Origin: Candidatus Aquidulcis sp.
GTDB lineage: Bacteria > Chloroflexota > Anaerolineae > UBA4142
Reading direction: 5' to 3'
NCBI GenBank assembly: GCA_020723345.1
Contig: DYJA01000033.1
Span: forward strand, 1 to 49,549
Length of the DNA stretch: 49,549 bases
Shown one piece after another: positions 1 to 49,549 of the stretch; positions within the stretch are counted from its first letter, which is position 1; every line of letters starts with the position of its first letter. Both the position numbers and the translations under genes were made by a program. The notes under the pieces are model-generated. The model was not told where the DNA came from. It worked only from the letters and a program-made list of their open reading frames with translations, and made no database searches.

Positions 1-80
1 GCCCAGTAGCGTTTGACGATGTTGATGTTGCGTTCGACGAACGCGTATGATGCTTTGAGTTCGTAGGTGAGTGCGGTCAT
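1..80 (-). CDS. ABC-2 type transporter permease, N-terminal fragment (runs off the window)
   Basis: Only the first 26 codons lie in the window. They read MTALTYELKASYAFVERN and continue into the left edge. The ATG at 80 is preceded by GGAGAAAACTACT, a good ribosome binding site. This N-terminus (short soluble lead with an ERN-x-x-x-VKRYW stretch before the first membrane helix) is familiar from ABC-2 permeases encoded beside DrrA-type ATPases. It is the natural partner of the ATPase at 844-1659, from which it is separated by a kinase gene. The family is inferred from this short match and from position; the membrane segments are outside the window. Confidence 0.7.
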   Translation of the reverse strand, partial: MTALTYELKASYAFVERNINIVKRYW

Positions 81-103
81 AGTAGTTTTCTCCATTCGCA
101 ATT

Positions 104-115
104 CGTGATGCGTGA
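104..115. repeat. CGTGATGCGTGA repeat, left flank of the kinase gene
   Basis: CGTGATGCGTGA occurs here and, inverted, at 837-848. The two copies bracket the kinase gene that interrupts the ABC operon. The same word family recurs at 46757-46798 and inside the coding region near 36720. Confidence 0.6.
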
Positions 116-126
116 GTCGGCAATTG

Positions 127-795
127 TCAGGTGATGCCCGGCGGCGACCATCGCGTCGCATACCATCCGTTCCCATCCAGAGTCGTCATCTCAGCCGTCG
201 AATCAACAATGAGATGAGCGGTCCCTTCAGGCGACCGAAAAGCGATATAATCATCTTCGCTTGGCATCCAATGCTCAATCTCTGCTGCCGAAGTATCGCC
301 GCGACGCAGCAATCGGGATATTCGGATGTCGCGCGGACATGAAAACCATACGCGCAGATCGTAATAGTCTGACAACTCGTTCCGCGTTACGCTGACTCCT
401 TCGATGATCACGATTCCGCCGACATCAATGGTCATCCAATCCTTGAGGCAATCTGCGGGCCAGTCGTATAACTGAAAGCGCGCTGGCGCGCCTGACCGCA
501 GAGGGACAAGCACTTGATCGCGGAGCCGCGTCCAATCAATATCTGACACTGTCGCAAGTGGGAACTGGGAATTCTCGCGCTCGGCTGAAGGAAAGTAAAA
601 GTTGTCTGTGTGGATAACGGATATTGGAATAATGGTTTCCTTCAGTTTTTCGGCAAGCCAGTGCGAGAAAGTTGTCTTGCCCGAGCCAGCGCCGCCATCG
701 ATTCCCACAAGGACTGATCGTCCCGGAGTCATCAGTTGAGTGAGATACTGAATAATTTGCTGGATCGGTATCTTGCTTTGCCGCGGAAATTCCAC
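127..795 (-). CDS. Uridine-kinase-like P-loop small-molecule kinase
   Basis: A protein of about 222 residues in the uridine kinase/phosphoribulokinase-like P-loop class. Visible motifs are the Walker A loop GIDGGAGSGKTTFS near the N-terminus, the substrate-side HTDNFYFP motif, the central RFQLYDWP segment and the IIEGVSV strand that follows Walker B in this family. The substrate is unknown; nucleosides or another hydroxylated small molecule are possible. I chose the GTG at 795 because AGAGGAG lies 8 nt upstream; the longer frame from GTG 840 has no comparable site. The gene sits between the ATPase and permease genes of an exporter, lacks the GCG/CGC-rich codon usage of its neighbours, and is bracketed by inverted CGTGATGCGTGA copies. 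It is probably a later insertion into the operon. A role as a drug-modifying kinase is a guess from context only. Confidence 0.75.
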   Translation of the reverse strand: MEFPRQSKIPIQQIIQYLTQLMTPGRSVLVGIDGGAGSGKTTFSHWLAEKLKETIIPISVIHTDNFYFPSAERENSQFPLATVSDIDWTRLRDQVLVPLRSGAPARFQLYDWPADCLKDWMTIDVGGIVIIEGVSVTRNELSDYYDLRVWFSCPRDIRISRLLRRGDTSAAEIEHWMPSEDDYIAFRSPEGTAHLIVDSTAEMTTLDGNGWYATRWSPPGIT

Positions 796-836
796 AGATT
801 CATCTCCTCTGCAAATCGTGGCACATGATAGACTAT

Positions 837-848
837 TCACGCATCACG
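837..848. repeat. TCACGCATCACG repeat, right flank of the kinase gene
   Basis: Inverted copy of the 104-115 repeat. Its TCA (844-846) is the TGA stop codon of the upstream ABC ATPase on the minus strand, so the ATPase 3' end is formed by the repeat. Confidence 0.6.
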
Positions 849-1659
849 TTTCTTCCGTGACGAGTTGCTTCCCCGTCAACTGCATGAACACGTCTTCGAG
901 CGTTGGCGCGTGTCCATTGCGCGTGACGAGTTGCTTCAAGCCGCGCGGCGTGTCGAGCGCGACGATCTTGCCATCGGCGATGATCGCGATGCGGTCGCAC
1001 AGCGCGTCCGCTTCGCCCATGTCGTGCGTCGTCAGCACGATCGTCGCATCGTGCGCGTCGCGCAGTTCGCGCACGAGATGCTGCACTTCGCGCTTGCTGC
1101 GCGGATCGAGTCCCGTCGTCGGCTCGTCGAGCAGGAGCAGAATCGGCGCGGTGAGGAGCGCGCGCGCGATGGCGACTTTTTGCTGCATCCCGCGCGACAT
1201 TTCTTCCATCGGACGATGGATCGCGTCCGCGCGCAGATCGAGCCGTTTCAAGATCGCTTCGATCTTGGCGCGCGCGTCCGCGCCGCCCAAGCCGTACAAG
1301 CGCGCGCCGTACATCAGGTTTTCGAACGGCGAGAGTTTCTTGAAGAACGCGGCTTCGACCGAGACGCGGTTGATCAGTCGCTGCACTGCGCGTTCCTCGC
1401 GCGCGACATCGTGACCGAAAATCGTTACGCGTCCCGCGTCGGGTACGAGCAGCGTCGAGATCAATCGAATGAATGTCGACTTGCCGCTGCCGTTCGGGCC
1501 CAGGACGCCGAAGATTTCGCCGCGATAAACCTGGACGGACACGTCGTTCACGGCGAGGACTCCGGCAGTTTCTTTGCCGCGTTTGAGCCATTTGAAATCG
1601 GACGAGTTGAATCGTTTCGAGACGTTCTGCATTTCGAGCGCGATAGGTTGGGTTGACAT
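844..1659 (-). CDS. ABC-2 type exporter ATP-binding protein (DrrA-like)
   Basis: A 271-residue ATPase that would energise the ABC-2 permease beginning at 80. Walker A is GPNGSGKST (about residues 54-62). The signature loop is the variant EEMSRGMQQKVAIARALL, Walker B is ILLLLDEPTTGLD, and the switch region is VLTTHDMGEAD. This signature and the about 270-residue length are typical of drug, lipid or polymer exporters of the DrrA/CcmA class. The ATG at 1659 has GGAG at a proper distance (GGAGATTCACA-ATG); an in-frame start further upstream would lie inside the hairpin leader. The stop codon overlaps the 837-848 repeat. Transcription probably begins near 1911 and must pass two terminator-like hairpins, so conditional expression is likely. 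The exported substrate cannot be told from sequence. Confidence 0.88.
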   Translation of the reverse strand: MSTQPIALEMQNVSKRFNSSDFKWLKRGKETAGVLAVNDVSVQVYRGEIFGVLGPNGSGKSTFIRLISTLLVPDAGRVTIFGHDVAREERAVQRLINRVSVEAAFFKKLSPFENLMYGARLYGLGGADARAKIEAILKRLDLRADAIHRPMEEMSRGMQQKVAIARALLTAPILLLLDEPTTGLDPRSKREVQHLVRELRDAHDATIVLTTHDMGEADALCDRIAIIADGKIVALDTPRGLKQLVTRNGHAPTLEDVFMQLTGKQLVTEET

Positions 1660-1670
1660 TGTGAATCTCC

Positions 1671-1698
1671 GTAGGACAAATTTGGAAATTTGTCCTAC
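1671..1698. repeat. GTAGGACAAATTT palindrome (dispersed repeat)
   Basis: A perfect 13-2-13 inverted repeat (arms GTAGGACAAATTT and AAATTTGTCCTAC) ending two bases upstream of the ATPase ribosome binding site. Related copies lie at 26432-26459 and 49149-49177, and a half copy at 40452-40466. As RNA it would fold directly beside the ribosome binding site. Confidence 0.85.
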
Positions 1699-1734
1699 AA
1701 AACAAAAAGCCGTGAGTTCGTTCAAACCCACGGC
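1699..1734 (-). terminator. Second leader terminator hairpin of the ABC exporter operon
   Basis: On the minus strand a 10-bp stem (GCCGTGGGTT paired with AACTCACGGC, one G-U) with a 6-nt loop is followed by TTTTTGTTTT. This is an intrinsic-terminator shape. It lies between the leader ORF and the ATPase gene, and its stem is nearly the same as the hairpin at 1776-1802. Confidence 0.7.
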
Positions 1735-1765
1735 ACACCGCGCGCGCGACGCGCGCCGAAAAAAG

Positions 1766-1802
1766 GCAACAAAAAGCCGTGGGTGCGTAGCACACCCACG
1801 GC
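1766..1802 (-). terminator. First leader terminator hairpin of the ABC exporter operon
   Basis: On the minus strand a perfect 10-bp stem (GCCGTGGGTG with CACCCACGGC, 7-nt loop) is followed by TTTTTGTTG. It begins 31 nt after the stop codon of the leader ORF. Because its arms are almost identical to those of the next hairpin, crosswise pairing between the two is possible and could act as an antiterminator. Confidence 0.7.
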
Positions 1803-1833
1803 GCGAGTCACAGACCGACGAACAATGGGCGCA

Positions 1834-1887
1834 CTACGGCAAGGACGTTTCTCCTTTCAGACCGCCGATGAGTTGGAAGATCAACAT
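1834..1887 (-). CDS. Putative leader peptide MLIFQLIGGLKGETSLP of the ABC exporter operon
   Basis: A 17-codon ORF starting at ATG 1887 with AAAGGAG placed 8 nt upstream, and ending in TAG at 1834-1836. It lies just after a strong promoter and just before two terminator-like hairpins. Alternative in-frame starts at 1893 and 1905 have worse spacing. Short translated leaders of this kind in front of drug-exporter genes are known from ribosome-mediated attenuation, where a stalled ribosome changes leader folding and lets transcription continue. Its role here is inferred from layout; the peptide sequence itself matches nothing I recognise. Confidence 0.5.
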   Translation of the reverse strand: MLIFQLIGGLKGETSLP

Positions 1888-1917
1888 GCCCATTGCTCCT
1901 TTCATGAATCTAGTCGC

Positions 1918-1945
1918 ATTATACCCAGTTTTGCGGCAAAGTCAA
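1918..1945 (-). promoter_or_regulatory. Sigma-70-type promoter for the leader ORF and ABC exporter operon
   Basis: Minus strand TTGACT (1945-1940), 16-nt spacer, TATAAT (1923-1918). The predicted start near 1911 leaves only a few bases before the leader ORF region. The -35 box abuts the mobile element that begins at 1951. Confidence 0.75.
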
Positions 1946-1950
1946 ATCTC

Positions 1951-2132
1951 GGCATGGTTCAAAAACTCTGAAAAGTTAGATTGACACTTTTGCACAACGG
2001 TTCGGAAATTTTTCGGCAACCAAGTGCCTCGAAGTGGCTATTTTGAGCATAAAACTGTGGATTCTTGACTCTTATGTCCAGTTCGCCAAGTCTTCTGTCC
2101 TGGAAAAGTGTCAAGCTAACTTGAACCATGCC
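1951..2132. mobile_element. 182-bp MITE-like element with 8-bp target duplication
   Basis: The ends are inverted: GGCATGGTTC at 1951-1960 and GAACCATGCC at 2123-2132. They continue inward as AAGTTAGATTGACACTTTT (1973-1991) against AAAAGTGTCAAGCTAACTT (2103-2121), 18 of 19 matching, with about 11 extra bases on the left arm. CAAATCTC flanks it directly on both sides (1943-1950 and 2133-2140). There is no plausible coding frame inside. This is the structure of a non-autonomous transposon remnant. An 8-bp duplication and ends starting with GG would suit an IS1595-like source, but that is a guess. One caution: the right-hand CAAATCTC belongs to an AATCTC-rich tract. Confidence 0.7.
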
Positions 2133-2172
2133 CAAATCTCGAATCTCCAATCTCCATTCTCCATTCTCTACC
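2133..2172. repeat. AATCTC-unit low-complexity tract
   Basis: Imperfect tandem units of the AATCTCC type. The same kind of tract is found at 3507-3541 and, inside a coding gene, at 37347-37373. Confidence 0.6.
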
Positions 2173-2202
2173 CAATGCACACGTGTCCAGCATGAAAGCG
2201 AT

Positions 2203-2231
2203 TTGGCTTTTTCGCGTGAATGTGATACAAT
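2203..2231 (+). promoter_or_regulatory. Sigma-70-type promoter for the quinone oxidoreductase gene
   Basis: TTGGCT (2203-2208), 17-nt spacer, TACAAT (2226-2231). The start would fall near 2238, giving a leader of about 190 nt before the ATG at 2431. I see no convincing gene or riboswitch in that leader. Confidence 0.6.
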
Positions 2232-2430
2232 CTTGCTCGGAGTTAACCCCTACCTTGTTTGGATCGGCACGAATTTCTCAATGGTGAGATCGATGACGAT
2301 AGCCCACTACACACCGATTGCGCCGCGCCTGATCTTTTGCCGCGCGCCAACCACACAGCCCGCGCAACCTCGAGTGTCTTTCTTCGTGCGACGTCATTCG
2401 ATGTTTCTCTGCGAAAGGATTGGATGAACG

Positions 2431-3399
2431 ATGAAAGCCATACGTGTTCACACTATCGGCGGACCCGAAGTGCTAATCTATGAAGAGATCGCCAAGCCGG
2501 AGCCGGGCAACGGCGAAGCGCGCGTCAAGATCGAAGCCAGCGGCGTCAACTACATTGACACGTACCAGCGGACCGGTCTCTACAAAGTGCCGCTGCCGTT
2601 TATCCTGGGACAAGAAGCCGCCGGAGTGGTTGACGCGGTTGGCGCGGGCGTGACCGAAGTGAAACCCGGCGATCGCGTTGCATATGCCTCCGCGCTCGGC
2701 GCGTACGCCGAGTACGCGATTGTCCCCGCGTGGCGACTCGTCCCGGTACCGGAGGGCGTCGACGCGCGGCAAGCCGCCGCGGCGATGTTGCAAGGGATGA
2801 CCGCGCACTATCTCGCGTGCGATACGTTCCCCCTGAAACCCGGCGACACCGCGCTTGTGCATGCGGCGGCGGGCGGCGTTGGATTGCTTCTTGTCCAGAT
2901 CGCCAAGATGCGCGGCGCGCGCGTCATCGGCACCGTTTCGACGGAGGAAAAAGCCGCGCTCGCGCGACAAGTGGGCGCGGATGACGTGATCCTGTACACC
3001 GAAACCGATTTCGAAGCCGCGGTCAAGCAATTGACCGACGGCAAAGGCGTGGATGTGGTGTACGATTCTGTCGGCAAGACGACGTTCGATCAAAGTTTGA
3101 ATTGTTTGCGTCGGCGCGGCTACATGGTGCTGTTTGGCGCGTCATCGGGTCCGGTGCCGCCGCTCGATCCGCAAGTGCTGAACGCGAAGGGATCATTGTT
3201 CCTAACGCGTCCCTTGCTCGCCCATTACACGGCGGATCGCGCGGAAGTGTTAGCGCGCGCGCACGATGTGTTCGAATGGGTGCGCGCAGGCAAACTGCAT
3301 ATCCGGATCGATCGCACGTTTCCGCTCGCACAAGCCGCCGACGCGCATCGCGCGCTGCAAAGCCGCGCGACCAAAGGGAAAATTTTGCTGCTCCCATAG
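2431..3399 (+). CDS. NADPH:quinone oxidoreductase (zinc-free MDR family)
   Basis: A 322-residue protein of the medium-chain dehydrogenase/reductase superfamily. It would reduce quinones or other unsaturated carbonyls with NADPH in the cytoplasm. Seen in order: the N-terminal [15 protein letters not shown] strand pair, the [14 protein letters not shown] loop that replaces zinc ligands in quinone reductases, [12 protein letters not shown], and the nucleotide-binding loop [15 protein letters not shown] near residue 148. The length matches QOR. The catalytic zinc cysteines of alcohol dehydrogenases are absent. The gene is monocistronic, with its own promoter and a following repeat region. Confidence 0.9.
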
Positions 3400-3427
3400 G
3401 ATCCGCAAAAGGATAAATTCCCGAACC

Positions 3428-3479
3428 TTGCGAAGGTTGACTTCCAGGCGTGAGTTGAATGCGAGTACAACCTTCGCAA
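3428..3479. repeat. TTGCGAAGGTTG inverted repeat
   Basis: TTGCGAAGGTTG (3428-3439) is matched by CAACCTTCGCAA (3468-3479) around a 28-nt interior. It sits in the 176-nt space between the oxidoreductase and the binding-protein gene. Confidence 0.6.
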
Positions 3480-3490
3480 AGCAAAGTTAC

Positions 3491-3503
3491 AAGGAGGTGA
3501 TCC
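3491..3503 (+). promoter_or_regulatory. Orphan extended Shine-Dalgarno element AAGGAGGTGATCC
   Basis: AAGGAGGTGATCC is fully complementary to the conserved 3' end of 16S rRNA, but no start codon follows at initiation distance. The gene's own ribosome binding site is separate, at 3563-3570. A similar element, AGGAGGTGATC, lies at 47942-47952, about the same distance (65-75 nt) before another binding-protein gene. Confidence 0.6.
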
Positions 3504-3506
3504 ACA

Positions 3507-3541
3507 GTCTCGAATCTCAAATCTCAAATCTCAAATCTCTA
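3507..3541. repeat. AATCTC-unit low-complexity tract
   Basis: Near-perfect tandem AATCTCA units in the leader of the binding-protein gene, of the same family as 2133-2172. Confidence 0.65.
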
Positions 3542-3575
3542 ACCACCAACTACATCTCTCTTGAGGAGGAGAAGA

Positions 3576-5075
3576 ATGAAACGCACGATCCTTTTCGCTT
3601 TGATCTTGCTCGCGGTGTTGTTCGTCGCGTGCGCGCCCGCGCCCACTCCGGCGCCGACGGCCGCGCCGCCGACGGCCGCGCCTAAACCGACGGATGCGCC
3701 CAAGCCGACCACGGCTCCGGCAGAACCCACCGCCGCGCCCAAGCCGACCGAAGCGCCCAAGCCGACCACGGCTGCGCCCGCGCCGACAGCAACCGCCGCG
3801 CCGCGACCAACCATTCCGGCAGGACGCGTCGCCGTCGAATTTTGGTTCGGGCTGGGCAAGCCGCTCGGCGACGTGTTGGAAGCCGTCGTGATGGATTTCA
3901 ACAAGTCGCAGACCAAGTACTATGTGGACGCGATCTACAAGGGCGCGTATGTTGACACGATGAACGCCGCGATCGCCGCGTATCGCGCCGGCAAAGCCCC
4001 GCACATCGTCCAGATGTTCGAGGTCGGCACGGCGACGATGATGGCAGCCAAAGGCGCGATCAAGCCGGTGTATCAACTCTCCAAAGAAACCGGCGTCGTT
4101 CTCGATCCCAAGATCTACATTCCCGCCGTGCGCGGCTATTACAGCGAAGGCGAGAATATGATCTCGATGCCGTTGAATAGTTCGACGCCGATGATGTACT
4201 ACAACATCGACGCGTTCAAAAAAGCCGGACTGGATCCGACAAAGCCGCCCAAGACCTGGACCGAAGTGCGCGCCGCCGCGAAGAAACTCGTGGACAGCGG
4301 CGCGACCAAGTGCGGGTTCACGTTCGAGTGGCCCACCTGGACGCAACTGGAAAACTTTAGCGCGTTGCACAACGTCCCGCTCGCGACCAAGACGAACGGC
4401 ATGATGGGCATGGACGCGGAACTCAAGTTCAACAGCGACCTGCACATTCGTCATCTGCAAACCTTGATGGATATGGCGAAGGAAGGTTCGTTCAAGTACG
4501 GCGGACGCGATGGCGCGGCAACCGTCTTGTTCCCCTCCGGCGAATGTGGGATCATCCACGCGTCCTCCGCCGCCCGCGCCCGCATCAAGAGCGAATCCAA
4601 ATTCGAGTGGGGCGTGACCTTCCTGCCGTACTACGACGATGTGCCCGGCGCGCCGATCAACTCGATCATCGGCGGCGCGAGTCTGTGGGTGATGAACTCC
4701 CCCGGTCGCACCGCGGATGAGTACAAAGCCATTGCCGAGTTCTTCGCGTACATCAGCAAGCCCGAAGTGGATGCGCGCTGGCATCAAGAGACCGGCTACT
4801 TGCCGATCACGCACGGCGGCAATGACAAGACCAAAGCCGATGGATTCTATCAAAAGAATCCGGGCGCAGACTTGCCCTATCAACAACTGACGCGCACCCA
4901 ACCGACCGAGAACTCGCTCGGACTCCGCTTGGGCGATATGCCGCAAATCCGCATCATCGTCTACGAGGAATGGGAAAAGGCGTTCCAGGGACAACAGACC
5001 GCCAAACAAGCGATGGACAACGCCGTCAAACGCGGCAACGATGTCCTGCGCGCGTTCGAGAAACTGTACAAATAG
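3576..5075 (+). CDS. Ugp-type ABC transporter substrate-binding lipoprotein
   Basis: A 499-residue extracytoplasmic solute-binding protein of family 1 (UgpB/MalE-like), the likely receptor for glycerol-3-phosphate or a related sugar or sugar phosphate. It starts at ATG 3576 behind GAGGAGGAGAAGA. A lipoprotein signal MKRTILFALILLAVLFVAC gives a lipid-modified Cys19. Residues 20 to about 84 are a repetitive Pro/Thr/Ala linker built of APKPT-type units, then the binding domain begins at VAVEFWFGLGKPLGD. The motif MPLNSSTPMMYYNIDAFKKA is diagnostic of UgpB-like proteins. It heads an operon with ugpA- and ugpE-like permeases and a second binding protein. No ATPase gene is present here, so it may share one encoded elsewhere. 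Confidence 0.88.
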   Translation: MKRTILFALILLAVLFVACAPAPTPAPTAAPPTAAPKPTDAPKPTTAPAEPTAAPKPTEAPKPTTAAPAPTATAAPRPTIPAGRVAVEFWFGLGKPLGDVLEAVVMDFNKSQTKYYVDAIYKGAYVDTMNAAIAAYRAGKAPHIVQMFEVGTATMMAAKGAIKPVYQLSKETGVVLDPKIYIPAVRGYYSEGENMISMPLNSSTPMMYYNIDAFKKAGLDPTKPPKTWTEVRAAAKKLVDSGATKCGFTFEWPTWTQLENFSALHNVPLATKTNGMMGMDAELKFNSDLHIRHLQTLMDMAKEGSFKYGGRDGAATVLFPSGECGIIHASSAARARIKSESKFEWGVTFLPYYDDVPGAPINSIIGGASLWVMNSPGRTADEYKAIAEFFAYISKPEVDARWHQETGYLPITHGGNDKTKADGFYQKNPGADLPYQQLTRTQPTENSLGLRLGDMPQIRIIVYEEWEKAFQGQQTAKQAMDNAVKRGNDVLRAFEKLYK

Positions 5076-5084
5076 TTCAGCCCT

Positions 5085-5118
5085 AGACCTGACAGGTTTC
5101 CAGAAACCTGTCAGGTCT
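5085..5118. repeat. AGACCTGACAGGTTTC perfect palindrome
   Basis: A perfect 16-2-16 inverted repeat between the binding-protein stop and the ugpA ribosome binding site. As a hairpin within the operon mRNA it could stabilise the upstream transcript or act as a partial terminator, which would give more binding protein than permease. Confidence 0.8.
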
Positions 5119-5131
5119 TCCCGCGAGGAGA

Positions 5132-6019
5132 ATGATGCAACGCCGCGTGGTCTTCAACAATCGTATCCTACCGTACTTTTTGCTTCTGCCGCAACTGGTC
5201 ATCACGATCGTGTTCTTTTTCTGGCCCGCCAGCCAAGCCATCTATCAATCCGTGTTGAAACAGGATCCGTTCGGCTTGCGGACGACCTTTGTCTATCTTG
5301 AGAATTTCTCGACTGTGCTCAGCGATCCGCTGTACATCGAATCAATCCAAGTCACCATCGTCTTCTCTATTTCCGTGACCGTTTTCGTAATGACCCTGGC
5401 GTTGTTGTTCGCGGTGATGGCGGATCGCCAGATTCGCGGCGCGCAGACGTACAAGACGCTCCTGCTGTGGCCCTACGCGCTCGCGCCCGCGGTCGCCGCC
5501 GTGCTGTGGATGTTCATTTTCCATCCGGCGATTGGCGTCTTTGGCAAGACGCTCAACAATGCCGGGCTCAAGTGGGATTACCAACTCAACGGCGCGCAGG
5601 CGCTCTTGCTCGTCGTCGTCGCGTCGTCGTGGAAGCAAATCGCGCACAACTTTTTGTTCTTCCTCGCCGGGTTGCAATCGATCCCGACCGCCGTCGTCGA
5701 AGCCGCGATGATCGACGGCGCGGGTGGTTGGAAGCTCTTTCGCGCGATCCTCTTGCCGCTGATTTCGCCGACGACGTTCTATCTGATCACCATCAACCTC
5801 GTTTTCGCATTCTTCGATACCTTCGGGGTGATCCACGCGCTCACGCACGGCGGACCGGGCCGGTCAACCACGACGCTGATGTACAAAGTGTATATGGACG
5901 GCTACGTCAATCTGAATCTGGGTCAATCCGCCGCGCAATCCGTCATCCTGATGCTCATCGTCAGCGTGCTGGTCTGGATGCAGTTTCGCTTTGTGGAAGG
6001 CAAGGTGCATTACACATGA
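5132..6019 (+). CDS. ugpA: Glycerol-3-phosphate/sugar ABC transporter permease, UgpA-like
   Basis: A 295-residue inner-membrane permease with about six membrane segments (about residues 13-35, 75-95, 105-130, 155-175, 205-225 and 265-285). It follows E. coli UgpA closely: [20 protein letters not shown] at the start, [17 protein letters not shown], the coupling-helix EAA loop [37 protein letters not shown], and [11 protein letters not shown] at the end. The length matches (295). The ATG at 5132 follows GAGGAGA; an ATG one codon later is also possible. The stop overlaps the ugpE start (ATGA), so the two are translationally coupled. Confidence 0.93.
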
Positions 6020-6864
6020 TCCCCAAACGCTTGCGTAATTTTCCAATTCATTTGACTTTGGTCGTTGCCGTGATCGTGTTCGTTTTTCCGGTGTATTTCG
6101 CGTTCATCGGCTCGACGTGGGATGCCTCCCTCATCGGGCGCGGGCAAATGCCGCTCACCCCCGGACCCGATCTGATCGCGAACTACACGAACGCGTTGAC
6201 GAGCGCGCAGGGCGGGCGCATCATCGGCAATCCGGTTCAAGCGTTGCTCTGGAATAGCTTGCAGATGGCGGTCGCGATCGCCGTCGGCAAAATCATTATC
6301 TCGATTCTGTCCGCGTACGCGGTGGCGTTCTTCCGCTTTCCGCTGCGGATGTTCTTCTTCGCGATGATCTTTCTAACGCTGATGCTGCCCATCGAGGTCC
6401 GCATCGCGCCGACGTACAAGGTGATGAGCGATCTGGGATTGATCAACACCTTTGCCGGATTGACGATTCCGTTGATGGCATCCGCGACCGGCACGCTGTT
6501 GTTCCGCCAATTCTTCCTGACGATTCCGGACGAATACGTCGAAGCTGCGAAGATCGACGGCGCCGGACCGATGCGCTTTTTCTGGAGCATCGTCCTGCCG
6601 CTCTCGCGCACCAACATCGCCGCGCTCTTCGTCATTTTGTTCATCTACGGCTGGAATCAATATTTGTGGCCCCTCCTCATCACGACGAGCCGCGATATGG
6701 AGACGATCGTCATCGGCATCGTCAAGATGATGGGGACCGGCGAGGCGCAAACGGACTGGAATCTCATCATGGCGAGTACGGTGCTGGCGCTCTTGCCGCC
6801 AGTGTTAGTTGTCGTTTTGATGCAGCAATGGTTCGTCCGTGGCTTGGTGCAAACTGAAAAGTAA
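6016..6864 (+). CDS. ugpE: Glycerol-3-phosphate/sugar ABC transporter permease, UgpE-like
   Basis: A 282-residue partner permease, almost the same length as E. coli UgpE (281). Segments shared with UgpE include [30 protein letters not shown] (as [10 protein letters not shown]), [20 protein letters not shown], the EAA loop [20 protein letters not shown], and [16 protein letters not shown]. The protein ends [11 protein letters not shown]. The start ATG at 6016 overlaps the ugpA stop codon. With UgpA it would form the membrane channel; the cytoplasmic ATPase (UgpC/MsiK type) is not encoded nearby. Confidence 0.93.
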
Positions 6865-6869
6865 CGCCG

Positions 6870-6905
6870 CAGACTTCCGAAGTTTTGCGAAACTTCGGAA
6901 GTCTG
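6870..6905. repeat. CAGACTTCCGAAGTTT palindrome
   Basis: A perfect 16-4-16 inverted repeat immediately after ugpE, followed by TTTGAAA. It may serve as a weak terminator or mRNA-stabilising hairpin ahead of the second binding-protein gene. Confidence 0.8.
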
Positions 6906-6919
6906 TTTGAAATCCACCG

Positions 6920-8287
6920 ATGCGCGAATTCTCCTTGCCTTTCCTCGCGCTGCTCCTCGTCGCGCTTGCGCTATGCGTGAGCGGAGTCGAAGGATGCAGC
7001 GCGCCCGCCGCGCCCACTCCAGCGGGACCGACCAAGTTCCAATTCTGGTTCGCGCTGACCGGCGCGCCGGGCGAAGCGATCATCGAGATCGTCAAGCGCT
7101 TTAACGCCGCGCAGACCGCCTGCATTTGCGAACTAGCCCCGCAAGATTCGTTGGACGATGCGCTCAAAAAGATCCAAGCCGGTTGGCGATCAAAAGACAT
7201 TCCCGCGCTCGCGCACGTGTCGAATCTCGCGCTGCCGGTTCTGATCGATTTGCAAGTGATCGAACCGATGCAGACCTTTGTCGATCGCGACAAGTTCGCT
7301 CTCGGCGATTTGGAGCCGAACGCGCTTGCCTATTATTCCGACCGCGGCAAATTGTACGGGATGCCGTTCAACATCGCGACGCCGCTCCTCTATTACAACA
7401 AAGACGCGTTCCGCGCCGCCGGACTCGATCCGAACAAGCCGCCGCGCACTTTTACAGAGGTCACAAACTATGCCAGGAAATTGACGAAGCAAAGCGCGGA
7501 CGGCAAAACCGCGCGGTACGGCTACGCGATGGCGATCTACGGTTGGTTCTTCGAGGAACTGCTTGCCGCGTCCGGCGCGCTGTACCTCGACAACGGCAAT
7601 GGACGCGACGCGCGCGCGACAAAAGCCGTCTTTAATTCGCCGGAAGGCGTCACGATTCTGACGTGGTGGAAAGAAGGATTCGACGCCGGCGTGTTCGGCA
7701 ACCTGGGGCGCGCGACGGCGGACACACAGAAAGCGTTCGACGCGCAACAAATCGCGATGATCGTCGATTCGTCGGCGGGTCTGCGCGCACGCGTCGATGC
7801 CGCGCAAGGCAAGTTCGAACTCGGCACCGGTTTCTTGCCGCGCCCCGACGAAACCGCGTTCTCGAAATCCGGCGCGATTATCGGCGGCGCGTCGATCTTC
7901 ATCTTGAAAGATCGTTCCGCCGCCGAAAAGAATTGCGCGTGGGAGTTCGTCAAGTTCGCGCTTGCGCCGGAAATGCAGGCGGACTGGTACGCGGCGAGCG
8001 GATATTATCCGATTGCCAAGCGCGCGTACGCGATGAAACAAAGCCAGGAGTGGCTGGCAAAGTACCCGCAGTTCTCGATTGCCGTTGATCAACTCCACGC
8101 CGCGCCGAACAATCGCGTGACGCAAGGCGCGTTTACCGGCGGGATGCCCGCCGCGCGCCAGCGCGTCGAACTCGCGATTGAACAGACGCTGCAAGGCAAG
8201 GCGACGCCGCAGCGCGCGCTCGACAGCGCGGCAGCCGACGTTACGAAATTGATCGCCGACTATAACAAGACTGTCCTGAGCAAGTAA
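6920..8287 (+). CDS. Second Ugp-type substrate-binding lipoprotein
   Basis: A 455-residue family 1 solute-binding protein, paralogous to the one at 3576 but diverged. The signal peptide ends GVEGC, giving a lipid-modified Cys26. The linker is short (APAAPTPAGPT) instead of the 65-residue Pro/Thr linker of its paralogue. The UgpB-like block is kept as MPFNIATPLLYYNKDAFRAA. It starts with ATG 6920, 15 nt after the palindrome, with no strong ribosome binding site. It lies at the end of the ugp operon, suggesting that one permease pair serves two receptors of different specificity. The substrate is unknown. Confidence 0.85.
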   Translation: MREFSLPFLALLLVALALCVSGVEGCSAPAAPTPAGPTKFQFWFALTGAPGEAIIEIVKRFNAAQTACICELAPQDSLDDALKKIQAGWRSKDIPALAHVSNLALPVLIDLQVIEPMQTFVDRDKFALGDLEPNALAYYSDRGKLYGMPFNIATPLLYYNKDAFRAAGLDPNKPPRTFTEVTNYARKLTKQSADGKTARYGYAMAIYGWFFEELLAASGALYLDNGNGRDARATKAVFNSPEGVTILTWWKEGFDAGVFGNLGRATADTQKAFDAQQIAMIVDSSAGLRARVDAAQGKFELGTGFLPRPDETAFSKSGAIIGGASIFILKDRSAAEKNCAWEFVKFALAPEMQADWYAASGYYPIAKRAYAMKQSQEWLAKYPQFSIAVDQLHAAPNNRVTQGAFTGGMPAARQRVELAIEQTLQGKATPQRALDSAAADVTKLIADYNKTVLSK

Positions 8288-8294
8288 CTGTTCT

Positions 8295-8381
8295 GTCATT
8301 GCGAGGAGCGATTTCCGCGACGAAGCAATCTCCACCCTCGAATTGGGGATTGCTGCGGACAAAAACCGTCCTCGCAATGAC
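8295..8381. repeat. GTCATTGCGAGGA dispersed repeat
   Basis: 87-nt element with 13-bp inverted ends (GTCATTGCGAGGA and TCCTCGCAATGAC) and the interior words GAAGCAATC and GGATTGCT, which also pair. It is intergenic, downstream of the ugp operon. Confidence 0.8.
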
Positions 8382-8448
8382 GCGGCGAGGACTTTTCAAA
8401 ACCTTGCCCGTTCCAAAACTTTAAGGTACGCTTTTTTCAATCCTAGTG

Positions 8449-8454
8449 TATAAT
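8449..8454 (+). promoter_or_regulatory. Probable -10 box TATAAT for the ATP-grasp gene
   Basis: TGTATAAT with a consensus TATAAT at 8449-8454. I find no good -35 box at 16-18 nt, so this is either a -10-dependent promoter or one needing an activator. Confidence 0.45.
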
Positions 8455-8518
8455 CGAAAATGGAATTTTGCCGCGCGGATCGCGCGTCGAAATATTTTGA
8501 TTGACGGATGGCACTCTC

Positions 8519-9676
8519 GTGAAAGTTTTGGTCGTCTACAACGTAGTTGAAGAAATCGAACGCGGCGAAGAGGATGATCTATTCGCCGAACAAGAAATTG
8601 TTCTCGTCGAACAGTATATCGAAAAAGCGTTACAAGAACACGGACACGTCACCACCGCGGTACCGATTCGCAACGATCTCTGGGGACCGCTCAAACCCTA
8701 CGATCCCGACGAATGGTTGATCTTTAATCTGTGCGAAAGTTTCCGCAATAAAACGTACCTCGAACCGTACATCATCTCGGTGTTCGAGCACCTGGGATTC
8801 CGCTACACCGGCTCGGATCGTCGGACGCTTTCGAATTGTCTCAACAAAGCGCGCGCGAAAGAAACGCTCCAAGCGCACGGGATTCCCACCGCCTCGTTTC
8901 AGATTTTCACCCCCTGGACTGTTCAGCAACGCTATTTGAGTTTTCCCCTGTTCGTCAAACCGGTTTCGGAAGACGCGAGCATCGGCATCACGGCGAATTC
9001 GGTCGTGCAGGATGATCGCGCGCTGCGCCGCCAGGTGCGCTACATCTGGGAAATGTACCGCGAGCCCGCGCTCGTCGAGGAATTTATCGACGGACGCGAG
9101 TTCAACGTGACGGTGCTGGGAAATGAATCGCCGCGCGTGCTGCCGCTTTCCGAAATCAACTTTCGCCACATCGCGAATCCGTTCGCGCGCATCGTCTCGT
9201 TCCGCGCGAAATGGGTGCCGACGTCGGAAGAGTATTTGAAAACGCCGCCGACTTGCCCGGCGCGCGTCAGCGAATCGCTCAAAGCGCGCATCGATGATGT
9301 GGCGCGCCGCGCGTACCAAGCGATGGGCTTGCGCGATTACGGACGCGTCGACGTGCGCGTCAAAGACGGTACCCCGTACGTTCTCGAAGTGAATCCGAAC
9401 GCCGACCTGTCGCCGGACGCCGGGATCGCGCGCGCGGCGCGCACCGCCGGTATGTCATACGCGGATCTCGCCGACGAAATTATTCGGCTCGCCGCGCGGC
9501 GCTATCGGATGAAAGGACTGGCGCGTCCGCGCATCGTCAATTACGAAATCAAAGCGCGCAGCGCGGGCAGCGACGGCGTCTATTCGATCCCGGTGAGCGC
9601 GCTCTTGCCCGCGTCCCCGCGCGCCGACAAAATCAAACGTTTGCGCCCCGCGCCTGCCGTCGGCGTTGCCGCGTAA
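8519..9676 (+). CDS. ATP-grasp ligase related to D-alanine-D-alanine ligase
   Basis: About 385 residues with the ATP-grasp fold: an N-terminal VKVLVVYNVVEE strand, the pre-ATP segment YTGSDRRTLSNCLNKARAKE, PLFVKPVSEDASIGI for nucleotide binding, VEEFIDGREFNVTVLGNE, and the metal-binding end DVRVKDGTPYVLEVNPNAD. These match the D-Ala-D-Ala ligase superfamily, but the N-terminal third (EDDLFAEQEIVLVEQYIEKALQEHGH) is typical of stand-alone ligases of unknown substrate and not of peptidoglycan Ddl. The start is uncertain: GTG 8519 has a weak GGA upstream, and a TTG at 8501 would add six residues. A GNAT acetyltransferase follows at 17 nt. The pair may make and modify a peptide-like product, which is an inference. 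Confidence 0.82.
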   Translation: MKVLVVYNVVEEIERGEEDDLFAEQEIVLVEQYIEKALQEHGHVTTAVPIRNDLWGPLKPYDPDEWLIFNLCESFRNKTYLEPYIISVFEHLGFRYTGSDRRTLSNCLNKARAKETLQAHGIPTASFQIFTPWTVQQRYLSFPLFVKPVSEDASIGITANSVVQDDRALRRQVRYIWEMYREPALVEEFIDGREFNVTVLGNESPRVLPLSEINFRHIANPFARIVSFRAKWVPTSEEYLKTPPTCPARVSESLKARIDDVARRAYQAMGLRDYGRVDVRVKDGTPYVLEVNPNADLSPDAGIARAARTAGMSYADLADEIIRLAARRYRMKGLARPRIVNYEIKARSAGSDGVYSIPVSALLPASPRADKIKRLRPAPAVGVAA

Positions 9677-9693
9677 CTTCATCGCCTTCTCTT

Positions 9694-10176
9694 ATGAACA
9701 TTCAAACACCGCACGTGACTGACATTCCGGTTATTGCGCGCGTCGCCGAAGGCACCGGCGTTTTTACTCAAGATGAATTGCGCGTCGTGCGCGAAATGCT
9801 CGACACGTATTTTCATCCCGGACCCGACGACGATTACGAGTTCGTCGTTTATCGCAACGGCACGCCGGACTCGCTCGCGGGTTTCGCGTGTTTCGGTCCG
9901 ACGCCGCTGACGGATCGCGTGTGGGATTTGTACTGGATCTGCGTCGACCGCGTTCAGCAGTGCGCGGGCATCGGTAGTCAATTGCTCAAACGGGTGGAAG
10001 ATGATTTGGCGACACGCGGCGCGCGCGCGATCTATCTCGAAACCTCCGACTCGCGTGCCTACCAACCCGCGCGCGCGTTTTACGAACGGCACGGCTACGA
10101 GCGCGTCGCGCATCTCGCCGATTTTTACGCGGCAGGCGAAGGCAAAGTGATGTATCGCAAAGAGCTGCAAAAGTAG
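9694..10176 (+). CDS. GNAT-family N-acetyltransferase
   Basis: 160 residues with a GNAT core: the strand LYWICVDRVQQCAGIG contains the acetyl-CoA-binding Q-x-x-GIG loop, followed by SQLLKRVEDDLATRGARAIYLET and the C-terminal ARAFYERHGYERVAHLADFY, as in the RimI/PhnO-like class. It would transfer acetyl from acetyl-CoA to an amine; the substrate is unknown. It sits 17 nt behind the ATP-grasp gene and is probably co-transcribed with it. Its stop codon TAG is part of the GTAGGGGCG repeat. Confidence 0.85.
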   Translation: MNIQTPHVTDIPVIARVAEGTGVFTQDELRVVREMLDTYFHPGPDDDYEFVVYRNGTPDSLAGFACFGPTPLTDRVWDLYWICVDRVQQCAGIGSQLLKRVEDDLATRGARAIYLETSDSRAYQPARAFYERHGYERVAHLADFYAAGEGKVMYRKELQK

Positions 10177-10255
10177 GGGCGACCCTGGGTGGTCGCCCTG
10201 TTTTATAAAGTAGCGCGGGCTGCCAGCCCGTCGCTAGCGAGCGAGCCACTCGCGT
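10173..10255. repeat. GTAGGGGCGACC repeat plus GTAGCGCGGGCTG repeat
   Basis: Two palindromic units in tandem. The first has GGGCGACC paired with GGTCGCCC and includes the GNAT stop codon. The second runs from GTAGCGCGGGCTGCC to CGAGCCACTCGCGTTAC with imperfect inverted ends. Confidence 0.65.
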
Positions 10256-10278
10256 TACAGATTGATCTGGAGGAACCG

Positions 10279-11133
10279 ATGTCACTTGAAAACAACGATC
10301 AAAAAACCGACGCGCTCTCGCGCCGGCAATTTCTAACGCTGGCGACGATTGGCGGAGTCGGCATGACCGCGACCGCGCTCGGCGGCGCGCTGGTTGGCGG
10401 GAAAGCCGTGCAGGACGCCGCCAACATCGAATTGGCGCAGGCGCGCGCGCGGCTGGAAAAATACGCGCACTTGATCGCGTTGTACGAACAACTGGAAAGA
10501 GTCGGGATCGATAGCATCATCGGCGCGGGAATGAATATCGTGCGCGGCGCGCTCGACGCGGTCAAGGCGGGCATTCAGATCGTCCGCGCCGGCATCGCGG
10601 CAGTCGAAACCGCGCTGAAAAATTTCCTGACGCTGCTGGAGTCCTTTCGCTCGCCCGCCGATCTCGTCACGCGCGCGCTGACCGATCTGTCGCAAAAGTT
10701 CAAAGCCGCGGAAAGCGTCGTGACGGCTGTACTCGGCAGCGCGTTGCCGCTCGCCGAAGCCATCGCCAATTTCTTCAACTCGCTGCTGCAAAAAATTCCA
10801 TTCGTCGGCGACGACATTCGCCGCGCGACCACCGCGCTGGGCGATTTGGTGCGCGCGATCCCGGCGACCGTCGACGCGGTGACGAATCAGCTGATCAAGC
10901 CGCTGCGCGACAATTTCATCCCGGCGACCGGCGATCCAATCGCGAAAACGAACCTGGTTGACCCGACGACGAAAAATTTGCTCGACCCGCTCAAGAAGTT
11001 TTTGAGCGACGTGGAAACCGCGCTCGCGCGCTGGGACAACGATTTCGCCAAACCGGTGCAGACTGCGCTCGACGAGCGCGCCAAGATTCGCAAACAGATC
11101 GCGATGGTCAAGCGGGATATTGAGTTAGTGTAG
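10279..11133 (+). CDS. Twin-arginine-signal helical protein of unknown function
   Basis: 284 residues, function not recognised. The start ATG 10279 has GGAGGAACCG upstream. Residues 13-45 carry a Tat signal (SRRQFLTLATIGGVGMTATA) and a hydrophobic stretch, so the protein is likely exported folded or anchored by this helix. The rest is almost entirely predicted amphipathic helix rich in Ala, Leu and charged residues, with a coiled-coil-like opening (ANIELAQARARLEKYAHL), the repetitive GMNIVRGALDAVKAGIQIV region, and a C-terminal Lys/Glu segment. No cysteine or metal motif is visible, which is unusual for a Tat substrate. It may be a structural or scaffold protein. It is probably co-transcribed with the aminotransferase 3 nt downstream. 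Confidence 0.7.
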   Translation: MSLENNDQKTDALSRRQFLTLATIGGVGMTATALGGALVGGKAVQDAANIELAQARARLEKYAHLIALYEQLERVGIDSIIGAGMNIVRGALDAVKAGIQIVRAGIAAVETALKNFLTLLESFRSPADLVTRALTDLSQKFKAAESVVTAVLGSALPLAEAIANFFNSLLQKIPFVGDDIRRATTALGDLVRAIPATVDAVTNQLIKPLRDNFIPATGDPIAKTNLVDPTTKNLLDPLKKFLSDVETALARWDNDFAKPVQTALDERAKIRKQIAMVKRDIELV

Positions 11134-11136
11134 CAA

Positions 11137-12300
11137 GTGTCATTCACCTACTCAGCCCCGCTTTCCAAAGAACTTTTCCTGCTCGATCCCAATATCGTTT
11201 TCCTCAATCACGGCTCGTTTGGCGCGACGCTGCGCCCGGTCTTTGAAGAGTATCAGCGCTGGCAACGCGAACTGGAACGTCAGCCGGTCGAATTTCTGGG
11301 ACGCCGCTTTACCGAATTGATGCGCGACGCGCGCGCCGCGCTCGGCGCGTACGTCCACGCGAACGCCGCCGATCTCGTTTTCACGCCGAACGCGACCACC
11401 GCGCTCAACATCGTCGCGCGCAGTTTGCGTTTGAACCCCGGCGACGAGATTCTCACAACCGATCACGAGTACGGCGCGCTCGATCGGACGTGGCGATTTA
11501 TCTGCCGCAAGACCGGCGCGGTGTACAAGCAGCACGCGATCCCCGTGCCGGTGACGACGCCCGCTGATTTCGTCGAACGATTTTGGTCGGGCGTCACTGC
11601 GCGCACGCGCGTCGTTTTCCTCAGCCACATCACCTCGCCGACCGCGCTCACTTTTCCGGCGCAAGAAATCTGTCGCCGCGCGCGCGCCGCCGGTATCATC
11701 AGTATTATCGACGGCGCGCACACCATCGGACAAATTCCGCTGCATCTGGAAGAAATCGGCGCGGATTTCTACGCGTCCAATCTCCACAAATGGCTGTGCT
11801 GTCCGAAAGGATCGGCGTTTCTGTACGCGCGTCGCGAAATGCAAAATCTGGTTAAGCCGCTGATCGTGAGTTGGGGCTACGAATCGGAAAAACCCGGCGA
11901 GTCGCGTTTCATTGACGAACAAGAATGGACCGGCACGCGCGACATCGCGGCGTATCTCGCGACGCCAATCGCGATCCGATTCTACGAAGAGCATCGCTGG
12001 GACGAGGTGCGCGCGCAATGTCACGCGCTCGCACAATACGCGCGGACGCGCATCACCGCGCTGACCGGCTTGCCGCCGCTCAGTCCCGATTCGACCGAAT
12101 GGTACGCGCAAATGCTCGCGCTGCCGCTGCCGCCGTGCGACGCGGCGCAACTCAAAGCGCGTCTGTACGACAAGTTCCACATCGAAGTTCCAATCGTCGT
12201 GTGGCGCGATCAGCCACACATTCGCATTTCGATTCAGGCGTACAATTCGCAAGAAGATGTAGAAAGGTTGTTGCAAGCTCTCGCAATTATGCTTCGTTAA
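11137..12300 (+). CDS. Class V PLP-dependent aminotransferase (isopenicillin-N-epimerase/cysteine-desulfurase-like)
   Basis: 387 residues of the class V aminotransferase fold. Seen: the N-terminal FLNHGSFGATLRPV substrate loop typical of the isopenicillin N epimerase-like branch, TPNATTALNIVARSL around the phosphate site, the Asp-bearing IIDGAHTIGQIPL, and the PLP-binding Lys218 in SNLHKWLCCPKGSAF. TRDIAAYLATPIAI follows. Reaction possibilities are epimerisation, transamination or C-S lyase chemistry on an amino acid or peptide. It starts with GTG 11137 three bases after the Tat-signal gene; no strong ribosome binding site is seen, so translational coupling is likely. Confidence 0.85.
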   Translation: MSFTYSAPLSKELFLLDPNIVFLNHGSFGATLRPVFEEYQRWQRELERQPVEFLGRRFTELMRDARAALGAYVHANAADLVFTPNATTALNIVARSLRLNPGDEILTTDHEYGALDRTWRFICRKTGAVYKQHAIPVPVTTPADFVERFWSGVTARTRVVFLSHITSPTALTFPAQEICRRARAAGIISIIDGAHTIGQIPLHLEEIGADFYASNLHKWLCCPKGSAFLYARREMQNLVKPLIVSWGYESEKPGESRFIDEQEWTGTRDIAAYLATPIAIRFYEEHRWDEVRAQCHALAQYARTRITALTGLPPLSPDSTEWYAQMLALPLPPCDAAQLKARLYDKFHIEVPIVVWRDQPHIRISIQAYNSQEDVERLLQALAIMLR

Positions 12301-12503
12301 CTGGCAAATTCATTCGCTCAATTGTACGACCCGAAATCTTGACGCACCCCCGTCCGTTTTTCTAACCAAGGATCTAGGAGACAGTGAGTAGTCGTGGTCA
12401 GGTCGAACAGACTTGAATCACTCCTGGCAGTTCATGCTGGGTCTAAACAGACGTATTAACATCTTGATCGTCGCACGGTTAACAAAACTTAACCAGAAAT
12501 CTA
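12301..12503. other. Non-coding stretch entering a lower-GC segment
   Basis: No gene, repeat or terminator is convincing here. The base composition shifts at about 12300 from GCG/CGC-rich to a more even mix that lasts to about 14900. Confidence 0.5.
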
Positions 12504-12533
12504 TTGACATTGCAACGAACATCATGGTATGAT
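12504..12533 (+). promoter_or_regulatory. Sigma-70-type promoter for the propeller lipoprotein gene
   Basis: TTGACA (12504-12509), 18-nt spacer, TATGAT (12528-12533). The start near 12540 gives a leader of about 60 nt. Confidence 0.7.
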
Positions 12534-12600
12534 CGAGCTGGTCAAGAGAGAACGATCTTTCCATGTGTCTCATCGTGAATACTTTCGATGGAGCATTGTC

Positions 12601-13839
12601 ATGCGAAAGCAATCTATTCTCGTTCTAGCCCTCCTGTTCGCTGTCATTTGGCTGGGTACAGGTTGCGCGCTACCTGCAGGCGCAGGACAGCGTTCACAGC
12701 CATATCCCCCGCCCGACCCGCCGCCCTCTCCTGCTCCTACACTCACGCGAGTTGCACCCCCAACAGTAGGTCCGACAGCCACCAAAACTGTTACGCCATT
12801 CCCGACCTCTGCTAGTCCATTGCTGCCTGGTCCAAAGGTGGTGTATGAGGAGCACACTGCAGGGAAACGAACGATCTGGGCAGCGAGTGCGGACAACTTA
12901 TCGCTCCGCCACATTCTAGCGACAATTGATGACCCAGCCCAATTCGGCACTCAAGAGAGTCTATCCCATGACGGAAGGAAGATCGCCTATACCGTACTCC
13001 CTGCTGGCAGTCATAACCGCGATAATGCAGATTTATGGGTCATTGATCTAGTCAGCAGCCAACGGCGCAAACTTGCAAGTAAAGTGGATATTGGCGGCTA
13101 CATCAATTACCCTGTTTGGTCACCTGACGATCAATGGGTGATATTCAATCGTCACCAGGGACAAGACCTCGCCACAACGGACATTCTGTCCGCCATCAAT
13201 ATCGCGACGGGAGTAGAAACCACGCTGGACTCGGCACCGGCAGGTGCCATTTTTGCGCTTGATTGGTCACTCGATGGGCATACCCTATATTACTTGAAAT
13301 ACACCACACGCGCCGAGTTATGGAGTCTCGATTTGACCCAAGCCGCCAAGACTGCCAAATCTATCCGACCAATTGAAGCAGAATATGCGCGCTGTTACTT
13401 CATGTCTCCCAATCGCCAATATTTGCTTTGCACCATCCTCCAAGTCCGCAATCCCCCAAAGTATGCTGCCGCCATGATTCCGGTTCAAGCCGCATTGCCT
13501 ATGACCGTTCTCGCCAGCGGCGCTCCAGATGAAATCTATAGTCCAATCTGGCGTCCCAATGGTCAAGATGTCACTGTTCGATTGCCTGCGCAAGCAAGTC
13601 AACCAAGTGGACTGGGCAACATCAATATTCAGAGTCGCTCTGCAAGCATGTTCGTGCCCTACAATGATTGGCATTTCATCCCACGCGCTTGGTCAACCAA
13701 CGGTCAGTGGTTAGTTGCTCAGTTACCTGGAAAGAACACCGCGCTCTTTCTCATAAGCAACACTGGGAAGCAAATTCAGCAGATTATCCCATCTGGGGGC
13801 ATAGAGTTTATCACCTGGTTCGATGGCAATCTACCATAG
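12601..13839 (+). CDS. TolB-like beta-propeller lipoprotein
   Basis: 412 residues. The start ATG 12601 follows GGAGCATTGTC. Signal peptide MRKQSILVLALLFAVIWLGT ends at GC, giving a lipid-modified Cys at about 22. A Pro/Thr linker covers residues about 30-75 (PPPDPPPSPAPTLT and similar). The rest contains degenerate PD40/WD40-like propeller blades: SLSHDGRKIAYTVLP, VWSPDDQWVIFNRHQ, DWSLDGHTLYYLKY, PIWRPNGQDVTVRLP and AWSTNGQWLVAQLP. Such proteins bind ligands or proteins at the outer face of the cell; no catalytic residues are visible. Codon usage lacks the GCG bias of the surroundings, so this gene and the next may have been acquired by transfer. A distant paralogous pair lies at 40630 and 41995. 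Confidence 0.83.
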   Translation: MRKQSILVLALLFAVIWLGTGCALPAGAGQRSQPYPPPDPPPSPAPTLTRVAPPTVGPTATKTVTPFPTSASPLLPGPKVVYEEHTAGKRTIWAASADNLSLRHILATIDDPAQFGTQESLSHDGRKIAYTVLPAGSHNRDNADLWVIDLVSSQRRKLASKVDIGGYINYPVWSPDDQWVIFNRHQGQDLATTDILSAINIATGVETTLDSAPAGAIFALDWSLDGHTLYYLKYTTRAELWSLDLTQAAKTAKSIRPIEAEYARCYFMSPNRQYLLCTILQVRNPPKYAAAMIPVQAALPMTVLASGAPDEIYSPIWRPNGQDVTVRLPAQASQPSGLGNINIQSRSASMFVPYNDWHFIPRAWSTNGQWLVAQLPGKNTALFLISNTGKQIQQIIPSGGIEFITWFDGNLP

Positions 13840-13868
13840 AGAGTACCAGAACGCTCAACGAGGAACGC

Positions 13869-14750
13869 ATGAGACGATTCGCCAATGCACTCAAGATTGT
13901 ACTCGTGGTATTCGTCATCGGTCTCTGCGCCGATCTGCGCTCGATTCCTCCTGAAACCTGCACTGCACAAGCAGGTTGTCCAGAACCCGCTGTTGGGGGT
14001 TGGCAAAATTATCCTGATGGACTTTATTGGGTGTTCCAGTTTGTAGGGACCAACCGATGGGCAGGTCTTGATCGCACACCAGTGCTTCCCAAGATGTATG
14101 CAGGTTACCCGGCCCCATCACAACCGAATACTCAACCGTACGTGCCTTGCATTTTGCTAGAAGCCATTGGCTATACCGAGAGCACAGGATGGAAACAGTT
14201 CAACGCTGACTACGGGGGATATGGCGAAACAGTGATTAGCTCCGACTGTGGCTATGGCATTATGCAAATCACCAGCAACATGGATGGAAGCGATCCCGGC
14301 TTCTCACCAAGCCGAGTAGCCGGTGAAGATATCTATAACATCGGCACCGGCGCGTACTTTCTCATCAAGAAATGGAATTACTACCCCAACTCTGTCGGGA
14401 ACAACAACCCTTATGTGGTGGAAGACTGGTACTTTGCGGTGTGGGCATACAACAGCTTCTCACTGGCAAACAACCCAAACAATCCGACGTTTGATCCCGG
14501 TCGTAGCACTTGGCGTTGCGGGCAAGACCCGAACCAAGACAGACGCTACTGGCCGTATCAAGAACTCATCTGGGGATGCGCAGCCAACCCACCAAGCTAT
14601 CAAGGTACCCCGTTCTGGCAAGCGGTCCCCTTGACATTGCCACCGAGGTACCTCTTTCCATATCCCTATGATGCGCCCATCCATATTGACGACCCACAAC
14701 CGACACATGGATCGTGTAGCATGGTTTTTCTACCACTGATACTGCGATAG
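13869..14750 (+). CDS. Secreted lysozyme/lytic-transglycosylase-like protein ending in VFLPLILR
   Basis: 293 residues with start ATG 13869 behind GAGGAACGC. A signal peptide (MRRFANALKIVLVVFVIGLC) is followed by a region resembling the SLT/lysozyme-like fold. LLEAIGYTESTGWKQFNADY supplies a candidate catalytic Glu (in YTES), then come SDCGYGIMQITSNM (the GxGIMQxT motif of transglycosylases) and WYFAVWAYNSF. It may cleave peptidoglycan or another glycan outside the cell. Several cysteines could form disulfides. The C-terminus SCSMVFLPLILR resembles the x-YLPLVxR end found in many secreted Chloroflexota proteins. It follows the propeller lipoprotein by 29 nt, probably in one transcript, and shares its atypical composition. 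Confidence 0.72.
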   Translation: MRRFANALKIVLVVFVIGLCADLRSIPPETCTAQAGCPEPAVGGWQNYPDGLYWVFQFVGTNRWAGLDRTPVLPKMYAGYPAPSQPNTQPYVPCILLEAIGYTESTGWKQFNADYGGYGETVISSDCGYGIMQITSNMDGSDPGFSPSRVAGEDIYNIGTGAYFLIKKWNYYPNSVGNNNPYVVEDWYFAVWAYNSFSLANNPNNPTFDPGRSTWRCGQDPNQDRRYWPYQELIWGCAANPPSYQGTPFWQAVPLTLPPRYLFPYPYDAPIHIDDPQPTHGSCSMVFLPLILR

Positions 14751-14858
14751 CAATTCGCTATCCAGATGTCTGGCTGTGTCTCTGAGCATTTTTCCTCTGC
14801 CGCCATACTCTGAGCTCCACAAATTGCCAAATGCGGTGCGCTCCTTCGAAAGCCCAAG

Positions 14859-14894
14859 AAGAAACGGCAACCACACAAGCGGCTGCCGTTTCTT
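14859..14894. terminator. Intrinsic terminator (possibly bidirectional)
   Basis: 11-bp stem AAGAAACGGCA with TGCCGTTTCTT and a 14-nt loop, with T-rich sequence (TTTCTTATTT) on the right and an A-rich left side. It lies between the lower-GC segment and clpS. Confidence 0.65.
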
Positions 14895-14921
14895 ATTTCG
14901 TAGTTGCTATTTCGTAGCCGC

Positions 14922-14950
14922 TTGACCCCCGCCCTCACCTCGCGTACAAT
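14922..14950 (+). promoter_or_regulatory. Sigma-70-type promoter for clpS-clpA
   Basis: TTGACC (14922-14927), 17-nt spacer, TACAAT (14945-14950). The start would be near 14957, leaving a leader of only about 13 nt before the clpS ATG. Confidence 0.7.
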
Positions 14951-14969
14951 AGCCCCAAAGGTTTTCGCA

Positions 14970-15286
14970 ATGCCAGAACGTTGGATCGATGACGAAGGCG
15001 GCGTCGCGACCGAACAGGAAACGCGACAAAAAATTGACAAGCCGCCGCTGTACAAAGTGTTGTTGCACAACGACAACTACACGACGATGGATTTCGTCGT
15101 GCATGTTCTCGCGTCTGTTTTTCGCAAGTCGCTTCCCGAAGCGGTGCGGATCATGCTCGACGTGCATTACAAAGGCATCGGCATCGTCGGCGCGTATCCG
15201 CGCGAAGTCGCCGAGACGCGCGTGCAGAAAGTTGTGACGATGGCGCGCGAAGCGCAATTTCCGCTTTTGTGTACGATGGAGCCAGA

Positions 15287-15290
<4 letters not shown>
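14970..15290 (+). CDS. clpS: ClpS adaptor of the Clp protease
   Basis: 106 residues, the usual size. ClpS delivers N-degron substrates to ClpA. The core is PPLYKVLLHNDNYTTMDFVV, containing the conserved hydrophobic N-end-binding residues of the family (HNDNYTTMDFVV), then VLASVFRKSLPEAVRIMLDVHYKG and IGIVGAYPREVAETRVQKVV. Start ATG 14970 with AAGG upstream. The stop overlaps the clpA start (ATGA), coupling adaptor and unfoldase. Confidence 0.95.
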
Positions 15291-17528
<2,238 letters not shown>

Positions 17529-17548
<20 letters not shown>

Positions 17549-18323
17549 TTTTGAAATCGCCTACGACGATACCGGCGGCAGTCAACCGCCCTTGCTTTTC
17601 ATCCACGGCTTTCCGCTCGACCGGACGTACTGGACGGGGCAGACGCGCGCACTGCGCGATGTCGCGCGCGTGCTCGCGCCGGACTTGCGCGGCTTTGGCG
17701 AATCGCGCTTGCCGACCGGCGCGGTGACGATGGAGACGTACGCGGACGATCTGCGCGATTTGCTCGACGCGCTCGACATTCAGCGCGCGGTCGTCGCCGG
17801 ACTTTCGATGGGCGGGTACATCGCGTTCGCGTTCTATCGCAAGTACGCGGCGCGCGTGCGCGCGTTGATTCTCGCGGACACGCGCGCGACGCCGGACACG
17901 CCGGAGGCGAAAAAGGGACGCGACGAAAATATCGCGCTCGCCCGCGCGCAAGGCACCGCTGCCGTCGCGGAAAAAATGTTTCCCAAAATGCTGATGCCGC
18001 AGACCATCGCAGAGCGCGCCGACATCGCGGACGCGACGCGCGCGCTGATGTCGCGCCAACCGGTCGAAGGCGTCATCGCCGCGTTGGGCGCGCTGCGCGA
18101 CCGCCCGGATTCCACGCCGACGCTCGCGCAGATCGCGGTGCCGACGCTGATCGTCGTCGGCGCGGAAGACGCGTTGGCGCCGCCAAAAGATTCGGAGCAG
18201 ATGCGCGATGAGATTCGCGGTGCGCGCCTCGCGGTGATTCCGAACGCCGGACACCTGTCCAACTTGGAACAACCCGATGCGTTCAATCAAATCGTGCGCG
18301 ATTTTTTGCAGTCGTTGTCGTAG
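17529..18323 (+). CDS. Alpha/beta-fold hydrolase
   Basis: 264 residues of the alpha/beta hydrolase superfamily. Motifs: the oxyanion segment LFIHGFPLDRTYW, the nucleophile elbow AGLSMGGYIAF (Ser), the acid-bearing VPTLIVVGAEDALAPP, and the catalytic His in IPNAGHLSNLEQPDAF. The substrate could be an ester, lactone or similar; the family does not decide. The gene begins inside clpA (20-nt overlap), with GGAG 6 nt before ATG 17529, so it is co-transcribed with the protease genes. Its TAG stop belongs to the GTAGGGGCG palindrome that follows. Confidence 0.88.
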
Positions 18324-18376
18324 GGGCGAAGCATTTTCCCGTTGGCGCGCCAACGGGAAAAATGCTTCGCCCCTAC
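18320..18376. repeat. GTAGGGGCGAAGCATTTT palindrome
   Basis: 57-nt almost perfect palindrome (one unpaired A) centred on CCAACGG-type arms around CGCG. TAG at 18321-18323 is the stop codon of the preceding hydrolase. A copy containing another repeat lies inside a glycosyltransferase gene at 37542-37614. Confidence 0.85.
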
Positions 18377-18389
18377 CGGCAAGAAACAA

Positions 18390-19316
18390 ATGGCATTTGA
18401 ACCCGCGTATGTACAACTCCTCAAAACCGGCGAACTCGCCGAGCGCGCGCGCGTCGCGTACCAACATTTGGAGCATTGCGATTTGTGCGCGCATCACTGC
18501 GGCGTGAATCGCCGCGACCCCCCTCAATCCCCCCGTACACAGGGGGAAATCAAAGGCGCGGTATGTCGCACCGGCGAGCGCGCGGTCGTGTCGAGTTACA
18601 ATCCGCATTTCGGCGAAGAGTCGCCGCTTGTTGGACACGGCGGCTCCGGCACGATCTTTTTCGCGTGGTGCAATTTGCGCTGCCAGTACTGCCAGAACTA
18701 CGAAATCAGCCAACTCGGCGAGGGGCAGGAAGTCGAACCGGAAGAACTCGCGGCGATGATGCTGCGCTTGCAAGCCATCGGCTGCCACAACATCAATTTC
18801 GTCAGCCCGAGTCACGTCGTCGCGCCGATTCTCGCCGCGACGCTGATCGCCGCGCCAGCCGGGCTGCGCGTGCCCATCGTGTACAACACCGGCGGCTACG
18901 ATTCGCCGGACGCGCTCGCGCTGCTCGACGGCGTCGTGGACATTTACATGCCGGATGTCAAGTACGCCGACGCGGAGATCGCGCGCAAGTACTCCAAGAT
19001 TCGCGATTATCCCGCGATCAATCGCGCGGCGGTGAAGGAGATGCATCGCCAAGTCGGGGATTTGCAAATTGACGAACGCGGCGTCGCGACGCGCGGCGTG
19101 CTCGTGCGGCATTTGATTTTGCCCAACGATCGCGCCGGTACGCGCGAAACATTGCGCTGGCTCGCGGAGGAAATTTCGCCGCACACGTACCTGAACTTGA
19201 TGGATCAATATCGTCCGTGCTACAAGGCGAACGACTATCCCGAATTGAATCGCCGCATCACGCGCGAGGAGTTTGCGCGCGCGGCGCAGTGGGCGGAGGA
19301 TTTTGGTTTGACTTGA
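18390..19316 (+). CDS. Radical SAM protein, COG1313/PflX-AmmeMemoRadiSam type
   Basis: 308 residues. An iron-sulfur radical SAM enzyme resembling PflA/PflX; its substrate is not known. The N-terminal cysteine cluster HCDLCAHHCGVNR and AVCRTGE is followed by the radical SAM motif FAWCNLRCQYCQNYEIS (Cys-x3-Cys-x2-Cys). Further family blocks are NINFVSPSHVVAPIL, YNTGGYDS, VDIYMPDVKYAD and YLNLMDQYRPCYKA. Between CGVNR and KGAVCRTG, where relatives have about six residues, there is an extra DPPQSPRTQGE segment encoded by a C-rich dispersed repeat, inserted in frame. Start ATG 18390; the ribosome binding site is weak. Confidence 0.88.
   Translation: MAFEPAYVQLLKTGELAERARVAYQHLEHCDLCAHHCGVNRRDPPQSPRTQGEIKGAVCRTGERAVVSSYNPHFGEESPLVGHGGSGTIFFAWCNLRCQYCQNYEISQLGEGQEVEPEELAAMMLRLQAIGCHNINFVSPSHVVAPILAATLIAAPAGLRVPIVYNTGGYDSPDALALLDGVVDIYMPDVKYADAEIARKYSKIRDYPAINRAAVKEMHRQVGDLQIDERGVATRGVLVRHLILPNDRAGTRETLRWLAEEISPHTYLNLMDQYRPCYKANDYPELNRRITREEFARAAQWAEDFGLT
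18518..18550. repeat. C-rich palindromic repeat inside the radical SAM gene
   Basis: A CCCCCCTCAATCCCC stretch followed by GTACACAGGGGGAAAT: a hairpin-forming repeat inside codons for the N-terminal cysteine region. A cognate repeat, CTCCCCTGTCTACGGGGGAG, is inside the glycosyltransferase gene at 36900-36940. Confidence 0.65.
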
Positions 19317-19510
19317 TTCACGCGCGGACGCGAGATCTTGGCTGAGACATGGGTACCGGCTGACGTAGTACCTGCGGCTGTGTGATGTCGGTCATCTTTT
19401 TTCTCCAGATAGGAAAAAGAGCGCATAGTTAAGTTGTGCGGAATACGCTAAAATGAATCCAGATCAGTCGAAAATGCCACGTACCGCGCGTTAATGATCT
19501 TGTTCTTCAC
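19317..19510. other. Non-coding stretch before the chemosensory cluster
   Basis: About 190 nt between the radical SAM gene and the hairpin element. I see no gene, and no promoter with two good boxes. Only a TAAAAT-like -10 near 19450 stands out. Confidence 0.4.
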
Positions 19511-19617
19511 CTAGCAGTTTGTCGGAGCGGTAGCCCAGCTCTTCGTGGGCGTTTGTGATTTCGCGGCAAAAACGCCGACAAGCGGCTATGCCACGGGGTT
19601 CTCCGACAGACTGCTAG
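19511..19617. mobile_element. 107-bp foldback/MITE-like element
   Basis: Ends CTAGCAGTTTGTCGGAG (19511-19527) and CTCCGACAGACTGCTAG (19601-19617) are inverted with one mismatch. Inside, GGTAGCC pairs with GGCTATGCC and GGCGTTT with AAACGCC, so the whole element folds into one long hairpin. The outermost CTAG is self-complementary and may be a 4-bp target site. No coding frame is supported. It could be a MITE or a structured leader of the chemosensory operon. Confidence 0.6.
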
Positions 19618-19686
19618 ACATAGCCGAGTTGGGCGGAGGCGAATTTCTCGATTGATCGAGCCAGATTCATTGATGTGTCCGTCAAT

Positions 19687-20139
19687 ATGAAAATCGAGCA
19701 AATCGCATCTGTTCAACTAGTCATTTGCCATCTGGACGATCGCGCGTTTGCTCTGCCGGTTGCCCAAGTCACCCAAGTTCTCCGCATGGTTGCGCTCACG
19801 CCTGTGCCGGATACGCCGGCGTGGTTGCCTGGTTTGATCAATCTGCGCGGTCAGGTTGTCCCCGTGATCGATCTCCGCACCCGGGTCGGTCTCTCCCCCC
19901 GGTCTCCCCGCCTGAGTACGCGCATTCTAATTGCTCAAATCGACGATGTGCTCGTAGGTCTGATCGCCGATACAGTCAGTCAGGTTGTTGCGCTGCCGAG
20001 TCCGGAGATCGCCACCCCAACTTCTGCCGGCGAAGCATCGGATCTGGTCTCCGGGATCGCGCGCCTCGACGGACGCCTGATCCCGATCTTGAATTTGCCG
20101 CGCCTGATCGCCGACGCGGCAAAATTCACGGTTGGTTGA
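19687..20139 (+). CDS. cheW: CheW-like chemosensory coupling protein 1
   Basis: 150 residues covering a whole CheW domain, which links receptors to the CheA kinase. Blocks seen: LVICHLDDRAFALPVAQVTQ, the VPDTPAWLPGLINLRGQVVP motif that contacts receptors and CheA, and DVLVGLIADTVSQVV. It begins at ATG 19687 or at GTG 19675, neither with a good ribosome binding site. First gene of a five-gene cluster. Confidence 0.9.
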   Translation: MKIEQIASVQLVICHLDDRAFALPVAQVTQVLRMVALTPVPDTPAWLPGLINLRGQVVPVIDLRTRVGLSPRSPRLSTRILIAQIDDVLVGLIADTVSQVVALPSPEIATPTSAGEASDLVSGIARLDGRLIPILNLPRLIADAAKFTVG

Positions 20140-20178
20140 TGATCGATTCCGATTGCGCTTGAGAAAGGACCGCTACGC

Positions 20179-20718
20179 ATGTTCGCCGAAGATGAACTCG
20201 ATCAAGATACGCTGCAACAGATTTTGCAAACGCGCGCGCGACTGTTGGCGCAATCTCCCCAAGCCGCCGACTCCGTTCAAGGGATCGGCTATGTCGCGCT
20301 GCAATTGGGCAAAGAAAAATACGGCGTGGCGATCCAATATGTCCAAGAGATCCGCGTAGTCGGTCACTTGACGCGCGTGCCCAGCACACCGGCTTTTTAT
20401 GCGGGCTTGGTGAATTTGCGCGGGCATCTCTATCCCGTCCTGGATTTGCAACGTTACCTTGGCTTGCCCGAAGAGAAGAACAGTCCGAAATCCAAATTGG
20501 TCTTGGTCGCCGCGCTAGGGCTAGAGATTTGCATTCTGGCGGATGCGGTTCTGGGAATTCAATGGGTCACCGACGCGGAAATTCAAACTCTGCTAACAGA
20601 TAGCGCAAGCCAGCCGCGCAGCGTGATTAGGGGAGTGACTGCCGATCTACTTTCTATTCTGGATGTCGAAGGATTGTTGGCAGACTCGAAATTGATCGTG
20701 CAGGATGAAATTCTCTGA
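20179..20718 (+). CDS. cheW: CheW-like chemosensory coupling protein 2
   Basis: 179 residues: a 35-residue N-terminal helix (FAEDELDQDTLQQILQTRAR) in front of a CheW domain. It has GKEKYGVAIQYVQEIRVV, VPSTPAFYAGLVNLRGHLYP, and a long C-terminal strand set. Start ATG 20179 with AAAGGA upstream. Two different CheW proteins in one cluster, as in Frz systems, suggest separate coupling roles. Confidence 0.9.
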   Translation: MFAEDELDQDTLQQILQTRARLLAQSPQAADSVQGIGYVALQLGKEKYGVAIQYVQEIRVVGHLTRVPSTPAFYAGLVNLRGHLYPVLDLQRYLGLPEEKNSPKSKLVLVAALGLEICILADAVLGIQWVTDAEIQTLLTDSASQPRSVIRGVTADLLSILDVEGLLADSKLIVQDEIL

Positions 20719-20754
20719 ACAGAGAAGACACATGAACGGAAGGAGTACACCACC

Positions 20755-22404
20755 ATGTTGACTAGAATGAGAGATTTGCCGATTCAAACCAAATTATTCG
20801 GATTGATTGCCATCTTGATCATCGGACTCGGCGTGTTCGCCGCGGTTGCGTTCGACACGCTGAGCACGGTCCAGGTCAACGGTCCCGTGTACGCGGGAAT
20901 CATCGAAAACAAAAACCTGGTCGCCGACATCCTGCCGCCGCCCGAATATCTGATCGAATCGTACCTCATCGTTCTCCAGATGTTGGACGAACAGGACAAA
21001 ACGAATCTCGACGCGCTGGTCAAACGAAGCGCCAAACTGCGCGAGGAGTACGAAGAGCGCCACAAGTATTGGGAAAAAACCTTGGCGCCGGGTCCGCTCA
21101 AGGACGCCATGGTCACCGAGTCTTTTCTTCCGGCGAAGCGTTTTTTGGATTTGCGCGATAACGCGTTCATCCCGGCGCTCTTGAAAGGCGACTCCAAGCA
21201 AGCGCGTGAACTGGCGCAGGGAGAAATGAAACAGCGCTACGAAGAACACCGCGCCCAGATCGACAAGGTCGTCGTGCTGGCGGAGCAAAAGACGGCACTG
21301 GATGAAAAGAACGCCGCGTCCACCATCGCCAGTCGAACGATCGTTCAAGTGGTCGTCGCGCTCGCGGTGGTGTTTGTCAGCGTGGTGACGGCGTACACGT
21401 TTTCGCGTTATATCACCACCGCCGTCAATCGCTATGTCGCGTTTGCCGGACACGTCGCGCAAGGCGATTTGACCGCGCGCCTCCAGTCTCAAAGCAACGA
21501 CGAACTGGGTCTCCTCGGTCGGCATCTCGACAGTATGGCGCAAGGGTTGAGCGATCTGGCAGGACAAATTCGCAAGAGCACTCAAGAAATCACTGCCGCC
21601 ACCAGTCAAATCCTGGCGACGGTCTCAGAACACACCGCGAGCGCGAATCAACAATCGGCGGCGGTGAACGAAACCACGACCACCGTCGAAGAAGTTCGCT
21701 CGACTGCCGAACAAACCGCCAAACAGGCGGAGGATGTCGAGCACCTCGCCCAGGCATCGCTCCGCGTCAGTCAGGAAGGTCAGCAATCGGTGCAGGCGAT
21801 CATCGCGGGGATGCAGGACATTCGCGCCAAAGTTCAAGCAATCGCGCAAGACATTTTGGCGCTGTCGGAAAAGACGCAGCAAATCGGCGAGATTACGACG
21901 ACGATCAACGACATTGCCGATCAATCGAATCTGCTCGCGCTGAACGCGGCGATTGAAGCGGCGAAGGCGGGCGAGCAAGGGAAAGGATTTGCCGTCGTGG
22001 CGAACGAAGTGCGCGCGTTGGCGGAACAATCGAAACAAGCCACCGGCAAAGTGCGCGTGATCCTCGGCGATATTCAAAAGGCGACGAACGCCGCCGTGAT
22101 GGCGACGGAACAAGGCACGCGCGGTGTGGAAACCGGTTTGGGTTTGACCGAGCGCGCCGGCACAGTGATCGTACAGTTGGAGCAAGCCATCCACAATTCC
22201 GCCGGGGCGGCAACGCAAATTTCGTCGTCGGCGCAACAACAATGCCAAGCCGTGAGCCAGATCGCGCAGGCGATGCGCGACATCAACGCTGCCACGTCCC
22301 AATTCTTGATTGGCGCGCGGCAATCCCAGCAAGCCGCCGAAGCGCTGAACACCCGCGCGCGCCAATTGGAAGCGATGACCCAACGCTACAAAACCGAAAC
22401 ATAG
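20755..22404 (+). CDS. Methyl-accepting chemotaxis protein
   Basis: 549 residues. Membrane segment 1 spans about residues 13-33. A periplasmic helical sensor spans about 36-197; it contains [15 protein letters not shown], a block I associate with a specific MCP sensor subfamily. Membrane segment 2 spans about 198-218 and a HAMP domain about 219-272. The signalling domain has its hairpin tip in [20 protein letters not shown] followed by [18 protein letters not shown]. Start ATG 20755 with GGAAGGAGT upstream. The ligand is unknown. It is the only receptor in the cluster and probably feeds the two CheW proteins and the hybrid CheA. Confidence 0.95.
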
Positions 22405-22436
22405 CCCGCGCGGAACCTGCGCCAGGCAAATGTCCT

Positions 22437-24815
22437 ATGCCGCTCGATCAAGAAATTCTCAAACAACTTATGCCGTTGTTCCAGACTGAAGCCCAGGATT
22501 ATCTTCAGTCGTTGAACCGGCTGTTGCTCGATTTGGAAAAACAACCTGACGCGGATGCCGCGCGCCCATTGCTCGCCGAAATTTTTCGCGTGGCGCACAC
22601 CTTGAAAGGTTCGGCGCGCACCGTTCGGTTGGACAACATCAGCGCGCTCGCGCACGCGCTGGAAACGCTCTTCGGTCGCATTCAACGCGGGCAGGTTCCC
22701 ATGTCGACGGTAATTTTCGACAAAGCGTATCACGTCCTCGACCTGATCGGCTCGCTCGTCGCCCCATCCGCGCAAGTCAACCTAACGCCCGAACAAGTTG
22801 CCGCCGAGTGCGCCAATCTGGAAACTTTTGGCAACGTAGATGCCCCACCACTCATATCCATCGCCGCGATCCAAGAATCAGCGTCTCCCGCATCCGGCGG
22901 ATTCGCCGTCGCGGATTCGCCAACGCTGATTGTGCCCGCGCCGCTAGAATCGCCCGGCGAGCCCGCGCGCGTTTCCAATCCCCAGGTTCCACTTCGCGAT
23001 GCGCCCGCGGATGAAATCGTGCGTGTCGCGGTTTCAAAATTGGACGCCTTGTTTGCGGATGTGGGGGAATTGCAGGTGGCGCGCATCGGAAGCGATCAGC
23101 GCCTGGTCGAAACGCGCGCCTTGCTCGACCAGATCGAAACCTGGGAAGCCAAATGGTCGCAAGCGAGTCCGACGTATCGTCAACTGCTCCTGCAACTCGA
23201 AGCGAATCCGACCAGTCACGCATCGCCGGAACCGCCGCCGCTCGATCTGGGCGACCTGCGCGCGCTCTTTGATTTTCTCGCGACAAACGAAGACCAACTG
23301 CGCGACGCGCGCGCGCACGCGCAAACCCTGGGTCGCCAACTCGAAGCCGATAGCCGGCGCATGGCGCAAGTCGCCGCCGAATTGCAAGACGATGTGCGCC
23401 GGATGCGGATGATGCCGGCGGCGACGATCTTCGATACGTTTCCGCGTATGGTGCGCGATCTGGCGCGCGATCTCGGCAAACAAGTCCGGTTGGTCATTCA
23501 CGGCGGCGCGACCGAAATCGATCGCGCGACGCTGGAACAGATCAAGCCGCCCTTGTTGCACCTGTTGCGGAACGCGGTCGATCATGGCATCGAAACACCG
23601 GAAGAGCGCGCCGCGCGCGGCAAGCCCCACGAAGGCACCATCGATCTGTCGGCAGCGCAGCAGGGCGGCATCATCATTCAAGTCGCCGACGACGGCAAAG
23701 GCATCGATCCCAATCAAGTCAAAGCCAGCGCGCTCCAAAAAGGTTTGCTGACGAGCGAAGCCGCGCAAACGATGAACGACCGCGAAGCGCTGTGGCTCAT
23801 CTTTCGCTCCGGCTTTTCCACCCGCGCCGCGGTCACCGATGTTTCGGGGCGCGGGGTGGGGATGGATGTCGTGCGCGAAGCCGTCGAGCAAATGCGCGGC
23901 GTCATCGATCTGAAAAGTGACGTGGGCAAAGGCACGCGGATCACGCTGAGTTTGCCGCTGACCGTCGCGGCGACTTTGTGTCTCATCGCCCAGGTCGGCG
24001 ACGAAACATTCGCGATCCCTTTGATCAACGTGGAACACATCGTCCGCCTGGAAGAAAACGCGATTGGGTATGCGCAGGGGCGCGCGGTGATTCAGTACGA
24101 AAATCGCCCGATCGTTCTCGTTTCGCTGGCGGATATTCTGCAAACCACGTCGTCGAATGGCGAGAACAAAACGAATACGAAAAGACGCGCCATCATTCTC
24201 GGCTCCGCCGAAAAACGCGCGGCGTTTTTGGTGGATGCGCTGGTGGGCGCGCTCGAAGTCGTGGTCAAGAATTTTCCGCGCCCGTTCAATCGCGTTCGCT
24301 ATGCGGCGGGCGCGTCTACTCTTGGGACGGGGCAGGTCGTCGTCGTATTGAACGCCGCGGATCTTTTGCGATTCGCCAGCCGCGAAGCGACGCCAACGCG
24401 CGCGGAATCGTCCGCGCGCGCGCCGGAAGCCAAACTGGTGACGATTCTCGTCGCCGACGATTCGATCACCACGCGTACGCTGGAAAAAAATATCTTGCAA
24501 GCCGCCGGGTATAACGTAGTGCTTGCCGCCGATGGCATGACCGCGTTGACGCTTTTACAGAACGACGGCGTTGCGCCGGAGGGAAACATCAACTTGTTGG
24601 TTTCCGATGTCAACATGCCGCGGCTGGACGGCTTTGAACTCACGCGCAAAATCCGCGCGGACACGCGCTTGAAGGCGCTACCGGTGATTCTGGTGACTTC
24701 GCTCTCCTCGCGCGAAGACCGGGAAAAGGGGATCCAGGTGGGCGCCGATGCGTACATCGTCAAGAGCGATTTCGAGCAAGACGATTTGCTCGCGACGATC
24801 AAACAGTTGATTTAG
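22437..24815 (+). CDS. cheA: Hybrid CheA histidine kinase with C-terminal receiver domain
   Basis: 792 residues. Domains in order: Hpt (about 1-115) with phosphorylated His54 in VAHTLKGSARTV; a Pro/Ala-rich linker (about 130-190); dimerisation helices; an HATPase domain with LLHLLRNAVDHGIETPEERA (N box), ADDGKGID (G1) and GRGVGMDVV (G2); a CheW-like domain (CLIAQVGDETFAIPL onward); and a receiver with Asp724 in SDVNMPRLDG plus conserved Lys in AYIVKSDF. No P2 domain is apparent. The same layout is seen in FrzE and other non-flagellar systems. I took ATG 22437 as the start because the longer frame overlaps the MCP gene. Confidence 0.93.
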   Translation: MPLDQEILKQLMPLFQTEAQDYLQSLNRLLLDLEKQPDADAARPLLAEIFRVAHTLKGSARTVRLDNISALAHALETLFGRIQRGQVPMSTVIFDKAYHVLDLIGSLVAPSAQVNLTPEQVAAECANLETFGNVDAPPLISIAAIQESASPASGGFAVADSPTLIVPAPLESPGEPARVSNPQVPLRDAPADEIVRVAVSKLDALFADVGELQVARIGSDQRLVETRALLDQIETWEAKWSQASPTYRQLLLQLEANPTSHASPEPPPLDLGDLRALFDFLATNEDQLRDARAHAQTLGRQLEADSRRMAQVAAELQDDVRRMRMMPAATIFDTFPRMVRDLARDLGKQVRLVIHGGATEIDRATLEQIKPPLLHLLRNAVDHGIETPEERAARGKPHEGTIDLSAAQQGGIIIQVADDGKGIDPNQVKASALQKGLLTSEAAQTMNDREALWLIFRSGFSTRAAVTDVSGRGVGMDVVREAVEQMRGVIDLKSDVGKGTRITLSLPLTVAATLCLIAQVGDETFAIPLINVEHIVRLEENAIGYAQGRAVIQYENRPIVLVSLADILQTTSSNGENKTNTKRRAIILGSAEKRAAFLVDALVGALEVVVKNFPRPFNRVRYAAGASTLGTGQVVVVLNAADLLRFASREATPTRAESSARAPEAKLVTILVADDSITTRTLEKNILQAAGYNVVLAADGMTALTLLQNDGVAPEGNINLLVSDVNMPRLDGFELTRKIRADTRLKALPVILVTSLSSREDREKGIQVGADAYIVKSDFEQDDLLATIKQLI

Positions 24816-24827
24816 GAGTCCGTCCGA

Positions 24828-25859
24828 ATGGTTCGCGTACTGATCGTCGAGGATTCGCCGCTGCAACGCAATTTCCTCAAGATGTTGCTTGAAAGCGACT
24901 CGGAGATTCGAGTCGTCGGCATGGCAGAGAACGGCGCGGAAGGAGTCCGGCTGGCGCTCGCGCTCAAGCCCGATTTGATCACCATGGACATTCGCATGCC
25001 GGTGATGGATGGGTTCGAAGCGACGCGCAAGATCATGCAGGCGCAGCCGACTCCGATTGTCGTCGTCAGCGCAAGCGTCGAAGCGCCCGATCTGGCGATC
25101 ACGTTTAGCGCGATCAAAGCCGGCGCGCTGGAGGTCGTCGAGAAACCCGCGGTCGCCGAGAGCGCGGGTTTCGAGAAAATCCGGCAGCATCTCCTTGCGA
25201 CCGTCAAGGGGATGGCGCTGGTCAATGTCACGCGGCGCAATCTGCCGGTCAGCCCGGCGGCGATCTCACCGCGCGTTCGCCGTCCGGCGCTGCGCGCGCC
25301 GCAAGTTGTCGTGATCGGCGCGTCGACGGGCGGACCGCTCGCCTTGAATATTTTGCTCAAGGCGTTGCCGCGCGATTTTGCGCTTCCCATCGTGATCATC
25401 CAACACATGGCGCTCGGTTTCATCCGGGGATTCGTCGATTGGCTGCAAACCGAAAGCGCGCTGCCGATTTTGATCGCGACCGAATATCAAAGGATCGAAC
25501 CGGGCAAAGTTTATTTTCCGCCCGAGGATTCTCACCTGGTTTTCGCACGCCGCAGCGTACTGAGAATGACCAAGGATCCGCCAGTGAACTATGTGCGTCC
25601 TTCCGCCAGTGTCTTGTTCGATTCGACCGCCAAAGCGTATGGCGGCGAAGCGATTGGCGTGCTCTTGACGGGCATGGGCAGTGATGGCGCGACCGGGCTG
25701 CGCGCGATGCGCGAAAGCGGCGCATTCACGATTGCCCAGGATGAGGCGACGAGCACCGTTTATGGGATGCCCAAAGCCGCCGCGGAACTGGGTGCCGTGG
25801 ATCAAGTTCTGCCGCTTGAAGCGATTGCTCCAATCTTGGTTACCATGATCAAGGTATGA
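24828..25859 (+). CDS. cheB: Chemotaxis response regulator / protein-glutamate methylesterase CheB
   Basis: 343 residues. A receiver domain (Asp54 in ITMDIRMPVMDG) is joined to a methylesterase domain whose catalytic triad is visible: Ser166 in GASTGG, His193 in IIQHM, Asp286 in GMGSDGA. It would remove methyl groups from the MCP when phosphorylated. Start ATG 24828 follows AGGAG, 12 nt after cheA. No cheR methyltransferase is found beside it, although CheB needs one as its counterpart. Confidence 0.95.
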   Translation: MVRVLIVEDSPLQRNFLKMLLESDSEIRVVGMAENGAEGVRLALALKPDLITMDIRMPVMDGFEATRKIMQAQPTPIVVVSASVEAPDLAITFSAIKAGALEVVEKPAVAESAGFEKIRQHLLATVKGMALVNVTRRNLPVSPAAISPRVRRPALRAPQVVVIGASTGGPLALNILLKALPRDFALPIVIIQHMALGFIRGFVDWLQTESALPILIATEYQRIEPGKVYFPPEDSHLVFARRSVLRMTKDPPVNYVRPSASVLFDSTAKAYGGEAIGVLLTGMGSDGATGLRAMRESGAFTIAQDEATSTVYGMPKAAAELGAVDQVLPLEAIAPILVTMIKV

Positions 25860-25885
25860 GGAAGGTTACGGCGCAGTGGGTGATC

Positions 25886-26413
25886 TTACTTGGCAGCGCG
25901 AGTTTTCTGTTTCCATTGCTGCAACGCCTCCCGGTGCGTCGAGAACGCAAGTTGCTCGTCGTGAATTTCGTCGAGCGCATAAAATTTGACCTGAACCGAA
26001 TCGCTGCCTGCGCGCGGCTCGCCGGCGATCACGCGCGCGGTGTAGACGACCAAGACGCCGGAACTCCCCTTCGGCGCGTGGTGAAACGACCACACGCCGA
26101 GCAGAGCGCCGATTTCGACGGTCAAGCCGGTTTCCTCCAGACATTCGCGCTGCGCGGTTTGCTCGAGCGTTTCGTCAATCTCCATAAAGCCCGAAGGCAA
26201 CCCCCACAAACCCTTGCCCGGATTTTCCCCGCGCAACACCAGCGCGATTTTTCCATCCGCGCGTTCCGCGATCACGCCCGCTGCCGTCGGCGGATTGCGA
26301 TAGACGATGAATCCGCACGCCGGACAGACCGGACGCGTATGATTCTCTTCGACCTCGCGCTGGACGAGCGCGTGCCCGCACCGTTCGCAAAATTTTGGTT
26401 CCACGCGCGTCAT
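25886..26413 (-). CDS. Nudix hydrolase with N-terminal zinc ribbon
   Basis: 175 residues. A zinc ribbon (FCERCGHAL ... CPACGF, two Cys-x2-Cys pairs) precedes a Nudix domain. The Nudix box is complete: GFMEIDETLEQTAQRECLEE followed by TGL, matching G-x5-E-x7-REU-x-EE-x-GU. It would hydrolyse a nucleoside diphosphate linked to another group; the ribbon recalls NADH pyrophosphatases, but the protein is shorter. Start ATG 26413; a longer frame to 26491 would cross a dispersed repeat. Convergent with cheB. Confidence 0.87.
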   Translation of the reverse strand: MTRVEPKFCERCGHALVQREVEENHTRPVCPACGFIVYRNPPTAAGVIAERADGKIALVLRGENPGKGLWGLPSGFMEIDETLEQTAQRECLEETGLTVEIGALLGVWSFHHAPKGSSGVLVVYTARVIAGEPRAGSDSVQVKFYALDEIHDEQLAFSTHREALQQWKQKTRAAK

Positions 26414-26431
26414 TGTAATCGAGAATTCGGC

Positions 26432-26459
26432 GTAGGACAATTTTGCAAAATTGTCCCGC
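26432..26459. repeat. GTAGGACAATTTT palindrome
   Basis: GTAGGACAATTTTG with CAAAATTGTCCCGC, the same family as 1671-1698, placed between divergent genes. Confidence 0.75.
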
Positions 26460-26475
26460 CAACCCGTCAAACGTT

Positions 26476-26504
26476 TTGCGAATCGCGCCAATTTGAGTTA
26501 TAAT
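26476..26504 (+). promoter_or_regulatory. Sigma-70-type promoter for the rmd-gmd operon
   Basis: TTGCGA (26476-26481), 17-nt spacer, TATAAT (26499-26504). The start near 26511 gives a short leader before GTG 26536. Confidence 0.7.
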
Positions 26505-26535
26505 GCCCCCCGAACCATCGCAGACAAGGAGAAGC

Positions 26536-27498
26536 GTGCGCGCGTTGATCACTGGAATGAACGGCTTTGCCGGTAGCCACCTGGCTGATTTTTTGTTGAC
26601 TCAGCCGGGCATGCAACTCTTTGGCGCGGGCATCGGCGCGACGGCGAACATCGCGCATGTGATCGAGCGCGTCACCTTCACCCTCGGCGATTTAACCGAT
26701 GCGCGTTTTTGCGAAATGCTGCTGGCGCAGACCCAGCCCACGCATATTTTCCATCTCGCCGGACAAGCGTTCGCACCGGTGTCGTGGCAAGATCCGTGGA
26801 CGACGTTGGAGATCAACCTGCGCGCGCAAGTGAACGTTCTGCACGCCGCCGCGCGTATGCAATCGGCGGCGCGCATCCTCGTCATCGGCTCGATGGACGA
26901 GTACGGGCGGATCGAGCCGCGCGATTTGCCGATTGCCGAAGAAACTCCGCTGCGACCTGACAGCCCGTACGCCGTGAGCAAGATCGCGCAAGATTTTTTG
27001 GGGCTGCAATATTTTCTCAGTCATCAACTGAACGTCGTCCGCGCGCGCCCGTCCAATCACATCGGCCCGCGGCAGAACGAGCAATTCGTCACGTCGAATT
27101 TTGCCAAGCAGATCGCGGAAATCGAAAACGGCGCGCGCGAACCGGTGCTGCGCGTCGGCAATCTGGACGCGCAGCGCGATTTTACCGACGCGCGCGACAT
27201 GGCGCGCGCGTACTTTCTCGCGCTCGAACGCGGCGCGCCCGGCGAGGTGTACAACATCGGCAGCGAGCGCGCGGTGACGATTCAATCCGTCGTCGAACTG
27301 CTGCTGCGGCAGAGCCATGTCGCGATTCGCGTCGAGCAAGACCCGGCGCGGCTGCGTCCTTCGGACACGCCGACGCTCATTTGCAACGCGGCGAAATTTC
27401 GCGCGCAGACCGGTTGGACGCCGACGATCCCGCTGGAGCAGAGTTTGCGCGATATTTTGAACTATTGGCGAAACCAAGTGAAAGGAAACAAAGAGTGA
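26536..27498 (+). CDS. rmd: NAD(P)-dependent GDP-4-keto-6-deoxymannose reductase-like epimerase
   Basis: 320 residues, short-chain dehydrogenase of the extended class. Dinucleotide loop [19 protein letters not shown]; catalytic region SMDEYGRI and the Tyr-x3-Lys pair in [31 protein letters not shown]; and [19 protein letters not shown]. This pattern fits Rmd, which reduces the product of Gmd to GDP-D-rhamnose, and the gene overlaps gmd. Start GTG 26536 with AAGGAG five bases upstream; the ATG at 26503 lies within the -10 box. The exact sugar product is not fixed by sequence. Confidence 0.85.
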
Positions 27499-28472
27499 CG
27501 AAGAAACGCGCCTTGATTACCGGCGTCACCGGACAGGATGGCAGTTACCTTGCCGAATTTCTGTTGAAGCAAGGGTACGAAGTGATCGGCATGGTGCGCC
27601 GCACTTCGACGATCAACTTTGAGCGCATCATTGATATTCAGGATAAAATTACAATCGTCCAGGGTGATTTGCTTGATCCGAGTTCGCTGGTGGATGTTAT
27701 TCGCGAGCATCGCCCAACCGAAGTGTACAACCTCGCCGCGCAATCGTTCATTCCGACATCGTTCAAACAACCGGTGCTGACCGGCGAATTCACCGCGCTC
27801 GGCGTCACGCGTCTCCTCGAAGCGATTCGGATGGTGGATCCAGAGATTCGCTTTTATCAGGCGTCGTCGTCGGAAATGTTCGGCAAGGTCGTCGAGGTTC
27901 CGCAGAAAGAGACGACGCCGTTTCATCCGCGCAGTCCGTACGGCGTCGCCAAAGTGTACGGACATTGGATCACGGTCAACTATCGCGAATCGTACAATCT
28001 GTTCGCGGTGTCGGGTATACTTTTCAACCACGAATCGCCACGGCGCGGTTTGGAATTTGTCACGCACAAGGTTACGTACAACGCGGCGAAGATCGCGCTC
28101 GGTCTCGCCGATAAATTGCCGCTCGGCAACCTGGATTCGCAGCGCGATTGGGGTTGGGCGCCGGATTACGTGCGAATGATGAACTTGATGCTGCAACAAG
28201 ATCATCCCGAAGATTATGTCGTCGCGACTGGACGTACCCACTCGATCAAACGCTTGTGCGAGGTCGCGTTCGGTTGCGTGGATTTGGATTGGCAGCGTTA
28301 CGTGTACGTGAATCAAGCCGACCTGCGCCCCGCCGATGTGGATCTGCTCATCGGCGATGCGACGAAAGCAAAAACGAAACTGGGTTGGGAGCCAACCGTC
28401 ACGTTCGAGCAGATGATCGAAAAGATGGTCGAGGCGGATCTCGCCGCGTTGAAAAAGCAGCATCATTTGTAG
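27495..28472 (+). CDS. gmd: GDP-mannose 4,6-dehydratase
   Basis: 325 residues. Converts GDP-D-mannose to GDP-4-keto-6-deoxy-D-mannose in the cytoplasm. NADP-binding [30 protein letters not shown], the catalytic SSSEMFG and Tyr149-x3-Lys153 ([12 protein letters not shown]), [15 protein letters not shown], and [16 protein letters not shown] are all typical of Gmd. It starts at GTG 27495, overlapping the rmd stop, with AAAGGA upstream. TAG at the end belongs to the GTAGGGGCG repeat. With Rmd it supplies a deoxyhexose nucleotide sugar for the glycosyltransferases encoded downstream. Confidence 0.95.
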
Positions 28473-28520
28473 GGGCGCAATTCGATTGCGCCCGTACACA
28501 AATTGCCTTGCGCCCGTACG
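28469..28520. repeat. GTAGGGGCGCAATTCG repeat
   Basis: GGGCGCAATTCGATTGCGCCC forms a 9-bp-stem palindrome (GGGCGCAAT with ATTGCGCCC). A second GCGCCCGTAC follows. The gmd stop codon (28470-28472) is the TAG of the leading GTAGGGG. Confidence 0.7.
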
Positions 28521-28530
28521 AAGGATTTCG

Positions 28531-29304
28531 ATGAACGCGCGTGTGCGTGCCCGCGTAAAAAAAATCGTCAATGCGCTCAAGCCGTATGATCCCGAACGCG
28601 TAATTCTGTTCGGCTCGGCGGCGCGTGGCGACGCGGACAAGGACAGCGACATTGACCTCGCGATCATCAAAGAGACGCGCGCGCGCTTTTTGGATCGGCT
28701 GGGGACGGTGTACGATCTGATCGCGCCGGATTTCGCGATGGATGTTTTGGTGTACACGCCCGCCGAGTTTGCGCGGATGCGCGACGAAGGAAATTCGTTC
28801 GTCGAAGAAATCCAACGCGACGGCATCGTAATCTATGAACGCGCCAAACGCGCGTTGCGCGAGTCTCGACCTCCCGGCTGGGCAGGCGATGGATTCAGAA
28901 AAAAACGCGCGCAGGAAGAAGGTCGCCGCTGGTTGGAACAAGCCAAGTCCGATTTGGCAGTCGCCAAGTGGAACGCGCAAGGGGGATTTCATTCCGCCGC
29001 GTGTTTTTGGGCGCAACAAACGGCTGAACGCGCGTTAAAGGCATTTTTGTATTTTCGAGGCAAACGGCGCGTGACCGGACATTCGGTTGCGGCGCTGATC
29101 AAAGAATGTAAAACGTTGGATCCGGATTTCGATACGCTCGGCAAACCGGTGACGCGGTTGGATCGATACTACATTCCGACGCGTTATCCGAACGGGGTGC
29201 CTGACGGAGTTCCCGCCGAACTGTACGATGCGGATGAATCGGGAGAGACGATTCAGTCGGCTGAAACGGTCTTGAGTCTCGTCGCCAGGAAAATTCAAGT
29301 TTGA
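28531..29304 (+). CDS. Fused MNT nucleotidyltransferase - HEPN protein
   Basis: 257 residues. Residues 1 to about 105 are a minimal nucleotidyltransferase with the diagnostic GSAARGDADKDSDIDLAI (G-S-x-x-RG, D-x-D). Residues about 128-250 are a HEPN domain: WLEQAKSDLAVAKWNAQ, FHSACFW-like AACFWAQQTAERALKAFLY, a candidate R-x4-H (RRVTGH), and RYYIPTRYPNGVPDG. In two-gene HEPN/MNT toxin-antitoxin pairs, MNT adenylylates and silences the HEPN ribonuclease; here both are one chain. A separate HEPN and MNT gene pair with the same YIPTRYPNG tail motif lies at 35878-36586. Start ATG 28531 after AAGGATTTCG. Confidence 0.85.
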   Translation: MNARVRARVKKIVNALKPYDPERVILFGSAARGDADKDSDIDLAIIKETRARFLDRLGTVYDLIAPDFAMDVLVYTPAEFARMRDEGNSFVEEIQRDGIVIYERAKRALRESRPPGWAGDGFRKKRAQEEGRRWLEQAKSDLAVAKWNAQGGFHSAACFWAQQTAERALKAFLYFRGKRRVTGHSVAALIKECKTLDPDFDTLGKPVTRLDRYYIPTRYPNGVPDGVPAELYDADESGETIQSAETVLSLVARKIQV

Positions 29305-29313
29305 TGATACGGA

Positions 29314-30675
29314 ATGTCTGACTCGCAAAAACTCTTCGGCACCGACGGCATTCGCGGCATCGCGAATCAATTTCCGCTCACGCCGGAATTTATCACGCAC
29401 ATCGGCAGCGCGCTCGGCGAAGTGCTGGGACGCGCGACGCGCAAACCGCTCGCGCTGATCGGACGCGATACGCGCGTGAGCGGCACGATGATCGAAAGCG
29501 CGCTCGCCGCGGGCTTGATGGCGCAAGGATTCGACACGCTGCACATCGGCGTGCTGCCGACGCCGGGGATCGCGTTTCTCACGCGCGCGCTGAACGCGCG
29601 CTGCGGCATTTCGATTTCCGCGTCGCACAATCCATTCGACTATAACGGCATCAAAGTTTTCGGCGCGGACGGTTTCAAGATTCCGGACGAACACGAGAAT
29701 AAAATCGAAACGCTCGCGCAGACCGAGCGCGACGACATCACGCGCGCGGTGATCGGCTCGATGGGACAGCGGCGCGACGATGGCAAACACATCGGCGCGT
29801 ACGTCGATTTCTTGCTCGACGCGGTCGGACGCCAGCCGATTTTGCGCGGCGCGCGCGTCGTCGCGGACTGCAACAACGGCGCGACGTTCGAACTTGCGCC
29901 GCGCGTTTTGCGCGAACTCGGCGCAGACGTGATCGCGCTGAATCATCAGCCGGATGGACTCAACATCAATCACGGCTACGACGCGCTCGAACCGCGTCTT
30001 TTGCGCGAAACGGTTTTGCGCGAGCGCGCGAATTTCGGCGTGCAGTTCGACGGCGACGGCGACCGCGCGGTGTTCGTCGACGAGCGCGGCAATTTCGTCG
30101 ACGGCGATTTCGTGCTCGCGATTCTCGCGCGCGATTTGAAAGCGCGCGGCAAGTTGAACAATCACGCGGTCGTTTCGACTGTGATGGCGAACATCGGCTT
30201 GGAAAAATCGCTGAACGACGCCGGGATCAAAATGGAACGCACCGTCGTCGGCGACCGCTGGGTGACCGAGCGGATGCGCGCGCTCGACGCAGTGATCGGC
30301 GGCGAGCAGTCGGGGCACATTATTTTTTTCGACGGCGGGCACACGACCGGCGACGGTTTGTACACGACGCTGCGGCTCGCGGAGGTGATCGTGCGGAGCG
30401 GCAAGACGCTGTCGCAACTCGCGGCGTGCATGACGCGTTATCCGCAAGTGCTGGTGAACGTGCGCGTGCCGCGCAAACCGCCGCTCGATCAGTTTCCGCC
30501 GATTCAGGACGCGATCGCGCGCGCGAACGCCGCGCTCGGAACCGACGCGCGAATTCTGGTGCGCTACTCTGGCACCGAAAATCTCGCGCGCGTAATGATC
30601 GAAGGAAAAGACGCCGCGGCGATTGAACGCGAAGCGAACGCGATTGCGGCGGTGATACAGGAAACAATCCAGTGA
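29314..30675 (+). CDS. glmM: Phosphoglucosamine mutase
   Basis: 453 residues. Interconverts glucosamine-6-phosphate and glucosamine-1-phosphate for UDP-GlcNAc synthesis. FGTDGIRGIAN at the N-terminus, the phosphoserine loop ISASHNPFDYNGIK (Ser104), the metal site DGDGDRAV, GGEQSGHIIF for sugar recognition, and RYSGTENLARVMIEG for phosphate binding match GlmM in order and length. Starts 9 nt after the HEPN fusion gene. Its TGA lies directly at the edge of a TTCAGT-type repeat. Confidence 0.93.
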   Translation: MSDSQKLFGTDGIRGIANQFPLTPEFITHIGSALGEVLGRATRKPLALIGRDTRVSGTMIESALAAGLMAQGFDTLHIGVLPTPGIAFLTRALNARCGISISASHNPFDYNGIKVFGADGFKIPDEHENKIETLAQTERDDITRAVIGSMGQRRDDGKHIGAYVDFLLDAVGRQPILRGARVVADCNNGATFELAPRVLRELGADVIALNHQPDGLNINHGYDALEPRLLRETVLRERANFGVQFDGDGDRAVFVDERGNFVDGDFVLAILARDLKARGKLNNHAVVSTVMANIGLEKSLNDAGIKMERTVVGDRWVTERMRALDAVIGGEQSGHIIFFDGGHTTGDGLYTTLRLAEVIVRSGKTLSQLAACMTRYPQVLVNVRVPRKPPLDQFPPIQDAIARANAALGTDARILVRYSGTENLARVMIEGKDAAAIEREANAIAAVIQETIQ

Positions 30676-30677
30676 AC

Positions 30678-30740
30678 AGTATTCAGTTTTCAGTGTTCAG
30701 ATGAGATGGACTGAATACTGAGAACTGAATACTGAATACT
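30678..30740. repeat. ATTCAGT-type low-complexity palindrome
   Basis: Units of ATTCAGT and TTCAGTG on the left are answered by ACTGAAT units on the right around GATGAGATGG, making an imperfect hairpin. The same family is inside the glycosyltransferase gene at 34961-35033. Confidence 0.75.
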
Positions 30741-30756
30741 ACACTTGAGGACAACG

Positions 30757-32178
30757 ATGCCCACAAAAATTATTTTTGGCACAGACGGCTGGCGCGGCGT
30801 GATCGCCGAAGATTATACGTTTGAAAACGTGCGTCGCTGCGCGCAAGGGATGGCGGCGTACTTGATCGCGACCGGACAAACGACGCGCGGTCTGGTCGTC
30901 GGCTACGACACGCGTTTTGAATCCGAGTTGTTCGCGCAGGCGGTCGCGGAAGTTGTTGCCGCGCACGGGATCAAGGTGTACTTGGTGGATCGCCCGACGC
31001 CGACGCCGGTCATTTCATACGCGATTCTCGCGCAGCACGCGCACGGCGCGGTGAACATCACGTCGAGTCACAATCCGCCGATCTGGGGCGGCTTTAAGGT
31101 GCGCGCCGATTACGCGGGCGCGATTGCGCCGGAAGGGTTGAAGCACATCGAGACGCTCATTCCGCCGCCCGAAGAAATCAAGCGCGTCAAATTCGACGAC
31201 GCGCGCGCGCAGGGGCTGATCGAAATCTTCGATCCCAAACCGGCGTTCTTGAAACAACTCGACAAACTTGTGAATATTGATCCGCTCCGCAAAGCCGGTT
31301 TGACGGTCGCCGTGGATTCGATGTGGGGCGCGGGGATAGGCTGGTTCAAAGATTTGCTCGCGGGCGGTACGACGCGCGTCGCCGAAATCCACGATTATCG
31401 CAATCCCGCGTTTCCGGAAATGAATAACCCGGAACCGATTCCGCCGAACGTCAATCATTTGATGGAACTTGTCAAGCGCGAACGCGCGCACGTCGGCATC
31501 GCGACCGACGGCGACGCGGATCGCATCGGCGGTTCGACGGAAAAGGGCGTGTTCATTCACCAGTTGCAAATGTACGCGCTGCTCGCGTTATACTTGCTGG
31601 AAGTGCGCGGACAGCGCGGCGCGATTGTGCGAACGCTCAACACGACCGTGATGCTCGACAAACTTGCCGCGCGCTTTGGGGTGCCGCTGCACGAAACCGG
31701 CGTCGGTTTCAAGTACGTCGCGCCGAAAATCGTCGAGACGCACGCGCTCATCGGCGGCGAAGAATCGGGCGGGTACGCGTTCCAGGGTCACATTCCGGAA
31801 CGTGATGGCATCGTCGCCGGATTGTATTTGCTCGATCTCGTCGTGCAAACCGGCAAGACGCCGTCGCAATTACTCGATCATCTTTTTGAATTAGTGGGGC
31901 CGCATTATTACGAACGGATCGACACCGATTTCCCGGAAGAACAGCGCGGCGCGATCATGGCGCGTTTGCAAAGCGCGCAGCCGAGTGCGATTGCCGGATT
32001 TAAGGTGACCGGCATCAATTTGATGGACGGTTTCAAATATTTGCTCGACGACGGCGGCTGGATGTGTATTCGCTTTTCCGGCACCGAGCCGATCATGCGA
32101 TTCTACGTTGAAACGACGCAAGACAATCGACGCCGCGATATTCTGGACGCGGGCTTGAAATTAGCGGGGTTGAAATAA
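30757..32178 (+). CDS. Phosphoglucomutase/phosphomannomutase family protein
   Basis: 473 residues of the alpha-D-phosphohexomutase family, distinct from the adjacent GlmM. IIFGTDGWRGVIAEDYTFE at the start, the phosphoserine loop NITSSHNPPIWGGFK (Ser104), metal loop ATDGDADRIGG, GGEESGGYAF, and IRFSGTEPIMRFYVE. It probably acts on glucose or mannose phosphates, and so may provide mannose-1-phosphate for the GDP-mannose used by Gmd; this is inferred from context. The chosen ATG 30757 has GAGGA upstream. Confidence 0.9.
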   Translation: MPTKIIFGTDGWRGVIAEDYTFENVRRCAQGMAAYLIATGQTTRGLVVGYDTRFESELFAQAVAEVVAAHGIKVYLVDRPTPTPVISYAILAQHAHGAVNITSSHNPPIWGGFKVRADYAGAIAPEGLKHIETLIPPPEEIKRVKFDDARAQGLIEIFDPKPAFLKQLDKLVNIDPLRKAGLTVAVDSMWGAGIGWFKDLLAGGTTRVAEIHDYRNPAFPEMNNPEPIPPNVNHLMELVKRERAHVGIATDGDADRIGGSTEKGVFIHQLQMYALLALYLLEVRGQRGAIVRTLNTTVMLDKLAARFGVPLHETGVGFKYVAPKIVETHALIGGEESGGYAFQGHIPERDGIVAGLYLLDLVVQTGKTPSQLLDHLFELVGPHYYERIDTDFPEEQRGAIMARLQSAQPSAIAGFKVTGINLMDGFKYLLDDGGWMCIRFSGTEPIMRFYVETTQDNRRRDILDAGLKLAGLK

Positions 32179-32180
32179 AC

Positions 32181-33029
32181 ATGGCAAACGTCAAAGTCGT
32201 CACCGATAGTCTGGCGGACATTCCTGCCCCGTTGATGAAAGGGCTGGACATTACGATCGTCCCGTGTACGGTTCAGATTGGCAACAAATCGTACCGCGAC
32301 AAACTCGATCTGAACATCGCCGATTTTTATCGGATGATTGCGGCGACGCCCAAGCCACCCACGACGTCCAATCCCGCGACCGGCGTTTTCGAAGATGTGT
32401 TTCGCCAACTCGCGCGCACGTCGCGGCAAATCATTTCGATTCACGTCGCGAGCTCGTTGAGCGGCACGTTCAATTCCGCGCGGCTCGCGGCGGAGACGGT
32501 CAAGCAATACACACCGGCGATGATCGAAGTCATCGACTCGCAGCAATTGAGCATGGCGCAGGGCTGGCTCGTCGTTCAGGCGGCGCGCGCGGCGGCGCGC
32601 GGCGCGAACCTGATGCAGATCATCGAAATGGTCGAATCGTTGCGCGACCAGCCGCGGCTGATCGCGATGCTCGACACATTGGATTACGCGCAGCGCAGCG
32701 GGCGGTTGGGCAAAGCCGCGTCCCTGGTCGGCGGCGTGTTGAACGTCAAGCCGCTCCTCGCGCTTACGCGCGGCGAGGTGCTGCCGCTCGGCGTCGCGCG
32801 CACGCAGCAACACGCGCTCGAACGTTTGGTGGAAATCGCGTTGCAACAAGGTCTGGGGCAAGAAATGGCGATAGTGCATTGTTACGCCGAAAACCTGGCG
32901 CGCCGCCTCAAGCAATTGATGATGACGCATTTGCCGGAGCAACAGATCACGATTGCCGAGACCGGTCCCGTCTCCGGCACGCACGTCGGACCCGGCGTCG
33001 TCGGGCTGGCGTGGCTCGCGCCGAAATAA
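32181..33029 (+). CDS. DegV family fatty-acid-binding protein
   Basis: 282 residues. DegV proteins bind fatty acids and, as FakB, present them to a fatty acid kinase. Seen: VKVVTDSLADIPAPLM, the KPPTTSNPATG loop that contacts the lipid carboxylate, IHVASSLSGTFNSARLAAE, DSQQLSMAQGWLVVQAA, and LDTLDYAQRSGRLGKAASLV with the usual Arg-Ser-Gly-Arg. Starts 2 nt after the phosphohexomutase. No fatty acid kinase gene is nearby. Confidence 0.92.
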   Translation: MANVKVVTDSLADIPAPLMKGLDITIVPCTVQIGNKSYRDKLDLNIADFYRMIAATPKPPTTSNPATGVFEDVFRQLARTSRQIISIHVASSLSGTFNSARLAAETVKQYTPAMIEVIDSQQLSMAQGWLVVQAARAAARGANLMQIIEMVESLRDQPRLIAMLDTLDYAQRSGRLGKAASLVGGVLNVKPLLALTRGEVLPLGVARTQQHALERLVEIALQQGLGQEMAIVHCYAENLARRLKQLMMTHLPEQQITIAETGPVSGTHVGPGVVGLAWLAPK

Positions 33030-33032
33030 GCA

Positions 33033-33111
33033 CATTGTCATTTCGAGCGGAGCGAGAAATCTCCGTGCTGCCAATCGAGATTTCTCGCAAAGATCGCTCG
33101 AAATGACAATG
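33033..33111. repeat. CATTGTCATTTCGAGCG dispersed repeat
   Basis: 79-nt element with perfect 17-bp inverted ends and internal GAGAAATCTC / GAGATTTCTC words. A relative lies at 41845-41924. Confidence 0.85.
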
Positions 33112-33124
33112 CGGTAAGAATTTG

Positions 33125-33910
33125 ATGTTGATCGACGCGCACTGCCATTTGGACGACGACGCGCTCGCGCCCGATCTCGACGCGGTGATCGAACGCGCGC
33201 AAGACGCGGGCGTGCGCGCGATCATTACTGCCGGCGCGGATGTCGCGTCGAGTCGCGCGGCAGTCGCGTTGGCGGAACGTTACGAAATCATTTACGCGGT
33301 TGTCGGAATCCATCCGCATCACGCGGAAACATTCGATGACGACACTTTTGAGGCAATCGGCGAGTTGGCGGCGCGGCGCAAGGTCGTCGGCATCGGCGAA
33401 ATCGGTTTGGATTTTCATTACGCCGACGGCGCGCCGCGCGAACTGCAAGAAAAGATTTTTCGCGCGCAGCTCGATCTCGCGGCGGAACTCGGCAAGCCGG
33501 TCGTCATTCACGACCGCGACGCGCACGCCGCGGTGATGAATATTTTGCGTAGGAGCGTTCAATTGAACGCCCCCACAAAACCGCGCGGCATCTTGCATTG
33601 TTTCTCCGGCGATTTGGCGATGGCGCGTGAAGCAATCGATCTGGGTTATCTCATTTCATTTGCCGGTAGTGTGACGTTTAAAAACGCGCCGCGCCTGCGC
33701 GCATTGGCAGCGGAATTGCCGCTCGAATCGGTCGTCGTCGAAACGGACGCGCCGTACTTGTCGCCATTGCGCGGCAAACGCAATGAACCGGCGAACGTTG
33801 TGCGCGTCGCCGCAAAAATCGCGGAACTGAAAAAGATCGACACCGCGCTCGTCGCGCGAACTACGACGAATAATTGCAAAGTAATATTCGGCTTATCTAT
33901 ACGTGAGTGA
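33125..33910 (+). CDS. tatD: TatD-family metal-dependent deoxyribonuclease
   Basis: 261 residues, cytoplasmic TIM-barrel nuclease. Metal ligands in LIDAHCHLDDD, GIGEIGLDFHY, PVVIHDRDAH, GILHCFSGD and VVETDAPYLSP are all kept. Between HAAVMNIL and GILHCFSG there is an extra RRSVQLNAPTK, encoded by a GTAGGAGCGTTC palindrome inserted in frame; relatives have only a few residues there. Start ATG 33125, one codon after a TTG; the ribosome binding site is weak. The last bases precede the polyprenyl synthase gene by 7 nt. Confidence 0.9.
   Translation: MLIDAHCHLDDDALAPDLDAVIERAQDAGVRAIITAGADVASSRAAVALAERYEIIYAVVGIHPHHAETFDDDTFEAIGELAARRKVVGIGEIGLDFHYADGAPRELQEKIFRAQLDLAAELGKPVVIHDRDAHAAVMNILRRSVQLNAPTKPRGILHCFSGDLAMAREAIDLGYLISFAGSVTFKNAPRLRALAAELPLESVVVETDAPYLSPLRGKRNEPANVVRVAAKIAELKKIDTALVARTTTNNCKVIFGLSIRE
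33549..33576. repeat. GTAGGAGCGTTCAATTG palindrome inside tatD
   Basis: GTAGGAGCGTTCAATTGAAC continuing to GCCCCCAC: a 28-nt palindrome adding about ten codons to tatD. GGGGCGTTC/GAACGCCCC of the same family forms the terminator at 43550-43586. Confidence 0.75.
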
Positions 33911-33917
33911 GGATTTT

Positions 33918-34868
33918 GTGAGCATCAATCAGATTTTAGCGCCAGTGCAAGACGAGCTGCAACAAGTCGAAGCGCGCTTGCGGCAAGCGGTGCAAGTTGA
34001 ATATGTGCCCTTGGCAAATGTGTTTGAGTTGTTGATCGGCAGCGGCGGCAAACGGATCCGTCCGGCGTTGTCGATTTTGGCGACCAAGTTTCATCCGACC
34101 AAGTCGGAGGAAATGTTCACGCTCGCGATTTCGACGGAACTCGTTCACGCGGCGACGTTGATCCACGACGACTTGATCGACAAATCTTCCGTGCGGCGCG
34201 GCAGTCCGACGATCAACTCGCGCTGGAGCGGCACCGCGACGGTGCTGGCGGGCGATTTTTTGCTCGCGCGCGCGGCGGACATTGCGGCGAGCATCGAAAA
34301 TTTTCGCGTGATGCGAATTTTTGCGCGAACGCTGATGACGATCTGCGAAGGCGAGATTCGGCAGGATTTCGCGCGCGCGCAGTGGCCCCCCGACCGCGCC
34401 GAATATTACCGGCACATCGAAAGCAAGACCGCGTCGTTGTTTGTCGCGGCGACGGAAGGCGGCGCGATTTTGAGCGGCGCGCCGGAAAACGAGATCGCCG
34501 CGCTGCGCGCGTACGGGCGCAACTTGGGCATGGCGTTCCAAATGGTGGACGACATTCTCGATTTCACGGCGGACGAAAGCAAACTCGGCAAGCCGGTCGG
34601 CAGCGATCTGCGGCAGGGCACGTTCACGCTGCCGGTCTTTTATTATCTCGAACAGGACGCGCACGCGCGGGCGCTGGGCGATTTTGCAAGCGTGGACATC
34701 GAGCGATTGATCGACGCGATTCGTAATTCCCCGGCGATTGCTGCGGCGAAAGCCGAGGCGCAGCGCGCCGCGCAAACCGCGCGTGACGCGCTCGCGATTT
34801 TCGCCGACAACATCTATCGCCGCGCGCTGTTCGATCTGGCGAATTACGTGATCGAACGCACGCTGTAA
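33918..34868 (+). CDS. Trans-isoprenyl (polyprenyl) diphosphate synthase
   Basis: 316 residues. Elongates allylic diphosphates with isopentenyl diphosphate, giving a C35-C50-type chain for quinone side chains or carriers. GSGGKRIRPALSIL, first aspartate-rich motif IHDDLIDKSSVRRG (DDxxD), and second motif FQMVDDILDFTADESKLGKP are clear; the residues before the first motif are not bulky, favouring long products. I chose GTG 33918 because GAGGA lies six bases upstream; GTG 33903 overlaps tatD and has no site. Confidence 0.9.
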   Translation: MSINQILAPVQDELQQVEARLRQAVQVEYVPLANVFELLIGSGGKRIRPALSILATKFHPTKSEEMFTLAISTELVHAATLIHDDLIDKSSVRRGSPTINSRWSGTATVLAGDFLLARAADIAASIENFRVMRIFARTLMTICEGEIRQDFARAQWPPDRAEYYRHIESKTASLFVAATEGGAILSGAPENEIAALRAYGRNLGMAFQMVDDILDFTADESKLGKPVGSDLRQGTFTLPVFYYLEQDAHARALGDFASVDIERLIDAIRNSPAIAAAKAEAQRAAQTARDALAIFADNIYRRALFDLANYVIERTL

Positions 34869-34870
34869 AT

Positions 34871-34901
34871 TGTCCTGAGCAGAACGAAGTGTAGTCGAAG
34901 G
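34871..34901. repeat. GTCCTGAGC...TCGAAGGA repeat in front of a glycosyltransferase gene
   Basis: TGTCCTGAGCAGAACGAAG followed by TGTAGTCGAAGGA. Its GAAGGA end acts as the nearest purine-rich site and runs into the ATG at 34902. Relatives: 37564-37592 and 37888-37919, in opposite orientation. Confidence 0.75.
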
Positions 34902-35855
34902 ATGGACATTTCAATCATCGTCGTCAGTTGGAATGTGCGCGATCTGCTGCGGCAATGCCTGTATTCAGTATTCAGTATTCAGTATTCAGATGTCAAGTCA
35001 CTGATTACTGAATACCGAAAACTGAACACTGAAGTCATCGTCGTCGACAACGCGTCATCCGATCACACTGTCGAAATGCTGCACGCCGAATTTCCAGACG
35101 TGCGCGTGATTGCGAATACTGAGAACGCGGGATTTAGCCGCGCGAATAACAAAGCCCTTGCGATCGCGCAGGGGCGTTATCTTTTTCTGCTCAACCCCGA
35201 CACCGAATTGCGCCCCGGTGCGCTGCAAACGCTGTACGATCACGCGGAAGCGCAGCCGCGTGTCGGCATCATCGGACCCCAACTTTTCTACGGCGATGAT
35301 TCGCTCCAATCGTCGCGGCGGCGCTTTCCCACGCTTGCCACCGCGTTTCTCGAAGCGACCAAGTTGCAGCAATGGTTTCCGCGCAATCGCGTGCTGACGC
35401 GCTATTACATGCTCGACACGCGCGACGACGCGACGCAAGAAGTAGATTGGATCAACGGCGCGGCGATGTTCGTGCGGCGCGCGGTGTACGATCAGATCGG
35501 CGGCTTGGACGAAGCGTTTTTCATGTACTCGGAAGAACTCGATTGGTGCTATCGCGCCAAGCGCGCGGGCTGGCAAATTGTTTATTTGCCGACCGCGCAG
35601 GTGACGCATTACGAAGGCAAATCGTCGGAGCAAGTGGTCGCGCAGCGCGACATTTATTTTCATTCGAGCAAGGTGCGCTTTTTTCGCAAGACGCGCGGCG
35701 CGTTCGTCGCGGAAATTTTGCGCGCGTTTTTGCTACTGATGTTTGTGTACCAAATCGCGGAAGAAGCGGCGAAGTGGGTGATGGGACACAAGCGCGAAAT
35801 GCGCGCGGCGCGGCTGAAGGCGTATTGGCATGTGGTGAAAAGCGGAATTGCATAA
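34902..35855 (+). CDS. Glycosyltransferase family 2 (rhamnosyltransferase-like)
   Basis: 317 residues. A GT-A fold transferase for cell-surface glycan assembly. DISIIVVSWNVRDLLRQCL, VIVVDNASSDHTVEML, AGFSRANNKALAIAQGRYLF, the DxD-like LLNPDTELRPGAL, VDWINGAAMFVRRAVYDQ and EELDWCYRAKRAGWQIVYLP identify the family. A C-terminal hydrophobic segment (ILRAFLLLMFVYQIA) may anchor it to the membrane. The segment between DLLRQCL and VIVVDN is lengthened and encoded by ATTCAGT-type repeat units, so residues such as FSIQYSDVKSLITEYRKLN come from a dispersed repeat. The start overlaps another repeat. GDP-deoxyhexose from Gmd/Rmd is a plausible donor. Confidence 0.88.
   Translation: MDISIIVVSWNVRDLLRQCLYSVFSIQYSDVKSLITEYRKLNTEVIVVDNASSDHTVEMLHAEFPDVRVIANTENAGFSRANNKALAIAQGRYLFLLNPDTELRPGALQTLYDHAEAQPRVGIIGPQLFYGDDSLQSSRRRFPTLATAFLEATKLQQWFPRNRVLTRYYMLDTRDDATQEVDWINGAAMFVRRAVYDQIGGLDEAFFMYSEELDWCYRAKRAGWQIVYLPTAQVTHYEGKSSEQVVAQRDIYFHSSKVRFFRKTRGAFVAEILRAFLLLMFVYQIAEEAAKWVMGHKREMRAARLKAYWHVVKSGIA
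34961..35033. repeat. TATTCAGT-type repeat inside the GT2 gene
   Basis: Four TATTCAG units, then ACTGAATACCG and AACTGAACACTGAAG: an imperfect hairpin like that at 30678-30740, lying wholly within an open coding frame. Confidence 0.8.
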
Positions 35856-35877
35856 TCATCCCAAGTGATGTATAGTT

Positions 35878-36276
35878 GTGGCAAAGATGAACCGCTCACG
35901 AGATTGGCTCGCGCAGGCGTTGCGCGATCTGGAAAAAGCAAAAACCGATATCCAGTTCGAATACTGGGAATGGGCGTGCTTTACCACACAGCAGGCAGCC
36001 GAAAAAGCGGTCAAAGCACTGCACATGGCGCGCGGCGCGGACGCGTGGGGGCACGCGATTACGCCGATGCTGCGCGCGCTGAAAGATTTGAATGTTCCGC
36101 CGCGTTTGATCGAGCAAGCCCAACTCCTGGATACATTTTACATTCCAACGCGTTATCCCAACGGTTTTCCCGAAGGCAAGCCCGCGGATTATTTCAACGC
36201 GCCGAAAGCGCAAGAGGCGTTCGATGCCGCCAGTGCGATCATTCGATTCTGTCAAGATCATCTCGCTCGACCGTGA
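35878..36276 (+). CDS. HEPN domain protein (partner of the adjacent MNT)
   Basis: 132 residues, almost all HEPN domain: WLAQALRDLEKAKTDIQFEY, WACFTTQQAAEKAVKALHM, a candidate catalytic R-x6-H (RGADAWGH), and FYIPTRYPNGFPEGKPADYF. In HEPN/MNT toxin-antitoxin pairs the HEPN protein is the RNase toxin. It overlaps the MNT gene by 53 nt, the usual order for such pairs. The start is GTG 35878 or ATG 35887; neither has a clear ribosome binding site. The YIPTRYPNG tail is the same as in the fused protein at 28531. Confidence 0.85.
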   Translation: MAKMNRSRDWLAQALRDLEKAKTDIQFEYWEWACFTTQQAAEKAVKALHMARGADAWGHAITPMLRALKDLNVPPRLIEQAQLLDTFYIPTRYPNGFPEGKPADYFNAPKAQEAFDAASAIIRFCQDHLARP

Positions 36277-36586
36277 CGCATTGCTGGCGCGTTTGCGCGC
36301 GATTGCCGCGCGGATTCGGCAGGAGCAGCAGGAGGTCGAAGAGATTCGCGCGTTCGGTTCGCTCGCGCGCGGTGACGCGACGGGCATCAGCGACGCGGAC
36401 GTGTTGATCCTGTTGCGCGAGTCCTCCGAATCCGATCCCTTGCAGCGTATTCGCGCGTTTCTGCGGTACTTCGATCTGGAGCGCGGCGTCGATCTCTTGG
36501 TGTACACCCGCGCAGAGTTTGAACAACAACTCGCTTTGCAAAATCGATTCCTGCAAAACATTTGGCGAGAAAGTATTTCACTCTGA
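36224..36586 (+). CDS. MNT-type minimal nucleotidyltransferase (antitoxin-like)
   Basis: 120 residues. The nucleotidyltransferase motif is RAFGSLARGDATGISDADVL (G-S-x-x-RG then D-x-D), followed by RGVDLLVYTRAEFEQQL, which holds the third acidic residue. MNT proteins adenylylate the HEPN partner. The start ATG 36224 lies within the HEPN gene; a later start near codon 10 (VKII) cannot be excluded. Ends 4 nt before the glycosyltransferase gene, so it may be co-transcribed with it. Confidence 0.85.
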   Translation: MPPVRSFDSVKIISLDRDALLARLRAIAARIRQEQQEVEEIRAFGSLARGDATGISDADVLILLRESSESDPLQRIRAFLRYFDLERGVDLLVYTRAEFEQQLALQNRFLQNIWRESISL

Positions 36587-36590
36587 TTCT

Positions 36591-37820
36591 ATGCGCGTCC
36601 TCTTCCTCACCGGCGAATTTCCTCCCATGCAAGGCGGCGTCGGCGATTGCACGCACGAGATCGCGCGCGGACTCGCCGCGCGCGGCGCGGATGTGCGCGT
36701 ACTAACATCTACAAAGGCTGACACGCATCACGCATCACGCATCACGGTTCTGCCCATCGTCAAAAACTGGGATTGGGCAAATCTCCGCGTCATCGCGCGC
36801 GTCATCCGCGATTTCGCGCCGGACATCGCGCACATTCAGTACCAAACCGGCGCGTTTGCGATGCGCCCCGCGATTGATTTCGCGCCGCGTTGGCTCCATT
36901 TCCTCCCCTGTCTACGGGGGAGGGCTAGGGTGGGGGTCGTCACAACATTTCACGACTTGCGCGTGCCGTACCTTTTCCCCAAAGCCGGGCGCGTGCGCGA
37001 GTGGGTCACGCGCGAACTCGCGCGTTCATCCGACGCCGTCATCGCGACCAACGACGAAGATTACGCGCGCCTTTTGACTTGGAACTTGCGGCTAGCAACA
37101 TTGATCCCCATCGGCTCGAATATTCCAACAAACGAACCAGCCAACTATCAAACTGCGGCTTGGCGAAAACAACTTGGCGTTCGCGATGGCGAGATTTTGC
37201 TTTGCTACTTTGGTTTTCTCAACGAAAGCAAAGGCGGCGAAACGCTCATCCGCGCGCTCGCGCTCGTCCCAAACGCGAAACTGTTGATGATCGGCGGACA
37301 AGTCGGCGCGAGTGATCCAACCAACCTTGCGTATCTTTCCAAAGTCCAATCTCTAATCTCCAATCTCCAACTAACTGATCGCGTTCTTTGGACAGACTAT
37401 ACGCCACCGGAAATCGTCACCGCGAATTTCCGCGCGGCGGATCTGTGCGTCTTGCCGTACCGCGACGGCGCGTCGTATCGGCGCGGGACGCTGATGGCGG
37501 CGCTGGCGCACGGCTGCGCGCTTGTCACGACGATGCCGCGCGTAGGGGCGAAGCATTTGCCTCCTTCGACTGCGCTGCGCTCCGCTCAGGACGAGGCAAA
37601 TGCTTCGCCCTTACCGGCATTGCGCGACGGCGAAAACTGCTTGCTCGTTCCGCCGGACGACCCGCGCGCGCTCGCCGACGCGATTCAGCGCGCGGCGGCT
37701 TCGCCGGAACTGCGCGCAAAAATCGGCGCGGGCGCGCGCGAACTCGCGCAGCATTTTACCTGGGACAAGATCGCGCAGCAGCATTTGGAATTGTATCGGC
37801 GAATTGCGAATGGCGTATAG
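36591..37820 (+). CDS. Glycosyltransferase family 4 carrying several repeat-encoded insertions
   Basis: 409 residues. A GT-B fold transferase: MRVLFLTGEFPPMQGGVGD with the acceptor-side Gly loop, VVTTFHDLRVPYLFP, SDAVIATNDEDYARLL, CYFGFLNESKGGETLIRAL for the phosphate loop, FRAADLCVLPYRDGASYRRG with donor-binding residues, and LRDGENCLLVPPDDPRALAD. The frame is intact, but four segments are encoded by dispersed repeats: ADTHHASRIT, LPCLRGRARVG, QSLISNLQLT and the 24-residue block between TMPR and ALRDGEN. The last lies beside the donor site. The last codons and the stop lie in a GCGAATGGCGTAT tract. Whether the enzyme is active is untested. Confidence 0.85.
   Translation: MRVLFLTGEFPPMQGGVGDCTHEIARGLAARGADVRVLTSTKADTHHASRITVLPIVKNWDWANLRVIARVIRDFAPDIAHIQYQTGAFAMRPAIDFAPRWLHFLPCLRGRARVGVVTTFHDLRVPYLFPKAGRVREWVTRELARSSDAVIATNDEDYARLLTWNLRLATLIPIGSNIPTNEPANYQTAAWRKQLGVRDGEILLCYFGFLNESKGGETLIRALALVPNAKLLMIGGQVGASDPTNLAYLSKVQSLISNLQLTDRVLWTDYTPPEIVTANFRAADLCVLPYRDGASYRRGTLMAALAHGCALVTTMPRVGAKHLPPSTALRSAQDEANASPLPALRDGENCLLVPPDDPRALADAIQRAAASPELRAKIGAGARELAQHFTWDKIAQQHLELYRRIANGV
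36719..36748. repeat. CACGCATCACGCATCACG repeat inside the GT4 gene
   Basis: Three GCATCAC units in frame, encoding DTHHASRI. Same words as the repeats at 104-115, 837-848 and 46757-46798. Confidence 0.65.
36900..36940. repeat. CTCCCCTGTCTACGGGGGAG repeat inside the GT4 gene
   Basis: A stem of CTCCCC and GGGGAG followed by GGCTAGGGTGGGGGT, encoding LPCLRGRARVGV. Same class as 18518-18550. Confidence 0.7.
37347..37373. repeat. AATCTC-unit tract inside the GT4 gene
   Basis: CCAATCTCTAATCTCCAATC and following units encode QSLISNLQL. Same family as 2133-2172 and 3507-3541. Confidence 0.7.
37542..37614. repeat. Nested repeat inside the GT4 gene
   Basis: Outer palindrome GTAGGGGCGAAGCATTTGCC and GGCAAATGCTTCGCCCTTAC (family of 18320-18376) is split by an inner CTTCGACTGCGCTGCGCTCC...GCTCAGGAC (family of 34871-34901). 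The reading frame stays open through both. Confidence 0.85.
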
Positions 37821-37870
37821 CGAATCGCGAATGGCAAATCGCGTATGACGAATGGCGATTCACGCAAGAT
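37800..37870. repeat. GCGAATGGCGTATAGCG low-complexity tract
   Basis: Degenerate units GCGAATGGCG / GCGTATAGCG / GCGAATCGCG. The GT4 stop codon TAG (37818-37820) is within it. A relative lies at 45482-45549. Confidence 0.65.
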
Positions 37871-37885
37871 GCAAGACGCAATACG

Positions 37886-37919
37886 CATCCTTCGACTCCA
37901 CTTCGTTCCGCTCAGGACG
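37886..37919. repeat. CCTTCGACTCC...CTCAGGAC repeat
   Basis: CATCCTTCGACTCCACTTCG and TTCCGCTCAGGAC, the intergenic version of the repeat nested in the GT4 gene. Confidence 0.75.
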
Positions 37920-37948
37920 CACTACGCTTCGCGTTTCCCCAACCGCGT

Positions 37949-37978
37949 TTTACTTTTCCGCGCAAACGGGTGTATAAT
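37949..37978 (+). promoter_or_regulatory. Promoter for ftsK
   Basis: TTTACT (37949-37954), 18-nt spacer, consensus TATAAT (37973-37978). The start would be near 37985, so the mRNA has almost no leader before ATG 37993. Confidence 0.6.
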
Positions 37979-37992
37979 ACAAATGTTCCAAT

Positions 37993-40449
37993 ATGAGCAC
38001 CCGAAAACCTCGCGCCCGATCAACTTCAAAACAAGAACCCAAACCCAGCAAACCGCTCCTGCGACTCGATCCCGATCGCTGGGAAGAAATCGCCGCGATT
38101 GGAATTTTGATTCTCGCCGCGCTCACCGCGCTCGGCGCATTCGATCTGAGCGGCGGAGTTTTCCTGAAGGTCTGGACGCAAATGCTCCAGGCATTGTTCG
38201 GCTGGGGCGTTTATTTCGCGCCGCTGCTTTTGCTCGGCTTGGGCATCTGGCTGATTCTCGACGCGCTCGACAAAACCTGGAACCTGGGTTGGGAGCGTCC
38301 CATCGGCATCGGTTTGCTGTACCTCGTCGGGCTGATGATTTTGCACTGGCTCTCCGCGCCGACTGATCCGACGCGTCAACCCGGACCCTTTCAAGGCGGC
38401 GGCGTGATCGGCTGGATGATCTTGTCCGCGCTCGTCGGCGCGTTCGGCGCGATTGGCGCGGCGCTCGCGCTGCTTGCCGCGTTCGGCGTCACGCTGATTT
38501 TGCTGTTCAACATTTCGCTGCCGGAAATCGCGCGCCGCGTCTTTTATCTCGCGCGCATCCTCAAGAATTTGCCGCAAGAACTCGCGCGATTCCGCGCCAA
38601 GCCCACTGCGACTACCGCGCCGCCACCTGCCCCGCCGCGTCTCGATTATCCCCAAGTGCCAACCACGCGCGCACCAGCCGCGCGACCGGCGCGCGAACCG
38701 GTCGCGCCGCGTCCCGCGCCGCCGATGCCAACTCCGGGCACACCGACAGCAAAAAGCGAAATGCCGCGCGGCGCGCTGCCCGCGCACATCATCGGCGGTG
38801 ATCCGCTCGCGGCGACACCGGCGATTCCGCGCGAATGGAGTTTGCCCGACATCACGCAAATTCTGGAAGAGAGTACCGAGAACGAAATCAATCAGCAGGA
38901 AATCCGCGAGCGCGTCCACAAAATCGAAGAGACGCTCGCGCATTTCGGCGTGCCCGCCAAAGTGCTCGAAGTGAATCAGGGTCCGACGATCACCCAGTTC
39001 GGCGTTGAACCTGGGTTTGTCGAGCAAAAAGGCGTGGACGGCAAAGTGCATCGCGTCAAGGTCAAAGTGAGCCGCATCAGCGCGCTGCAACACGATCTCG
39101 AGCTCGCGCTTGCCGCCGCGCCGATTCGCATCGAAGCGCCGGTGCCGGGCAAAAGCATCGTCGGGATCGAAGTGCCGAATTCGCAGATCGCGACCGTCAG
39201 TTTGCGCGGCGTGATGGAATCCGATTCGTTCAAGGCGATCAAATCGAAACTCAAGATCGCGCTGGGGCAGGATGTCGCCGGTCAGCCGATTTGCGCGAAT
39301 CTCGATTCGATGCCGCACTTGCTGATCGCGGGCGCGACCGGTTCCGGCAAGTCGGTGTGCGTGAATGCGATCATCGGCTGTCTGCTTTGCACGACGACGC
39401 CGGACGAAATCAAATTCGTGATGGTGGACCCCAAGCGCGTCGAGTTGGTGAATTTCAACGGGATTCCGCATTTGCGCGAGCCGGTCGTCGTCGAAATGGA
39501 CCAAGCGGTTGCCGCGCTGCAAGCCGCGGTCGCGGAAATGGATCGGCGCTTTCAGTTGTTCGCGAAACGCGGCGCGCGCAACATCGACATCTACAACCAC
39601 ATGGTCGAAGGAAAACCGGACGCGGAGCGACTGCCGTACCTCATCGTCATCGTGGACGAACTTGCGGATTTGATGATGATTTCGCCGGAAGAAGTTGAAA
39701 AGGCGATCACGCGCCTCGCGCAAATGGCGCGCGCGACCGGCATTCATTTGATTCTCGCGACGCAGCGCCCCTCGGTGGACGTGGTGACCGGGCTGATCAA
39801 GGCGAATTTTCCATCGCGCCTTTCGTTCGCGGTGACGAGTCAGATCGATTCGCGCGTCGTGCTCGATACGCCGGGCGCGGAGAAATTGCTGGGACGCGGC
39901 GATATGTTGTACATGGCAAGCGATTCGTCGAAACTTGTGCGCTTGCAGGGTTGCTTCGTTTCGGATCGCGAACTGGACAAGTTGGTCAAGTACTGGATCG
40001 ACCTCGCGCCACCGCAGCCGGAAAAGAAAATCGTTGAGCCGGAAGTTGACGAAGACGAGTACTTGCAGCCGCCGTTGTGGAATGGCGTGGTCGCAAAAAA
40101 ATCCGAAACGGGCGAAGACGATTTGCTGCCGCAAGCCATCGCGATCGTGCGGCAGAGCAGCCGCGCGTCGGTCTCGTTGTTGCAGCGCAAACTCCGCATC
40201 GGTTATTCGCGCGCGGCGCGCTTGATCGAATTGTTGGAAGAAAAAGGAATCGTCGGACCCGACGAAGGACCGACGAAAGGGCGCGCGGTGTTGGCGACCA
40301 TCGACAACAGAACCCAGATCACAGATCACAGACCGCGCCGCACAGACAAATCGGTCGCGCGCGCGCGTACACCGCAACGCAAGTTTGAAGAGAAAGACGA
40401 TTTTGAAGATTGGACGGAAGAGGACTGGGAGGATTTAGGGAAGGGGTGA
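37993..40449 (+). CDS. ftsK: DNA translocase FtsK/SpoIIIE
   Basis: 818 residues. A membrane-anchored DNA pump acting at the division septum. Four membrane segments lie in about residues 33-175 (IAAIGILILAALTALGAF, ALFGWGVYFAPLLLLGLGIW, a third and a fourth). A Pro/Ala/Arg linker covers about 200-270. The motor has Walker A AGATGSGKSVCVNAI near residue 446 and Walker B IVIVDELADLMM near residue 550. A gamma winged-helix follows (LLQRKLRIGYSRAARLIELL, GPDEGPTKGRAV). The tail contains NRTQITDHRPRRTD, from an ATCACAGATCACAG repeat, before an acidic end. Start ATG 37993 lacks a strong ribosome binding site, consistent with near-leaderless mRNA. Confidence 0.94.
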   Translation: MSTRKPRARSTSKQEPKPSKPLLRLDPDRWEEIAAIGILILAALTALGAFDLSGGVFLKVWTQMLQALFGWGVYFAPLLLLGLGIWLILDALDKTWNLGWERPIGIGLLYLVGLMILHWLSAPTDPTRQPGPFQGGGVIGWMILSALVGAFGAIGAALALLAAFGVTLILLFNISLPEIARRVFYLARILKNLPQELARFRAKPTATTAPPPAPPRLDYPQVPTTRAPAARPAREPVAPRPAPPMPTPGTPTAKSEMPRGALPAHIIGGDPLAATPAIPREWSLPDITQILEESTENEINQQEIRERVHKIEETLAHFGVPAKVLEVNQGPTITQFGVEPGFVEQKGVDGKVHRVKVKVSRISALQHDLELALAAAPIRIEAPVPGKSIVGIEVPNSQIATVSLRGVMESDSFKAIKSKLKIALGQDVAGQPICANLDSMPHLLIAGATGSGKSVCVNAIIGCLLCTTTPDEIKFVMVDPKRVELVNFNGIPHLREPVVVEMDQAVAALQAAVAEMDRRFQLFAKRGARNIDIYNHMVEGKPDAERLPYLIVIVDELADLMMISPEEVEKAITRLAQMARATGIHLILATQRPSVDVVTGLIKANFPSRLSFAVTSQIDSRVVLDTPGAEKLLGRGDMLYMASDSSKLVRLQGCFVSDRELDKLVKYWIDLAPPQPEKKIVEPEVDEDEYLQPPLWNGVVAKKSETGEDDLLPQAIAIVRQSSRASVSLLQRKLRIGYSRAARLIELLEEKGIVGPDEGPTKGRAVLATIDNRTQITDHRPRRTDKSVARARTPQRKFEEKDDFEDWTEEDWEDLGKG
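40307..40345. repeat. CAGATCACAGATCACAGACC repeat inside the ftsK tail
   Basis: Short tandem ATCACAG units in frame, just after the conserved gamma domain. They extend the variable C-terminus and leave conserved parts untouched. Confidence 0.5.
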
Positions 40450-40451
40450 TT

Positions 40452-40466
40452 TTACAAATTTGTCCT
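40452..40466. repeat. Half copy of the GTAGGACAAATTT repeat
   Basis: ACAAATTTGTCCT-type sequence right after ftsK. The -35 box TTGTCC of the next promoter lies within it. Confidence 0.5.
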
Positions 40467-40488
40467 CCATCGAATTTTGTGCTATAGT
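40460..40488 (+). promoter_or_regulatory. Promoter for the first tandem TolB-like gene
   Basis: TTGTCC (40460-40465), 17-nt spacer, TATAGT (40483-40488). The -35 box is supplied by the half repeat. The leader is about 135 nt; I see no riboswitch in it. Confidence 0.55.
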
Positions 40489-40629
40489 CAGGATGGACGC
40501 TGGCAGTAGCGTCGGCTATCATATCGTTCAACCGCAGGGCTGCGGACTCGCCGGTGCTCGGCATCGATCGGTTGCCGCCATGGTTCTGCGGTTACACTTG
40601 TCGTTGAGATTCGTTGAAAGGAGAATTTC

Positions 40630-41784
40630 GTGAAGGAAAAAAGTTTGATCCTACTCGCGCTGACTGCGCTTGTCATTCTCGCGATGGGGTGCAGCGCGCC
40701 GCCTACGCCCACGCGTGTTCCCACGCCGACGATTACGCTGCCGCCGCCACCGCCGACTGCTACCCGAGTTCCGCCTTCGCCGACTGTGCCGCCGACCTTG
40801 ACGCCGGTACCGGCTTCGCCGACGCCCGCCGCGCCGAGCGCGACGCCGACACGCACGCGCGCCGCGGTCGTCGCGACGGCGGTGGCGAAACCGACGATCG
40901 CGCCAACTGCTCCCCGACCTGCGAATCCGAAAGGAAGCATCGCGTACCATGTGAAAGAGGGCGGTGTGGATCGGATGTCCATCGTCGATGTCACAACGGG
41001 TGACGTGCGTCCGTTCGTTACCGTCGGACCCGTGATGGATCTGACGTTGGATGGTCACGGCACCAACGCGCACGCCGGCGAGTGGTCGACTGCGAGTTCC
41101 GCGTTTGCGTACATCTTCGCGGGCGCGCCGGGCGCGGCGAATATTTTGAAAATTCGCGACGGCGATAAAGAGGTCTCGCTCTACTCTTCCGATACCGGCG
41201 GCGGTTTGTCCAGCCCGACTTGGTCGTCGGACGGCAAGCGGATCGCGTTCATCAAGATGAGCGCGAACAAAGAAAATCCGACCTGGTCGTTCATCGTCAT
41301 CAACAGCGACGGCACGAAGTGCGGCGATCAATTTGAATGTTACAACAATATTAGTCAGGGAGAACAGTATCGCGGCGGTATCTCATGGGGCAAGGAAAAC
41401 TTTTTGACGATCAGTTACAATACCGCCGGCGCGCCGGATGTCTTCACGATTTACGCGAATGGACAAGGCGCGCGTAACGTAACCAACAATCCCGCCGACG
41501 ACATCGCGCCGGTCTTTAGTCCCGACGGCAAATCCATCGCATTCACGTCGAATCGCGATGGCGGACAATGGCGCATCTACGTGATGAATGCGGATGGTAC
41601 CAACGTTCGCCGACTGACGGCGGGCCCCCTGGATGTGACGCCGACGTGGTCGCCGGATGGAAACTGGATCGCGTTTGCGTCGACGCGCAGTGGTCAATTC
41701 GATATTTGGATGGTGGACACCCACGGCGGTAATCTCACGCAGATCACCAAGACCGGCGGCACGCATCCCACGTGGACGCGATAA
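40630..41784 (+). CDS. TolB-like beta-propeller lipoprotein (tandem copy 1)
   Basis: 384 residues, start GTG 40630 with GAAAGGAGAATTTC upstream. Signal peptide SLILLALTALVILAMGC gives a lipid-modified Cys. A Pro/Thr linker covers about residues 20-98. The propeller starts at KGSIAYHVKEGGVDRMSI; clear PD40 blades are PTWSSDGKRIAFIK, PVFSPDGKSIAFTSNRDGG with IYVMNADGTNVRRL, and PTWSPDGNWIAFASTRSG with IWMVDTHGGNLTQI. It probably sits on the outer face of the membrane and binds a partner or ligand. Clearly paralogous to the next gene. Confidence 0.9.
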   Translation: MKEKSLILLALTALVILAMGCSAPPTPTRVPTPTITLPPPPPTATRVPPSPTVPPTLTPVPASPTPAAPSATPTRTRAAVVATAVAKPTIAPTAPRPANPKGSIAYHVKEGGVDRMSIVDVTTGDVRPFVTVGPVMDLTLDGHGTNAHAGEWSTASSAFAYIFAGAPGAANILKIRDGDKEVSLYSSDTGGGLSSPTWSSDGKRIAFIKMSANKENPTWSFIVINSDGTKCGDQFECYNNISQGEQYRGGISWGKENFLTISYNTAGAPDVFTIYANGQGARNVTNNPADDIAPVFSPDGKSIAFTSNRDGGQWRIYVMNADGTNVRRLTAGPLDVTPTWSPDGNWIAFASTRSGQFDIWMVDTHGGNLTQITKTGGTHPTWTR

Positions 41785-41799
41785 ACGATCTGCAAATCG

Positions 41800-41834
41800 A
41801 ATGGCGCAGGAGTTTCTTCTGCGCCATTTTGATT
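41800..41834 (+). terminator. Intrinsic terminator after tandem copy 1
   Basis: AATGGCGCAG pairs with CTGCGCCATT over a 9-nt loop, followed by TTGATTG. It lies 16 nt after the stop codon. Confidence 0.7.
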
Positions 41835-41844
41835 GTGCCTTTGT

Positions 41845-41924
41845 TGTCATTTCGAGACGCGTTTTTCGCGTCGAGAAATCTCGTCATCGTGACACCAAGA
41901 TTTCTCGCTGCGCTCGAAATGACA
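41845..41924. repeat. TGTCATTTCGAG dispersed repeat
   Basis: Ends TGTCATTTCGAG and CTCGAAATGACA with internal GAGAAATCTC / AGATTTCTCG, and an extra GACGCGTTTTTCGCGTC hairpin. Same family as 33033-33111. Confidence 0.8.
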
Positions 41925-41945
41925 CTTGTGTAATTGCGCGCGAAT

Positions 41946-41974
41946 TTTACGCATTTTGATTTTTGTGCTATAAA
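41946..41974 (+). promoter_or_regulatory. Promoter for the second tandem TolB-like gene
   Basis: TTTACG (41946-41951), 17-nt spacer, TATAAA (41969-41974). Leader of about 15 nt to GTG 41995. Confidence 0.5.
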
Positions 41975-41994
41975 AACAGCGAAGGAGTCTGCCT

Positions 41995-43548
41995 GTGAAA
42001 AAATATTTTGTTCTCGGCGCGCTGCTCGCGCTCGCGATGAGCACAACCGCGTGCGGCGCATCGCCCACCCCGACGCCCATTCCAATACCGACCGCGCTGC
42101 CGACCGCCACCGCAACCGTCCCGCCGACGCCGACTCAACTTCCTTCGCCCACGGCGATTCCATCCCTCTCGCTCGATCTGTTGAAGAACGCGGAATACGT
42201 CGTCGAAGGTCCGGCGAGCGGCAAAGCCAAACTCGTCAACGGGACGTATCAAGAAAAAATTCCCAACTCGTCCGCTCAGATGACGATTCGCTTTAGCGAT
42301 ATGCTTTCCGTCGGCGACTTGAATGGCGACGGCGTCGCCGACGCGGCGGTGATTGTGACTGCCAATACCGGCGGAAGCGGCACGTTCTACTATTTGTACG
42401 GCGTCCTCAACGATCACGGCGCGCCCAAGCCCTCCGCGCCGGAATCGTTGGGCGATCGCATCAAACTGAAATCGTTGACGATTCAGAACGGCGAAATCAG
42501 CGCGAACTTTTTGACGCAGGGTCCCAAAGATGCGATGGCGAACCCGACGCTCGACGCGACGCGCAAGTACCGTTGGCAAGACGGCAAACTCGTTTCGACG
42601 ACGCCCGTTACGCCGACGTTGACGCGCGCGCCGACGAAGCCCGTGGTCGTCGCGACTCCCAAGCCCGTGCTGACCGCGACGCCCGTCGTCTTTCCCAAGT
42701 CCAAAGGGAGCATCGCGTACCACTGGAACGACAAAGGGATCGACCGCGTTTCGATCTACACGCTCAATACTGGGATGACGACGCCGCTCGTCGTCGCAGG
42801 CCCAAGTTGGGATATCGCCAACAAGACCTACGCGCGCATCGGCGATTGGTCGCCGGACAATAGTAAGTTCGCGTTCATCTTTGCCGGTACGCGCGACGCG
42901 GTCAACATTCTCAAGATCATCAATGTCCAAACGGGTGATGTGAGGGATCTCTATCCCGGCGAAAACACCGGCGGACTTTCCAGCCCTTCGTGGTCGCCGG
43001 ATGGTACGCGCATCGCGCTGACGAGTTTTCTGTCGGACGGCAAAACGCGTGTACTCGTCATCCTCAACGCCGATGGTAGTCGCTGCACGACTGACAGTCT
43101 TTATTGTTTGTACAAGCGCGTCGGTGACGAACAGTACCGCCACGTTGCGTGGTCGAAGCAAGACCTGCTCGCCGTCGCGTTCAACACGACCGCGTTCAAC
43201 GACATTTACACGATGAAAATCGACGGCAGCGACGTTCGCAATCTCACGAAGAGTCCGGCGGACAACACCGCGCCCGCGTGGAGTCCCGACGGCAAACTGC
43301 TCGCGTTTACCTCGAATCGCGACGGCAAGCCGCAGATCTATTTGATGAATCCCGACGGCACCGGTTTGCGTCGCCTCAGCAACGGCGTCTACGCCGACTT
43401 TTCGCCAACTTGGTCGCCCGATGGAAATTGGATCGCGTTCGCCTCGACGCGCGAAAATCAAACCGACGTCTACATGATGGACCGCAACGGCAACAACGTG
43501 ACGCGTTTGACCAAAACGACCGGCGACCGTCCGGTTTGGACCAAGTAA
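41995..43548 (+). CDS. TolB-like beta-propeller lipoprotein with extra N-terminal domain (tandem copy 2)
   Basis: 517 residues, start GTG 41995 with GAAGGAG upstream. Signal peptide KKYFVLGALLALAMSTTAC gives a lipid-modified Cys20. After a short Pro/Thr linker there is a domain absent from copy 1 (about residues 58-200) with SVGDLNGDGVADAAVIVTAN, a D-x-N-x-D-G-x-x-D calcium-type loop, and a strand-rich fold. A second Pro/Thr linker (TPTLTRAPTKPVVVATPKPV) leads to a propeller that aligns with copy 1 throughout: KGSIAYHWNDKGIDRVSI, APAWSPDGKLLAFTSNRDGK, and SPTWSPDGNWIAFASTRENQ. The two genes arose by duplication followed by gain or loss of the N-terminal domain. Confidence 0.9.
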   Translation: MKKYFVLGALLALAMSTTACGASPTPTPIPIPTALPTATATVPPTPTQLPSPTAIPSLSLDLLKNAEYVVEGPASGKAKLVNGTYQEKIPNSSAQMTIRFSDMLSVGDLNGDGVADAAVIVTANTGGSGTFYYLYGVLNDHGAPKPSAPESLGDRIKLKSLTIQNGEISANFLTQGPKDAMANPTLDATRKYRWQDGKLVSTTPVTPTLTRAPTKPVVVATPKPVLTATPVVFPKSKGSIAYHWNDKGIDRVSIYTLNTGMTTPLVVAGPSWDIANKTYARIGDWSPDNSKFAFIFAGTRDAVNILKIINVQTGDVRDLYPGENTGGLSSPSWSPDGTRIALTSFLSDGKTRVLVILNADGSRCTTDSLYCLYKRVGDEQYRHVAWSKQDLLAVAFNTTAFNDIYTMKIDGSDVRNLTKSPADNTAPAWSPDGKLLAFTSNRDGKPQIYLMNPDGTGLRRLSNGVYADFSPTWSPDGNWIAFASTRENQTDVYMMDRNGNNVTRLTKTTGDRPVWTK

Positions 43549-43549
43549 A

Positions 43550-43586
43550 AAACATCGGGGCGTTCAATCGAACGCCCCGATGTTTT
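43550..43586. terminator. Bidirectional terminator between convergent genes
   Basis: 16-bp stem AAACATCGGGGCGTTC / GAACGCCCCGATGTTT with an AATC loop. T-runs follow on both strands, longer on the minus strand. Its core GGGGCGTTC palindrome is the family also found inside tatD. Confidence 0.85.
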
Positions 43587-44461
43587 CACAAGATCAGCCA
43601 CACACCCCACACTGCCAGCAGCGTGCCGACGGCGACTTTGGGCGTGACGCGCTCGCGCAAAAAGAAAACCGAAAGCGGCACGCCGATTAACGGCGCGGCG
43701 GTGTTGAGTAACGCCGCGCGCGCCGCGCCCGCGTAATCCACGGTGAGCGTCCACGTAATCATGCCAATCCCCGTGCTGTACATCGCCAGCGCGAGCAGGC
43801 GCGGCAGATTCTTGCGCGTGTAACCTTGCCACGTCTTTGCGCCGGCGTACCAGCGCGCGACGAGCGCGCTCCCCAGCGCCGCGACCGGCAGCCGGATCGC
43901 GTTGACGACGATGACGTGCGGCGATTCTTGCACGCCCATTTTCAGCATCGTCGTCGCGATTGCCCACAGTACGGCGGCGGCAATCGCGGCGAGCGTCGCG
44001 AGGCGCTGTACGCGCGCGTCCGTATGCGCCGTCGTTCCATTGCCCGGCGACAAAAAGTACACGCCGACCAAAACCAGTCCGGTGCCGATCATCGCGCTCG
44101 TGGTGATCTGTTCGCCGAGCAGCGGCACCGCAATCGCCCAGGTGAACAGCGGGTACGTGCCCGAAATCGGCAGCGCGCGCGACGCGCCGATGTGATTGAG
44201 CGACCAAAAGTACAGCATGTCGCCAATCGCGATGCCGATGATCGAAGAGACGGCGAGCAGAATCGCCGCGCTCGATGGAACTTGCGCGATTGCCTGCACG
44301 CCGCCGAAAAATGGCAGTAGTGCGAGCGCAAAAATCGCGCCGACGCCCATGCGAAACGCGTTGAACGACAGCGGATTGATCTCGTCCGCTTGCGCCTTGA
44401 TCGCTAGACTCGTCGTCGCCCAGATGAACGCGCTGGTGAGACCCAGGATTATTCCAAGCAC
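43586..44461 (-). CDS. EamA/DMT-family transporter
   Basis: 291 residues with ten predicted membrane segments in two EamA repeats. LGIILGLTSAFIWATTSLAI starts the first and LATLAAIAAAVLWAIATTML the second. The first ends in ISGTYPLFTWAIAVPLLGEQ and the second in LNTAAPLIGVPLSVFFLRER; both have the Gly/Pro-rich motif followed by GE or RE, as in drug/metabolite exporters. The substrate is not predictable. Start GTG 44461, preceded by GAGTG only. A repeat separates it from ilvE. Confidence 0.9.
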   Translation of the reverse strand: MLGIILGLTSAFIWATTSLAIKAQADEINPLSFNAFRMGVGAIFALALLPFFGGVQAIAQVPSSAAILLAVSSIIGIAIGDMLYFWSLNHIGASRALPISGTYPLFTWAIAVPLLGEQITTSAMIGTGLVLVGVYFLSPGNGTTAHTDARVQRLATLAAIAAAVLWAIATTMLKMGVQESPHVIVVNAIRLPVAALGSALVARWYAGAKTWQGYTRKNLPRLLALAMYSTGIGMITWTLTVDYAGAARAALLNTAAPLIGVPLSVFFLRERVTPKVAVGTLLAVWGVWLIL

Positions 44462-44482
44462 TATTGTTCACTCAAAAGGATG

Positions 44483-44543
44483 AAGGCAGAAGGATGAAGG
44501 ATGAAAAATCTCTTTCATCCTTCATCCCTCATCCTTCTGCCTT
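44483..44543. repeat. AAGGCAGAAGGATGAAGG palindrome
   Basis: Left arm AAGGCAGAAGGATGAAGG and right arm ATCCTTCTGCCTT with one extra unit. The aminotransferase stop codon (TAA, 44542-44544) is at its right edge. Confidence 0.8.
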
Positions 44544-45459
44544 ACACTGCCGTTCTCCATTCAGGATATCGCGCGTCGATCTCGCGCACGATGTCGTGAT
44601 ACAACGCTTCAATCTGCCGCGTGATCGGTCCGATTGCGCCGTCGCCGAGCGTAAAGCGGTCAATCGAGGCAAGCGGCGTGATCTCGCTGCCGGTGCCGCA
44701 CAAGAACGCCTCGCGCGCGACGTACAATTCCGTGCGATCCACTTCGCGCTCGACGACCTCGACGTGCAGTACCTCGCGGCACAGCCGGATGATCACGTCG
44801 CGCGTGATGCTTTCCAAAATGCCGCTCGTCGCCGACGGCGTAATCACTTTGCCGTCACGCACGATCATCAAGCACGCGCCCTGCGCTTCCGCAACCTTGC
44901 CGCTTGAATTGAGCATCAACGCGGAGTCGTAGCCGTTGCGCTTGGCTTCTTCCATGGCGTAGCGCGCGTTCAGATAATTCGACGATGCCTTGACGCGCGG
45001 CGGCATCATGTTATCCGAAATGCGCGCCCAGGAACTGACGCACGCGTGGACTGCCCGACCGCTTCTGACCGGTGCGGGGTTCGGCATCGTGTTGACGACG
45101 ATGCGCGCTTGATCGTTCGACATGCCGCTGTACGACGTTGATTCGACGAACGCGAACGGACGGATGTAGACATTTTCGGCATAGTTGTTCGCGCGCACGA
45201 GCGCGAGAATGCCTTCCTTGATCGTCGCGGTCGCAATTGGTTGCTTCATGCGCGTCAACCGGATCGATTGCGCGAAACGTTCCAGATGCGCGTCGAGTTG
45301 AAAGACAAAGAGTTTGCGCGCATCCGCGTTCCAGTACGCGAGAATCCCTTCGTATACCAGCGACACGCCCGCGGTGCCGACCGCGGTGATGTGAATCGTC
45401 GCTTCGTTCCAGGGAACGAGTTTGCCATCCACCCAAACGAATTGCGGATTGTCCGCCAT
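44542..45459 (-). CDS. ilvE: Class IV aminotransferase, branched-chain type
   Basis: 305 residues. Transfers amino groups between branched-chain keto acids and glutamate. It has the PLP lysine (Lys157) in PRVKASSNYLNARYAMEEA, EAQGACLMIVRDGKVITPSA, SGILESITRDVIIRLCRE, and EAFLCGTGSEITPLASID. The N-terminal block reads ITAVGTAGVSLVYEGILAYW in place of the usual SHALHYGTSVFEG, so the substrate preference may differ from E. coli IlvE. Start ATG 45459 with GGAGGCAAC upstream; the longer frame to 45522 runs through a repeat. Confidence 0.88.
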   Translation of the reverse strand: MADNPQFVWVDGKLVPWNEATIHITAVGTAGVSLVYEGILAYWNADARKLFVFQLDAHLERFAQSIRLTRMKQPIATATIKEGILALVRANNYAENVYIRPFAFVESTSYSGMSNDQARIVVNTMPNPAPVRSGRAVHACVSSWARISDNMMPPRVKASSNYLNARYAMEEAKRNGYDSALMLNSSGKVAEAQGACLMIVRDGKVITPSATSGILESITRDVIIRLCREVLHVEVVEREVDRTELYVAREAFLCGTGSEITPLASIDRFTLGDGAIGPITRQIEALYHDIVREIDARYPEWRTAV

Positions 45460-45481
45460 GTTGCCTCCGAAAGCGGCAGAT

Positions 45482-45549
45482 AGCGAATGGCGTATGGCAT
45501 ATCGCCAATGACGACGCGCCATACGCCATTTGCCATAAGCCCTTCGCTA
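45482..45549. repeat. GCGAATGGCGTATGGC low-complexity repeat
   Basis: GCGAATGGCGTATGGCATAT and CGCCATACGCCATTTGCC are roughly inverted. The cinA stop (CTA, 45547-45549) lies at its right end. Relative of 37800-37870. Confidence 0.7.
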
Positions 45550-46734
45550 TGTTTTGAGCGCCGCGCGTCTCACCAGATCCAACGCGCGCGTGATGATCCA
45601 GGTTTGCGAATAATCGCTGATGCCGCCGACGGGATAGGCGCGCGTGATCGTCCCCGCCGCGGTGGCGACTGCCATCGCACTTTTTCCGGTGTCTTCGGCG
45701 TACATATCTTGCCCGGAGTTGGTCGTCCCCAGCACGGCAATCGCAATGTCCGCGCTCGTCACGTTGCGAAATTGTTCCGCAATCGTCCCGGCGTTTTTCT
45801 CCGAAAGTTCGGTTACGTTGTCGAGCAGCATCGCGGATTTGATGATGCGCGATCCTTCGGGGCGCGAGCGTAGACGCTCCGCGATTTTCCCGGCGGTGTT
45901 CGTCTCCCCGAGCGCGATGCGCCAGTTGCGCGCGGCGAGCAGTCGCGCCGCGACTTCTTCGACCGTTTCGTCGCCTTCGCCGTAAATCCAATCGCCCAAT
46001 CGTTCGCGGACGCGCGCTTCCATTTCCTTGATCAGCGTTTCGGCTTCCGCGCGCGTGCGCGCTTTTGCCGTGACGCGCACGTCGGTCTGCCCCGGATGCG
46101 CGAGCAAGCCGACCGTCGGATTTGTCGACGCTTCGAGATCGGTGATCTTTTCGTCCACCTGGCTCTCGCCGATCGCGCAGGTGCGGAGCGTTTTGCTGAG
46201 GATGATCCATTCGCCGCCGGTCTTTTCGCGCAGCCACGGCAAAATGCGCGTCTCCATCAAGTGCTTCATCTCGCGCGGCACGCCCGGCAGCGCAATGACG
46301 TACTTGCCTTGATGCTCGACGATAAAGACCGGCGCGGTGCCGACCGGATTTTCGATGGGCGTCGCGCCGCGCGGAATGTACGCTTGGCGCACGTTGTTCT
46401 CGCTCATCCCGCGCCCCCATTTTTCAAACAGGCGGCGAATCTGCGCGAGCAAATTTTCGTCCAGCACGAGATCGCGCTCGGTCGCTTTGGCGACGGCTTC
46501 GCGCGTCATGTCGTCCACGGTCGGACCCAAGCCGCCGGTCGTGATAATGACATCGGCGCGCGTGAGCGCGTGCTGAATCGCGTCGACGATGCGCCCGACG
46601 TTATCGCCGACGGTCGTGCGAAAATACAAATCGACGCCGACCTCGGACAGCCGTTCCGCGATCCAGACCGCGTTCGTGTCGGTGATTTGCCCGAGCAATA
46701 GTTCAGTGCCGATGGAGATGGTTTCCGCCTTCAT
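45547..46734 (-). CDS. cinA: CinA: ADP-ribose pyrophosphatase / nicotinamide mononucleotide deamidase
   Basis: 395 residues with both CinA domains. The N-terminal MoCF-like part has AETISIGTELLLGQITDTNA, ADVIITTGGLGPTVDDMTRE and YVIALPGVPREMKHLME. The C-terminal deamidase part has AARLLAARNWRIALGETNTA in the position of the usual AES-x-TGG motif; GETNTAGK replaces ESCTGG. This is a notable change at the catalytic Ser/Lys region and could alter deamidase activity. Start ATG 46734 with AGGAG 12 nt upstream. Confidence 0.9.
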   Translation of the reverse strand: MKAETISIGTELLLGQITDTNAVWIAERLSEVGVDLYFRTTVGDNVGRIVDAIQHALTRADVIITTGGLGPTVDDMTREAVAKATERDLVLDENLLAQIRRLFEKWGRGMSENNVRQAYIPRGATPIENPVGTAPVFIVEHQGKYVIALPGVPREMKHLMETRILPWLREKTGGEWIILSKTLRTCAIGESQVDEKITDLEASTNPTVGLLAHPGQTDVRVTAKARTRAEAETLIKEMEARVRERLGDWIYGEGDETVEEVAARLLAARNWRIALGETNTAGKIAERLRSRPEGSRIIKSAMLLDNVTELSEKNAGTIAEQFRNVTSADIAIAVLGTTNSGQDMYAEDTGKSAMAVATAAGTITRAYPVGGISDYSQTWIITRALDLVRRAALKT

Positions 46735-46756
46735 AAATCTTGCTACACTCCTATTG

Positions 46757-46798
46757 CGTGAAACGTGATGCGTGAACGGAACACGCATCACGTTTCAC
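46757..46798. repeat. GTGAAACGTGATGCGTG palindrome
   Basis: GTGAAACGTGATGCGTG pairs with CACGCATCACGTTTCAC around AACGGAA, perfect. The proline dehydrogenase stop codon (46795-46797) is part of it. Confidence 0.85.
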
Positions 46799-47724
46799 TT
46801 GAACAAGTTGCTTATCAAGAACACTACATTCGCCGGGCGTTCCGCGAGCCGCCGCATAAAGTAGGGATACCAGTGCGTGCCGCACGGGACGTAGACGCGC
46901 ATCGTGTAACCTTCCGCGACGATCTTGCGCTGCAAATCGGAACGGATGCCGTAGAGCATTTGAAATTCAAAGCGTTTGCGAGCCACGTTGTGCGCGGTGA
47001 CGTACTCCTTTGCCCACGCGATAATTTTTTCGTCGTGCGTCGCGAGATCGAGATAGGCGCGATTGGTCGCGCCGTTCGAGTCGAAAAAGAGTTGCGCGAG
47101 TTTGATGTAGTTCGCGTCCACGTCTTTTTTCTGCGGAAACGCGACGGTTGCCGGTTCTTTGTACGCGCCTTTGCACAAGCGGACATTCGCGCCGAGCGCG
47201 ATCAATTGCTTGAGATCTTCTTCGCTCCGATACAAGTAACTTTGCAGCACGATGCCGACGTTGTCGAATTCTTCACGCAGCGTTTTGAAGACGTTGAGCG
47301 TGACCTGGGTGTGCTGCGAGTCCTCCATGTCAATCGTGACGAGCGTGCCGACGTGTTTGGCGCGCGCCAGAATCTCCCGCAGGTTGGCGAGACACAAATC
47401 CGGGTCGATGTCCAAACCCATCTGAGTCAGCTTGACCGACACCTGGGATGCAACCTGGTTCGCGGCAATCGCAGCGAGCGCGCGCAGGTAACCGTCTTTC
47501 GCCGCGCGCGCTTCGGTTTCGTTCGTCACGCTCTCGCCCAGTTGATCGAACGTCGCGTCGATCCCTTGCGTTCTTAGTTTCTTGACAACTTGAATCGCTT
47601 CGTCAATCGTTTCTCCGGCGACGAAGCGCCGCGTCACGCGCCGCGACAGCGGAAAGCCGACGACGAAGCGGCGCACCCCCGCATTCGTGGACATGGCGAG
47701 AAACACATCGCGTAAAATTGGCAT
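46795..47724 (-). CDS. Proline dehydrogenase (monofunctional)
   Basis: 309 residues, the size of stand-alone bacterial PRODH. An FAD-dependent enzyme oxidising L-proline to pyrroline-5-carboxylate, passing electrons to the membrane quinone pool. Family blocks: VSVKLTQMGLDIDPDLCLAN (substrate Lys), VTIDMEDSQHTQVTLNVF, VGIVLQSYLYRSEEDL, VRLCKGAYKEPATVAFPQK, FEFQMLYGIRSDLQ, VYVPCGTHWYPYFMRRLAER and PANV. The RRxxERP end binds the carboxylate. Start ATG 47724 with AAGGAGGATAC upstream. No P5C dehydrogenase gene is nearby. Confidence 0.93.
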   Translation of the reverse strand: MPILRDVFLAMSTNAGVRRFVVGFPLSRRVTRRFVAGETIDEAIQVVKKLRTQGIDATFDQLGESVTNETEARAAKDGYLRALAAIAANQVASQVSVKLTQMGLDIDPDLCLANLREILARAKHVGTLVTIDMEDSQHTQVTLNVFKTLREEFDNVGIVLQSYLYRSEEDLKQLIALGANVRLCKGAYKEPATVAFPQKKDVDANYIKLAQLFFDSNGATNRAYLDLATHDEKIIAWAKEYVTAHNVARKRFEFQMLYGIRSDLQRKIVAEGYTMRVYVPCGTHWYPYFMRRLAERPANVVFLISNLFK

Positions 47725-47776
47725 CGTATCCTCCTTGATTCGATGTGGACGGATGCGTGTCCCTCTTCCAGTTTCC

Positions 47777-47805
47777 AATATACTCCGATTCAAATAAAAG
47801 CGCAA
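47777..47805 (-). promoter_or_regulatory. Promoter for proline dehydrogenase
   Basis: Minus strand TTGCGC (47805-47800), 17-nt spacer, TATATT (47782-47777), divergent from the BMP gene promoter. Confidence 0.55.
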
Positions 47806-47822
47806 ACAAGAAAAGGGCGATT

Positions 47823-47849
47823 TTGTAGTTTGCCGATTCCGTGTATAAT
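47823..47849 (+). promoter_or_regulatory. Promoter for the BMP-family binding protein
   Basis: Consensus TATAAT at 47844-47849; the nearest -35-like box, TTGTAG (47823-47828), is at a short 15-nt spacing. The leader is about 160 nt long. Confidence 0.5.
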
Positions 47850-47941
47850 ATTGTAGGCAAAAGACGTTCTCCAATTTCTCCTTTGCCTGTTTCCCCAACG
47901 GCAGATGTGCCGTTCAATGACGAACGTGGATTCAGTTTGAG

Positions 47942-47973
47942 AGGAGGTGATCGCATAACCTAAACCGTCACCT
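47942..47973 (+). promoter_or_regulatory. Orphan extended Shine-Dalgarno element with pairing partner
   Basis: AGGAGGTGATC (47942-47952) matches the 16S rRNA 3' end but is followed only by GCATAA, so GTG-ATC-GCA-TAA is a three-codon ORF at best. AGGTGA (47945-47950) can pair with TCACCT (47968-47973) just downstream. The true ribosome binding site is AGGAGGAGA at 48003-48011. Confidence 0.55.
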
Positions 47974-48015
47974 TGCGGCTCAACGAGTTTGATCAACCAT
48001 CTAGGAGGAGAAAGA

Positions 48016-49071
48016 ATGCGTACTCGAATTTTCGTAATCGTTGCCGTGTTGACCTTGGTCGCCCTCGCGCTCGGCGCGTGCGCCGCTCCCGCTCCCGCCA
48101 CCACCGGCAAACTCAAAGTAGGTCTCATCACTGACGTGGGCGGCGTGAATGACAAGTCGTTCAACCAGTCTGCCTGGGAGGGCGCGCAAAAAGGCGCCAA
48201 GGAATTCGGCTGGGATGTCAAATTCATCGAATCGAAACAACCCACCGACTATGAAAAGAACATTGACCAGTTCGCGACCGAAAAGTACGACGTGCTCATC
48301 ACCGTCGGTTTCTTGATGGGCGATGCGACCGCGGTCAAAGCCAAGCAGTATCCCAACATCAAATTCGCGATCGTCGACAATGCGTACTTCCCGACCAAGG
48401 GCGTGGCGTACTGCGATGACACCAAGAAGGATTGCTACGCGGATGGCGGCTTGACGAACGTCACGTCGTTGATGTTCCAGGAAGACCAGGTCGGGTTCCT
48501 CGCCGGCGTCCTCGCGGGCGGGATGACCAAGACCGGCACTGTCTGCACCGTCTCCGGCATGGAGATTCCCCCGGTCGTCCGCTTTGTCGTCGGATTCCAG
48601 AACGGCGCCAAGTACGCGAAAGCCGATGCCAAGACGCTGAACGTCTACATCCCTTCGTTCATCGATCCGGCGAAGGGTAAGGAAACCGGTCAGTCTATGA
48701 TCGCCCAGGGCTGCGATGTCGTGTTCGGCGTCGGCGGCAACACCGGCAACGGCGGTTTGCTCGCGGCGAAGGAAAAGAACTTGATGGCGATTGGCGTGGA
48801 CGTGGATCAGTACAACACGTACCCCGAAGTCAAAGGCGCGTTGCTCAGCAGCGCGGCGAAGAATGTGGATGCCGCCGTCTACAACTATCTCAAATCGGTC
48901 AACGACAAGTCGAGCAAAGCCGGCGTCTTGACCGCGAATTTGCAGAATGGCGGCGTCGGTCTCGCGCCTTTCCACGATTGGGACAGCAAGATTCCCCAAA
49001 CTGTGAAGGACAAGATCAAACAAGCCACTGACGATTTGAAGAGTGGCAAACTCGCGACCGGCTACAAGTAG
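48016..49071 (+). CDS. BMP-family (PnrA-like) ABC transporter substrate-binding lipoprotein
   Basis: 351 residues. Basic membrane protein family; relatives bind purine or pyrimidine nucleosides outside the cell. Signal peptide [20 protein letters not shown] followed by AC (lipid-modified Cys22). The mature part begins [20 protein letters not shown], with the Asp-Lys-Ser-Phe-Asn ligand motif, then [34 protein letters not shown], and [20 protein letters not shown] with GVDVDQYN. Start ATG 48016 with a strong AGGAGGAGA. A terminator lies between it and the ATPase gene, suggesting more receptor than ATPase is made. Confidence 0.92.
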
Positions 49072-49106
49072 TTCTGACGACGCAAGACGACGCGTTCAAT
49101 CACGAA

Positions 49107-49138
49107 GGGTGCTGTGCCAATCGGTGCAGCACCCGTTT
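49107..49138 (+). terminator. Intrinsic terminator after the BMP-family gene
   Basis: GGGTGCTG pairs with CAGCACCC, with partial inner pairing, followed by GTTTTG. Likely partial read-through into the ATPase gene. Confidence 0.7.
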
Positions 49139-49148
49139 TGCGAACCTG

Positions 49149-49177
49149 GTAGGATAAATTTCCACAATTTGTCCTGC
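49149..49177. repeat. GTAGGATAAATTT repeat
   Basis: GTAGGATAAATTTCC and AATTTGTCCTGC, a diverged copy of the 1671-1698 palindrome, again just upstream of an ABC ATPase gene. Confidence 0.7.
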
Positions 49178-49195
49178 GTTCCGCAAGGAGAAACA

Positions 49196-49549
49196 ATGAC
49201 GCCTGCCTTGCAAGCCACAGGTATCACCAAACGTTTTCCCGGCGTACTCGCCAACGCTCACGTGGATTTCGATTTGCAGCCGCGCGAGATTCACGGTCTC
49301 CTCGGCGAAAACGGCGCGGGCAAATCCACGTTGATGAACATCCTCTACGGGTTGTATCAGCCGGACGAAGGTCAGATCGCGATCAACGGCATGCCCACGC
49401 AGATCGCCAGCCCCCACGACGCGATTGCCCAGGGCATTGGCATGGTGCATCAACATTTCATGCTCGTGCCGCCGCTCACCGTCACCGAGAACATCATCCT
49501 GGGTCAAGAATCGCTCCAGCCCGCGACGCAATTCCTGGGTCAACTTTCC
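49196..49549 (+). CDS. ABC transporter ATP-binding protein, sugar/nucleoside type (truncated by the window end)
   Basis: The first 118 codons are present. Start ATG 49196 with AAGGAG upstream. [20 protein letters not shown], Walker [19 protein letters not shown], and the Q-loop region [20 protein letters not shown], with the VHQHF form typical of the duplicated ATPases that work with BMP-type receptors. A full-length relative has about 500 residues with two ATPase halves; the rest is outside the window. With the upstream receptor it points to a nucleoside importer. Confidence 0.9.

Follow-up and report, generated by a model that had tools for sequence, protein, structure and literature searches.

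Dispersed palindromes and tandem heptamers recur in the loops of a conserved GT4-family glycosyltransferase of Chloroflexota

Results

The window analysed here, a stretch of 49,549 nucleotides, belongs to contig C43 of G000, a draft genome of 6.34 Mb (132 contigs, 95.5% complete), and carries, at 36591–37820 on the forward strand, an open frame of 409 amino acids encoding a GT4-family glycosyltransferase with N- and C-terminal Pfam domains. PF13579, PF13439, PF00534 and PF13692 were all matched above their cut-offs, and an AlphaFold2 model of the protein (mean pLDDT 88.5) retrieved BshA, MshA and SPS in Foldseek searches with TM scores mostly between 0.7 and 0.8, so that both the domain content and the fold place the protein among the GT4 enzymes with a GT-B fold. 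It was matched in 40 of 40 relatives, with orthologs of 78–80% identity in the same genus and family; the named records among its close orthologs are Chloroflexota, mostly Anaerolineae, and come from metagenome assemblies. Comparison of the core of the protein with that of the congener G001 gave a dN of 0.098 and a dS of 0.63 (dN/dS ∼0.15). The core is under strong purifying selection and the gene is thus in use, or was so until recently.

The textbook motif of GT4 enzymes is E-x7-E. The initial annotation had stated that all family motifs survive, which holds for the columns that are invariant among the orthologs, all of which are kept; the subfamily as a whole, however, departs from E-x7-E and reads DGASYRRGTLMAALAHG, with A303 invariant, as judged by eye from the orthologs. 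The second glutamate of the textbook motif is absent throughout the subfamily orthologs (residues 288–308), and its lack would, to judge from these sequences, be a trait of the subfamily rather than damage.

The gene order at this locus is a GT2 glycosyltransferase gene, a small HEPN/nucleotidyltransferase pair, the GT4 gene and ftsK. The GT2 gene (34902–35855, forward strand; PF00535) has a loop of the kind described below for the GT4 protein: a GTATTCA heptamer array was detected by TRF within the gene at 34959–34990 (+), the reading frame is uninterrupted, and the GT2 orthologs differ in this repeat-bearing loop. The pair in between (35878–36586), assigned by Pfam to a HEPN protein and an MNT-like nucleotidyltransferase, resembles a toxin–antitoxin system. 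Long inverted repeats of unrelated sequence are also present in the window at 33033–33111, 43549–43586, 44483–44543 and 46758–46798.

The initial annotation had described four repeats within the GT4 frame, and TRF and an inverted-repeat search located all of them there, in a frame that stays open. A GCATCAC array of ∼3.6 copies (36721–36747, +; 36722–36746 by TRF) is translated as DTHHASRITV in what is here called loop 1. In loop 2, a CTCCCC..GGGGAG hairpin at 36903–36922 (+), which together with GGGCTAGGGTGGGGGT forms a repeat reaching 36937, is translated within LPCLRGRARVG. A heptamer-like AATCTC/AATCTCC tract of 3.7 copies (37345–37370, +; TRF) is translated as VQSLISNLQ in a core helix. 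Loop 3 holds a composite palindromic element, GTAGGGGCG..CGCCCTTAC (37542–37614, +), translated as VGAKHLPPSTALRSAQDEANASPLP, whose arms of 22 nt are 95% complementary (DNA fold z = −6.1) and whose loop contains an inner repeat, CCTTCGACT..GCTCAGGACG, at 37563–37593 (+).

Each of these repeats was searched for in the source genome, with the reversed pattern as a control. The loop-1 array sequence GCATCACGCATCAC gave 117 matches against none for its reverse, AATCTCCAATCTCY gave 105 against one, the loop-2 repeat GGGGGAGGGCTAGGGTGGGGGT gave 30 against none when up to two mismatches were allowed, and the inner repeat 65 against none; the palindrome core GGGCGAAGCATT..AATGCTTCGCCC was found in 19 palindromes against none, and BLAST revealed ∼30 diverged full-length relatives of the loop-3 palindrome. 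All four repeats are therefore members of dispersed families and not products of chance. Among the papers searched, none dealing with these repeat sequences came to light.

In the ortholog alignment, two strands bound the loop that contains the GCATCAC tract (residues ∼45–52), a helix and a strand bound that of the CTCCCC tract (residues 104–113), and the palindrome occupies a loop that follows the strand 311–314 (residues 318–342); these three loops are the main length-variable internal sites of this GT4 family. The GCATCAC tract fills its variable loop with little net gain in length over near relatives, and the CTCCCC/GGGGAG repeat is a net insertion relative to the orthologs. Thus, of the four insertions proposed initially, three stand as insertions or loop fillings, but the AATCTC tract was not inserted, as it aligns without gaps inside the core helix 246–258 and is common to the congeners G002, where it is nearly identical, and G001, where it has a few changes, with traces in G012. 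The tract matches a heptamer of the dispersed type within a core helix without any change in length, and is a feature within the genus.

The suggestion that the inserts are tolerated as surface loops found good support in the variable loops of orthologs devoid of arrays, in strong purifying selection on the core, in the presence of different repeats in the corresponding loops of relatives and in the structural model that had been proposed as a check, in which pLDDT falls below 50 solely in the palindrome insert (residues 320–330). The same annotation had raised removal or bypass of the inserts. RNA splicing, ribosome bypass or protein splicing could be envisaged, and the strong hairpin, with an RNA fold of −55 kcal/mol for the loop-3 segment, is in line with such a process. 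However, the frame is open through every insert, so that neither removal nor bypass is needed, the inserts lie in tolerant loops and an Rfam search of the window gave no match; we regard this reading as exceedingly improbable and have rejected it.

Taken by itself, the sequence does fit the description of one repeat as nested in another; the composite, however, is itself dispersed throughout the genome as one element. The tip CTTCGACT..CTCAGGAC is present in 21 of the 37 clear palindromes collected from the source genome, and is also found there alone, outside palindromes. Composites that share these ends were seen beyond the genus, in G003, and beyond the family but within the order, in G019. 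As palindrome and inner repeat form a dispersed composite family, the nest belongs to the element and a second, local insertion event in the GT4 gene is ruled out. Within the window, copies of the tip repeat were seen at 34872–34900, just upstream of the GT2 gene, and at 37889–37919 (+), just downstream of the GT4 gene, and a second copy of the palindrome, lacking the inner repeat, at 18320–18376 (+), where the frame read through the copy contains a stop.

The palindromes of this genome, present in tens of copies or more, are dispersed and mostly intergenic, as are GTAG REPs. In the plain palindromes, the match of the variable stem to its own opposite arm was 0.826, compared with 0.554 (maximum 0.688) when arms were shuffled among copies; the stem is complementary within copies far more than between them and has hence been maintained through change. 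The composites gave 0.810 versus 0.788 and no clear complementary stem variation. A single palindrome arm, with an unpaired GTAG and a 7-bp stem, folds with a z of only −1.2, and in the whole element GTAG pairs with the other end. Palindromes with GCATTTGC arms that enclose unrelated DNA of ∼30 bp were observed in the same genome (C8:21829, C24:65382 and C116:25463; loci L121 and L122), looking as if two inverted REPs flanked arbitrary DNA.

Five genes of the source genome encode Y1_Tnp (PF01797) proteins, and those on contigs C106 and C70 are each bracketed by palindromes, for which chance was roughly estimated at 7e-4. The C70 gene additionally holds an in-frame palindrome, which splits it; its best NCBIfam match is REP_Tyr_transpos (NF047646), at 63.8 bits and so below the curated cut-off of 80 bits. 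The palindromes thus share the gene association of GTAG REPs, with genes that are RAYT-like only. At locus L087, which holds a RAYT-like gene (1706–2846) flanked by palindromes and with one in frame, a neighbouring TPR gene also contains an in-frame copy. RAYT-like Y1 transposases are the most likely agents of palindrome mobilization.

The GT4 gene is not special in its genome, as other genes carry similar repeat loads. In-frame palindromes were found in Pfam-supported genes for a CHAT protein, a trypsin-like protein and TPR proteins, and heptamer arrays in frame in a GH31 protein (two) and in a YfhO-type membrane protein (three, plus a tip repeat). In the sampled loci of the source genome, which are a biased set in that many were fetched for holding repeats, 12 of 22 heptamer arrays had a coding-looking frame on both sides, those of the GH31 and YfhO-type proteins among them. 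The YfhO-type protein (L099, 42–2999) also has a further repeat-like peptide, VIARSGATKQS...

Among 71 distinct GT4 orthologs, 23 heptamer arrays were detected in 15 genes, where codon shuffling predicts ∼0.1. Only the 56 orthologs free of arrays were used to place indel sites, which kept the arrays from defining sites of their own, and 19 of the 23 arrays lie at most five residues from such a site (22% expected) and 21 within six, with a nominal P of 1e-9 that ignores relatedness, the orthologs not being phylogenetically independent. The two arrays off the indel sites are the helix tracts of the source genome and of G002. Loop 1 has been occupied by at least seven different units, including GCATCAC, GGTCAGC, AATTCGT, AATTACC, AGTCTCC, CACCCGT and GCGACCT, and loop 2 by palindromes like that of the source genome in the orthologs at L026 and L029/L177. 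The contents of loop 3, which holds the composite palindrome in the source genome, differ between genera: G007 has a short GGGCGATTC palindrome and G013 a large C-rich one, and arrays are present in G001 and G002 (GGTCAGC), G003 (GTCGTCA) and G012 (AACAGTC).

Many projects have produced assemblies independently, and the fact that repeats of the same kinds occupy these loops in them makes an artefact across the whole family unlikely, even though the source genome is a draft in 132 contigs and repeats are assembly hazards. Taken together with an intact frame and a dN/dS of ∼0.15 relative to G001, it leaves very little room for the GT4 gene being a pseudogene or an assembly artefact, and the pseudogene reading was rejected. 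Reuse of the same sites could also arise if the repeats preferred them, through insertion guided by hairpins or microhomology, with tolerance being secondary; the short palindrome of G007, which has similar ends and an identical right border, would fit this. The sites nevertheless coincide with the indel sites of array-free orthologs and are shared by unrelated repeat types, and we consider a primary site preference quite improbable.

Arrays with a period of seven numbered 129 in 688 kb of fetched loci, as against 23 with period six and 17 with period eight, a period-7 excess of the STRR kind in loci that were partly chosen around repeats. The density of heptamer arrays is 0.275/kb in the coding DNA of GT4, against 0.097/kb in its flanks. 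In the G016 ortholog (L177, ∼1480–1700), loop 1 holds an array of ∼220 bp with CAGTCAT and CAGTCTC units, at which the reading frame of the first half of the gene differs from that of the second, which is compatible with a slippage state, a pseudogene or an assembly fault. The loop-1 arrays might accordingly be viewed as a contingency locus, in which slippage by 7 nt would switch the glycosyltransferase on and off and turnover would diversify the loop: the unit is not a multiple of three, the arrays lie near the N-terminus, different units are present in many lineages, the density exceeds that of the flanks, and the G016 frames change exactly at the array. On the other hand, this is one frame-shifted ortholog among those examined, for which pseudogenization or a collapsed repeat may account, and such arrays also occur in unrelated genes such as those for the GH31 and YfhO proteins; we therefore hold a contingency locus to be unlikely.

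Discussion

The reading that we think is probably correct is recurrent insertion of REP-like palindromes and heptamer arrays that survive only in tolerant loops and are translated as disordered peptide. The genome is strewn with two kinds of repeat, REP-like palindromes with the ends GTA(G/A)GGGCG..CGCCC(T/C)TAC and tandem heptamers of many unrelated units, which its relatives likewise carry to varying degrees. Such repeats land within genes as well as between them; in-frame copies in length-tolerant surface loops would be kept, presumably as neutral inserts, and translated as disordered peptide, and the remaining copies would be purged by selection. The GT4 gene would then represent three survivors in its three indel-prone loops. 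The composite palindrome with its tip probably spreads as a unit, most likely via the RAYT-like Y1 transposases whose genes it flanks, and slippage is the likeliest source of the heptamer arrays and of their turnover.

Recurrence in the same loops could also reflect an insertion preference or a benefit rather than tolerance alone, and the higher density of arrays in GT4 coding DNA than in the flanks is not predicted by pure removal from genes. The AATCTC tract, in which the sequence changed without a change in length, falls outside the insertion explanation. A broader proposal, which appears doubtful at present, would regard the heptamer arrays in the enzyme loops of Anaerolineae, in glycosyltransferases and others, as a distinct class of sites that serve contingency or diversify loops; a process seeding arrays with a fixed period of 7 nt and a free unit sequence would renew them at the same loops in many genera.

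What the family offers is a conserved bacterial enzyme that dispersed repeats enter repeatedly at the same loops, with unrelated repeat families in different genera and with orthologs as a control. Within a single enzyme family, it thereby provides a natural set of loop insertions whose origin is known and which could be used to study how protein segments arise from repeats and whether in-gene heptamer arrays switch or tune genes. It is also a warning for annotation, as many odd peptides of Chloroflexota proteins (THHASRIT, PSTALRSAQD and SAVSGQQSAV; compare STALRSAQDEANASP in the GT4 protein) are translated DNA repeats.

In-frame palindromic repeats are known from the RPEs of Rickettsia (PMC3767692) and from intragenic REPs of several phyla (PMC3733652). 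The association of REPs with RAYTs has been reviewed for GTAG REPs, intragenic ones included (Di Nocera et al., 2013; PMC3733652), and REP-type repeats can strike one ORF twice, or two species at an identical site (PMC3733652). The palindromes described here resemble GTAG REPs in being dispersed, with GTAG ends and a paired arrangement, in their largely intergenic location with only a minority of copies in frame, in flanking two RAYT-like genes and in their complementary stem changes. They differ in the full-length fold, where GTAG pairs with a CTAC at the opposite end, in their longer stems of 22 bp, in the many copies with a CTTCGACT..CTCAGGAC tip and in the RAYT match, which stays under the curated cut-off.

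The RPEs, which the initial annotation took as the nearest parallel, share with the present case in-frame palindromes in conserved proteins and orthologs that bear different groups at one site or close to it, a parallel by behaviour only. The accompanying claim that they come one family at a time is contradicted by orthologous genes that carry RPE groups 4, 6 and 7 at or near the same loci (PMC3767692). Unlike the GT4 gene, in which palindromes are combined with tandem heptamers, RPEs are elements of 100–150 bp and alphaproteobacterial.

Heptamer repeats are over-represented in bacteria and have been described as mainly intergenic (PMC4692102, PMC4679880). The STRRs of cyanobacteria, GGGAATC of Xanthomonas and Nostoc (PMC4692102) and TAACTGA of Beggiatoaceae (PMC4679880) likewise have a period of seven and form dispersed arrays of few copies. 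In contrast to their mainly intergenic location, many arrays of the source genome and its relatives, with differing units, are in frame in the loops of conserved enzymes.

Phase-variable simple repeats occur in glycosyltransferases of host-associated bacteria. As in those genes, the repeats of the GT4 gene are tandem and have a unit that is not divisible by three, but its arrays are short, and almost every ortholog keeps them in frame. What is new here in comparison with these systems is that palindromes and heptamers are combined in a single conserved enzyme, sharing a small set of loops in which they have been replaced repeatedly across genera.
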